From a virus: 34,243 bases of DNA. A model generated the notes under the pieces. The model was not told the DNA's origin, made no database searches, and was given only the letters and a program-made list of their open reading frames with translations. The stretch covers positions 15,936-50,178 of the IMG/VR virus record IMGVR_UViG_3300006620_000406, one strand, 5' to 3'. Position numbers and translations under genes: made by a program. Below, piece by piece: positions 1 through 34,243 of this stretch; positions within the stretch are counted from its first letter, which is position 1; each line of letters opens with the position of its first letter.

Positions 1-1244
1 TTCATAAGATAGATACGTCCTGTTTCAGCACGTTCTTTTAACATTGCACTGAACAAGTCCATTGCTGGAATAGTTTTCTTTTTAATCTTAGGATTCTTTT
101 CTGCTAACTTATAAAGTCTTTCAAACTCTTGTTGGTCGCTATAGAATGCTTCGTATAGTCCTGGCACATCGTGTGGCGAAAAAAGACTTATATCGCTACC
201 GGCCAAAAACCTTTCGTACATTAATTTATTAAGTTGAATTGAATAATCTAACTTACGTACTCTGTTGTCCTCTGTACCTTTGTTATTTTTTAGTACAAGG
301 ATGTCTTCAATCTCTTTGTGCCACAATGGAAAATGGACAGTAGCACTACCACCACGTACACCATTCTGTGTACAACAACGTACAGTACTTTCAAACTTTT
401 TAAGGAAAGGAATAACACCTGTGTGTGCTACTTCTCCTCCTCTGATCTTTGAGTTGATGGCTCTAATTCTTCCACTATTAATTCCGATGCCTGCTCTTTG
501 GGCCGTGTAACGTCCAATAGCCATGTCACTACTAAAAATGGAATCGAGGCTATCATCACTATCAACAAGAACACAAGAAGCAAACTGGCGAACAGGAGTT
601 CGAACGCCTGCCATAACAGGGGTCGGTATGTTGATTTTAAAAAGCGAGGTCGCGTCATAGTATCTCCTTACGTAGTACATTCTTTCCGCTTTAGGATAAT
701 TTGCAAACAAAGTTGCCGCAATCATCATATACATGTGCTGAGGAGTTTCAAACAGTTGTCCACTGCTTCTATCTTGACACAGGTACTTGTCAACAATTTG
801 TCTTAGGCCTGCATACGTAAAGTTCTCATCACGGTTACGTTTAATGTATTTGTCTAATGTTAATATTTCTTCTTCTGAGTATTGTTCTAAGATGTCTGGA
901 TCGTAAACACCACGTTCGATGTTTTTCTTTATCATTTGCATAAGAGGAGCATTGTCGAATTCGCCGTAGACATCTTTGTATGTTGCGTACAATAATAAAC
1001 GTGCCGCCACATATTGATAGTTAGGATTTTCTAAACTAATCAAATCATTTGCAGACTTGATCATAATTTCTTGAATTTCGTCTGACGACATACCATCGTA
1101 AAACTGAATGTGTGAACTCATTTCTACTTGCGATGAACTAACGCCTGTTAATCCTTCACATGCAAATTCTACTACCTTGTGGATCTTGTTTACATCTAAT
1201 GGCTCGCTGGAACCATCACGCTTTTTTATGTTAATATTTGACAT
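1..1244 (-). CDS. nrdA: Ribonucleoside-diphosphate reductase class Ia, alpha subunit (N-terminal part)
   Basis: Reduces ribonucleoside diphosphates to deoxyribonucleotides in the cytoplasm, supplying dNTPs for phage replication. The gene runs off the left edge, so only about 414 N-terminal residues are visible. An N-terminal ATP-cone-like region (KRDGSSEPLDVNKIHKVVEF) is followed by the large-subunit core with RAGIGINSGRIRAINSKIRG, then STVRCCTQNGVRGGSATVHF and DYSIQLNKLMYERFLAGSDI, all typical of NrdA. The start at 1244 is supported by a GAGGAAG-type ribosome binding site. An ACTAAATATT late-promoter-like element lies upstream near 1280. T4-like phages normally carry nrdA with nrdB; the partner is not in this window. 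Confidence 0.95.
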   Translation of the reverse strand, partial: MSNINIKKRDGSSEPLDVNKIHKVVEFACEGLTGVSSSQVEMSSHIQFYDGMSSDEIQEIMIKSANDLISLENPNYQYVAARLLLYATYKDVYGEFDNAPLMQMIKKNIERGVYDPDILEQYSEEEILTLDKYIKRNRDENFTYAGLRQIVDKYLCQDRSSGQLFETPQHMYMMIAATLFANYPKAERMYYVRRYYDATSLFKINIPTPVMAGVRTPVRQFASCVLVDSDDSLDSIFSSDMAIGRYTAQRAGIGINSGRIRAINSKIRGGEVAHTGVIPFLKKFESTVRCCTQNGVRGGSATVHFPLWHKEIEDILVLKNNKGTEDNRVRKLDYSIQLNKLMYERFLAGSDISLFSPHDVPGLYEAFYSDQQEFERLYKLAEKNPKIKKKTIPAMDLFSAMLKERAETGRIYLM

Positions 1245-1283
1245 TCGACTTCCTCTTCTTTCTTACATTATGCAAAAAAATAT

Positions 1284-1712
1284 TTAGTGAAGAGCTGGCA
1301 TCGGATATACCTTTTGTGGTACCCAACTTCCTGGCGCTTCGTTATGTTGTATTATGCTTTTGCCCATAGGTTGTATAAAAAATTGTCCTATGGATAAGAG
1401 CATAAAGGTTTCCTGTTTTTCTACTTCCGTAATAATATGTATCTCAAAACGGTTCTTTGAAAACCGTTCAGTTAATTGTAAAGTATAGCATATTCCTAAA
1501 ATAATGCAAGTCTCTGTGTAACCATTTTCTTGAATAAGTTCCCAAGGGCCACGCCAAGTTTGATTATCCCATATGTTAATACTTTTGTTATGTACTACAG
1601 GCGCATGTGAATAGGCTTCTACAACGTCACGTAATGGATCTTTAGATGTCTCGAGTGTGTCTCGGAGTGCCTTCCATTTGATTAATCTATCCTCATATAC
1701 TTCTGAAAACAT
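1284..1712 (-). CDS. Conserved T4-like marine phage protein, function unknown
   Basis: A 142-residue protein lacking signal peptide or membrane segments. Its pattern (MFSEVYEDRLIKWKALRDTL, later GPWELIQENGYTETCIILGI and a YTLQLTERF segment) resembles, from memory, a conserved hypothetical protein of T4-like cyanophages. It sits between nrdA and the tail fibre gene on the same strand. No catalytic motif is recognised. The coding call rests on length, uninterrupted frame, codon use like its neighbours and tight packing (11 nt from the next gene). Confidence 0.8.
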   Translation of the reverse strand: MFSEVYEDRLIKWKALRDTLETSKDPLRDVVEAYSHAPVVHNKSINIWDNQTWRGPWELIQENGYTETCIILGICYTLQLTERFSKNRFEIHIITEVEKQETFMLLSIGQFFIQPMGKSIIQHNEAPGSWVPQKVYPMPALH

Positions 1713-1723
1713 TATGTTACTAT

Positions 1724-3337
1724 TTAATTTTTAATTGATACTTTGTATGTAAAGTCGGCATTTTCACTAACCACGGTGTTCTTCATTCTAATTGCTAACG
1801 TGTCGTTAACAGTATCAGAATTGATATCAAATAGTTGTGCTTTTAACTCTAATTTGTCTGCTATTCCTGCATCTCCGTTAAAGTCATATGTGTCACTGTA
1901 TGTTACCGAGTCATTGGTTTTGTTAACAATAACTTCTAAACAACCTTGACGCATAGCATCTACTTGGTTACTCTTATATTGGTATTCAATAATGTATGTA
2001 CGAGTATAGTCACCTGGTAGCCTAAAGATAGTTTCAAATGCGTTTTGTTGAATTGTTTGTATCTTATTACTAAAACTATATCCTGAATGGATTGGTCCTT
2101 GTACTTCCGAAATGTAAGGTGTAGTTTGGAAAGCAGTATCTAACATAAGATCGTTTGTTCTGCTAAACCAATCGCCACAAGTCTTATTGCCTTCCTGTAC
2201 ACTATTAATAATAGTGTAAGCCGCCGCAGTACTTGTACCGCCGTTGTTACCTACATTTAAAAATTTGTTATTTGAACTTACATTGTATCTGCCTGTTTGG
2301 AAAATGATTGCATTTCTATCAATGTTACTAAATGTAGAACTTTCAAACAAGTTTCTTTGTGGTCCTGTTGATTGTCCTTGAGCACCTACGATTGTGTTCT
2401 CTCCAAACCATACTCCGTATGATAAAAGATCAAACAAACAATTTGTAAATGTGTTTTCATATACATCGTCGTCACTCTTAACACCGTGAGCAAAGCCATT
2501 AATCTTAACATCATCAAACAAGTTATTGAAACAACCAACAACTGTACTTAGGTTGTCCATGCTAACTCCGATACTTGCCGCAACAATACCTATGCCTGAT
2601 GTCCACGGTCCTTTTATCTGTAAGTTTTTAAACACACTGTTCTTACAACTTACAAGTTCAATACCTGTGAAACTTCCTAAGTTGTGTTGTAGTGTCATGC
2701 CTTCTAATGTAATGTCTTGTGCTTGTGTAAGTGATGTACTTGTACTATCATCAGCATAGTTGCCTGGTGTGCTGTTACTGTTCACTGTAGTAAAGATAGG
2801 ATAGTTGCCTGTCTGTATAATAAATGTTTTGTTTCTACCTGCACCTTTGATAGTTGCGTGTGGAGGTATCTTAATTGAATTTGAAATATTATATGTGCCT
2901 GCTTCTAAAACAAGTGTAACTCTACTTTGTGTTGTACCTTTTGAAGCAGTGTTAATAAACAACTGATCAATAGCACGTTGTAGTGTTGAAGTTTGATCTG
3001 AACCATCACCTATTCCACCGAAAGACTTAATGCTAACGATGTCATCTAATCTGCTTTGAAGTGTTCTTTTGATTGGTCCACTAACTGTTGCGCCAGTTTG
3101 GATTGTGCCATCTTGATAAGTGTATTGATCTGCAAGTGTAAAAAGGTTATCGTTTTCAGTTAATACTTTTGTATTACCTACTGCCGGTGATCCTTCACTA
3201 ACACTGCCGTTACCAATGTATAGTTCTTGCGAGTCTACTGCCCAGCCAAGTTCACCACCTGCAAGTTGAGGTATTCCTGAACCACTGTTTTTGCGTCCTC
3301 TACGTATTTGAATTCTTGATATTTGAACTACAGCCAC
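1724..3337 (-). CDS. Tail fibre/tailspike-like protein with beta-helix domain
   Basis: A 537-residue probable receptor-binding or adhesion protein. Residues about 1-60 (IQIRRGRKNSGSGIPQLAGG, then ELGWAVDSQELYIGNG) match the N-terminal module found in many phage tail fibres and in the major tropism determinant family. From about residue 100 (SIKSFGGIGDGSDQTSTLQR) it has the start typical of the pectate-lyase-like right-handed beta-helix fold, followed by repeated N/G/S-rich short strands. The start is GTG at 3337 with TAGGAG seven nt upstream, and a GATAAATA late-promoter-like element precedes it near 3365-3372. Whether the helix has enzymatic activity cannot be told from the sequence. Confidence 0.85.
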   Translation of the reverse strand: MAVVQISRIQIRRGRKNSGSGIPQLAGGELGWAVDSQELYIGNGSVSEGSPAVGNTKVLTENDNLFTLADQYTYQDGTIQTGATVSGPIKRTLQSRLDDIVSIKSFGGIGDGSDQTSTLQRAIDQLFINTASKGTTQSRVTLVLEAGTYNISNSIKIPPHATIKGAGRNKTFIIQTGNYPIFTTVNSNSTPGNYADDSTSTSLTQAQDITLEGMTLQHNLGSFTGIELVSCKNSVFKNLQIKGPWTSGIGIVAASIGVSMDNLSTVVGCFNNLFDDVKINGFAHGVKSDDDVYENTFTNCLFDLLSYGVWFGENTIVGAQGQSTGPQRNLFESSTFSNIDRNAIIFQTGRYNVSSNNKFLNVGNNGGTSTAAAYTIINSVQEGNKTCGDWFSRTNDLMLDTAFQTTPYISEVQGPIHSGYSFSNKIQTIQQNAFETIFRLPGDYTRTYIIEYQYKSNQVDAMRQGCLEVIVNKTNDSVTYSDTYDFNGDAGIADKLELKAQLFDINSDTVNDTLAIRMKNTVVSENADFTYKVSIKN

Positions 3338-3374
3338 TTACTAACTCCTAAATTGTTATTAGTATTTATCGACT

Positions 3375-4055
3375 TCAAGCGAACTTATCGTAGTACATAT
3401 ACACACGATCCCACCACTTTTGCTCCCACTCTGCAAAGTTTTCTGGTAATAAATCGAACTGTTGATACTGTAAGTCGCGACTGCACATGAATACGTGGCC
3501 TTCCTTAATATCTGTACCGTATATCTCGTTATGTGCTAAGGCATAGGCTACAAGTTGCAAATAGTAATCTTCTACCCATTCTGCTTTCTTAGGTTTATTA
3601 GTTTGTTTAAAGTCCATAATAGCAGGTTGTCCTTTGTATTGTCCTACAAGGTCTGTGGTTCCTGCATATATTTTAGGGTGAAACAAGTTAATCTCTGATC
3701 CCCATACTTCATCTACATGGGTCATTGCTTCTTCTTTAATTACTGTTGCCATTTTATGTGCCTGTTGGGCATATGGATTACTTCCTGGCTGTGGCCATTC
3801 TGCAAATTCAATATAATCCTCAAGGTACTTGTGCATACGTGTACCAACACCAGCCGCTTCTGTAACAATCTCTTTAGCCTTTTGTTCTCCTACACGTTTC
3901 TTCCATGCAATCAATCCTGACTTGTCTTTTGTTTTATCTAAGATTGTAGTAACACTTGCGACAGCATTACCATCTGGGCAGGCATACAAACGTTTACCGT
4001 CAACTGATTGTTTTTTGATTTCGCTATACTGATAGCGTTCTGTAATTAATGACAA
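3375..4055 (-). CDS. PD-(D/E)XK nuclease, RecB/Cas4-like exonuclease
   Basis: A 226-residue probable DNA exonuclease. Motifs in order: GVGTRMHKYLEDYIEF (the GxxxH element of RecB-type nucleases, about residues 70-85), YAGTTDLVGQYKGQ (catalytic Asp), AIMDFKQTNKPKK (the D-X-K element) and YLQLVAYALAHNEIYG (the Q-x-x-x-Y helix). This order is that of the RecB-like PD-(D/E)XK superfamily, and similar proteins occur in T4-like cyanophages. It abuts the 2OG oxygenase gene (2-nt gap) and is probably cotranscribed with it from the promoter at 4640-4668. It could act in host DNA degradation, recombination or end processing. Confidence 0.85.
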   Translation of the reverse strand: MSLITERYQYSEIKKQSVDGKRLYACPDGNAVASVTTILDKTKDKSGLIAWKKRVGEQKAKEIVTEAAGVGTRMHKYLEDYIEFAEWPQPGSNPYAQQAHKMATVIKEEAMTHVDEVWGSEINLFHPKIYAGTTDLVGQYKGQPAIMDFKQTNKPKKAEWVEDYYLQLVAYALAHNEIYGTDIKEGHVFMCSRDLQYQQFDLLPENFAEWEQKWWDRVYMYYDKFA

Positions 4056-4057
4056 AA

Positions 4058-4615
4058 TTATTTCCTTTTATATTCGATATCGTAGACCACAGTACGTCTA
4101 ATACTGTCGGTAGGATATACACCGTGCCACACTTTACCTTCAAGGCATACTATGCCTCCTTGTACACTTGGAAAGTGTTGTGGGTGTTGATATCCATTGG
4201 GTTCTGGCATAAGTGAAAAAAGCATACCGTTAAACTTATTCTTTGTATTATGATATATTGGAACATCATCTAAGTGTATAACGGCACTAAAAGTATTCTT
4301 ATTCATATCTCCTTGATGTACATGAAGTCCTTGGTACCCACCTTTTTGATAGTAGATGATCCACGACTCAATACATTTGAATTCGGTTATATTTTTAAAT
4401 GCAAGTTGCTGTTCAAGCCATAAAAAGAATCTATCTTGTATTCTTTGATAGTCTTGATTATCTTTTGGAATATAGATCTGCTCGCCATCTACGGTTGTAG
4501 TGCCAGTGCTTTCGTCATCTGCAATAATTTGATCAAATAATACTTCAAACTCTTTATACTGAGGATAACGAGAATGCCAAGTCCATTGATCTGCAACTTC
4601 TTTATAATTTTCCAT
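4058..4615 (-). CDS. 2OG-Fe(II) oxygenase family protein
   Basis: A 185-residue protein resembling the phage 2-oxoglutarate/Fe(II)-dependent oxygenases of the putative-2OG type. Visible signatures are YYQKGGYQGLHVHQGDMNKN (metal-binding HxH/HxxxD region), a VIHLDD strand, and the distal VWHGVYPTDSIRRTVVYDIE segment with the second metal His and the Arg that normally binds 2-oxoglutarate. The fold signs are good but the exact first ligand pair (HVH versus HxD) is unclear. It has its own sigma70-type promoter at 4640-4668, so it is probably made early. The substrate is unknown; related enzymes hydroxylate proteins or nucleobases. Confidence 0.75.
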   Translation of the reverse strand: MENYKEVADQWTWHSRYPQYKEFEVLFDQIIADDESTGTTTVDGEQIYIPKDNQDYQRIQDRFFLWLEQQLAFKNITEFKCIESWIIYYQKGGYQGLHVHQGDMNKNTFSAVIHLDDVPIYHNTKNKFNGMLFSLMPEPNGYQHPQHFPSVQGGIVCLEGKVWHGVYPTDSIRRTVVYDIEYKRK

Positions 4616-4639
4616 TACTTACCTTTAGTCGTAGCGTAC

Positions 4640-4668
4640 ATTATATAGTACTTACGTTAAAAAGTCAA
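4640..4668 (-). promoter_or_regulatory. Sigma70-type promoter (TTGACT-17-TATAAT) for the 4615-3375 gene pair
   Basis: On the minus strand TTGACT (4668-4663) is followed by a 17-bp spacer and a perfect TATAAT (4645-4640), about 25 bp before the ATG at 4615. The -35 box extends to TTGACTTTTT, the same form seen at the early operons of the right half of the window. Confidence 0.85.
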
Positions 4669-4687
4669 GTGTTTTTTTATAAGTGGA

Positions 4688-4987
4688 TTATTGCATTGCA
4701 TTGGCAGTAGCACTTTGAGCCATTTGGTCAACTGTGTCATCGCCTTGTGCAGGTTGTTGTGGTTCTTCGCCACCTTTGAGTGTTACGCCTTCAGGATCAA
4801 AACTTGCAACAAGTTCTTGTACTTTTGGATCCTGGTCGTAAACTGCTTTGAAAGTCTCTTGGTCATGTTGCTCACCGCCCATGTTGTCCATGTAACCGTT
4901 AAGTTTGTCCCAAGAGACTTTTTTAATTTCGTTTTTTACAAGTAAATTTAAGATTTTCGTTAGATTGGGTGAAGCAGACTCAATTAC
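4688..4987 (-). CDS. C-terminal extension ORF reached by -1 frameshift from the 5766-4984 gene
   Basis: This frame is open from the slippery site at 4987 to the stop at 4688 (99 sense codons) but has no ATG, GTG or TTG until an internal ATG at 4891 that lacks a Shine-Dalgarno sequence. The part before that ATG (VIESASPNLTKILNLLVKNE, then IKKVSWDKLNGYMDNMGG) is clearly protein-like and continues into FKAVYDQDPKVQELVASFDP. The simplest reading is a fusion of about 359 residues made by -1 frameshifting at the end of the upstream structural gene. The alternative is a separate 67-residue protein from 4891. Confidence 0.7.
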   Translation of the reverse strand, partial: VIESASPNLTKILNLLVKNEIKKVSWDKLNGYMDNMGGEQHDQETFKAVYDQDPKVQELVASFDPEGVTLKGGEEPQQPAQGDDTVDQMAQSATANAMQ

Positions 4988-5766
4988 TTTTTTTTTGAGT
5001 CAGCACCTCCAAGTATAGTACCAAGTCTACGTGAACGTTCTACACTCTCACGTGTTTCACGTCCTGCTTCTTCTTCGCCACCTGTTGCTGGCTCTGCCGC
5101 GGCAAACTCATCACCACCTTCTTCTGCTGGTGCTTCTGCTTCTGCTTCTGCGTCTACTGTTGGTTCCATTTCTGGATCTTCTGCTGGTGCTTCGTCGCCC
5201 ATTGTTTCTGGTGCACCCTCGCCTGTCAGTACGGCTACGCCGCCTGTTAATGCGTCACGTGTTGTTTCAAGTGTTGTGAATAATTGTTCTAATGCTGGCT
5301 TAACTGTTCCTATGAATGATTCAGATTGTTCACTGCCCATTTCATCTCTAATCTTGTCGCCTATTTCAAGCATTGATTCTGTTTGCATTTCTGCTGTGTC
5401 TTCCATCCAGCCTGTAACTCTATCAACCATGTCCTTTGCGGCCATAACAAGTGTTGCTTCTTCTTCAGCGCCTTCTGTGATTGCTTTGTCTGCTTCTACA
5501 TCGCCTTCTACAATATGTGCTCTTTCTTCAATTGCCTGGTTAATAACTTTAAGGAACATATTTTTCTTTTGGTAATCTTCGTTACCTACTGCATCAAATG
5601 ATTCGTTAGTTTCGATATCATGTAATGCTGTACGCAATTTGTTTCTTGCGTCCATTAATTGATCTGTTGAAAACTTATCTACGTCTACTGTTTGTCCGAA
5701 TCTTTTATCAAGGCTTTCGTTCAAGCTCTTTGCTGTGATCGGTTTATTAAATTCGTTAACTTTCAT
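4984..5766 (-). CDS. Probable virion structural protein, acidic C-terminal tail
   Basis: A 260-residue protein resembling, from memory, a conserved structural protein of T4-like marine phages (MKVNEFNKPITAKSLNESLD, then QLMDARNKLRTALHDIETNE). The N-terminal two thirds is helical and charged. Residues about 185-235 form a low-complexity Glu/Ala/Pro tail, followed by a basic RRLGTILGGADSKKK end. The start at 5766 has AAGGAA upstream, and GATAAATA elements overlap the end of the preceding gene. The last codons form an A9G run with a GGAGGT motif 11 nt upstream of the slippery heptamer, suggesting a frameshift extension into the 4688-4987 frame. Confidence 0.8.
   Translation of the reverse strand: MKVNEFNKPITAKSLNESLDKRFGQTVDVDKFSTDQLMDARNKLRTALHDIETNESFDAVGNEDYQKKNMFLKVINQAIEERAHIVEGDVEADKAITEGAEEEATLVMAAKDMVDRVTGWMEDTAEMQTESMLEIGDKIRDEMGSEQSESFIGTVKPALEQLFTTLETTRDALTGGVAVLTGEGAPETMGDEAPAEDPEMEPTVDAEAEAEAPAEEGGDEFAAAEPATGGEEEAGRETRESVERSRRLGTILGGADSKKK
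4987..5010 (-). promoter_or_regulatory. Predicted -1 ribosomal frameshift cassette (GGAGGT, 11 nt, A-AAA-AAG, stop)
   Basis: Read on the minus strand: GGAGGT (5010-5005), an 11-nt spacer, then the heptamer A AAA AAG (4993-4987) in the correct phase, directly before the zero-frame stop TAA (4986-4984). E. coli dnaX uses the same heptamer with a Shine-Dalgarno-like stimulator about 10 nt upstream. The -1 frame is open for 99 codons. GGAGGT is about 20 nt from any possible downstream start, too far for normal initiation. I did not identify a clear downstream stem-loop. Confidence 0.7.
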
Positions 5767-5788
5767 TGCTTGTTCCTTTTAACTATAT

Positions 5789-6220
5789 TTATTTATCAAA
5801 AAGATAGTTCTCAATTTGATCCCTGATACGCATACATTCGTCCATTGCTATTTCAAACCGCATTTGCGCCGAATCTGCACGTATTTCGTCCTTACTATGC
5901 TCTACAGTATACTTATAAAATATAGCATCGTTATAGTATTTACTCAATTTAGACTCTAAACGCTTAATATCAGATACGGAATGGTGTAACCCATGTGCTG
6001 TGCAATGTGCGATTGCAAGTGCAACAGTCTTAGACGGGGTAAAGATTACATGGGATTTGTCTACAAGATTGAATACATGGTACCCTTTACCGTTTCTACG
6101 CATGACAACGTTCTTTATGCGTATGCTATTACCCTTTTTATATGGTACGGGATACTCTGCCAGTTCGGCATCCATTATCTCGTTTAAGAGTTTAGTTATA
6201 TTAGGGTTTGTATGTTTCAT
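5789..6220 (-). CDS. Conserved marine phage protein, function unknown
   Basis: A 143-residue, mildly basic, soluble-looking protein (MKHTNPNITKLLNEIMDAEL; later SKTVALAIAHCTAHGLHHSV). It has no recognised catalytic motif, although a small His/Cys cluster (AHCTAHGLHH) is visible near the middle. It overlaps the upstream gene (6201-6419) by 20 nt, indicating translational coupling. Its stop region contains the GATAAATAAATATAG late-promoter-like sequence for the next gene. Similar unannotated proteins occur in T4-like marine phages; this is from memory. Confidence 0.75.
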   Translation of the reverse strand: MKHTNPNITKLLNEIMDAELAEYPVPYKKGNSIRIKNVVMRRNGKGYHVFNLVDKSHVIFTPSKTVALAIAHCTAHGLHHSVSDIKRLESKLSKYYNDAIFYKYTVEHSKDEIRADSAQMRFEIAMDECMRIRDQIENYLFDK

Positions 6221-6419
6221 TTGCCATAACCAGTATTCTACCGTTTTTAACTACTTTACTTACTAAAGCCTTTCTGATAAGAGATTCAATCACGAATTGC
6301 TCTCTTTCAGTATAAGCATGAATAGGAGTAACATCTTTTTTAGACATTTGGTTCAATACTTCTGATTCCTCATTGCTTAATGCTATTGTAAAACTCTGTA
6401 AAAGTTCGTTAATTTTCAT
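6201..6419 (-). CDS. Small conserved phage protein, function unknown
   Basis: A 72-residue protein beginning MKINELLQSFTIALSNEESE, with a C-terminal half (YTEREQFVIESLIRKALVSK) that looks like a helix-turn-helix-type helical pair followed by a beta-hairpin-like VVKNGRILVMAN. A small winged-helix DNA-binding role is possible but unproven. It lies in a run of minus-strand genes in the virion block, 3 nt after the gene at 6423 and overlapping the next gene. Confidence 0.7.
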   Translation of the reverse strand: MKINELLQSFTIALSNEESEVLNQMSKKDVTPIHAYTEREQFVIESLIRKALVSKVVKNGRILVMANETYKP

Positions 6420-6422
6420 TGG

Positions 6423-6956
6423 TTATCCAGTCGTCATTTGCTTGATAATTGGATCCAAATCTTTTTTAACATGAACTGTTTTTATTGGTTCGCCTGGTTT
6501 GGCTTTTGGATTTTTCAGTGTTATTTCATTGCCCTTAACACTGTCTATTTCAAAGTCTTGTTGTTTTCCTTGTGCATCTGGCATCGGAAGAGTACTTCCG
6601 GGTTTTAATATTGCCTGTGCCATCTTGTTAGCAACCATACCTTGTGCTTTATTCACTGCCTTTGTTGCAAGTTTCTGTGCGGCGCCTTTGGCACCTTGTG
6701 CGGCCATCTGTCCCATCTTCTTCCCTACTCTGCCAATGCCTTGAGCACCTGCCTTCGCAACTGCTTTGCCACCTTTAGCCGCCATCTTACCTACGGCTCC
6801 GGCACCTTTCATTGCTAACTTGCCTGCCGCTCCTGCGACTGCACCTAACATTGCTGGGATAGCCTCGTCAATCTGTTCTGGAGTGTAATGAGGATACTTC
6901 TTTGCAATAATTTCTCTTGCACGTTCTTCAGTAAGTTGAATCTCGTTGTATCTCAT
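6423..6956 (-). CDS. Ala/Gly/Lys-rich virion-type protein, possible internal head protein
   Basis: A 177-residue protein with three parts: an N-terminal helix MRYNEIQLTEERAREIIAKK; a central region (about residues 35-115) of Gly-Ala-Lys repeats, for example KGAGAVGKMAAKGGKAVAKA, resembling histone H1-like or membrane-active tracts; and a C-terminal small beta domain (QDFEIDSVKGNEITLKNPKA). The short N-terminal motif ending LTE fits the (L/I)xE cleavage pattern of T4 prohead protease targets. It abuts the two strongly basic genes upstream. A role in DNA packing or ejection is an inference. Confidence 0.7.
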   Translation of the reverse strand: MRYNEIQLTEERAREIIAKKYPHYTPEQIDEAIPAMLGAVAGAAGKLAMKGAGAVGKMAAKGGKAVAKAGAQGIGRVGKKMGQMAAQGAKGAAQKLATKAVNKAQGMVANKMAQAILKPGSTLPMPDAQGKQQDFEIDSVKGNEITLKNPKAKPGEPIKTVHVKKDLDPIIKQMTTG

Positions 6957-7285
6957 TATCTTGATCTCTTTCTACTTCTTGTTTTAGGTCTAATGTTTTT
7001 CAGGTTACGTCTGCCTGACCTGTTAATCCTTGCCAAGCGTTGTGACTGACCTCCTGCTCTTTTTCTACGTTGTGTTGCAATCTTCATCGCACTACCACGT
7101 CTTGCCTTTGCTCTCTTTATGTTAATCGAACTTTGTACCCTTTTAGGTTTGTTACAAGTTTCTGGCTTTGCAACAATACGTCCTTTACGTGAGCCTGTTG
7201 TACATCTGTATTTACGCACAATCTTACCGCCACGTCGGCCTGCAATTTGTAACGCTCCTTCTGTAATTATCTCACTAACAATCAT
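6956..7285 (-). CDS. Very basic phage protein (paralogue of the 7285-7611 product)
   Basis: A 109-residue protein dominated by Arg and Lys, with MIVSEIITEGALQIAGRRGG at the N-terminus, the core KIVRKYRCTTGSRKGRIVAK plus a nearby Cys, and an arginine-rich tail. Its core matches the upstream neighbour nearly residue for residue (RKYRCTTGxRKGRIV), so the two are tandem paralogues. From memory the family is conserved in T4-like cyanophages without a known function. IITE followed by G resembles a capsid-targeting sequence with a gp21-type cleavage site. It overlaps its neighbours by 1 nt on each side. Confidence 0.8.
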   Translation of the reverse strand: MIVSEIITEGALQIAGRRGGKIVRKYRCTTGSRKGRIVAKPETCNKPKRVQSSINIKRAKARRGSAMKIATQRRKRAGGQSQRLARINRSGRRNLKNIRPKTRSRKRSR

Positions 7286-7611
7286 TACTTTCTCTTCTTA
7301 ATTGCTATACGTTTGTTAGGCACTTTAAATCCTGCTCCAGACCTGTTCATAGTTCTTACTCTGATACTTGCTGGATTAGTACGTTTAGTTCTTCTTGCCT
7401 TACGTGCCATTCTTGCACCAAGTCTGGCTCTTGTTTTCTTCATGCGTATTTTTGCTTTGATATTTGGTGCGGCAAAGCACTGTCCTATCTGTGATACAAT
7501 ACGCCCTTTGCGATGTCCTGTGGTACAACGATACTTACGGACTACTTTCTTACCTGAACGAGCCCATATCTGTTTTTCTACAAGAGGTGCGATAATATCT
7601 TCTATTAACAT
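7285..7611 (-). CDS. Very basic phage protein (paralogue of the 6956-7285 product)
   Basis: A 108-residue protein (MLIEDIIAPLVEKQIWARSG, then KKVVRKYRCTTGHRKGRIVS) followed by a long Arg/Lys-rich region with MARKARRTKRTNPASIRVRT. One Cys lies in the core and one just after it (QIGQCF), so a small metal site is conceivable. The protein should bind nucleic acid by charge alone. Its position in the late virion block suggests a packaged internal protein. A CTAAATAC element (one mismatch to the late promoter) lies just upstream near 7620-7630. Confidence 0.8.
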   Translation of the reverse strand: MLIEDIIAPLVEKQIWARSGKKVVRKYRCTTGHRKGRIVSQIGQCFAAPNIKAKIRMKKTRARLGARMARKARRTKRTNPASIRVRTMNRSGAGFKVPNKRIAIKKRK

Positions 7612-7637
7612 AACACTTGTATTTAGTGTCTTAAGGA

Positions 7638-7874
7638 TTAGTTGAAGTTGATAAGGATAACGATTATTGTAGAAAGAAGACCTGCTACAATAGTTCCGGA
7701 AGCACCAACGATTACTTTGATCATAGATTTATTGCCGTTTTGTATGTCCGAATGGATATGTTCTACCTTTTCTTCGATCTTACCTAAACGACCTTCTAAG
7801 GATTTATATCTCTGTTCGCACAAATCTACGTGTGCTTCTAAATTTTCTTTTTCTAAACTTGTGGCTCTTGCCAT
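7638..7874 (-). CDS. Coiled-coil protein with C-terminal membrane anchor (XhlA-like topology)
   Basis: A 78-residue protein: residues 1-48 are a charged coiled coil (LEKENLEAHVDLCEQRYKSL, then EGRLGKIEEKVEHIHSDIQN) and residues about 52-76 a single hydrophobic segment (VIVGASGTIVAGLLSTIIVI). This topology is that of XhlA-type accessory lysis proteins and other small phage membrane proteins. The start at 7874 is preceded by GGAGAG, and a perfect late promoter TATAAATA lies at 7958-7965. A lysis-associated role is plausible but not shown by any specific motif. Confidence 0.75.
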   Translation of the reverse strand: MARATSLEKENLEAHVDLCEQRYKSLEGRLGKIEEKVEHIHSDIQNGNKSMIKVIVGASGTIVAGLLSTIIVILINFN

Positions 7875-7957
7875 CTGTTCTCTCCATTGCGTGTTTATCG
7901 TGCAAGGGGCCTATTATGTACCTAAATGAGATGTAATGTTTGCCTAAATTATAATAA

Positions 7958-7965
7958 TATTTATA
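7958..7965 (-). promoter_or_regulatory. T4-type late promoter TATAAATA
   Basis: A perfect TATAAATA on the minus strand, followed by TTATTATAAT, about 85 bp upstream of the gene starting at 7874. No matching -35 box is seen, as expected for gp55-dependent late promoters. Confidence 0.7.
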
Positions 7966-7971
7966 CGGATT

Positions 7972-8379
7972 TTACTCTGCATTCTCTGGTAAGATAAAGA
8001 TGATATTACACTTCTTCTTACTCTTTGTTCTAAATGCGTTGTTATCAGTATTTATCGATTCTGTTAGGTTTGCTATTACAGGAACCAAATCAAAATCATC
8101 TTGTAACGTACTAAGATCCGTTCCTGCAACTGCTGTTTCAACATCAAACTCAAAGTCCCAAACTTTATGTGTACCTGTAAAGTCTGTACCAAAAACCCCA
8201 GTTACGTCTTGTTCAGAACATAATGGACTTACTTCATAATAAGGATTGAAACGCATACTCAAACAGTTAAAGAAACTCATAAAGTTTGCTTGTTGATTGA
8301 TTAACTGCTTGTCACTCTCGTTGTGTTTGTGCTTACGAGTCTCAGTAATATCTATTAGTGTTCTGATCTTGACTTTCAT
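7972..8379 (-). CDS. Conserved T4-like marine phage protein, function unknown
   Basis: The start is set at ATG 8379 (MKVKIRTLIDITETRKHKHN, about 135 residues) rather than ATG 8397, because 8397 lies in the T-run of the upstream terminator. A TATAAGTA element (8392-8385) would place transcription start at the A of ATG 8379. The protein is soluble-looking, with an Asp-rich C-terminal half (FDLVPVIANLTESINTDNNA). From memory it resembles a conserved T4-like cyanophage protein found near structural genes. No ribosome binding site is visible, in line with a leaderless mRNA. Confidence 0.75.
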   Translation of the reverse strand: MKVKIRTLIDITETRKHKHNESDKQLINQQANFMSFFNCLSMRFNPYYEVSPLCSEQDVTGVFGTDFTGTHKVWDFEFDVETAVAGTDLSTLQDDFDLVPVIANLTESINTDNNAFRTKSKKKCNIIFILPENAE

Positions 8380-8397
8380 AGTATTACTTATAGTCAT

Positions 8398-8428
8398 AAA
8401 AAAAGGGCCCAGTAAAAACTGAGCCCTT
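8398..8428 (-). terminator. Intrinsic terminator after the 8801-8457 gene
   Basis: An 11-bp stem with one mismatch (arms 8418-8428 and 8403-8413) around a short A/T loop, ending in GGGCCC and a T7 run on the minus strand. It ends 19-20 nt before the start of the next gene. Confidence 0.85.
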
Positions 8429-8456
8429 AATATTACTGTGTATTAGTCTAAACTAA

Positions 8457-8801
8457 TTACGCAGGGTTTTGGTCAAAGTCTGCAAGTAAACTTGAAGTTA
8501 CTCCAGTTGAACCATCACCAAAGTCTGAAGCCGCTGTAAATGCGCCTGTACCTTGGATTACAACTTGTACTGCATCAGTAGTACCTGGTGTGAATACACC
8601 TGACTCAGTTAAACAAGCCACACCTGCGATTGTGTGTGCATCGTTAGTTCCAGCAACATCACCTCTTGAAAGGTATGTTAACGCCGCATCTAATTCTGCT
8701 TGTGTCATGTTAGTTTTTGCAAGGTTAATGATTCTTGTTCTTGGACCTAAACCATTTCCTGCTTTAGCGATTCCGCCGTTTCCTTGTGCTATTCCAGCCA
8801 T
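8457..8801 (-). CDS. Small putative virion protein
   Basis: A 114-residue protein low in Lys/Arg and rich in Gly, Ala, Thr and Asp (MAGIAQGNGGIAKAGNGLGP; later LTESGVFTPGTTDAVQVVIQ and FGDGSTGVTSSLLADFDQNP). The composition suits an extracellular beta-rich structural or decoration protein. It is a single gene with a good ribosome binding site (TAGGAG), an ACTAAATAATAG late-promoter-like element upstream near 8880, and its own strong terminator. This monocistronic layout is typical of an abundant product. No family is recognised with confidence. Confidence 0.65.
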   Translation of the reverse strand: MAGIAQGNGGIAKAGNGLGPRTRIINLAKTNMTQAELDAALTYLSRGDVAGTNDAHTIAGVACLTESGVFTPGTTDAVQVVIQGTGAFTAASDFGDGSTGVTSSLLADFDQNPA

Positions 8802-8882
8802 TTTATTTCTCCTATGTTAAAATAGAGATTATCTTCTCTCATAAATGACATCTTCATTACTCTATGAAGTTGTTACTATTAT

Positions 8883-9770
8883 TTAGTCTTTTTTGGAACT
8901 TTGGCTCTGTAATGCACGTCTTTCCAGTGCTTTTAGCATGGAAATGAATGCAGGACCGCCTTTTACTATATTATCTATAGTTTTAATGGCAGGCATATAT
9001 GCTCTAACCATCTGTGGGGGAATAGGCTTGCCTTGAACGGCTATCTCAATAAATTTCTTGGCGAGCATTAAATTCTTTGTACCAAGTAAGAATCTATAGA
9101 AGCCTAAATCTTTTATGTCAACGTTTACATCTGGTACTGATACAGTTGGCTCTGGATCTCTAACCTTAGCAGATTCAAGATCTCTAACTGCCGCCAATGC
9201 TTCTAAGTGTTCAATGATGTCACTGCTTCTTAGTTTCGCTCTAACTGCATACAACAAACGTGTAACAATTTTCTTTTTGTCGCCTGTTGATAATCTGTTT
9301 AAGTTAAAGATGCTTCTGCGTACTGCTTTGTAATCTGTGTTTACAATATTCAAAGCACTTTCAATACTTAAGAATACTGATTGATCATTTATAGAAGTTA
9401 CCCTGCCTGTTGACATGGCCATCAAATATCTATTGAATGCCATCACAGGCAATGTAGTTCTTCTACGCATAGCCATTGCCGCTTTAGGATCTTTAAGTTT
9501 CTTTAATGCTTCTTCATCACCTTGTATAAAGTATGCAAAGTTATATAAATCTGTTGCATACATTCTAAAGTGTTTGTAACTATCTCTGTCTGTTGTTCTC
9601 TTAGCATAACCGTGAGCAACTGGAGCAAACTGAGGATACCTTCTCAATAACTCAAGGGTGAGCATAGTAAGGTATAGTCGCTCACAACAATCTGTGTAAG
9701 TTAATACACGTTGATTGCCGCTATCGCGAGTCATTCTCGCTTCGTGCAGTTCTGTTAAGAAGTCCATCAT
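8883..9770 (-). CDS. Conserved T4-like marine phage structural-region protein
   Basis: The start is placed at ATG 9770 (MMDFLTELHEARMTRDSGNQ, about 295 residues), which follows the stop of the upstream gene as TAAGATG. A longer frame to 9827 would overlap that gene. The protein is helical and moderately basic; VLTYTDCCERLYLTMLTLEL recalls a conserved cyanophage protein. There is no recognised catalytic site. The linked minus-strand genes 12914-8883 have very short gaps or overlaps and look like one late operon. Confidence 0.75.
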   Translation of the reverse strand: MMDFLTELHEARMTRDSGNQRVLTYTDCCERLYLTMLTLELLRRYPQFAPVAHGYAKRTTDRDSYKHFRMYATDLYNFAYFIQGDEEALKKLKDPKAAMAMRRRTTLPVMAFNRYLMAMSTGRVTSINDQSVFLSIESALNIVNTDYKAVRRSIFNLNRLSTGDKKKIVTRLLYAVRAKLRSSDIIEHLEALAAVRDLESAKVRDPEPTVSVPDVNVDIKDLGFYRFLLGTKNLMLAKKFIEIAVQGKPIPPQMVRAYMPAIKTIDNIVKGGPAFISMLKALERRALQSQSSKKD

Positions 9771-9771
9771 C

Positions 9772-10209
9772 TTAGGAGTAGTTACTTCTCTCTGGTGCGT
9801 CTCCTTGACCTTTAACATACTTCTCAAGGAATGCTTTGATCATATCGTCTTTGCTACCTGCTTTTAAAAGCATACCAAGTGTTTCACTGTTCTGTACATC
9901 TTTTGTAAACTCACGTTTGATTGCAGGTTTAACTTTATCAGTAGTTAACAACATTTTAATTGTTGCCGCTTGTTCTGGACTACATGGCATTTCTTTACCG
10001 TCATCAGTCTTACAAGTTTTTACTGGGTTTGGATTACCTCTTGAGTCAAGTACTTTGCCTACTTGGATAATCATTGGTGTGTTTTTGAACTCAGCATCCA
10101 TGCCTGCTTCATCATCGTCAGCGGCATCAGGACCACCAAGTCCTAAGTCTCTCATGTCGTCATCGATTTCGTGCATTTTCACGTCATCTAACATTTCTTT
10201 TAGTTTCAT
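9772..10209 (-). CDS. Conserved phage protein, acidic N-terminus, function unknown
   Basis: A 145-residue protein starting MKLKEMLDDVKMHEIDDDMR with an acidic region to about residue 42, then a folded-looking part with two Cys (CKTDDGKEMPC). The start has AGGAG at good spacing. The MKLKE start resembles the short N-terminal signature shared by several proteins of this block. The function is not recognisable. Confidence 0.75.
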   Translation of the reverse strand: MKLKEMLDDVKMHEIDDDMRDLGLGGPDAADDDEAGMDAEFKNTPMIIQVGKVLDSRGNPNPVKTCKTDDGKEMPCSPEQAATIKMLLTTDKVKPAIKREFTKDVQNSETLGMLLKAGSKDDMIKAFLEKYVKGQGDAPERSNYS

Positions 10210-10221
10210 TGTTTGCTCCTA

Positions 10222-11913
10222 TTATCTTTGTACCGATCTATTGGCTTGAGTAAACCCGCCCTTGCCTCGGTTGACAAGTTTCATATCACCCTTGGAACCA
10301 GTTACAACATAACCTTCACCACCCGGTTGCCCGTTAATGGTTGCTTTTACATCTGCATCTTGGTTGTTCAATTGATCAATGATGTTATTTTTTACATTCA
10401 TGATGCCGTTTACGGTATCCCATATAGCACTGAATGTACTTACGTTCTCATTAATGTACTCTTGAAGTTTTCTTTGTTTGTTTGCACTAACCTTAGAAGA
10501 ACCTAACCATTTCATAAAGTCACGGCCTAAGTTTTCTAAGCCGGAGTCTACTTTCTGATTTACATAAGTGTACAATATGTTCGGGAAGTCAGTAACTTGC
10601 ATCTGTTTAAGTTTTGCTTTGTCAAGGAAACTGTCAATAGCACTACTGTTTCTTGAGATGATGTTCTCTAACTTCCCTATTGAACTTTCATCAACCTTTA
10701 CGGTTTCTGAAACTGTTACAGGAGGAATTACAAGTAAATCTGTACCCTCCATAATGTCAAAGTCGTTGAATGGTTGTTCGTTACCATCTTCGTCAATGAC
10801 TCGGTGAACTACTACCCCTATCTTACTTTTATTAATCTTTTTACCTAAATCACTATCTGTCTTAACTGTGTATTGTACAATGTTAGGTTTGAAGTGATAC
10901 ATGTTTTGTTCTTGTTGTGGCTCATGGAAGTATAGCATGTCTCCTTTAAAGTAACCTTTAAAGTTTTTAGGTGTAGCCTTTTCCATTATAGGGAATGCCT
11001 TTGCCATGTTGGCTCCTAATGCTTTAAAGCCTTTAGGATCATTCTTTGCTCCGGGTCTGGCCAAGAACATTTTGTTAAGTGCTTCTGGACTCTTTGCTTT
11101 TCCATCATATCCTTTTGCGACAAATCCTCCTTTGTCTGTGAGTACAAATTCTCCATTCTCATCGCGGCCAAAAATGACTGCGGGAGATCCGTCCCATTTG
11201 ATCTGTACATTGTCTGTCTTCTCCGCCATTGCTTTAATTTTATCTAATGCTCTCTTTGCACCAGCACTACCATTGAAGAAAATCAAATCTTCTATGTGTT
11301 GGATACGTGCATCCATACCTTCTGTCATTCTTGTACGGTTCTTATCTTTGTTAAAGAGGTCTTTACCTTTAACTTGTTCTATTGGCTTAACACTTATGTC
11401 AGTAGTTTGTGGTCTCCACAACTTATCTGTTGCATCATATTGATATGAAAGTCTGTTCTCTGGGTGAACAAACTGTGCGCCATTTACATAATCCTCTGCG
11501 CCTCTTATAGGATCACTAACTAATTTAGGATTACGTTTCTTAGGCTGTGCTTTTTGTTGTTGTGGTTTTTCATCACCTGCTTGTTTCTTTTGAAACTTTT
11601 GATCTGGTCTGTCTTTTTTAGTCTGTGCCAAGTCACCGTCTACTGCTCCTGGTTCGGAGTAAGCACCTTGAGCGGCTCCTTTGATTTCACTACCTGCATC
11701 TTTGACTGCACCAATTAGTCCAAGCACACTTGCATCTTTCTTACCTGAACCAACCTGAGCAAGATTTCTTCCTGTGCTAAAGTTTTTCTTTGCGGCGCCG
11801 GCTACTTTCTTAATACCTTTTTTGATTCCCATATCGTTAGGATCAAACTTTGCAGGCTTTTCATAACCGCCCTGTTGTTCAGGTGCTTCTTTTTTTATTT
11901 CACTAAACTTCAT
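10222..11913 (-). CDS. Large phage protein with KWDG nucleotidyltransferase/ligase-like core
   Basis: The start is set at ATG 11913 (MKFSEIKKEAPEQQGGYEKP; 563 residues) because the longer frame has no supported start. Residues about 1-165 are a low-complexity Lys/Gln/Pro-rich arm. The core begins with MTEGMDARIQHIEDLIFFNG, followed by VQIKWDGSPAVIFGRDENGE. KxDG is the covalent-nucleotidyl motif I of ATP-dependent ligases and RNA-capping enzymes, and later IGVVVHRVIDEDGN and EGTDLLVIPP could correspond to other motifs. From memory the protein resembles a large uncharacterised family (DUF6267-type) of T4-like cyanophages. The next upstream gene encodes a Pol-beta-type nucleotidyltransferase. 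Activity is an inference. Confidence 0.75.
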   Translation of the reverse strand: MKFSEIKKEAPEQQGGYEKPAKFDPNDMGIKKGIKKVAGAAKKNFSTGRNLAQVGSGKKDASVLGLIGAVKDAGSEIKGAAQGAYSEPGAVDGDLAQTKKDRPDQKFQKKQAGDEKPQQQKAQPKKRNPKLVSDPIRGAEDYVNGAQFVHPENRLSYQYDATDKLWRPQTTDISVKPIEQVKGKDLFNKDKNRTRMTEGMDARIQHIEDLIFFNGSAGAKRALDKIKAMAEKTDNVQIKWDGSPAVIFGRDENGEFVLTDKGGFVAKGYDGKAKSPEALNKMFLARPGAKNDPKGFKALGANMAKAFPIMEKATPKNFKGYFKGDMLYFHEPQQEQNMYHFKPNIVQYTVKTDSDLGKKINKSKIGVVVHRVIDEDGNEQPFNDFDIMEGTDLLVIPPVTVSETVKVDESSIGKLENIISRNSSAIDSFLDKAKLKQMQVTDFPNILYTYVNQKVDSGLENLGRDFMKWLGSSKVSANKQRKLQEYINENVSTFSAIWDTVNGIMNVKNNIIDQLNNQDADVKATINGQPGGEGYVVTGSKGDMKLVNRGKGGFTQANRSVQR

Positions 11914-12664
11914 ATAACTTATCCAATGTGTTTCTAAACCATTCACGCCCTTCATACTGAACTGCTTCTGGTAGTTTTAATCCGTCCTTCTCAAAATACT
12001 TAACAGCGTCTGCCGTCATTGCATCATAGTTAGGATCACTCTTAATTTTAGCAACAATAGAGTCAACACTATCTAAGTCTGCACCTTTGGCATTGTCGCC
12101 TAAAAGATACTGTGCAATCTCATCTGGGTCTTTTGAAACTGTTTTATTATTAATTCTATCAACAAGTCCTGTTTGACTGTTAAACTTGTAACCATGAAAC
12201 TTTGCAATGCTTGAAATTAATATTGCTCTGTGTACACCTTTGTACTTTGTATCGTCACCGTAACCTTTTAGTGCAAACTTCATAAAGTCTGGCTCACCAA
12301 ACATTAAATCTAACTGAACGAATCCGTTACTTTCTTTACCATTGATAGGTGCTTTGAAGTGTACGTTGATACCTGACTTGGCTACCCACTGTCTTGGTTC
12401 ATCGTCTGGATGATTCTTTATTACCCATTGCATAAGTTTCTTTTCAACTTCTGTCTTATCGTACTTGTCTTTGTCTACTGCAACATCTAAGTCACCGCTT
12501 GAACTTTTAATTCCTGTTGAACCTAACTTCATGTTAACATGGTCCATACCAGTGATTGACTCAATCCACTTTAATGTTGGGTCTACGTCTGCTTGTTGAA
12601 TGCGTTGAGTAGTAGGCTTACCATCTTGGTCTTTGAATACGTTACCACCTTCATTAAGAATCAT
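11903..12664 (-). CDS. Pol-beta superfamily nucleotidyltransferase-like protein
   Basis: The start is set at ATG 12664 (MILNEGGNVFKDQDGKPTTQ, about 253 residues), with AGGAAAG upstream. It shows the minimal nucleotidyltransferase signature: NMKLGSTGIKSSSGDLDVAV gives the GS motif and the DxD metal pair, and GFVQLDLMFGEPDFMKFALK gives the third Asp on a following strand. It overlaps the KWDG gene by 11 nt and the upstream gene by 11 nt, so the three are translationally coupled. The substrate is unknown: tRNA, nucleotide or protein modification are all possible. Confidence 0.75.
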   Translation of the reverse strand: MILNEGGNVFKDQDGKPTTQRIQQADVDPTLKWIESITGMDHVNMKLGSTGIKSSSGDLDVAVDKDKYDKTEVEKKLMQWVIKNHPDDEPRQWVAKSGINVHFKAPINGKESNGFVQLDLMFGEPDFMKFALKGYGDDTKYKGVHRAILISSIAKFHGYKFNSQTGLVDRINNKTVSKDPDEIAQYLLGDNAKGADLDSVDSIVAKIKSDPNYDAMTADAVKYFEKDGLKLPEAVQYEGREWFRNTLDKLYEV

Positions 12665-12914
12665 TTTTTCTGCTTTCCTGTACTTTTTGGATACCACGTC
12701 TAAATTTCTTAGTATCACCTGTTCTAATTGAGTTTAGGAATCTACGTTCAATGTCTAATGCTTCTTCTTCTGAGTACTGTTCGTTAATACGTGAAAGCAA
12801 GTTTACTGCACTTTCTATAATATTAGTACCTGTAGTAGCGATTAATGAATCATTATCACGATCTCTATGGAGATTGTTTAATTCTTCTAAGATTGATCTT
12901 GTGCGTTTTTTCAT
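12654..12914 (-). CDS. Small helical phage protein, function unknown
   Basis: An 86-residue charged helical protein (MKKRTRSILEELNNLHRDRD; C-terminal RRFLNSIRTGDTKKFRRGIQ). The start at 12914 has AAGGAAAC upstream and a CATAAATA late-promoter-like element at 12936-12943. It is the first gene of the coupled set running down to 8883. Confidence 0.7.
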   Translation of the reverse strand: MKKRTRSILEELNNLHRDRDNDSLIATTGTNIIESAVNLLSRINEQYSEEEALDIERRFLNSIRTGDTKKFRRGIQKVQESRKNDS

Positions 12915-12935
12915 AGTGTTCAGTTTCCTTACTAC

Positions 12936-12960
12936 TATTTATGGCAATTACAAATAAATA
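12936..12960. promoter_or_regulatory. Divergent late-promoter-like elements
   Basis: On the minus strand CATAAATA (12943-12936) precedes the gene at 12914. On the plus strand AATAAATA (12953-12960) precedes the gene at 13000. Each has one mismatch to TATAAATA. The two boxes are 9 bp apart and mark the switch of coding strand. Confidence 0.6.
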
Positions 12961-12999
12961 TTACTGCAAAAAGGTTTATAAACTAAGAGGGAGTATAAT

Positions 13000-13470
13000 A
13001 TGGGAACTTTTAATAACAAAATCATGGCAGAGTTCAACCCGCCACGTAAATGGGTGCTTGGTCGTGACTTGTCATATGATTGTCCAGAGTTAACAGAATT
13101 AGAACTTAAAGCATTAAAAGGCGTGGGTGTTAAACTCAAAGGTTCAAAAATAACTGTTCCTACTGGATTTGTTACTGATTTAGCGTCAGTACCAAGACCA
13201 ATGTGGTGGTTGATAGCACCATTTGATGTAGCACGTAGCGCCATCATACACGATTTACTGTATAAAACAATTAGACAATACAGACACAAGATGCAAGACA
13301 AACAAGACGAAGCACTTGTAAAGGCGGCTAAGAAAGCCTCTGATATGGTTTTCTGGTATGGCATGGTAGATGCTGAGCCTTCAGTACCTAAGTGGAAAAT
13401 GTATTCTGCTTGGAAGGCTGTTGATTTATTTGGTAATGGATCAATAGTACCTACAGAAGATAACATCTAA
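13000..13470 (+). CDS. DUF1353 family protein
   Basis: A 156-residue protein carrying the hallmark of DUF1353: TVPTGFVTDLASVPRPMWWL followed by AIIHDLLYKTIRQYRHKMQD. DUF1353 proteins are small and common in phages; their role is unsettled. The start at 13000 has GAGGGAG upstream. The gene stands alone between divergent late-promoter-like elements and a strong bidirectional terminator. Confidence 0.85.
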   Translation: MGTFNNKIMAEFNPPRKWVLGRDLSYDCPELTELELKALKGVGVKLKGSKITVPTGFVTDLASVPRPMWWLIAPFDVARSAIIHDLLYKTIRQYRHKMQDKQDEALVKAAKKASDMVFWYGMVDAEPSVPKWKMYSAWKAVDLFGNGSIVPTEDNI

Positions 13471-13478
13471 AGATCAAT

Positions 13479-13513
13479 AAAATAGGGTGCTTGTCGAAGG
13501 CACCCTATTTTTA
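13479..13513. terminator. Bidirectional intrinsic terminator
   Basis: A 12-bp perfect stem (13479-13490 with 13500-13511, core TAGGGTGC/GCACCCTA) and a 9-nt loop, with T-rich tails on both strands. It lies between the convergent DUF1353 and permease genes. Confidence 0.9.
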
Positions 13514-13517
13514 TCTG

Positions 13518-14483
13518 TTACAGTCCTATACCGTTAGGAACAATAACATAGTGTATCATTAACACCACTCCCACAGAAGCACCTAAGCCAATCATCATCT
13601 TAATGAAGTCTTTAGTTACGAGTGGAAATACTGTCTTGAACTTTTCCTTGCCTGTCATAGTTGCCATAGCAAGTTCACGTCCACATAGTAGTCCAACGAA
13701 CACCCAAGTTGTTGACATAGGTATATCGTTATACTCTTTGAAGAACCAAAGGATCAACCAATAGACTGCGTCAATGATAGTAGCACTTCTTACGTATCTT
13801 GTATTGTGCTTTTCAATAACAATCTTTTGTATCTTACCTCCGCCTTCACGGAACATATAAGCAAGTCCACCTACAAATACAATTGAGATCATAACCATTA
13901 AGTCCCAAGGTATCTGTCGTGGTAGGAACACGGCAATGTTTGCCATGTCATGGCTTAACCAAGTAAACCACAGGAAGCCTGTTGTTACCCATTGTGCGAC
14001 ACGCCATGCTTTCTTATGTTCTTCTTTGACAGGCTTTGCTTCGTCTAAGAGTTTAGTAACTCCTATCCAAATAATATATGCCGCGACTGCCGCCACTGCA
14101 TAACCCATCATGCTCTTTACGAGCATCTTCTCTAATACAAATGTACTTGCAAAGGCACTTAAAACTAAAAAAGACGTACTCACCGGTACGCCAATTCTTG
14201 TTAGTATTAAAAGTAATGCTGGTGCCATTGCGTGATACCATTGTATTTCTTGGAATGGTATTTTGTTAAGACGTCCATAACTGATGTCTCCACCATTCAC
14301 TGTCCAACCGTACCACAATGTATATAGGAGAACTGCACTTGCACACCCCCACATAATTTTCCAATTGAATCTCTCATTGTTTGATGCGATCCATGTACCG
14401 AGAGTCTGTACTGAATCATTTGCTATTACGGAATAAGCGGCAAAGGCGAAACCTATTGCCATCCATAGGGTGAGTGCGTCCAT
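13518..14483 (-). CDS. PiT-like inorganic phosphate transporter
   Basis: A 321-residue integral membrane protein with about nine or ten hydrophobic segments. The inverted-repeat signature of PiT (PF01384-type) permeases is visible twice in divergent form: SVIANDSVQTLGTWIASN with GVPVSTSFLVLSAFAS in the first half, and TWLSHDMANIAVFLPRQIPW with DIPMSTTWVFVGLLCGRELA in the second. It would import phosphate with a cation across the inner membrane, relieving P limitation during infection. It is shorter than many cellular PiT proteins (often above 400) but both repeats are present. A sigma70-type promoter at 14606-14634 and a leader with a terminator-like hairpin precede it; the start has AGGAG. 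Confidence 0.75.
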   Translation of the reverse strand: MDALTLWMAIGFAFAAYSVIANDSVQTLGTWIASNNERFNWKIMWGCASAVLLYTLWYGWTVNGGDISYGRLNKIPFQEIQWYHAMAPALLLILTRIGVPVSTSFLVLSAFASTFVLEKMLVKSMMGYAVAAVAAYIIWIGVTKLLDEAKPVKEEHKKAWRVAQWVTTGFLWFTWLSHDMANIAVFLPRQIPWDLMVMISIVFVGGLAYMFREGGGKIQKIVIEKHNTRYVRSATIIDAVYWLILWFFKEYNDIPMSTTWVFVGLLCGRELAMATMTGKEKFKTVFPLVTKDFIKMMIGLGASVGVVLMIHYVIVPNGIGL

Positions 14484-14532
14484 TATTATTTCTCCTATCT
14501 GCTTGATGCTTTTACCACATCGCTCACAAGTT

Positions 14533-14560
14533 AAAAAAGATCGGGCTCGACGATGCCCGA
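14533..14560 (-). terminator. Terminator-like hairpin inside the permease 5' leader (possible attenuator)
   Basis: On the minus strand TCGGGC (14560-14555), an 8-nt loop, GCCCGA (14546-14541), then TC and a T6 run. It lies about 40 nt after the predicted start point of the promoter at 14606-14634 and about 50 nt before the permease ATG. Transcription would have to read through it to express the gene. Confidence 0.65.
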
Positions 14561-14605
14561 CGGTTAATCATTTATAAAATACGAATTACTTTATAAACAG
14601 TTTTA

Positions 14606-14634
14606 TTTATAGCACAAGTTTAGATAAAAGTCAA
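14606..14634 (-). promoter_or_regulatory. Sigma70-type promoter (TTGACT-17-TATAAA) for the permease gene
   Basis: TTGACT (14634-14629), a 17-bp spacer and TATAAA (14611-14606) on the minus strand, 123 bp before the ATG at 14483. The -35 is again TTGACTTTT. A late-promoter-like TATAAATG follows at about 14570-14577, so early and late expression are both possible. Confidence 0.8.
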
Positions 14635-14663
14635 GAGTGAAGATTAAAGTTTTGTTACAATTG

Positions 14664-14694
14664 GAAAGAAAGGGTGCAACTTGTGATTGCACCC
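14664..14694 (-). terminator. Intrinsic terminator after the AlkB-like gene
   Basis: An 8-bp perfect stem GGGTGCAA/TTGCACCC (14694-14672) with a 7-nt loop, followed on the minus strand by TTTCTTT. It lies 12 nt past the stop of the gene starting at 15770. Confidence 0.85.
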
Positions 14695-14705
14695 TCCAGC
14701 GAGGA

Positions 14706-15770
14706 TTAAGATAGAGAGTTCGCTATTTCTCTTTCTGCTTCGGTTGCAAAGTTTTTGTCCCAGTTGTCTAAATGCTTTTTCATAAAGCGGTTAAACACAG
14801 GAGGTATCAATGCTAACGCAAAGAGTGTAAAGTAACCTACACCTGTATTAGGTGCGCCTACTTCGTCAAGTTCCCAGAAGTGTGTTTCACCTCTGTCATG
14901 ATGATCAGCCTGGCGACCAATCTCTATGAAGAACCAACTTGTGAATAATGTAGAATTATCCCATGAGTGTCTATAGTCTATTGGCTCGCTCTTAACACGA
15001 CATAGACCATAGTGTTCAAGATAGTTAAGTGCTTCTAACTCAAAGTTTGATATTACCCAAACTGCGGCAAGACATGCAACACCTAACCAACCACCTGCAT
15101 AGAAGAACAATGCAAGTGAAGGAACACTCATCATGTATCCTCTTATCCATCTGTTGCCAAATGATATAAAAGGTTTGCCTAAACGTTTTAGTCTACCCTT
15201 TTCCATTTCAAATAGGAACTTAGATTGTCCTAAGTGTGATTTGATATAGTGTGAATAGATATCACGTCCACGAGGTGCAGTTGCAGGATCATCTTCACTT
15301 GCTAATTCCAAGTGATGATTGTACACATGAGCATAACAGAAATGTGCTGAACCTGATAGTCCCATCATCCAACGGCTTATTATAAAAGCAATGCCTTTGG
15401 TGTGCGATAGTTCATGCCCATAGATTATACCTATGCCTGCAAATATACCTGTTGATAAGACAGCACCTAATAGTTCATAGCCTGCCATACCGTGAAAGAT
15501 TTGGTAAGCAAGAACTACCTGTAGTGCTACGAACACTGGCAACATCATATACATTACTGCATTCTGTAGCCAGGGGATGCCTAAGGTTTCACCGTTCTCA
15601 TCAACTGCTCCACGTGTCTGGACGTTGATAAGGGTGTCAAGTATAATGCCTACTCCCAATAAGCCTACACCTGTCCATACCCATGCTCCACCTGCCATCA
15701 CTCCTGCGAGTGTAGCCAATATCAGCAATGGTGCTATGAAGTACCTTATGTTTACGAAAAGTTTTTTCAT
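14706..15770 (-). CDS. AlkB-like integral-membrane alkane hydroxylase
   Basis: A 354-residue protein with about six membrane segments and the AlkB-type histidine boxes: YGHELSHTKG (H119, H123), AHVYNHHLELASEDDPATAP (H148, H152, H153), NYLEHYGL (H253) and GRQADHHDRGETHFWEL (H290, H291). These boxes bind the non-haem diiron centre that hydroxylates alkyl chains using rubredoxin and O2. Two positions deviate: the usual Glu of EHxxGHH is Ala, and the first His of the canonical RHSDHH box is Gln287. The fold and most ligands are kept, so it may be active or have a shifted substrate. It has its own promoters and a terminator. No rubredoxin gene is visible nearby. Confidence 0.85.
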   Translation of the reverse strand: MKKLFVNIRYFIAPLLILATLAGVMAGGAWVWTGVGLLGVGIILDTLINVQTRGAVDENGETLGIPWLQNAVMYMMLPVFVALQVVLAYQIFHGMAGYELLGAVLSTGIFAGIGIIYGHELSHTKGIAFIISRWMMGLSGSAHFCYAHVYNHHLELASEDDPATAPRGRDIYSHYIKSHLGQSKFLFEMEKGRLKRLGKPFISFGNRWIRGYMMSVPSLALFFYAGGWLGVACLAAVWVISNFELEALNYLEHYGLCRVKSEPIDYRHSWDNSTLFTSWFFIEIGRQADHHDRGETHFWELDEVGAPNTGVGYFTLFALALIPPVFNRFMKKHLDNWDKNFATEAEREIANSLS

Positions 15771-15816
15771 TGCGTTCTCCCGGGTTTCCCCTGATAGTTA
15801 ATCACAATGTTTTACT

Positions 15817-15844
15817 ATTTTAGCACACCGACGTAAAAAGTCAA
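15817..15844 (-). promoter_or_regulatory. Sigma70-type promoter (TTGACT-16-TAAAAT) for the AlkB-like gene
   Basis: TTGACT (15844-15839), a 16-bp spacer and TAAAAT (15822-15817), about 45 bp before the ATG at 15770. The short leader carries a GGGAG ribosome binding site. Confidence 0.8.
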
Positions 15845-15882
15845 GTGCATATTAATACTTATACTACCAAAAGGAAAAACAG

Positions 15883-15925
15883 GTTCTTATAAGAACATTA
15901 TAATATTAGTGTCAACTTATAGTTG
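15883..15925 (-). promoter_or_regulatory. Distal promoter with palindromic operator candidates
   Basis: On the minus strand TTGACA (15915-15910), a 17-bp spacer and TTATAA (15892-15887) form a second possible promoter for the AlkB-like gene. The -10 sits at the centre of a perfect 14-bp palindrome GTTCTTATAAGAAC (15883-15896), and a second palindrome CAACTTATAGTTG (15913-15925) overlaps the -35. This arrangement suits a repressor site. It belongs to the 424-nt gap 15771-16194, which otherwise holds the 16013 promoter and the hairpin leader. Confidence 0.55.
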
Positions 15926-16012
15926 GCACACTGTTGCAAAATTAGCATAACAGCCTTTACAAAAAAAACACTGAAATCACGTCAAGATAGAGCAGGAATT
16001 CTGTACTACTTT

Positions 16013-16020
16013 TATAAATA
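16013..16020 (+). promoter_or_regulatory. T4-type late promoter TATAAATA
   Basis: A perfect TATAAATA on the plus strand. It would start a transcript near 16026 with a leader of about 170 nt before the gene at 16195. Confidence 0.7.
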
Positions 16021-16069
16021 CAGGTGAAGTAGAAAAGATGCAACGTTTTTTCTAAATCACACACAGACA

Positions 16070-16156
16070 CTGGGAAGAGACCAGGGCAAGTTCACTTTGC
16101 CTTACCAAGCGAATGACGGTGGAAAAGACCACTGACACCCTGAAAAGACAGGGGGT
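16070..16156 (+). ncRNA. Leader with four consecutive hairpins, three with similar purine loops
   Basis: Hairpins in order: CTGG/CCAG with loop GAAGAGA (16070-16084); GGCAA/TTGCC (16085-16101); GTGG/CCAC with loop AAAAGA (16119-16132); CCCTG/CAGGG with loop AAAAGA (16138-16153). No credible ORF covers the stretch. It lies in the 5' leader of the 16195 operon, so it may be a regulatory leader, a protein-binding array or a processed small RNA. Confidence 0.55.
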
Positions 16157-16194
16157 ATTGCTTTCCTTAAGCATCCATACATTAGGAGAAAAAA

Positions 16195-16410
16195 ATGACA
16201 CACTTTAATATAAGTGGTCTGATGTCTTGGATGAAACGCGGTATGACAGATAGTCACCGCAATCAACTTTTGACTTGGGCCAAAACAGAATACGGCAACG
16301 ATTGGGAATATGCTTACCAATTTATGCTGAAGAACGACGGACAAGCACCAACCCATTCACAACTCCACGGACCAAGAATACGCTTCTCAGGTTCAAAGGA
16401 GGTGGCATAA
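16195..16410 (+). CDS. Small hypothetical protein, first gene of the 16195-17039 cassette
   Basis: A 71-residue soluble protein (MTHFNISGLMSWMKRGMTDS; then YGNDWEYAYQFMLKNDGQAP), rich in Trp, Tyr and His, without a recognised family. The start at 16195 follows TAGGAG with an A-rich spacer. It ends 1 nt before the DUF3563-like gene, so the two are probably translated together. Confidence 0.65.
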   Translation: MTHFNISGLMSWMKRGMTDSHRNQLLTWAKTEYGNDWEYAYQFMLKNDGQAPTHSQLHGPRIRFSGSKEVA

Positions 16411-16587
16411 ATGCTATCATCGATACTTAAATCACTTAAAAAATTATTTTGGAACAGCCGAGATTGGCAAGAAGATTATCTCGGTAAGTCTACTGATCAC
16501 GCTGACTTGGAACGTAGGATCAGGCAATTGGATAGGGGCGAGGTCCAGGTTGGACCATTTGGACCTGTCCGCAAATATTATAACTGA
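16411..16587 (+). CDS. DUF3563-like small protein
   Basis: A 58-residue protein. The segment DWQEDYLGKSTDHADLERRI followed by RQLDRGE matches the core of DUF3563, a short family of proteobacterial proteins with a conserved YLxxxxDxxDLERR pattern. An N-terminal amphipathic helix (MLSSILKSLKKLFWNS) could bind membrane. The start is well supported by GGAGGT. Its presence suggests a host-derived gene. The molecular role is unknown. Confidence 0.75.
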   Translation: MLSSILKSLKKLFWNSRDWQEDYLGKSTDHADLERRIRQLDRGEVQVGPFGPVRKYYN

Positions 16588-16619
16588 TACTAACACATAC
16601 ACACTAAGGAGAATATAAA

Positions 16620-16874
16620 ATGTTATTATGGGAAAGAACAAAGAACTTGTTTGCACAGGCAGGCTTAGCCAGAGCGGCGGCTGAACTGTCAAGACAAGGT
16701 TATCATGATTCAGCAAAAACACTGATGATTGAAAGATCAAAACTATCTGCTCACAGACTTGAAGCAATTAAAAGACTTGAGAAGAAAAGAAAACTTATGT
16801 CAGATTACGAGCCTGGCGATCATTACATGAGAGGCAAGACCGTAGCAACATGGAAGGGCAAAGCACATGCATAA
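16620..16874 (+). CDS. Small basic helical protein, function unknown
   Basis: An 84-residue protein that is mostly helical and basic (LFAQAGLARAAAELSRQGYH; AIKRLEKKRKLMSDYEPGDH). The start at 16620 has AAGGAG at good spacing. It overlaps the following membrane peptide gene by 8 nt. No family is recognised. Confidence 0.7.
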   Translation: MLLWERTKNLFAQAGLARAAAELSRQGYHDSAKTLMIERSKLSAHRLEAIKRLEKKRKLMSDYEPGDHYMRGKTVATWKGKAHA

Positions 16875-16992
16875 TCCAAACGAACTTACTATTAAAGATT
16901 ACATCAGAGGTAGCCTTGTTCTTGTAGGCATGATGTCATTTGTTACAGTATTCTTAATCGTTAACGGAATGTTCTGGGGAGGTGCTTTATAA
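16867..16992 (+). CDS. Small single-span membrane protein
   Basis: A 41-residue protein with an N-terminal cytoplasmic-looking part (MHNPNELTIKDYIRG) and one hydrophobic segment (SLVLVGMMSFVTVFLIVNGM). It overlaps the upstream gene by 8 nt, and its stop overlaps the next ATG as TAATG. No family is recognised. Confidence 0.6.
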   Translation: MHNPNELTIKDYIRGSLVLVGMMSFVTVFLIVNGMFWGGAL

Positions 16993-17039
16993 TGTGGCCT
17001 TACACCGAAGACGAATCCGATTGGGTATCAGGAAGATAA
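16992..17039 (+). CDS. Possible 15-residue peptide coupled by TAATG
   Basis: A tiny frame (MWPYTEDESDWVSGR) whose ATG overlaps the stop of the preceding membrane peptide. It is acidic with two Trp. The only support is the TAATG coupling, which recurs elsewhere in this genome, and its position at the end of the cassette before a hairpin. Confidence 0.35.
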   Translation: MWPYTEDESDWVSGR

Positions 17040-17048
17040 TTTAATAAC

Positions 17049-17082
17049 GTAGGGGAGACACCTACCAAGACGACTCCCCTAC
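17049..17082 (+). terminator. Perfect 9-bp hairpin after the 16195-17039 cassette
   Basis: GTAGGGGAG (17049-17057) pairs with CTCCCCTAC (17074-17082) around a 16-nt loop. There is no clear T-run, so it may be a weak terminator or a 3' stabilising hairpin. Confidence 0.5.
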
Positions 17083-17110
17083 AACTTCTCATTGTTGAGT
17101 ATTCTTTATA

Positions 17111-17344
17111 TTACTTTCTATTGTAAATTGAATATAAAACCCACACCGCAACTAAACCAACTAATCCTTGTGCAGAAAAGCCTGCAACAATGTTTTGGAT
17201 ATTGCTGATTATGTTGATGTTTGGCCAGAACGGAATGTTCTGTCCGTTGAATAGAACTTCAAGCACGATGCCTAACGAAAGCAAACTTATTCCTGCTTCT
17301 GTTAATGCTCCGGCCCAAGCCTTTACTTTATTTAAGATTTCCAT
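17111..17344 (-). CDS. Small two-span membrane protein, holin-like size
   Basis: A 77-residue protein with two hydrophobic segments (ALTEAGISLLSLGIVLEVLF and NIVAGFSAQGLVGLVAVWVL) and a short charged N-terminus and C-terminus (MEILNKVKAWAG; YNRK). The start at 17344 has AAGGAG seven nt upstream, and CTAAATAAATTG lies upstream near 17400. Size and topology would suit a holin, but no diagnostic motif is present and the orientation is isolated between plus-strand genes. The 17345-17569 gap holds only promoter-like AT-rich DNA. Confidence 0.7.
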   Translation of the reverse strand: MEILNKVKAWAGALTEAGISLLSLGIVLEVLFNGQNIPFWPNINIISNIQNIVAGFSAQGLVGLVAVWVLYSIYNRK

Positions 17345-17569
17345 TTTGGATCTCCTTTTCAGTTAAACTAACCAATCACGTTTGTCGGTCAGCAATTTAT
17401 TTAGAGTCATAGAAACGAAAGAAAAACACTCTTAATTGCGATTTGTACCTTAATTAACGTTTTCAAAATACTTTTTTTACTTAACGTGTTAGTTAACTGC
17501 CAGAACATTAGGCTGTTTATTAGACACATACTAAATAACTTACACACATACACAGGAGAACAAAAGTTT

Positions 17570-17881
17570 ATGAGTAAAGTAGAAACCACATACGGCGAAA
17601 CGATTTTGAAACAAACGCAAGAGATTGCTGACATGTTCAAACAAGCAATGCCAAAAGTCAATACAAATAAAAACGGTTACGAGATTCGCACAGAAGTTTT
17701 GAAACTCGCAAGTGTATCAGTCTGGAAAGACTATTACGCAAAGTGGGATCAATATAGTACTTCAATCACAAGAGAAGGTGATGAAGTTGTTACGAAAGTA
17801 ACATTGCCAGACGTGCCTGGCACAAAGGAGGTCCTGGAGGCGGCCGATAAATTTTATGCCTTCATTAATAATACAAAGTAA
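17570..17881 (+). CDS. Helical protein, phasin-like composition
   Basis: The start is placed at ATG 17570 (MSKVETTYGETILKQTQEIA), which has a good AGGAG, rather than further upstream. The 103-residue product is amphipathic and helical with KLASVSVWKDYYAKWDQYST in the middle. Its general look recalls phasins or small scaffold proteins, but no family is firmly recognised. It is followed by a strong terminator, so it is probably a single-gene unit. ATACTAAATAAC upstream (near 17530) is late-promoter-like. Confidence 0.65.
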   Translation: MSKVETTYGETILKQTQEIADMFKQAMPKVNTNKNGYEIRTEVLKLASVSVWKDYYAKWDQYSTSITREGDEVVTKVTLPDVPGTKEVLEAADKFYAFINNTK

Positions 17882-17933
17882 ATAATATACAAAACTATAT
17901 GAGATACAGGACATAGTCCACAACAATAATATT

Positions 17934-17972
17934 AAAAGCCTTACATTGCCATAAACAGTGTAAGGCTTTTTT
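17934..17972 (+). terminator. Intrinsic terminator after the 17570-17881 gene
   Basis: A 12-bp perfect stem AAAAGCCTTACA/TGTAAGGCTTTT with a 13-nt loop and a T-rich tail. It rules out a TTG start at 17974 for the next gene, which would sit directly against the terminator. Confidence 0.9.
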
Positions 17973-17991
17973 ATTGGCCATAAGTAATAGC

Positions 17992-18561
17992 ATGTTCGAA
18001 GTTATAGATAATTTTCTACCACAGAAGTATCAAGACGAGATTGAAGCAGTTATGTTACGCAACGATTTCCCTTGGTTCTATCAACCAAATATTACAACAG
18101 GTAAACCTAAGATTCAGGACGAACGTTTTCAATACAGTCATGGGTTTACTCATCAGTTTTATCATCAGGAGTTTGGACCACAAAGCAATTACTTTGGTAT
18201 GGTGCAAAACTTTATAGAGTTTGTAAATGTAAACTATGACACACAAGGTTACTATAGACTCAAAGCAAACTTAACAGTTCCTGTTAATGGCTGGACTAAA
18301 GATACAGTGCAAGAGCCACATATTGATATGCCTATACCACACTTGGTATGCTTGTATTATGTTAACGACAGTGATGGAGATACATTCTTCTTTGATCAAA
18401 CGTTTGACGAGAAAGCAGAGCCAGATGAGTTTACAGTTTACAAACGTGTTGCTCCTAAGAAAGGCACTGCGGTTGTGTTTGATGGATTACGCTATCATGG
18501 CAGTAATAATCCTATAGAAAATCAATCACGCATAATTTTAAATGCAGGAATGATCATATGA
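17992..18561 (+). CDS. 2OG-Fe(II) oxygenase, tandem paralogue 1
   Basis: A 189-residue probable 2-oxoglutarate/Fe(II)-dependent oxygenase. The metal-binding HxD is in QEPHIDMPIPHLVCLYYVND, the distal His in VVFDGLRYHGSNNPI, and the 2OG-binding Arg in NQSRIILNAG. The start ATG 17992 (MFEVIDNF) aligns exactly with the start of its downstream paralogue (MIEVIDNF). Phage members of this family are thought to hydroxylate protein side chains or other small targets; the substrate here is unknown. Its last 4 nt overlap the next gene (ATGA), giving translational coupling. Confidence 0.85.
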   Translation: MFEVIDNFLPQKYQDEIEAVMLRNDFPWFYQPNITTGKPKIQDERFQYSHGFTHQFYHQEFGPQSNYFGMVQNFIEFVNVNYDTQGYYRLKANLTVPVNGWTKDTVQEPHIDMPIPHLVCLYYVNDSDGDTFFFDQTFDEKAEPDEFTVYKRVAPKKGTAVVFDGLRYHGSNNPIENQSRIILNAGMII

Positions 18562-19136
18562 TAGAAGTAATAGATAATTTTATTCCACAACACTATCAAG
18601 ATAACATTGAAGAAGTGTTGAGTGCTGTAAACTTTCCGTGGCACTATAGACCGAGCATTAACAACGGTAAGCCTAAGATACATGATGAACGTTTTAAATA
18701 CGCACATGGATTTGTACACAACTTTTTCAATGACGAAGAAGGACCAACAAGCACATTTTATTCTACAGTCAGTACACTAAGATACTTTGCTGAGAAACAT
18801 GGCTTTGATAACAACGGCTACCACAGACTGAAAGCAAACTTAAATGTACAAATACCTGGTTGGCAAGATGGACAGTGCCAAGAACCTCATACTGATATGC
18901 CCAGTGATCATATGGTACTCATCTATTATGTTAATGATACTGACGGCGACACTTTTATATTCGATCGTAAGTTTGATCCTATGGATCCCAATCCTGGTCA
19001 GTTCGATCTTAAACAAAGAGTAGCACCTAAGAAAGGCAGAGCCTTGCTGTTCGATGGCAACTACTATCACGCAGGAAGTTATCCTATCCAAAATAGACAT
19101 AGGATAATGCTCAATGCAAACCTTATTACTGCATAG
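18558..19136 (+). CDS. 2OG-Fe(II) oxygenase, tandem paralogue 2
   Basis: A 192-residue paralogue of the preceding gene, alignable over the full length (shared segments include NGYHRLKANL versus QGYYRLKANL, and RVAPKKGRALLFDG versus RVAPKKGTAVVFDG). HxD lies in QEPHTDMPSDHMVLIYYVND, the distal His in NYYHAGSYPI, and Arg in RHRIMLNANL. Both copies keep all metal ligands, so this is duplication with retained activity, not decay. It precedes hemA by 28 nt, with a late-promoter-like box in between. Confidence 0.85.
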   Translation: MIEVIDNFIPQHYQDNIEEVLSAVNFPWHYRPSINNGKPKIHDERFKYAHGFVHNFFNDEEGPTSTFYSTVSTLRYFAEKHGFDNNGYHRLKANLNVQIPGWQDGQCQEPHTDMPSDHMVLIYYVNDTDGDTFIFDRKFDPMDPNPGQFDLKQRVAPKKGRALLFDGNYYHAGSYPIQNRHRIMLNANLITA

Positions 19137-19150
19137 TCATTATCTACGCA

Positions 19151-19158
19151 CATAAATA
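19151..19158 (+). promoter_or_regulatory. Late-promoter-like CATAAATA placed for leaderless hemA mRNA
   Basis: CATAAATA ends 6 nt before the hemA ATG (19165). In T4 late promoters the start point lies about 6 nt after this box, so the transcript would begin at or next to the A of the ATG. No Shine-Dalgarno sequence precedes hemA. Confidence 0.5.
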
Positions 19159-19164
19159 CTGCAC

Positions 19165-20364
19165 ATGATAGACCTCGAACCATTTAAAAAACTGATTAAC
19201 GATCTTGAAGCCTCAGGCAAGTATAGAGTGTTTAACGATATACTGCGTGAGCGTGGTGAGTTTCCTAATGCCATTTGGTATGGAAAGTATGCTATTAAAA
19301 ATATTGTTAATTGGTGTTCAAATGATTATCTTGGAATGGGACAGAACAAAGTTGTTATTGATGCCATGCATACCGCTCTTGATCAAACCGGAGCAGGTTC
19401 GGGTGGGACTCGTAACATCGCTGGAACCTCTCACTATCATGTAGCACTTGAACAGGAGTTGGCCAAATTGCATAGCAAAGAGTCAGCGTTAATGTTCACG
19501 TCAGCCTATGTAGCAAATGAATGGACTCTTGTTTCACTTAAACGTATCATTCCCGACATTGTGTTTCTATCTGATAGTAAGAATCATGCAAGCCTTATAC
19601 AAGGGATTCGACACAGTGGTGCAGAAAAACACATTTTTCCGCACAATGATCTTGAAGCATTAGAACAACTACTGCGAGACGTCAAAGGCACACCTTGCAT
19701 TGTCTTTGAGTCTGTGTATAGCATGGATGGATACGTCAGTAAACTTCCTGAGATTTGTGCGTTGGCTGAGAAATATAATGCTGTTACCTATCTTGACGAA
19801 GTTCATGCTGTAGGCCTGTACGGTGAGACCGGGGCAGGCTATGCTGACGAGGTTGGTTGTCTAAACAAGATAGATATACTAAACGGCACACTCGGTAAAG
19901 CCTTTGGCGTTCAAGGCGGATACATTACAGGGAATAGTACTGTCATAGACGCTATCCGTTCTATCGCCTCAGGCTTTATCTTTACAACTTCAACAAGTCC
20001 TATTGTTTGTGCAGGAGCATTGGCAAGTGTCAAGTATGTACAGGACCATAATGAATTAAGAATTCAACATCAAACTCAAGCAAACAAATTGAAAGAGATG
20101 TTAAAGGAAGTTAACATTCCTATTATAGAAAATAAAACACACATTGTACCAGTGATGGTAGGAGAAGCAAAACTCTGTAAGAAGATGAGCGACATGTTAT
20201 TAGATGACTATAACATTTACTGTCAGCCTATCAACTATCCAACTGTTGAAGTAGGAACAGAGCGTTTACGTTTTGCACCTACACCTTTACACACCGATGC
20301 AATGTTACATGATTTAGTAGAAGCACTTAGAAAGGTCTTTAAACGATGCCAGGCACAGACGTAA
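19165..20364 (+). CDS. hemA: 5-aminolevulinate synthase (ALAS)
   Basis: A 399-residue PLP enzyme of the alpha-oxoamine synthase family that condenses glycine and succinyl-CoA to 5-aminolevulinate, the first committed step of tetrapyrrole synthesis in the C4 pathway. Signatures: GAGSGGTRNIAGTSHYHVAL, SDSKNHASLIQGIRHSGAEK, FESVYSMDG, LDEVHAVGLYG (PLP-binding Asp211), GTLGKAFGVQGGYITG (PLP Lys245) and INYPTVEVGTERLRFAPTPL near the C-terminus. The specific GIRHSGAEKHIFPHNDL and INYPTV blocks favour ALAS over KBL or BioF. Length is that of alphaproteobacterial ALAS. It overlaps the next gene by 19 nt. In a phage it would raise haem or tetrapyrrole supply. Confidence 0.93.
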   Translation: MIDLEPFKKLINDLEASGKYRVFNDILRERGEFPNAIWYGKYAIKNIVNWCSNDYLGMGQNKVVIDAMHTALDQTGAGSGGTRNIAGTSHYHVALEQELAKLHSKESALMFTSAYVANEWTLVSLKRIIPDIVFLSDSKNHASLIQGIRHSGAEKHIFPHNDLEALEQLLRDVKGTPCIVFESVYSMDGYVSKLPEICALAEKYNAVTYLDEVHAVGLYGETGAGYADEVGCLNKIDILNGTLGKAFGVQGGYITGNSTVIDAIRSIASGFIFTTSTSPIVCAGALASVKYVQDHNELRIQHQTQANKLKEMLKEVNIPIIENKTHIVPVMVGEAKLCKKMSDMLLDDYNIYCQPINYPTVEVGTERLRFAPTPLHTDAMLHDLVEALRKVFKRCQAQT

Positions 20365-20711
20365 TACTTGCTGACAAATTTCCTGTTGTAGCGTATCAAG
20401 AGCCTTACAAACTCGTTGAGGAAAGAGTAGTTTTTACAAACAGAGAAGATGTGCAACAACAACTTCCAGATATTTGCAGTCGTGCTTTAGCAAGGGCATG
20501 GATTGACACAGAATTCTATGAGCAGTTAGAACAAGATGTTTTAGGTACTTTTAGATCTCAGGGAGTAATACTTCCTGACAACATGACTATACAGTTTGAT
20601 CACTCGGGGAAGAACAGACCAAAACTTATAGTCTATGAACAATCAGAACATAATAGTAAGTTCAAGGTTAGAGTGTGTGCATTGACCCTTACTATGATGG
20701 CACAAAGGTAG
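20346..20711 (+). CDS. Small protein resembling nitrile-hydratase-type leader (NHLP) domains
   Basis: A 121-residue protein. The segment RALARAWIDTEFYEQLEQDV followed by LGTFRSQGVILPDNMTIQFD follows the pattern of NHLP/nitrile hydratase alpha N-terminal domains (AxAWxDxxFxxxLxxDxxxxxxxxGxxLPxxxxxxVxx), then a strand KLIVYEQSE. The C-terminal tail (KFKVRVCALTLTMMAQR) has a single Cys and no Gly-Gly cleavage motif. It overlaps the end of hemA by 19 nt, so it is translationally coupled and probably functionally linked. It could be a RiPP-like precursor, a regulator or a nitrile-hydratase-fold scrap. The similarity is judged by eye. Confidence 0.55.
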   Translation: MPGTDVILADKFPVVAYQEPYKLVEERVVFTNREDVQQQLPDICSRALARAWIDTEFYEQLEQDVLGTFRSQGVILPDNMTIQFDHSGKNRPKLIVYEQSEHNSKFKVRVCALTLTMMAQR

Positions 20712-20715
20712 TACA

Positions 20716-21135
20716 ATGAATAAAGTAAAAAAATACATATGGATGGGAATTGGATTCCTATCATTAGGAATGGCCTACGTTGGCGTTATCGTCCCTGGAA
20801 TTCCTTTCTCTATCTTCTTGGTATTTGCGGCATATTGTTTTGCTAAAAGTTCTAAGAGAATGCACGATTGGTTATACAATCACAAATACTTTGGTCCGTT
20901 CTTAACAAACTGGGTACAGAAGAAAGTATTTCCAACCAAAGGCAAATACGCTATGATCGTTGTAATGGCATCATCGCTTATGTTCTTTTGGTTCACAACA
21001 TATAACATTGCCGCAGTGGCTTGGACAGGCGGTTCAATGGCATTAGTAGCAATATGGGCATGGAGATATCCAGGTTCAGTTGCTGAACAAGAACGTAGAA
21101 TAAAGGCAGGCGAAAAGGTAGCCTGGCTAAAATAG
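20716..21135 (+). CDS. YbaN/DUF454 family inner-membrane protein
   Basis: A 139-residue membrane protein with about four hydrophobic segments. The family signature is visible: GVIVPGIPFSIFLVFAAYCF, AKSSKRMHDWLYNHKYFGPF and a following loop with W. E. coli YbaN belongs to the same family; its role is unknown but it is often found near haem or metabolic genes. It lies 4 nt after the NHLP-like gene in the hemA operon. Confidence 0.8.
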   Translation: MNKVKKYIWMGIGFLSLGMAYVGVIVPGIPFSIFLVFAAYCFAKSSKRMHDWLYNHKYFGPFLTNWVQKKVFPTKGKYAMIVVMASSLMFFWFTTYNIAAVAWTGGSMALVAIWAWRYPGSVAEQERRIKAGEKVAWLK

Positions 21136-21144
21136 AAAGGTCTT

Positions 21145-21393
21145 ATGACAAAAATGAGAACGTTCACGTTTTATGACGGGGACAAAGTGGAAACTAAAGA
21201 AGCAGTAAGTTTTAAGAAAGCAGTTAAGTCTTACCAAGGTGGTACAGAAAGCAAGAGTGTGAAAGTAGAATGGGAAGCCAAGAAGGGCGGAATATATGAA
21301 ATCGTACAAGAATTACCTATTGGTAGAAAGATAAGACAAGCGGCCATAACAGAAGCAAAAAGAAAAGCCGCCAAAGCAAAGATGAGTAGATAA
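21145..21393 (+). CDS. Small basic protein, function unknown
   Basis: An 82-residue Lys-rich protein (MTKMRTFTFYDGDKVETKEA; ending in a KRKAAKAKMSR tail). The N-terminal half has alternating strands and the C-terminus is a basic helix. The start follows AAAGG. Its stop overlaps the next ATG as TAATG. No family is recognised. Confidence 0.65.
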   Translation: MTKMRTFTFYDGDKVETKEAVSFKKAVKSYQGGTESKSVKVEWEAKKGGIYEIVQELPIGRKIRQAAITEAKRKAAKAKMSR

Positions 21394-21581
21394 TGGAACG
21401 AGGAGAGTTTGAAGGAATGGACGGACTACAGGTGCTATGGCATCTGTTAACAACTGAGCCTTTCTTCTGGTTTATATTATCAATAGGATTTATTGCAATA
21501 GGAGTCAGCATATGGGTAGACAGATGGGACGATCAGGAGAACATTGTACACTATGACGATTCACACCACAGCAATCGATAA
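21393..21581 (+). CDS. Small single-span membrane protein
   Basis: A 62-residue protein with one hydrophobic segment (FFWFILSIGFIAIGVSIWV) and an acidic, His-rich C-terminus (YDDSHHSNR). The ATG at 21393 is coupled by TAATG to the upstream stop; an alternative ATG at 21417 has a clear GAGGAG and would give 54 residues. It overlaps the start of the next oxygenase gene by 29 nt or more. Confidence 0.6.
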   Translation: MERGEFEGMDGLQVLWHLLTTEPFFWFILSIGFIAIGVSIWVDRWDDQENIVHYDDSHHSNR

Positions 21582-22116
21582 CATAATCGTATTTGATAAT
21601 TTCTTTGACACGGAAGTGTTTGAAGATATAATATCAAAGAGTGAATATGTTCCTTGGAAGTATTGCGAAGTTGTAAGCGAAAGCGAGGGAAACCCTGTTG
21701 AAAGGTTTATGACTTGGAATATTTACGAAGAGGGACATGTTCATTTCGATCCTATGCAACTCATGGACATAGTCGATGAGCAATGCAGAAAACAAATACA
21801 AAAAAGAAAGCCTAAAGCAGTTATACATGACATGAAACGTTTCCGCTTCAATGGCACAATGCAAGGCAAAGGTTACACCATGTGGCCGCATGCCGACATA
21901 CACGATCAACAAGAAACTGTATGGACTATTGTTGTTTACCTTAAAGGTGATGGAGGTACAACATTCTACAAGGAGAGAGACGGTGACATTCTAACTACCG
22001 TTGACTTCAAACCTAACAGAGCAGTAATGTTCCCAAGCATGTATTGGCACAGAGCCGAATCGCCCCGTAAGAATTATTTTCGTACCAGTTTAGGAATAGT
22101 ATATATGATAGACTAA
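21553..22116 (+). CDS. 2OG-Fe(II) oxygenase (third in the plus-strand cassette)
   Basis: A protein of about 187 residues with HxD in MWPHADIHDQQETVWTIVVY, a GGTTFYKE strand, the distal His in MFPSMYWHRAESPR and a following Arg. It belongs to the same superfamily as the 17992 and 18558 products but is clearly more distant, so not a recent duplicate. Two starts are possible: TTG 21544 (4 nt after AGGAG) and ATG 21553 (13 nt after); ATG is preferred on codon grounds only. The stop overlaps the stop of the convergent gene at 22113. Confidence 0.8.
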   Translation: MTIHTTAIDNIIVFDNFFDTEVFEDIISKSEYVPWKYCEVVSESEGNPVERFMTWNIYEEGHVHFDPMQLMDIVDEQCRKQIQKRKPKAVIHDMKRFRFNGTMQGKGYTMWPHADIHDQQETVWTIVVYLKGDGGTTFYKERDGDILTTVDFKPNRAVMFPSMYWHRAESPRKNYFRTSLGIVYMID

Positions 22117-22634
22117 TAGTCTATTAGAACACGTTTAGTTACGCCTGGCATTTCGCCTTCACGTGGCATAATTTGTTTGTCTTTTGTTTGCTTCTCTTGT
22201 GGATCAACCCAAGGACCAAAGTTACTTCCGCTTAGGAAGAAACAAATGTTCTCTGCTTCACCAAATGAAACAATGTAACTCCAAGTACCTGTTGTAACGT
22301 TAACTGTAATTGTTCCCTTGCCTTGTAACACTTGACCTTGTGGAGTTCTAAACATAACGTCCATAGAAGCAAATGGTGTCTCAGCATATTTGGTTACAAT
22401 GTCTGGCATCAATAAAGGTGCCGGACCACAATCAACCATAATAGGAAGTCTGCTAATCATGTTTTCAGGAATCATAGGACCATTTTCACCTTTAGGTGGT
22501 GTTACCTCAGGTTCAATAGTACTGTTGTCATCGCTTTCAATAGCAAACGAGTGTGAACTAAACATAGTTGCACTTGCTGTCATTCCTAAGAACAATAGCA
22601 ATGTCATAAGGATTTGTTTTGACTTGTTTAACAT
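22113..22634 (-). CDS. Exported protein with signal peptide, function unknown
   Basis: A 173-residue protein with a standard Sec signal (charged start MLNKSKQ, hydrophobic ILMTLLLFLGMTASATMF, probable cleavage after SSHSFA). The mature part is rich in Pro and acidic residues and then has a compact region VDCGPAPLLMPDIVTKYAET ending TGTWSYIVSFGEAENICFFL, with two Cys that could pair in the periplasm. The gene converges on the 2OG oxygenase gene with overlapping stops. No enzymatic family is recognised. Confidence 0.7.
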   Translation of the reverse strand: MLNKSKQILMTLLLFLGMTASATMFSSHSFAIESDDNSTIEPEVTPPKGENGPMIPENMISRLPIMVDCGPAPLLMPDIVTKYAETPFASMDVMFRTPQGQVLQGKGTITVNVTTGTWSYIVSFGEAENICFFLSGSNFGPWVDPQEKQTKDKQIMPREGEMPGVTKRVLIDY

Positions 22635-22651
22635 AATAATATTTACCTTAA

Positions 22652-23206
22652 TTACAGGTAACTTTCGACCTGTTCCGAACTAACTTTCTTAATACAATCC
22701 ATCCAACCCGCTTTTCCTTCTTTAGTAAAGAACATATAAGGGTCTGGTGTGCTGATTTGCAACCAACTGCCGTAGTGTATTTCCATTGCAAGTTGTCTTG
22801 GGTGCCATGTACTTACACCAGATAGCAGTTTATAATCTTTTGGAACGTTACCCATTAGTAACTTCTCTATCATTAGTTTGTCGCTACTAACTGCAAGGTT
22901 GTGTGCTACTTGATGTGTATTTGTACTTTGCCATTCGTTAGAGTGTAACAACACAAGGCTATCCTGTCCTACTGGACCACCTGTGTATAGTTTTTGTTGA
23001 TTGTCTATTAATGAATGTTCTGCTTGAAAGTGTGTTAAACGACATGCATCTGCTATAGTCAACTTAGATGGCTTGTTAAGAACAAGACCAAATATGGTTT
23101 CGTCCTTTTCCTCGTATATGAATACAACACTTTGTCTGAACATTTTGTCAGTGTCGAGTGCCGGTGTTGCTACGAGAATCTTACCGCGGTATAGTTGATG
23201 TGTCAT
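22652..23206 (-). CDS. YqgE/AlgH (UPF0301) family protein
   Basis: A 184-residue protein with the family pattern: YRGKILVATPALDTDKMFRQ, VVFIYEEKDETIFGLVLNKP, then LYTGGPVGQDSLVLLHSNEW and a YKLLSGVSTWHPRQLAMEIH block. YqgE/AlgH proteins are widespread in Gram-negative bacteria; AlgH influences alginate regulation in Pseudomonas and the biochemical role is unclear. Length is normal for the family. It follows the two small phage genes downstream of the CATAAATA at 23721-23728, in the same minus-strand unit. Confidence 0.85.
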   Translation of the reverse strand: MTHQLYRGKILVATPALDTDKMFRQSVVFIYEEKDETIFGLVLNKPSKLTIADACRLTHFQAEHSLIDNQQKLYTGGPVGQDSLVLLHSNEWQSTNTHQVAHNLAVSSDKLMIEKLLMGNVPKDYKLLSGVSTWHPRQLAMEIHYGSWLQISTPDPYMFFTKEGKAGWMDCIKKVSSEQVESYL

Positions 23207-23209
23207 ATG

Positions 23210-23449
23210 TTAGGACCAATCAGGAAGTGGCCCACCATACTTCTTTCCCTTGATCTTCTTGCCGCCCACAGTCTTACGTGTGTCGCCAACCTTGTGACTC
23301 TTCTTACCCTCACGTCTTCTGTAACCCTGGCTCTTGCAAGAAGATAAAGCAGATGCACCAAGTGATGAATTAGAGCGTGAACTCTTACATAACTTGGCAC
23401 TTGCCTTTGCTTCTTCTAAAGCATCAATGGAAATATCTTTTAATAACAT
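23210..23449 (-). CDS. Small basic phage protein, conserved in marine myoviruses
   Basis: The start is set at ATG 23449 (MLLKDISIDALEEAKASAKL, 79 residues) because the longer frame would run through the upstream gene. The body is Ser/Lys/Gly-rich: LGASALSSCKSQGYRRREGK, then a KKYGGPLPDWS end. From memory it resembles a small conserved protein of T4-like cyanophages. A GATAAATA box ends 9 nt upstream, leaving essentially no leader. The short N-terminal helix ending in LEE followed by A would fit a capsid-targeting peptide. Confidence 0.7.
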   Translation of the reverse strand: MLLKDISIDALEEAKASAKLCKSSRSNSSLGASALSSCKSQGYRRREGKKSHKVGDTRKTVGGKKIKGKKYGGPLPDWS

Positions 23450-23450
23450 A

Positions 23451-23672
23451 CTATCTATATTTATCTGCCGTACACTCGTATGAGTCTTCATTCGATGACT
23501 CAAGTATTCTAAATGTTAATGCCTTTCGTGGTCCTCTTGTTGTGTTAATAGATACATCTCCGCTTTTGGGAAAGTATTCTATCTTGGTTATCTTTGCAAT
23601 GTCGTCATGTTTGCCGACTGCAATCTCCTGTCCTACTGCTAAATTTAATTGTAATTGTCTGAGGTTTGCCAT
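23451..23672 (-). CDS. Small conserved phage protein, function unknown
   Basis: The start is ATG 23672 (MANLRQLQLNLAVGQEIAVG, 73 residues), fixed by a strong AAGGAG seven nt upstream. KHDDIAKITKIEYFPKSGDV and TTRGPRKALTFRI suggest a small beta-barrel-like fold. It lies one base before the next gene's start. No function is known. Confidence 0.75.
   Translation of the reverse strand: MANLRQLQLNLAVGQEIAVGKHDDIAKITKIEYFPKSGDVSINTTRGPRKALTFRILESSNEDSYECTADKYR
23458..23465 (-). promoter_or_regulatory. Late-promoter-like GATAAATA at the start of the 23449 gene
   Basis: GATAAATA (23465-23458) on the minus strand would start transcription near 23452, only about 3 nt before the ATG at 23449. It overlaps the end of the upstream gene. 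Confidence 0.45.
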
Positions 23673-23720
23673 TGGATATCTCCTTTGTGACACATTCTGT
23701 GATGCTGAGTAGCATACAAA

Positions 23721-23728
23721 TATTTATG
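23721..23728 (-). promoter_or_regulatory. Late-promoter-like CATAAATA
   Basis: CATAAATA on the minus strand followed by TTTG, 49 bp before the gene starting at 23672. It is the likely main promoter for the 23672-22113 gene set. Confidence 0.6.
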
Positions 23729-23729
23729 T

Positions 23730-23743
23730 AAGGCCCCGCTGTA
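23730..23743 (+). repeat. 14-bp direct repeat AAGGCCCCGCTGTA, copy 1
   Basis: Identical to the copy at 24451-24464, in the same orientation. The two copies bracket the restriction endonuclease gene, and each lies just upstream of a minus-strand promoter. Confidence 0.7.
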
Positions 23744-23762
23744 CAATGTGCAAACTTATCGA

Positions 23763-24374
23763 TTATGCAGGATTAGGAATAAACTCAGGATTGTGAATAT
23801 AGCATACCGTCTTTTTAGGCACGTATGTTACGAGTAACACCTTATCTTTGTCCGGGTGATTGTGTACATGACCCTTAAAAGCACTCTCATGTGGCTTGAC
23901 CTGTATAGGATACTTGCCTGCCCACCCGTCAATGCCTTGTGATTCTTCCTTGGCTGTACTAAATCTATATGGTAGGTTATAGTAGTCTGCAACAACTCTT
24001 ACTGCTACTTCTTCACCACCCATACCCATATGAGTTTTATTGTACACTACTTCCTTTACATAGTCTATACACATGTCTTTGGTAATACCACCTACTTTCA
24101 TTTTGCATACCATGTCATAGATCTTCACTCCGGCCGTCACTAACCCTTCACTGCCATGCTCACTATTATAATAGTCTGTCCACTCCGTCAGTGTTCCCTT
24201 AATACCTTCACTACGCATTTTTAACCATGTGTCTTTACAATGTCCTACGAATTGTGATCTGAAGGCTTGAGAATTTTGACCTGCAATGTTTAGAATTTGT
24301 GTAGAGTATTTTGGCCAGTCGCGTCTTGTTGGAGTGATGTTATTCTTATAATGTCGTCCAGTCAACTTAATCAT
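23763..24374 (-). CDS. MjaI-family restriction endonuclease
   Basis: A 203-residue protein. The start is ATG 24374 (MIKLTGRHYKNNITPTRRDW), with AGGAG 8 nt upstream and downstream of the promoter at 24409-24437. The middle (VKEVVYNKTHMGMGGEEVAV) and the block FSTAKEESQGIDGWAGKYPI followed by QVKPHES match the MjaI type II restriction endonuclease family, whose prototype cleaves CTAG. Glu121/122, Asp149 (GIDG) and Lys160 (QVK) fit a PD-(D/E)XK active site. No methyltransferase lies beside it. The window itself appears to contain no CTAG site, which would make protection unnecessary. It may degrade host or rival phage DNA. The specificity is inferred from the family. Confidence 0.75.
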   Translation of the reverse strand: MIKLTGRHYKNNITPTRRDWPKYSTQILNIAGQNSQAFRSQFVGHCKDTWLKMRSEGIKGTLTEWTDYYNSEHGSEGLVTAGVKIYDMVCKMKVGGITKDMCIDYVKEVVYNKTHMGMGGEEVAVRVVADYYNLPYRFSTAKEESQGIDGWAGKYPIQVKPHESAFKGHVHNHPDKDKVLLVTYVPKKTVCYIHNPEFIPNPA

Positions 24375-24408
24375 GACTGTGGCTCCTGTCATTGTTTCCA
24401 TTGTTCTT

Positions 24409-24437
24409 ATAATAACACAGGAAACCAAATAAGTCAA
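24409..24437 (-). promoter_or_regulatory. Sigma70-type promoter (TTGACT-17-TATTAT) for the restriction endonuclease
   Basis: TTGACT (24437-24432), 17-bp spacer, TATTAT (24414-24409) on the minus strand, 35 bp before the ATG at 24374. It rules out starts upstream of about 24402. Confidence 0.75.
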
Positions 24438-24450
24438 CCATCTTTTTATA

Positions 24451-24464
24451 AAGGCCCCGCTGTA
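24451..24464 (+). repeat. 14-bp direct repeat AAGGCCCCGCTGTA, copy 2
   Basis: The second copy of the repeat at 23730-23743, 7 nt before the plus-strand CATAAATA at 24471 and 14 nt upstream of the minus-strand -35 at 24437. Confidence 0.7.
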
Positions 24465-24470
24465 GCATAT

Positions 24471-24478
24471 CATAAATA
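24471..24478 (+). promoter_or_regulatory. Late-promoter-like CATAAATA placed for a leaderless transcript
   Basis: The box ends 6 nt before the ATG at 24484, so a T4-type start point would fall on that A. No ribosome binding site precedes the ATG. Confidence 0.5.
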
Positions 24479-24483
24479 TTTAC

Positions 24484-24648
24484 ATGAGATATCAACTATG
24501 TAAAGACGATATTGGCAACTTCCTAATTGTAGATTCCTACACAGATTTAATCATCTCCAAGGTCAAGAATGAACGAACGGCTATTTTGGTGACGCAAAAA
24601 ATCAATAAAAACGACAACAAAGAAAGAAATTCTGCCAATTTCCATTGA
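24484..24648 (+). CDS. Small hypothetical protein, possibly leaderless
   Basis: A 54-residue protein (MRYQLCKDDIGNFLIVDSYT; ending NDNKERNSANFH) with a short beta-rich N-terminal part and a polar tail. It begins exactly where a CATAAATA late promoter would start transcription. Its stop overlaps the -35 box of the next promoter. No family is recognised. The call rests on promoter geometry and an intact frame. Confidence 0.5.
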   Translation: MRYQLCKDDIGNFLIVDSYTDLIISKVKNERTAILVTQKINKNDNKERNSANFH

Positions 24649-24673
24649 CAAATAGATTTATAGATACTATATT
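24645..24673 (+). promoter_or_regulatory. Sigma70-type promoter (TTGACA-17-TATATT)
   Basis: A consensus TTGACA (24645-24650), 17-bp spacer, TATATT (24668-24673). The expected start point, about 24680, coincides with the ATG of the next gene. Confidence 0.75.
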
Positions 24674-24679
24674 AGTATT

Positions 24680-24859
24680 ATGAATGGCGACAAAGGACAG
24701 AACATATTTGTGGCAAGTCTCTTAGAGAGCGGAGTCAGAGGTTGTGCATATTATGGCCTATTTAGATATGGTGATGTTATGCTTCAGTTCATTGCTATTC
24801 TATTAGGCATTGCAGAAATAATAAAATTATATAAGGATTCACTATGGTCAAATCACTAA
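24680..24859 (+). CDS. Small membrane-associated protein, possibly leaderless
   Basis: A 59-residue protein (MNGDKGQNIFVASLLESGVR) with one hydrophobic segment (VMLQFIAILLGIAEIIKLY). The ATG coincides with the predicted start point of the promoter at 24645-24673, and no Shine-Dalgarno is present. It overlaps the lipoprotein gene by 16 nt, supporting coupled expression. Confidence 0.55.
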   Translation: MNGDKGQNIFVASLLESGVRGCAYYGLFRYGDVMLQFIAILLGIAEIIKLYKDSLWSNH

Positions 24860-25104
24860 GGCAACTTTCACTATTGCTTTCACTAATAGTTCTCACTACA
24901 GGTTGTTCTGTCACTAAGAACAATGAATGGTTGATGGGGTCAATACAGGCAGACTCACTAACAGAACCATGCATCAAATGTAATGAGGATTGGATCTTTA
25001 TTCAGAATGAACCTTTCGGTGCTCAATATCATTTTTATCGAGAAGGGTATGTTCCTGGAACAGCCGGCAAAGACTCGAGTTGGTCTAATACCGTCCGCTA
25101 TTAA
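24844..25104 (+). CDS. Small lipoprotein
   Basis: An 86-residue protein with a lipoprotein signal: charged start MVKSLRQ, hydrophobic LSLLLSLIVL and the lipobox LTTGC, so the mature N-terminal Cys would be lipidated and membrane anchored. The mature part has another Cys pair (CIKC), and a Tyr/Gly-rich end. Lipoproteins in early phage operons can act at the envelope, for example in superinfection exclusion, but nothing specific identifies the function here. The start has AAGGA. Confidence 0.7.
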   Translation: MVKSLRQLSLLLSLIVLTTGCSVTKNNEWLMGSIQADSLTEPCIKCNEDWIFIQNEPFGAQYHFYREGYVPGTAGKDSSWSNTVRY

Positions 25105-25131
25105 TCTTTCAAAAAAGTTTACCAAAATAGG

Positions 25132-25160
25132 TTGACTTTTGATACGTCTGACCATATACT
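25132..25160 (+). promoter_or_regulatory. Early-type promoter (TTGACT-17-TATACT)
   Basis: TTGACT 25132-25137 and TATACT 25155-25160, followed by the recurring leader AATAAGGCA and a GAGGCAAAAA ribosome binding region before the ATG at 25196. Confidence 0.85.
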
Positions 25161-25195
25161 AATAGAATAATAAGGCAAACAGAGAGGCAAAAAAT

Positions 25196-25594
25196 ATGAC
25201 GGGCTATGTAATATATCGAACAGACACCACAGAGATCGTAAGTGAGAAGGATTATTCTTACACAGGTCAAATCCATAAAACAGAAGGTCATGCTAAGGCA
25301 TCCTTAACAAGAATCAAAAAGAAATTTGCAGAAGGTTTAGCAAAGAAACAACCTTATGGCACATTCAAGTTTGAAGGCTTAGGCATTCATGAGAATGGCA
25401 AGACAGGTAGACAAGCCGAAGGTGAGTTGACTGGCGAAATGGTTGAGATGAAAATCATCAACACCGATACCTACTTTAATAATATAGAGGCTCAAGAAGA
25501 AGTCACTAATATGATGACAGGTAAGAAGTTCAAACAGAGTGTGAACACTCCGAACTTTATGTCACCAAGTTCAGAAACATATTGGAGTATGTAA
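25196..25594 (+). CDS. Early protein, function unknown
   Basis: A 132-residue protein (MTGYVIYRTDTTEIVSEKDY; then KKQPYGTFKFEGLGIHENGK), charged and soluble. It is the first gene of an operon that continues through TAATG couplings to 26449. No family is recognised. Confidence 0.7.
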   Translation: MTGYVIYRTDTTEIVSEKDYSYTGQIHKTEGHAKASLTRIKKKFAEGLAKKQPYGTFKFEGLGIHENGKTGRQAEGELTGEMVEMKIINTDTYFNNIEAQEEVTNMMTGKKFKQSVNTPNFMSPSSETYWSM

Positions 25595-25659
25595 TGGTAG
25601 AGATCTTTATCACATTGGCTTTGGCCAACATTATATTATCGGCGTTAGGACCTCTATAA
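25594..25659 (+). CDS. 21-residue hydrophobic peptide coupled by TAATG on both sides
   Basis: The frame encodes MVEIFITLALANIILSALGP plus a final Leu. Its ATG overlaps the upstream stop, and its stop overlaps the next ATG (TAATG twice). It is long enough for a single membrane span. Double coupling makes translation likely. Confidence 0.5.
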   Translation: MVEIFITLALANIILSALGPL

Positions 25660-25886
25660 TGGCAAAGTTCAAACAATCATATCTCAAACCAACATTGTTC
25701 AAACCTAAAGGACACCCATGGGAAGGTATTACATGGCCAGTCAAAGGTAGCAAGGGTAATGAATATGATGTGGACTTGACAGAAAAAGGATTCACTTGCA
25801 CCTGCCCTGGATTCAGTTTCAGAGGCAGATGTAAGCATTCAGAACAAATCTTAAAACAAGTGGAAGGAGTAATGGCATGGGATTAG
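25659..25886 (+). CDS. SWIM-type zinc finger protein
   Basis: A 75-residue protein. KGFTCTCPGFSFRGRCKHSE supplies the CxC...CxH pattern of SWIM zinc fingers, preceded by a two-strand region (GSKGNEYDVDLTEKG). SWIM domains bind DNA or proteins and occur in transposase-derived and recombination proteins; small stand-alone versions are common in T4-like phages. It lies in an early operon and overlaps the next gene by 10 nt. Confidence 0.8.
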   Translation: MAKFKQSYLKPTLFKPKGHPWEGITWPVKGSKGNEYDVDLTEKGFTCTCPGFSFRGRCKHSEQILKQVEGVMAWD

Positions 25887-26125
25887 AAACACATTCAAAG
25901 GTAGAAATACACGAAAGATATCATAAGGAAGGATTAACACCTCCTCCAATTTCGTGGACGAACGGAACGATGTATATCGACACCAACGATCAGAAAGACT
26001 TGGACATCATCAAAGATGTAATGTTGAACGAAGTTCTTTCACCTGGATATAAATTAGACTTCAATTGTTTGAAGGCAACAGAAACAGAGCCATGGGACCA
26101 ATGGGCCATGGACATTTATAAGTAG
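25877..26125 (+). CDS. Early protein, function unknown
   Basis: An 82-residue acidic protein (MGLETHSKVEIHERYHKEGL; then TNDQKDLDIIKDVMLNEVLS). It overlaps the SWIM gene and is probably translationally coupled to it. No motif is recognised. Confidence 0.65.
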   Translation: MGLETHSKVEIHERYHKEGLTPPPISWTNGTMYIDTNDQKDLDIIKDVMLNEVLSPGYKLDFNCLKATETEPWDQWAMDIYK

Positions 26126-26133
26126 GAGGTTAT

Positions 26134-26262
26134 ATGAAAAAGAAAAGAAATAAACTCGAAAGAAAACTTGACGAATATAATCACACAATGGAATTGGTTA
26201 GAACCATTGTGCCGATTGCCGTTTTGGTTTTACAAGTTATAATCTTAATGAAGTTGGTTTAA
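26134..26262 (+). CDS. Small membrane protein
   Basis: A 42-residue protein: basic N-terminal helix (MKKKRNKLERKLDEYNHTME) and one hydrophobic span (TIVPIAVLVLQVIILMKLV). The start has AGGAGG. It ends 1 nt before the next ATG. Confidence 0.65.
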   Translation: MKKKRNKLERKLDEYNHTMELVRTIVPIAVLVLQVIILMKLV

Positions 26263-26263
26263 T

Positions 26264-26449
26264 ATGGAAAATCTTTTTATAGTGATCTCTTATGTGATTG
26301 GAACAGCCTTTGGCTACTATTGGGGCAAAGGAACAGGTAGGCTACAGGGCATCGCAGATACCATTGAGAATTTGATTGAAAACGGCTTTTTGAAGTATCG
26401 TGGCACCAAAAGAAATGCTGATATTATTAAGCATGATGAAGAATATTAG
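26264..26449 (+). CDS. Small membrane-anchored early protein
   Basis: A 61-residue protein with an N-terminal hydrophobic segment (LFIVISYVIGTAFGYYWGKG) and a soluble tail (GIADTIENLIENGFLKYRGT). From memory the GxxxGYYWGxGxGxxxG...LIENGFL pattern recurs in small phage proteins of unknown function. It ends the operon begun at 25196. Confidence 0.7.
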   Translation: MENLFIVISYVIGTAFGYYWGKGTGRLQGIADTIENLIENGFLKYRGTKRNADIIKHDEEY

Positions 26450-26468
26450 GATTTTGGTAAATTAATGG

Positions 26469-26497
26469 TTGACTTTTATATCAACAGGCCATATACT
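26469..26497 (+). promoter_or_regulatory. Early-type promoter (TTGACT-17-TATACT)
   Basis: TTGACT 26469-26474, TATACT 26492-26497, then ACAAGAACAATAAGGCA, matching the conserved leader start. The first gene begins at 26545. Confidence 0.85.
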
Positions 26498-26544
26498 ACA
26501 AGAACAATAAGGCATATTAACAATTAAAAGTGAGGCACAAAAAT

Positions 26545-26838
26545 ATGAATAACAATTTGGTAACAAAGGCAAGCGAACTTATCTATCAAATGGATAACGA
26601 TCAACTCAATCAAGTTATTGAGGCAATCAAACTTAAAAGAAATCACATTGCGACGCAGGCTGTTAGATCATTTAAGGTCGGCGACATTGCAGGTTTCACA
26701 GGCAGGTTTGGTAAACAAATTTCAGGTAAAATTAAAAAGGTCAATAAGAAGTATATTGTTATTGATTGTGGAGCAGACGGCCAATGGCGTGTTCCAGGTA
26801 ATAACCTTACCAAATTGGGTATTGGAGAAGAGGCTTAA
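26545..26838 (+). CDS. Small phage protein with KOW/SH3-like beta domain
   Basis: A 97-residue protein. The start is ATG 26545 (MNNNLVTKASELIYQMDNDQ), supported by the GAGGC-type leader; a GTG at 26530 lies in the ribosome binding region itself. An N-terminal helical hairpin is followed by FKVGDIAGFTGRFGKQISGK and IKKVNKKYIVIDCGADGQWR, a small beta-barrel pattern seen in KOW/SH3-like phage proteins. Nucleic acid binding is plausible. Confidence 0.7.
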   Translation: MNNNLVTKASELIYQMDNDQLNQVIEAIKLKRNHIATQAVRSFKVGDIAGFTGRFGKQISGKIKKVNKKYIVIDCGADGQWRVPGNNLTKLGIGEEA

Positions 26839-27038
26839 TGGGTCCTTTCTCTGAAGAAAAGCAATTTCAACGAGCAGAGTCTATAAAGGCTCTGCTTGAT
26901 AACAATCCCCAATTGGATCCACTCTACAAGGCTATGTGGCAAAAGAAATTGCAGAACTTGGCATTGAACGAAAGCCATTATAATTTCAGAGTTAAAAAGA
27001 TTTATCAAAAACTAAAGAAGGGACTATGGGTAAGGTAA
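26838..27038 (+). CDS. Small helical early protein, function unknown
   Basis: A 66-residue basic, helical protein (MGPFSEEKQFQRAESIKALL; YKAMWQKKLQNLALNESHYN), joined by TAATG to the upstream gene and overlapping the next gene by 13 nt. Confidence 0.65.
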   Translation: MGPFSEEKQFQRAESIKALLDNNPQLDPLYKAMWQKKLQNLALNESHYNFRVKKIYQKLKKGLWVR

Positions 27039-27256
27039 AGAACAAGTCCGGCTGGGACTTCAAAGACCCTAACCGAAAGTCGAATAGAATGAAAAGTATT
27101 GAGATGCCAATGCAAAAGGTTATCGAGGCTCGTCGAAAGAAGTATGACGAAGTCATAGCAAGAGGCGGAAGCCAAATGCAAGGATTGATTGCGGCATGGG
27201 AGATCGTTCCCACTATCAATAAACGTCAACCAACAAAAAGAAGGAGTAAAAAATGA
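27026..27256 (+). CDS. Small basic early protein, function unknown
   Basis: A 76-residue Lys/Arg-rich protein (MGKVKNKSGWDFKDPNRKSN; ending NKRQPTKRRSKK). It may bind nucleic acid by charge. Its stop overlaps the next ATG (ATGA). Confidence 0.65.
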   Translation: MGKVKNKSGWDFKDPNRKSNRMKSIEMPMQKVIEARRKKYDEVIARGGSQMQGLIAAWEIVPTINKRQPTKRRSKK

Positions 27257-27396
27257 GATTGCTATTAGGAATAGGTATTGGTGTTATTGCCACTTATCTT
27301 TATTTCAATCCAGGATCGCAGGACGAAGTGATTGGAACTATTAAAGATGGTATCAATTCAGGTGCCTCGATTGTGAAAGATCTCACTGACAAATAA
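27253..27396 (+). CDS. 47-residue membrane peptide
   Basis: An N-terminal hydrophobic segment (MRLLLGIGIGVIATYLYF) then a short acidic amphipathic tail (DEVIGTIKDGINSGASIVKD). The ATG overlaps the upstream stop and has AAGGAG upstream. It closes the operon begun at 26545. Confidence 0.65.
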   Translation: MRLLLGIGIGVIATYLYFNPGSQDEVIGTIKDGINSGASIVKDLTDK

Positions 27397-27412
27397 TTGG
27401 TTAACATTTAGG

Positions 27413-27441
27413 TTGACTTTTTAGATGTCTGACTTTATAAA
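27413..27441 (+). promoter_or_regulatory. Early-type promoter (TTGACT-17-TATAAA) with start point at an ATG
   Basis: TTGACT 27413-27418, TATAAA 27436-27441. The expected start point is about 27448, the A of the next ATG; the usual AATAAGGCA leader is absent. Confidence 0.75.
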
Positions 27442-27447
27442 CAAAAT

Positions 27448-27633
27448 ATGACAAATAATTTTTTATATGACGGCACAGACGATAAGACAAGAAGGGAAGA
27501 ATTCCTTGCAAAGAAGATGAAGGAGTTTTTAGATAACGGAGGTAAGATAGAAGTTCTTCCACCGTGTATGACTTCTGAAGAATACAATAACATGAAGAAG
27601 CCTAAGCGAAAGAAAAAGGCTAAATCAAAATAG
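27448..27633 (+). CDS. Small GGKI-motif protein, possibly leaderless
   Basis: A 61-residue protein. MKEFLDNGGKIEVLPPCMTS shares the FLxxGGKIxxxPxC pattern with the product at 29169, and a Lys-rich tail follows. The ATG at 27448 coincides with the predicted start point of its promoter; an internal ATG (residue 24) is an alternative start but lacks a clear ribosome binding site. The function is unknown. Confidence 0.6.
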   Translation: MTNNFLYDGTDDKTRREEFLAKKMKEFLDNGGKIEVLPPCMTSEEYNNMKKPKRKKKAKSK

Positions 27634-27646
27634 AGGGAGAAGTTAA

Positions 27647-27913
27647 ATGCAATTCGCAGACCTAAAATTCGAGCCATTGTATGATGGCGTTCAGGCTATG
27701 GTTCCAATCGCAGATCATCAGTTGAGCATTGTAAAGCACAAGATGTCCTATGGTGGCAAGATGGGGCTTTATGAGATCGCTGTCTTTGGTCCAGATGGAG
27801 AGCAAAAGGAATTGGCTGGGGTCACCCAACCAGGAGATACTGTGAAAGGCTTCCTGACACAGGACGACTTAATGACTACAATCGACACAATGAAAGGACT
27901 ATTGAATGCCTAA
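27647..27913 (+). CDS. Small early protein, function unknown
   Basis: An 88-residue beta-rich protein (MQFADLKFEPLYDGVQAMVP; HKMSYGGKMGLYEIAVFGPD) with a helical end. The start has AGGGAGAAG upstream. It overlaps the next gene by 8 nt. From its look it could be a conserved phage protein, but I do not recognise it. Confidence 0.65.
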   Translation: MQFADLKFEPLYDGVQAMVPIADHQLSIVKHKMSYGGKMGLYEIAVFGPDGEQKELAGVTQPGDTVKGFLTQDDLMTTIDTMKGLLNA

Positions 27914-28082
27914 ATTATTTCACTTCGAATTAGACTCCAACGAAATCTATGAAGTCGTTGCTATGAGTTTCAAAGACGCTTGTATTACCCTGGAAGAAGA
28001 ATGTCCAGAAGTCAAGCCAAAGAATATCAAAAGCATTACGGAACACGAAAATCCTATACCAGGCGTAGATACTATTCACTAA
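27906..28082 (+). CDS. Small acidic early protein, function unknown
   Basis: A 58-residue protein (MPKLFHFELDSNEIYEVVAM; then DACITLEEECPEVKPKNIKS) with two Cys. It overlaps the preceding gene by 8 nt, and the tRNA gene begins 11 nt after its stop. Confidence 0.6.
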   Translation: MPKLFHFELDSNEIYEVVAMSFKDACITLEEECPEVKPKNIKSITEHENPIPGVDTIH

Positions 28083-28092
28083 GATAGTTGAA

Positions 28093-28186
28093 GGTCCTGT
28101 AGTTTAAAGGTAAAACACCCGTTTTATAGGCGGCAAAGTCTCCAGATTAGAGAGCGATGCAGGTTCGAATCCTGCCAGGACTACCA
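28093..28186 (+). tRNA. tRNA with long variable arm; anticodon reads as UAU (Ile) but ambiguous
   Basis: 94 nt with encoded CCA. Acceptor GGTCCTG/CAGGACT (one G-T pair), D-arm GTTT-AAAGGTA-AAAC, T-arm GCAGG-TTCGAAT-CCTGC and discriminator A. The anticodon stem is best drawn with 4 good pairs (CCGT/GCGG) and loop TTTATAG, giving UAU, which would read AUA. The variable region is about 24 nt with a TCTC/GAGA stem, a class II feature normally limited to Leu, Ser and Tyr tRNAs. Identity therefore stays open. It lies between two early operons. Confidence 0.8.
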
Positions 28187-28208
28187 ACTATTTTTCGGAA
28201 AAAAGAGG

Positions 28209-28237
28209 TTGACTTTCTTTTCATTAGATCATATAAT
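28209..28237 (+). promoter_or_regulatory. Early-type promoter (TTGACT-17-TATAAT)
   Basis: TTGACT 28209-28214 and a consensus TATAAT 28232-28237, 39 bp before the ATG at 28276. Confidence 0.85.
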
Positions 28238-28275
28238 AATAACATAATTAGAAATTAACAATGCTGGAGGGCAAT

Positions 28276-28650
28276 ATGACAAACTTTCAAACAACCGCAG
28301 AGTTCTTAGAAGAGAACAATACAGCCACAGACGAAGATAAGGCATTCTTCGAGCAGATGGATTATTTTTCAACCTATGGTAAAGGCTTTGGCGCACAGAC
28401 TGTCTGGTCAATCTATGACGAAGGCATCCTGTTTGGCAACGATCATCCATTCGGAGAGAATGTGGTCATTAGACATAAATGCGATGTCTTTGGTCCATAT
28501 GACGTCACCGTTCCTGTCAAAGGTAAGCGATGGGGTGATGTATGGGCGGCCGCAGATAAGGCCATTGTAGAGTCAGGCGACTTGCATCACATTTATATCG
28601 AAGGCTTTGAAGTCAAAGGCAACGAATTAAACTTGGTCACAGGATCTTAA
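28276..28650 (+). CDS. Early protein, function unknown
   Basis: The start is placed at ATG 28276 (MTNFQTTAEFLEENNTATDE, 124 residues), which follows the GGAGGGCAAT ribosome binding region shared with other early genes; the ATG at 28261 lies before it. The product is acidic with FGAQTVWSIYDEGILFGNDH in the middle and a DVWAAADKAIVESGD helix. It is followed 1 nt later by the ppGpp-hydrolase-like gene. Confidence 0.7.
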   Translation: MTNFQTTAEFLEENNTATDEDKAFFEQMDYFSTYGKGFGAQTVWSIYDEGILFGNDHPFGENVVIRHKCDVFGPYDVTVPVKGKRWGDVWAAADKAIVESGDLHHIYIEGFEVKGNELNLVTGS

Positions 28651-28651
28651 T

Positions 28652-29164
28652 ATGAATTTATACGACAAGGCCAAAGTATTTTCAATGGCGGCACATGAGG
28701 CCATCGGACAGAAAAGAAAATACACCGGCGAGCCATATTACACTCACCCACAGAGGGTGGCTGAAATACTTCAGGGGGTTCAATATACCTTACCTGAAGA
28801 GGCTTTCGCCGTGGCCTTGTTGCATGACGTGGTTGAAGATACTGATGTAAAATTACATACCATCGGAGAAGTATTTGGGCCTAAGGTAGAACAAGGTGTG
28901 GCCCTATTAACTGATACTCCTACAAGAGAAGGAGGCCCTAACAGAGCAAGAAGGAAAGAGATAGACAGACAAAGGTTATCTCAGGCTCCGGGTTGGGTGC
29001 AGACCGTAAAGGTTGCTGACATGATTGATAACACCTCTACCATTGTAGAATACGATCCTAAGTTCGCGAAAGTCTATTTGGAAGAAAAAAGATTACTTCT
29101 TGCAGAGTTGACTTCAGCAGATCCTATTCTATTAGAACAAGCAGAATCTCAAATAAAGGAATAA
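28652..29164 (+). CDS. HD-domain (p)ppGpp hydrolase-like protein (MESH1/SpoT type)
   Basis: A 170-residue HD-superfamily protein. Motifs: AHEAIGQKRKYTGEPYYTHP (first metal His), AFAVALLHDVVEDTDVKLHT (HD plus ED), LTDTPTREGGPNRARRKEID and WVQTVKVADMIDNTSTIVEY (distal Asp). This set is that of the hydrolase domain of RelA/SpoT and of stand-alone MESH1 proteins, which split (p)ppGpp to GDP/GTP and pyrophosphate with Mn2+. Length matches a single hydrolase domain. In an early operon it would blunt the host stringent response. Another nucleotide substrate is possible. Confidence 0.85.
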   Translation: MNLYDKAKVFSMAAHEAIGQKRKYTGEPYYTHPQRVAEILQGVQYTLPEEAFAVALLHDVVEDTDVKLHTIGEVFGPKVEQGVALLTDTPTREGGPNRARRKEIDRQRLSQAPGWVQTVKVADMIDNTSTIVEYDPKFAKVYLEEKRLLLAELTSADPILLEQAESQIKE

Positions 29165-29168
29165 TCAT

Positions 29169-29342
29169 TTGGCAAAGAAGAAACCAGTGCCTGTTGGCAC
29201 AACTGAAACCATCGAATCTTTTCTCGCTCGAGGCGGAAAGATTACAATATGTCCATCATGCGAAAGAACACCCGCAGAGGATATCAATTATAAGTGGAAG
29301 CCTCAACGAGGTCGTAAGAAGAAAGATCCAATCGTAGAGTAA
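29169..29342 (+). CDS. Small GGKI-motif protein with CPSC, TTG start
   Basis: A 57-residue basic protein (MAKKKPVPVGTTETIESFLA, then RGGKITICPSCERTPAEDIN, Lys/Arg-rich end). The only start is TTG at 29169, with AAGGA 8 nt upstream. It shares FLxxGGKIxxxPxC with the product at 27448. The CxxC could be half of a metal site. It follows the HD gene by 4 nt. Confidence 0.65.
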   Translation: MAKKKPVPVGTTETIESFLARGGKITICPSCERTPAEDINYKWKPQRGRKKKDPIVE

Positions 29343-29354
29343 ACGGAGGAACAC

Positions 29355-29690
29355 ATGGCATACCTTACCTACACCAAAGACCCAATCGGTCGTTTTGTTG
29401 AAAAAGACTTTGGCAAGACATTTGAGTATTCAGACAACGACGAGCCTATGAATGTGATGGAAGACTTTCCACACAAGGTTTGGGTTGCATCCGGGCAGAT
29501 TGGTGGTGACTCTGGGTTTAGGTATGCCCATGTGAAAAAGACTGTGGCCTACATTGTCACGGACGAAGATGAATTTGGATTGCCAGTTATTGAGAAATGG
29601 CACATAAAGAACAAGGTCGAATACGATATTCCAATGTTCATAGAGGCACAAAGAACCAATTTGTTTGGTAAATTAGGGGTTGACCTTTAG
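29355..29690 (+). CDS. Early protein, function unknown
   Basis: A 111-residue protein (MAYLTYTKDPIGRFVEKDFG; then VWVASGQIGGDSGFRYAHVK), mixed alpha/beta and soluble, with a CGGAGG ribosome binding site. Its 3' end overlaps the -35 box of the next promoter. No family is recognised. Confidence 0.65.
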   Translation: MAYLTYTKDPIGRFVEKDFGKTFEYSDNDEPMNVMEDFPHKVWVASGQIGGDSGFRYAHVKKTVAYIVTDEDEFGLPVIEKWHIKNKVEYDIPMFIEAQRTNLFGKLGVDL

Positions 29691-29708
29691 GGGCATTGGT
29701 GCTATTAT
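29680..29708 (+). promoter_or_regulatory. Early-type promoter (TTGACC-17-TATTAT)
   Basis: TTGACC 29680-29685 and TATTAT 29703-29708, followed by ATAAACATAATAAGGCA and the GAGAGGCAAAC ribosome binding region of the gene at 29745. Confidence 0.8.
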
Positions 29709-29744
29709 ATAAACATAATAAGGCACTAACAAAGAGAGGCAAAC

Positions 29745-30272
29745 ATGGCAACAAGGGCAAGAATAGGTTTAGAACTTAAAGACGGTTCATACATTTCATC
29801 ATATCAACATTGGGACGGTTATCCAGGCGGATTAGGTTATACCCTAATTGACTATTGGAACAACTATGACAAGATTGAAGAAGCAATCGAATTAGGTAAT
29901 GCTTCATCATGGAGGTTTATGGTTGGTCAGAAGATTGACTTCGACGATAGAAACAATCCACTTCACGATGTTCAGAATTGTTATTACGGCAGAGACAGAG
30001 GTGAAAAGGATCAAGGTCCTAAGAGACACCTTAATGGCGTATGCCTACTTGACGAAGCATTTAACAGTGGCGAAGAATATCTTTATGTCTTTAAAGAAAA
30101 CGGCAAGAAAGATTATATGGGTAAAGAAACTGGTGAATGGTTTTATACACATTGGGAGAATCCTGCAAAAGAAATCGCAGACATGAAACCACTTGAAGAA
30201 GATGCTATCAACGATCATATTGATATGTTGAAAAGACATCTTGAAATGATGAAAAACAGGAAGGCGGCATAA
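29745..30272 (+). CDS. Conserved phage protein (ATRARIGLEL family), function unknown
   Basis: A 175-residue protein starting MATRARIGLELKDGSYISSY then QHWDGYPGGLGYTLIDYWNN. This ATRxRIGxxxxDGxxxSxYxHWDGYPxGxG pattern is, from memory, shared by many phage and bacterial proteins of unknown function. Length is ordinary. It is the first gene of an operon reaching 30806 and is joined to the next gene by TAATG. Confidence 0.75.
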   Translation: MATRARIGLELKDGSYISSYQHWDGYPGGLGYTLIDYWNNYDKIEEAIELGNASSWRFMVGQKIDFDDRNNPLHDVQNCYYGRDRGEKDQGPKRHLNGVCLLDEAFNSGEEYLYVFKENGKKDYMGKETGEWFYTHWENPAKEIADMKPLEEDAINDHIDMLKRHLEMMKNRKAA

Positions 30273-30454
30273 TGGCAAAGATTGATATTGATGTGGTCGT
30301 AGAGACTTTCGCTCGTATGGATCATAAGCAAAGAGATGAGTTCGTAAAGACGTTGGTTAAGAAATGGCCACACATGGCTCAGAGTATCGGCAACATGATA
30401 CAACTCGAACAGATGATTCAAGACACAATGGAGGGTTTCAATGCACAAGACTAA
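30272..30454 (+). CDS. Small helical early protein
   Basis: A 60-residue protein (MAKIDIDVVVETFARMDHKQ; then LVKKWPHMAQSIGNMIQLEQ), coupled by TAATG to the upstream gene and overlapping the next gene by 14 nt. No family is recognised. Confidence 0.65.
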   Translation: MAKIDIDVVVETFARMDHKQRDEFVKTLVKKWPHMAQSIGNMIQLEQMIQDTMEGFNAQD

Positions 30455-30806
30455 TCACGAAGAATATACTGACGGCCCATTTGAGGTTAAGGTATGGTAT
30501 TCTCCGGAATTTGTTCCTATCAGAGACTTGTTTGATGATACCGTGAACAATGTAGATGAAATGGAGCAGAAGGCTGACAAGGGTGAGGCTTCATGGTTTA
30601 TTGCAGGCGTTGATTATTTCTATAAGGGTCACCAGGTAGGTTCAGACAGCATTGGTGGCAACTATTATGAGGAATGGGAAGAAGATGCACTCAACGAAGG
30701 CTTGGGTGGGTATCTTGTAGACATGAAGGCCAATGCAAAAGACGAGGCCTTGAAGAACATAAAAGAATTGAAGAACAATATGAGCAAGGACTTTGCTCTG
30801 CTATAG
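30441..30806 (+). CDS. Early protein, function unknown
   Basis: A 121-residue acidic protein (MHKTNHEEYTDGPFEVKVWY; then DYFYKGHQVGSDSIGGNYYE) with a helical Lys-rich end. GAGGG precedes the ATG. It is the last gene before the structured non-coding stretch. Confidence 0.65.
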   Translation: MHKTNHEEYTDGPFEVKVWYSPEFVPIRDLFDDTVNNVDEMEQKADKGEASWFIAGVDYFYKGHQVGSDSIGGNYYEEWEEDALNEGLGGYLVDMKANAKDEALKNIKELKNNMSKDFALL

Positions 30807-30810
30807 AATT

Positions 30811-30995
30811 TGGGTGTTGAATCTAACATAGATGCCCAGGTAGGTTTTCGTCCGGTGCGGACGGTTTCCCCAGAATCATAGATTCGAATAAACCATAATG
30901 ATGCGAGGTAGTTTGACCTACTGCCTATGTAGACCAAGTTCGGTTAGAAGGACATGGCGAGACATAGGTTGGGAGCCTGGTTGCAGGGACACCTC
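30811..30995 (+). ncRNA. Structured non-coding RNA, family unknown
   Basis: A GC-richer, ORF-poor stretch that folds as nested stems: outer GGTGT/ACACC (30813-30817 with 30989-30993); CCAGG/CCTGG (30836-30840 with 30976-30980); a three-way unit closed by GGTTT/AAACC (30843-30847 with 30890-30894) holding CGTCCG-GTG-CGGACG (30849-30863) and GAATC-ATA-GATTC (30873-30885); a GTAG/CTAC hairpin near 30908-30921; and CCTATGT/ACATAGG (30924-30930 with 30962-30968). The pairings are mutually compatible. It matches no RNA family I can name (not RNase P, tmRNA or 4.5S). It fills most of the 286-nt gap 30807-31092. Confidence 0.6.
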
Positions 30996-31034
30996 AAAAA
31001 CTTAGGGTCAACTTTAATTTGGTAATCTTAGGGG

Positions 31035-31063
31035 TAGACTTTTTACTCCTAAGGTGCTATATT
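31035..31063 (+). promoter_or_regulatory. Early-type promoter (TAGACT-17-TATATT)
   Basis: TAGACT 31035-31040 and TATATT 31058-31063, then AAGAACATAATAACA and a GAGGGCAAA ribosome binding region before the ATG at 31093. The -35 has one change from the usual TTGACT. Confidence 0.75.
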
Positions 31064-31092
31064 AAGAACATAATAACAAATAAGAGGGCAAA

Positions 31093-31695
31093 ATGAATAT
31101 ATCAAAAGAACAAATCAAAAAAGCATTCGTGAGCAAGGTCGAAGACATTGACGACTACGCCTATAACAATCAAGATTGGTATCAGGCTGATGCACAGAGA
31201 ATCAGATACATCTTAGCAACTATTGACATGGATCCAGGTGATCCTTATTCAGAGGGCGAGAAGCAACTGGAACTTGGACAAGAGTCAAACAGATATTATA
31301 ATTGCATAGAGTTTGATGACAATGGTGAATACCAAATTAATGATGAGCAGAAGTTATCCTTGCTGATGAGAATGAGTTATGATGAACTGAGCGACTATGT
31401 TCACAAGAACGAATTTGATTGGATTGGTGACGACTACGATCACATAAACGAATATCTATTCCAAATAATGAACACATGGCAAGACGAGGTTGAGTTTGAT
31501 ACTGAGGACTACGAGAACGTCGAGTGTATGACCGTGACAAAAAGAGCAAGGGTTTGGAATGTTGATCCTCAAACAGGCTACAAGAGCGAGAACAAGCATG
31601 AAGTGGCCTATAACATTTTGATGGATTATTTTGATGAACTGCCAGAAGAAACAAGGGCAGAGGCTCACAAAAGATTGGAGGCTGTAGAATGCTAA
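31093..31695 (+). CDS. Acidic early protein, function unknown
   Basis: A 200-residue, strongly acidic protein (MNISKEQIKKAFVSKVEDID; later DELSDYVHKNEFDWIGDDYD and EFDTEDYENVECMTVTKRAR). Such Asp/Glu/Tyr-rich composition recalls DNA-mimic or other inhibitor proteins of phages, but no motif proves this. It overlaps the next small gene by 7 nt. Confidence 0.7.
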   Translation: MNISKEQIKKAFVSKVEDIDDYAYNNQDWYQADAQRIRYILATIDMDPGDPYSEGEKQLELGQESNRYYNCIEFDDNGEYQINDEQKLSLLMRMSYDELSDYVHKNEFDWIGDDYDHINEYLFQIMNTWQDEVEFDTEDYENVECMTVTKRARVWNVDPQTGYKSENKHEVAYNILMDYFDELPEETRAEAHKRLEAVEC

Positions 31696-31793
31696 AACGG
31701 ATTTTGGAATCAAAGTCTATTTTGGTTGAACTTGGATTCTCGGGTGCCGTTATAGGTACCATGTTAATCACGGGTTTTATTTCGATAAATTAG
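31689..31793 (+). CDS. 34-residue membrane peptide
   Basis: MLKRILESKSILVELGFSGA followed by VIGTMLITGFISIN: a short basic start and one hydrophobic span. It overlaps the upstream gene by 7 nt and ends just before the next -35 box. Confidence 0.55.
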   Translation: MLKRILESKSILVELGFSGAVIGTMLITGFISIN

Positions 31794-31796
31794 GTG

Positions 31797-31825
31797 TTGA
31801 CTTTCAGGGTAGAAGGTTATATACT
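31797..31825 (+). promoter_or_regulatory. Early-type promoter (TTGACT-17-TATACT)
   Basis: TTGACT 31797-31802 and TATACT 31820-31825, then AAAAGAACAATAAGGGCA and a GGAGGG ribosome binding site for the gene at 31869. Confidence 0.85.
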
Positions 31826-31868
31826 AAAAGAACAATAAGGGCAAAGACTTAAACAAAAGGAGGGTAAT

Positions 31869-32498
31869 ATGCCAAATTGGTGCAATAACACAATTTCAAT
31901 TCAAGGTCCTACAGAGACACTAAAACCTTTGTGGGAAGAAACACAGAAAACAGGCCTGCTTCAAGCGATGAAGCCGATGCCAAAAGGACTGGAAGACACC
32001 ACGTCACCCACACCCAAGGACAAGAAGCAACCTATGATAGATGGCTTCGACAACTGGTATGACTGGCGTGTTGAGAACTGGGGTACCAAATGGGACGTCG
32101 ATCACGATGGTATGGAGTATACGGACAATGGAGATGGTACGGCCTCAATCGTAGGTTATTTTGAGTCTGCTTGGGCACCGCCAACAGAAGCATTCAACAC
32201 ATTCTGTGATGACAACGACAACTGCTCACTTGAATCGTTTTACGAAGAGGGTGGCATGGACTTCGCAGGACATTATTGTGATGGCTATGATGATTATCTT
32301 GAAGGCATAGGTGATTATGCAAGAGAAGTGGTCAAGGGCAACGATTCAGGCTCAGATCTATATGACAGGCTTGATACTGAACTTGAACTAACGGAATCAA
32401 GACGTGAATACATCGAAGAAGAAATGAACGAAGATGCACAGAAGGTGCATGATTTTGTGGTTGAGAAAAAGGCCGTAAACGGAAAGATGGAGGCCTAA
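31869..32498 (+). CDS. DUF1281/Api92-like ferredoxin-fold domain protein
   Basis: A 209-residue protein with the family landmarks MPNWCNNTISIQGPTETLKP, NWYDWRVENWGTKWDVDHDG and YFESAWAPPTEAFNTFCDDN followed by YEEGGMDFAGHY. This pattern is that of the YubB/Api92-like (DUF1281) proteins found on plasmids and phages, whose function is unknown. The C-terminal extension is helical and acidic. It starts a TAATG-coupled operon that runs to 33425. Confidence 0.8.
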   Translation: MPNWCNNTISIQGPTETLKPLWEETQKTGLLQAMKPMPKGLEDTTSPTPKDKKQPMIDGFDNWYDWRVENWGTKWDVDHDGMEYTDNGDGTASIVGYFESAWAPPTEAFNTFCDDNDNCSLESFYEEGGMDFAGHYCDGYDDYLEGIGDYAREVVKGNDSGSDLYDRLDTELELTESRREYIEEEMNEDAQKVHDFVVEKKAVNGKMEA

Positions 32499-32953
32499 TG
32501 AAACCAGCAACTCAACCCATAAGAAACAAGATACAGGAACAATGCCCTTGGGCAAAAGGACACAAGATTGAACAGATTGTGAGTCCTGTTGATTGGATAG
32601 AGATCTATGCTGTCAGACGTAAGGACGGTGATAACACCTACTTCCTAAAATATGACAAATATCTTAACACCTGCTTCGCAAGTATCTATTGGAGGCTTGA
32701 CGACTTTAGGTCATCATTGGACTATTGGAGCGATTGTCCTGATAGTGTTCTAAGAGCAATGAACAAGGACAATGGTGGTGGCTATTGGACAAAGAGACAG
32801 GTCATAGACAAATTGCTTGAGGTCAAGTCAGGGTCTAAAACGGCACTGGATGAACTGATGAAGCAATTGAACTGGGAAGATGACAACGAAAGCAGATACA
32901 AGATAAGCACTGAGATCGCAGAAAACGAACTTGGTAGAAAGGTAAGCACATAA
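32498..32953 (+). CDS. Early protein, function unknown
   Basis: A 151-residue protein (MKPATQPIRNKIQEQCPWAK; then FLKYDKYLNTCFASIYWRLD), Trp/Tyr-rich with two Cys, joined by TAATG overlaps at both ends. No family is recognised. Confidence 0.65.
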   Translation: MKPATQPIRNKIQEQCPWAKGHKIEQIVSPVDWIEIYAVRRKDGDNTYFLKYDKYLNTCFASIYWRLDDFRSSLDYWSDCPDSVLRAMNKDNGGGYWTKRQVIDKLLEVKSGSKTALDELMKQLNWEDDNESRYKISTEIAENELGRKVST

Positions 32954-33069
32954 TGGGAACATTTACGATCGCAACAGGCCTGGGTATGTTATTCACAGGC
33001 ATAGTGGTAATGGCAGTGATGGGCTTCGTGGGCCTATACATAATCAACAGGCTAAAGGACGAGGACTAA
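32953..33069 (+). CDS. 38-residue membrane peptide
   Basis: One long hydrophobic span (ATGLGMLFTGIVVMAVMGFV) with a charged tail (NRLKDED). The ATG and the stop are both in TAATG overlaps with the neighbouring genes, so it should be translated in step with them. Confidence 0.6.
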   Translation: MGTFTIATGLGMLFTGIVVMAVMGFVGLYIINRLKDED

Positions 33070-33425
33070 TGGCTGATAACTTACCCTCAAACAGAAAAGA
33101 CGTGTTCAACGAGGAGATAATCGTCAAGGATAGCAGGGGCCATGCTTTGACCCACTATGTTTTGGCTGAAAGGCTACTACAGGTTGAATACAGCCAGATC
33201 TCTACAGAGATCCGCAACGAACCCAGTTCAGAAACCCTGACCTACATACTCGAAGGCGGATTCAGAGGCTTTCACAAGTATACCAAGCAGGAATTACTGG
33301 ATGAATGGGCAGAGGTGGAAGACAGGTTCTGGACACTCGTAGACGATGACAGCCTACCCTGGGAAACCTATGATGAGGATCCACTTTCTTCACTTCCAAA
33401 AGAGGTTGTAGGCCACCCTGTATAA
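33069..33425 (+). CDS. Early protein, function unknown
   Basis: A 118-residue acidic protein (MADNLPSNRKDVFNEEIIVK; then GGFRGFHKYTKQELLDEWAE). It is the last gene of the operon from 31869; its stop lies inside the late promoter at 33421-33428. No family is recognised. Confidence 0.65.
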   Translation: MADNLPSNRKDVFNEEIIVKDSRGHALTHYVLAERLLQVEYSQISTEIRNEPSSETLTYILEGGFRGFHKYTKQELLDEWAEVEDRFWTLVDDDSLPWETYDEDPLSSLPKEVVGHPV

Positions 33426-33428
33426 ATA
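33421..33428 (+). promoter_or_regulatory. T4-type late promoter TATAAATA
   Basis: A perfect TATAAATA followed by TGAGTATATTATAGGAG, 20 bp before the ATG at 33449. Confidence 0.75.
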
Positions 33429-33448
33429 TGAGTATATTATAGGAGATT

Positions 33449-34063
33449 ATGATGAAAGAAGACGCAGGATCCAAATCACAATCATATGTAAAGGACCCAG
33501 GCCTAACACCTGAACAGAAACTCGCAATGGGTGAACCCCCTGTTGCACATCTTGGACAATGGCTGGGCAGAGACCCACAGGACTCAGAGGTATATGCTGA
33601 ATGCTATGTGGAGAACGAATTTGAATCATATCACGATTGGCCCTATAGGGTTGAAGGCGTGGTATTCCATCACATGAAGGAAGCCAGAGAATATGCCTGG
33701 AGCCTATCAAAAGCACAGGGATATCGAGACGTATGGCTACAGAGCCCAACGGGATTTCCAGACCCTACGAACTGGTGGTGTGAGGAAAGAATGGAGCGAG
33801 ATGGTGAATGGAACGAGGAAGGCCGTAGACGCATGGAAAAGGCCAAGCAGGCACGACTGGAAGACTCCTATAATGACAGCCGGGAAATGCCCACGGGAAA
33901 CATAGGCATAGATCCCCCAGCAAGAGCAGAAGCACAGGGCAGACGTAAAGCATATTGGGATCCCAAACTTAAGAAGACCATCATCACGGACGAGTTCCAC
34001 GAGGATAGCATGAGCCCAAACAGGAAACTTCAGGCAGAACAACAAGCGAAGCGCCAGCGGTAA
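33449..34063 (+). CDS. Late-promoter gene, hydrophilic protein of unknown function
   Basis: A 204-residue, very polar protein (MMKEDAGSKSQSYVKDPGLT; then YRVEGVVFHHMKEAREYAWS; Arg/Glu-rich C-terminus). AGGAG lies 4-5 nt before the first of two adjacent ATGs. It has a late promoter and its own terminator, so it is a single-gene unit. No family is recognised; it could be a virion-associated protein. Confidence 0.7.
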   Translation: MMKEDAGSKSQSYVKDPGLTPEQKLAMGEPPVAHLGQWLGRDPQDSEVYAECYVENEFESYHDWPYRVEGVVFHHMKEAREYAWSLSKAQGYRDVWLQSPTGFPDPTNWWCEERMERDGEWNEEGRRRMEKAKQARLEDSYNDSREMPTGNIGIDPPARAEAQGRRKAYWDPKLKKTIITDEFHEDSMSPNRKLQAEQQAKRQR

Positions 34064-34071
34064 ATTTTTAT

Positions 34072-34101
34072 ACCGCGAAGCGGTTGCGGAGCAATTTTTT
34101 T
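34072..34101 (+). terminator. Intrinsic terminator
   Basis: ACCGC-GAA-GCGGT (34072-34084) directly followed by TTGC-GGA-GCAA and a T7 run. Either hairpin could form; the second touches the T-run. Confidence 0.75.
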
Positions 34102-34118
34102 CCACTTAGGAGCAGAAT

Positions 34119-34243
34119 ATCACACAACGACTCACAGACGATGAAATAGCACTCGTATCAGCGGTGTTGAACCTTGCTGAGATGACCGCAGATAACCAAA
34201 TGGACGATGACGCAAGGGCAGACGCAAGAGAGCTCATAATGGC
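34119..34243 (+). CDS. Partial ORF at the right edge, unclear start
   Basis: An open frame that reads TQRLTDDEIALVSAVLNLAE and continues to the right edge without a stop. TAGGAG lies 9 nt upstream, but the codon at the expected position is ATC (34119), not ATG/GTG/TTG. Either a rare start or a downstream GTG/ATG is used, or a base is miscalled. The amino-acid pattern looks like a real small helical phage protein. Confidence 0.4.
   Translation, partial: MTQRLTDDEIALVSAVLNLAEMTADNQMDDDARADARELIM

Follow-up and report, generated by a model that had tools for sequence, protein, structure and literature searches.

A marine T4-like phage contig carries, in the gap between two protein-coding genes, a plus-strand RNA of about 200 nt in which a 5′ hairpin (P1) and a three-way junction (Px/P2/P3) precede a large H-type pseudoknot (Pa/Pb). 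Comparison of six distinct copies makes it very probable that this RNA and its fold are real, and we give roughly even odds (probability about 0.5) to the reading that it exists as a discrete molecule of this size and would act in trans through protein binding. The window analyzed here comprises 34,243 nt (bases 15936–50178 of IMGVR_UViG_3300006620_000406, a viral contig of 50,178 bases), and positions refer to it unless another record is named. Within it, the RNA occupies a 286-nt gap (30807–31092) that separates the plus-strand ORFs 30441–30806 and 31093–31695 and in which we found no plausible protein gene. Its GC content is 48% (30811–31012), compared with 39.3% for the window. On both points, a noncoding stretch amid coding sequence and a GC content above that of its surroundings, the original prediction holds. 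It had placed the RNA at 30811–30995; the location is right, but the 3′ end moves to about 31012 once the second strand of the pseudoknot is included.

The contig is of the marine T4-like type, with genes for the large and small subunits of ribonucleotide reductase, DUF6267, 2OG-Fe(II) oxygenases and a fatty acid desaturase. Genes of the 2OG-Fe(II) oxygenase kind number at least five in this one 50-kb contig, with two tandem pairs among them (window 17974–18561, 18558–19136 and 21544–22116, and L030 3833–5066); two of the genes match the PHROG ‘DNA endonuclease V’ more strongly, with the 2OG PHROG second.

Conservation of the RNA looked absent at first, as none of the relatives of the downstream gene (ORF 31093) is accompanied by it. 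Homologues were reached through the gene at 29745, which lies three ORFs before the RNA; blastn against the DNA of records with relatives of this gene matched L037 (88.6% over 70 nt, E = 5e-18) and L053/L055 (84% over 69 nt, E = 4e-13); the adjoining protein is only 33–38% identical in the closest copies. A pattern search derived from the conserved core added L088 and L092, and covariance model R1 detected the divergent L059 (39 bits, E = 1.5e-7). Matches to the covariance model reach 161–204 bits in five copies, among them L118 (191.5 bits), which came from a pattern scan of bacterial genomes; the other four of the five matches in that scan were chance occurrences in coding DNA. L118 (PBJN01000001.1) is a phage contig, carrying genes of the same phage families, that was binned with a Porticoccaceae metagenome-assembled genome (MAG), which is a weak hint at the host or else a binning error. 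After removal of duplicates, six distinct copies remain (the window, L037, L053, L118, L088 and L059) that represent about four independent lineages, with L053, L118 and L088 being close relatives. Every record holding the RNA has one copy per genome.

Wider searches returned no further copies. Model R2 found no RNA in 45 other related records, sub-threshold scores aside; no copy was present in 145 other sampled genomes of the order assigned to the L118 MAG; and blastn against 50,697 phage records and 72,556 plasmids gave no real homologue. All eight matches of an exact 16-mer scan were chance hits in coding DNA, a covariance-model match in L063 (E = 0.05) was not accepted as it lies mostly within an ORF, and L119 proved not to be a homologue. 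In L031 and L056, the closest relatives by the protein encoded at 29745 (91–94% identical), the RNA could not be seen because the contigs stop just before or inside the operon.

We aligned the six copies by hand on their structure, with conserved spacers as anchors, and set the boundaries of the RNA by the 5′ strand of P1 and the 3′ strand of Pb. Eight helices are common to the copies (Table 1). Compensatory base changes across homologues, the general mark of a structured noncoding RNA and the point on which the original prediction staked itself, are present: both partners change in 24 of 42 pairs, with 43 double-change cells and 94.8% of cells paired, counts that lean toward the structure because we had it in view when aligning by eye. 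When partners were slid by one to three columns as a control, however, the counts collapsed to no more than 9 pairs and 12 double-change cells, and each helix keeps a constant spacing from conserved anchors. Two-sided changes support P1, P6, Pb and P5 best, followed by P3, P2 and Pa. RNAalifold on a MAFFT alignment returned P2, P3 and a C4/G4 helix (GUUUCCCC/GGGGGAGAU), the pseudoknot not being representable by that program; we left the C4/G4 helix out because it fails in the window and in L059.

Table 1. Positions in the window of the RNA, its helices and the adjoining features.
Feature	Position	Strand	Sequence and observations
Probable σ70-type promoter of the operon ending in the RNA	29680–29708	+	TTGACC-17-TATTAT, 10 of 12 positions; predicted from sequence
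ORF just upstream of the RNA	30441–30806	+	Unannotated phage family; present in 6 of 7 RNA-bearing records
Structured RNA, whole (about 202 nt)	30811–31012	+	Homologues in L037, L053/L055, L118, L088/L092 and L059
P1 hairpin	30811–30838	+	UGGGU 30811–30815 / GCCCA 30834–30838; loop starts GUUG; two-sided changes in 5/5 pairs
Px, closing stem of the three-way junction (probable)	30843–30894	+	GGUUU 30843–30847 / AAACC 30890–30894; 96.7% of cells paired; only one one-sided change
P2 hairpin	30849–30863	+	CGUCCG-GUG-CGGACG; 100% paired; two-sided change in 1/6 pairs (U-A to A-U, L059)
P3 hairpin	30873–30885	+	GAAUC-AUA-GAUUC; two-sided changes in 2/4 counted pairs; one additional pair in the window copy
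Pa, first pseudoknot stem	30905–30995	+	GAGGU 30905–30909 / ACCUC 30991–30995; 100% paired; two-sided change in 1/5 pairs (A-U to G-C, window)
Pb, second (crossing) pseudoknot stem	30913–31011	+	UUGACC 30913–30918 / GGUCAA 31006–31011; two-sided changes in 6/6 pairs
P5	30924–30968	+	CCUAUGU 30924–30930 / ACAUAGG 30962–30968; two-sided changes in 5/7 pairs
P6 hairpin	30976–30987	+	CCUG-GUUG-CAGG; two-sided changes in 4/4 pairs; GAAA tetraloop in L118
A-rich linker, pseudoknot loop 3	30996–31005	+	AAAAACUUAG; RAAAACUYA in all copies; nearly invariant in alignment A5
Promoter region of the next gene, outside the RNA	31019–31063	+	TTTGGTAAT ... TAGACT-17-TGCTATATT; related block before the promoter at 29680

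As judged from the aligned copies, the RNA contains an H-type pseudoknot whose loop 2 accommodates a P5–P6 domain and whose loop 3 is rich in A. Its crossing stems both show two-sided changes, and its elements follow the order 5′ Pa, AG(U/AA), Pb, 5 nt, P5, P6, Pa′, RAAAACUYA, Pb′ 3′, with P5 beginning 5 nt past Pb in every copy. Pb occurs in four sequence states (UUGACC/GGUCAA, GCAGA/UCUGC, GUAGGA/UCCUAC and AUCAACC/GGUUGAU) and is complementary in each; complementary runs as long are found in 1–4% of random 20-mers from the same loci (P of about 0.01–0.04 per state). The core of the pseudoknot is conserved in sequence as GC-GARGU-AG ... ACYUC-RAAAACUYA, and an A-rich loop 3 in an H-type pseudoknot is what is expected of a minor-groove strand. 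Of the nested fold described originally, P2, P3, P5 (its 7-bp long-range stem), P6 and an inner hairpin of P1 stand, the last of these (AUCUA 30821–30825/UAGAU 30829–30833) being unique to the copy in the window. Every local stem described originally is present in the window sequence. The two outer stems, GGGUGU/ACACCU and the one formed by GCCCAGGUAGGU, are nevertheless not conserved: the pairings they make with the Pa′ strand and with the bases following P1 are impossible in every other copy, and the 3′ strand of the GGGUGU/ACACCU stem belongs to the conserved Pa of the pseudoknot that takes their place.

Single-sequence folding evidence alone would leave a weak case for a structured RNA. 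The minimum free energy of 30811–30995 is −58.9 kcal/mol (z = −1.89), which 9 of 200 dinucleotide shuffles equal, and the minus strand of the same interval folds equally well, with the same score. In a scan of the whole window, the RNA (z = −2.05) departs from the window mean by only about 1.1 s.d. on the low side, and more extreme values occur in many coding windows. Free-energy minimization favors other folds over the conserved one by about 3–10 kcal/mol, a comparison in which the conserved nested pairs were enforced and Pb was omitted.

The plus strand is identified as the RNA because several G-U pairs, in P1, P2, P5 and Px, exist only on that strand and would be A-C on the opposite one. 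In every copy, the RNA begins at most about 20 nt from the upstream stop codon, which in L088 falls inside P1, and we found no convincing promoter close upstream of the RNA. These two observations make the 3′ terminus of the upstream operon the simplest source of the RNA, and the window copy is probably transcribed from the promoter at 29680. A σ70-like promoter of the next gene follows the RNA in five of the six copies (the window, L037, L053, L088 and L059). L059 also has a strong intrinsic terminator at about 5908–5955, some 20 nt after the RNA, and L118 has neither signal; the block at 31019–31063 is likewise absent from L118, which is without a promoter there. The UUUGGUAAU tail was considered as part of the RNA and rejected, as it goes with the promoter. 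Two further features mark this promoter region. A strong hairpin (CTTAGGGGTA/TACTCCTAAG, 31027–31053) shares sequence with both the −35 region and the spacer of the ORF 31093 promoter, and the window contains two related promoter blocks, at 29655–29730 and 31014–31078 (TTTGGTAA..TTAGGGGT-GAC), which suggests duplicated promoter cassettes.

The operon upstream of the RNA is conserved among the copies, with a member of the 29745 gene family near the RNA in every one, and the downstream genes are of four kinds. Five of five viral contigs encoding close relatives of the 30441-family protein of L118 carry the RNA, and distant members of this family occur without a detectable RNA in L038, L040, L057 and L058. 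The 30441 protein is predicted as a small α/β fold (pLDDT of 83) with no informative fold match; it hints at no function because the relatives found are unannotated phage proteins only. In L057 (2980–3185), and also in L058, the gap directly after the 30441-family gene could form a minimal pseudoknot from AAGUC/GACUU and AGGGAU/AUCCUU around an A-rich loop, preceded by AUGAUGC, as in the window. This gap could hold a distant, shortened homologue; the RNA models give no match there. Other noncoding stretches adjoin relatives of the downstream gene. In L004 (2838–2975), a different stretch upstream of the ORF 31093 homologue is bounded by a promoter (TTGACT...TATTAT) on one side and a terminator-like hairpin on the other (GGGAGTTTT...AAAACTCCC) and holds GATCATAGATC, which resembles P3 of L037, with no match to the RNA model. 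In L006 (1857–2005), a GC-richer, foldable noncoding stretch (−32.7 kcal/mol), unrelated in sequence to the window RNA, precedes a gene of the ORF 31093 family. The site before genes of this family may be a place where RNA genes swap.

The RNA represents a new family in that it has no detectable relation to a known one, the RNAs named in the literature having been compared by description, and this agrees with the original assignment to a structured noncoding RNA of unknown family. No Rfam 15 family reaches its gathering threshold within the RNA, and matches for three homologues at E values up to 10 are sub-threshold noise or terminator hairpins in L059; across the window, tRNA is the only Rfam family matched. 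ARAGORN classifies the RNA as neither tRNA nor tmRNA. Phage tRNA genes resemble it in arrangement, in that a structured RNA closes one unit and is followed by a promoter and the next gene, but by ARAGORN and Rfam alike our RNA is not one of them. The window also contains a tRNA-Ile(TAT) gene (28093–28186, 94 nt) that is located after an ORF and before a promoter, an arrangement like that of the RNA.

A full-text search of openly available papers returned only phage RNAs of other kinds (manA, wcaG, PhotoRC-II, abiF, GOLLD, ROOL and ToxI mimics), none described with the same architecture. The antitoxin RNA ToxI is a tandem repeat of short units. It shares with the present RNA an H-type pseudoknot and, in its mimics, a phage RNA that works by mimicry, but ours is one long molecule that includes a three-way junction, and we found neither tandem short-pseudoknot repeats in 30700–31200 nor an Rfam match to support a type III antitoxin. 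ToxI belongs to a type III toxin–antitoxin system with phage mimics, and phage phiTE escapes it through ToxI-like repeats (PMC3475682). GOLLD and ROOL are large structured RNAs with complex conserved folds, some of them phage-carried (PMC12286853, PMC2864571), and are, as here, orphan structured RNAs of phages; they are much larger and form oligomeric cages, whereas the present RNA has about 200 nt and one H-type pseudoknot, with no sequence or covariance-model match to them. Like our RNA, manA and wcaG (RF01745 and RF01761) come from marine T4-like phages; these cyanophage RNAs, one of which (manA) has a possible pseudoknot (PMC2864571, PMC9964418), are candidate cis-regulators in 5′ UTRs, whereas the RNA described here is positioned at the 3′ ends of operons, ahead of a separate promoter, and has no covariance-model match to either.

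We propose that transcription of the preceding, putatively early-type operon (genes at 29745, 30272 and 30441) would yield the RNA at its 3′ end, and that termination or RNase processing would release it, much as for phage tRNAs. Its compact, conserved pseudoknot core could present a recognition surface for a host or phage protein, and the RNA may act in trans during infection as part of a ribonucleoprotein, a decoy or an inhibitor. The strongest alternative is a 3′-UTR element acting in cis, in which the pseudoknot would be a roadblock to 3′ exonucleases or would control transcription into the next unit. Compact pseudoknots with A-rich loops are able to block exonucleases, and several features of the locus fit such a role, namely the start of every copy close to or, in L088, across the upstream stop codon, the retention of upstream genes as downstream genes vary, the position of the L118 copy between two genes with no promoter, and the restriction of the terminator to L059. 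Yet there is a single copy per genome despite the many operons in the window, its size and sequence conservation go far beyond what a roadblock needs, and the covariance model finds no copy in most related phages that share its upstream gene families, so we regard a cis role as possible but rather doubtful. Self-cleavage by the pseudoknotted core, freeing the upstream mRNA, is an improbable alternative: several ribozyme classes are pseudoknots and the unpaired GC-GA and RAAAACUYA are nearly invariant around this one, but the RNA matches no Rfam ribozyme family and no cleavage site can be inferred.

We give equally little credence to a leader or riboswitch of the downstream gene, which the original prediction had raised as a processed leader. 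A start codon follows the L118 RNA at a distance of about 20 nt, and cyanophages do have cis-regulatory RNAs such as manA and wcaG (PMC2864571). The RNA does not, however, lie between a promoter and a functionally consistent downstream gene, as a 5′-UTR element would: in five of six copies a separate promoter lies between the RNA and the next gene, accompanied in L059 by a terminator, and conserved upstream genes next to downstream genes of four unrelated kinds argue against this reading. A small protein gene (ATGGCA..., 32–47 codons) has an open frame starting at the same place in L037, L053, L118 and L088, but it is very unlikely to explain the conservation. It is absent from the window and L059, its Shine–Dalgarno-like AGGAG lies almost on the ATG, and changes in P6 and P3 shift the frame while fitting base pairing; we rejected this ORF, as its frame is broken between copies by length changes in P6. 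That a GC-rich gap merely happens to fold, as a z-score of only −1.9 and the better scores of many coding windows might suggest, is refuted by homologues with extensive covariation.

Annotation of marine viral genomes is almost wholly of proteins, and noncoding RNAs beyond tRNAs and a few cis-elements are missed; those of marine viruses go unseen because no Rfam model exists. Our results illustrate that a real RNA can hide in a hairpin-rich gap with an unremarkable folding z-score, and they provide a concrete, covariation-supported RNA family whose defined fold and conserved pseudoknot core are open to probing, pull-down and knock-out. More tentatively, and less probably than trans action as such, the RNA may represent a putative new class of phage RNA, a single-copy pseudoknotted ribonucleoprotein RNA of roughly 200 nt that ends a host-takeover operon and inhibits or redirects a host protein while the phage infects marine bacteria. 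If this is true, candidate host targets would include a nuclease, RNA polymerase, a ribosome-associated factor or a defense effector.
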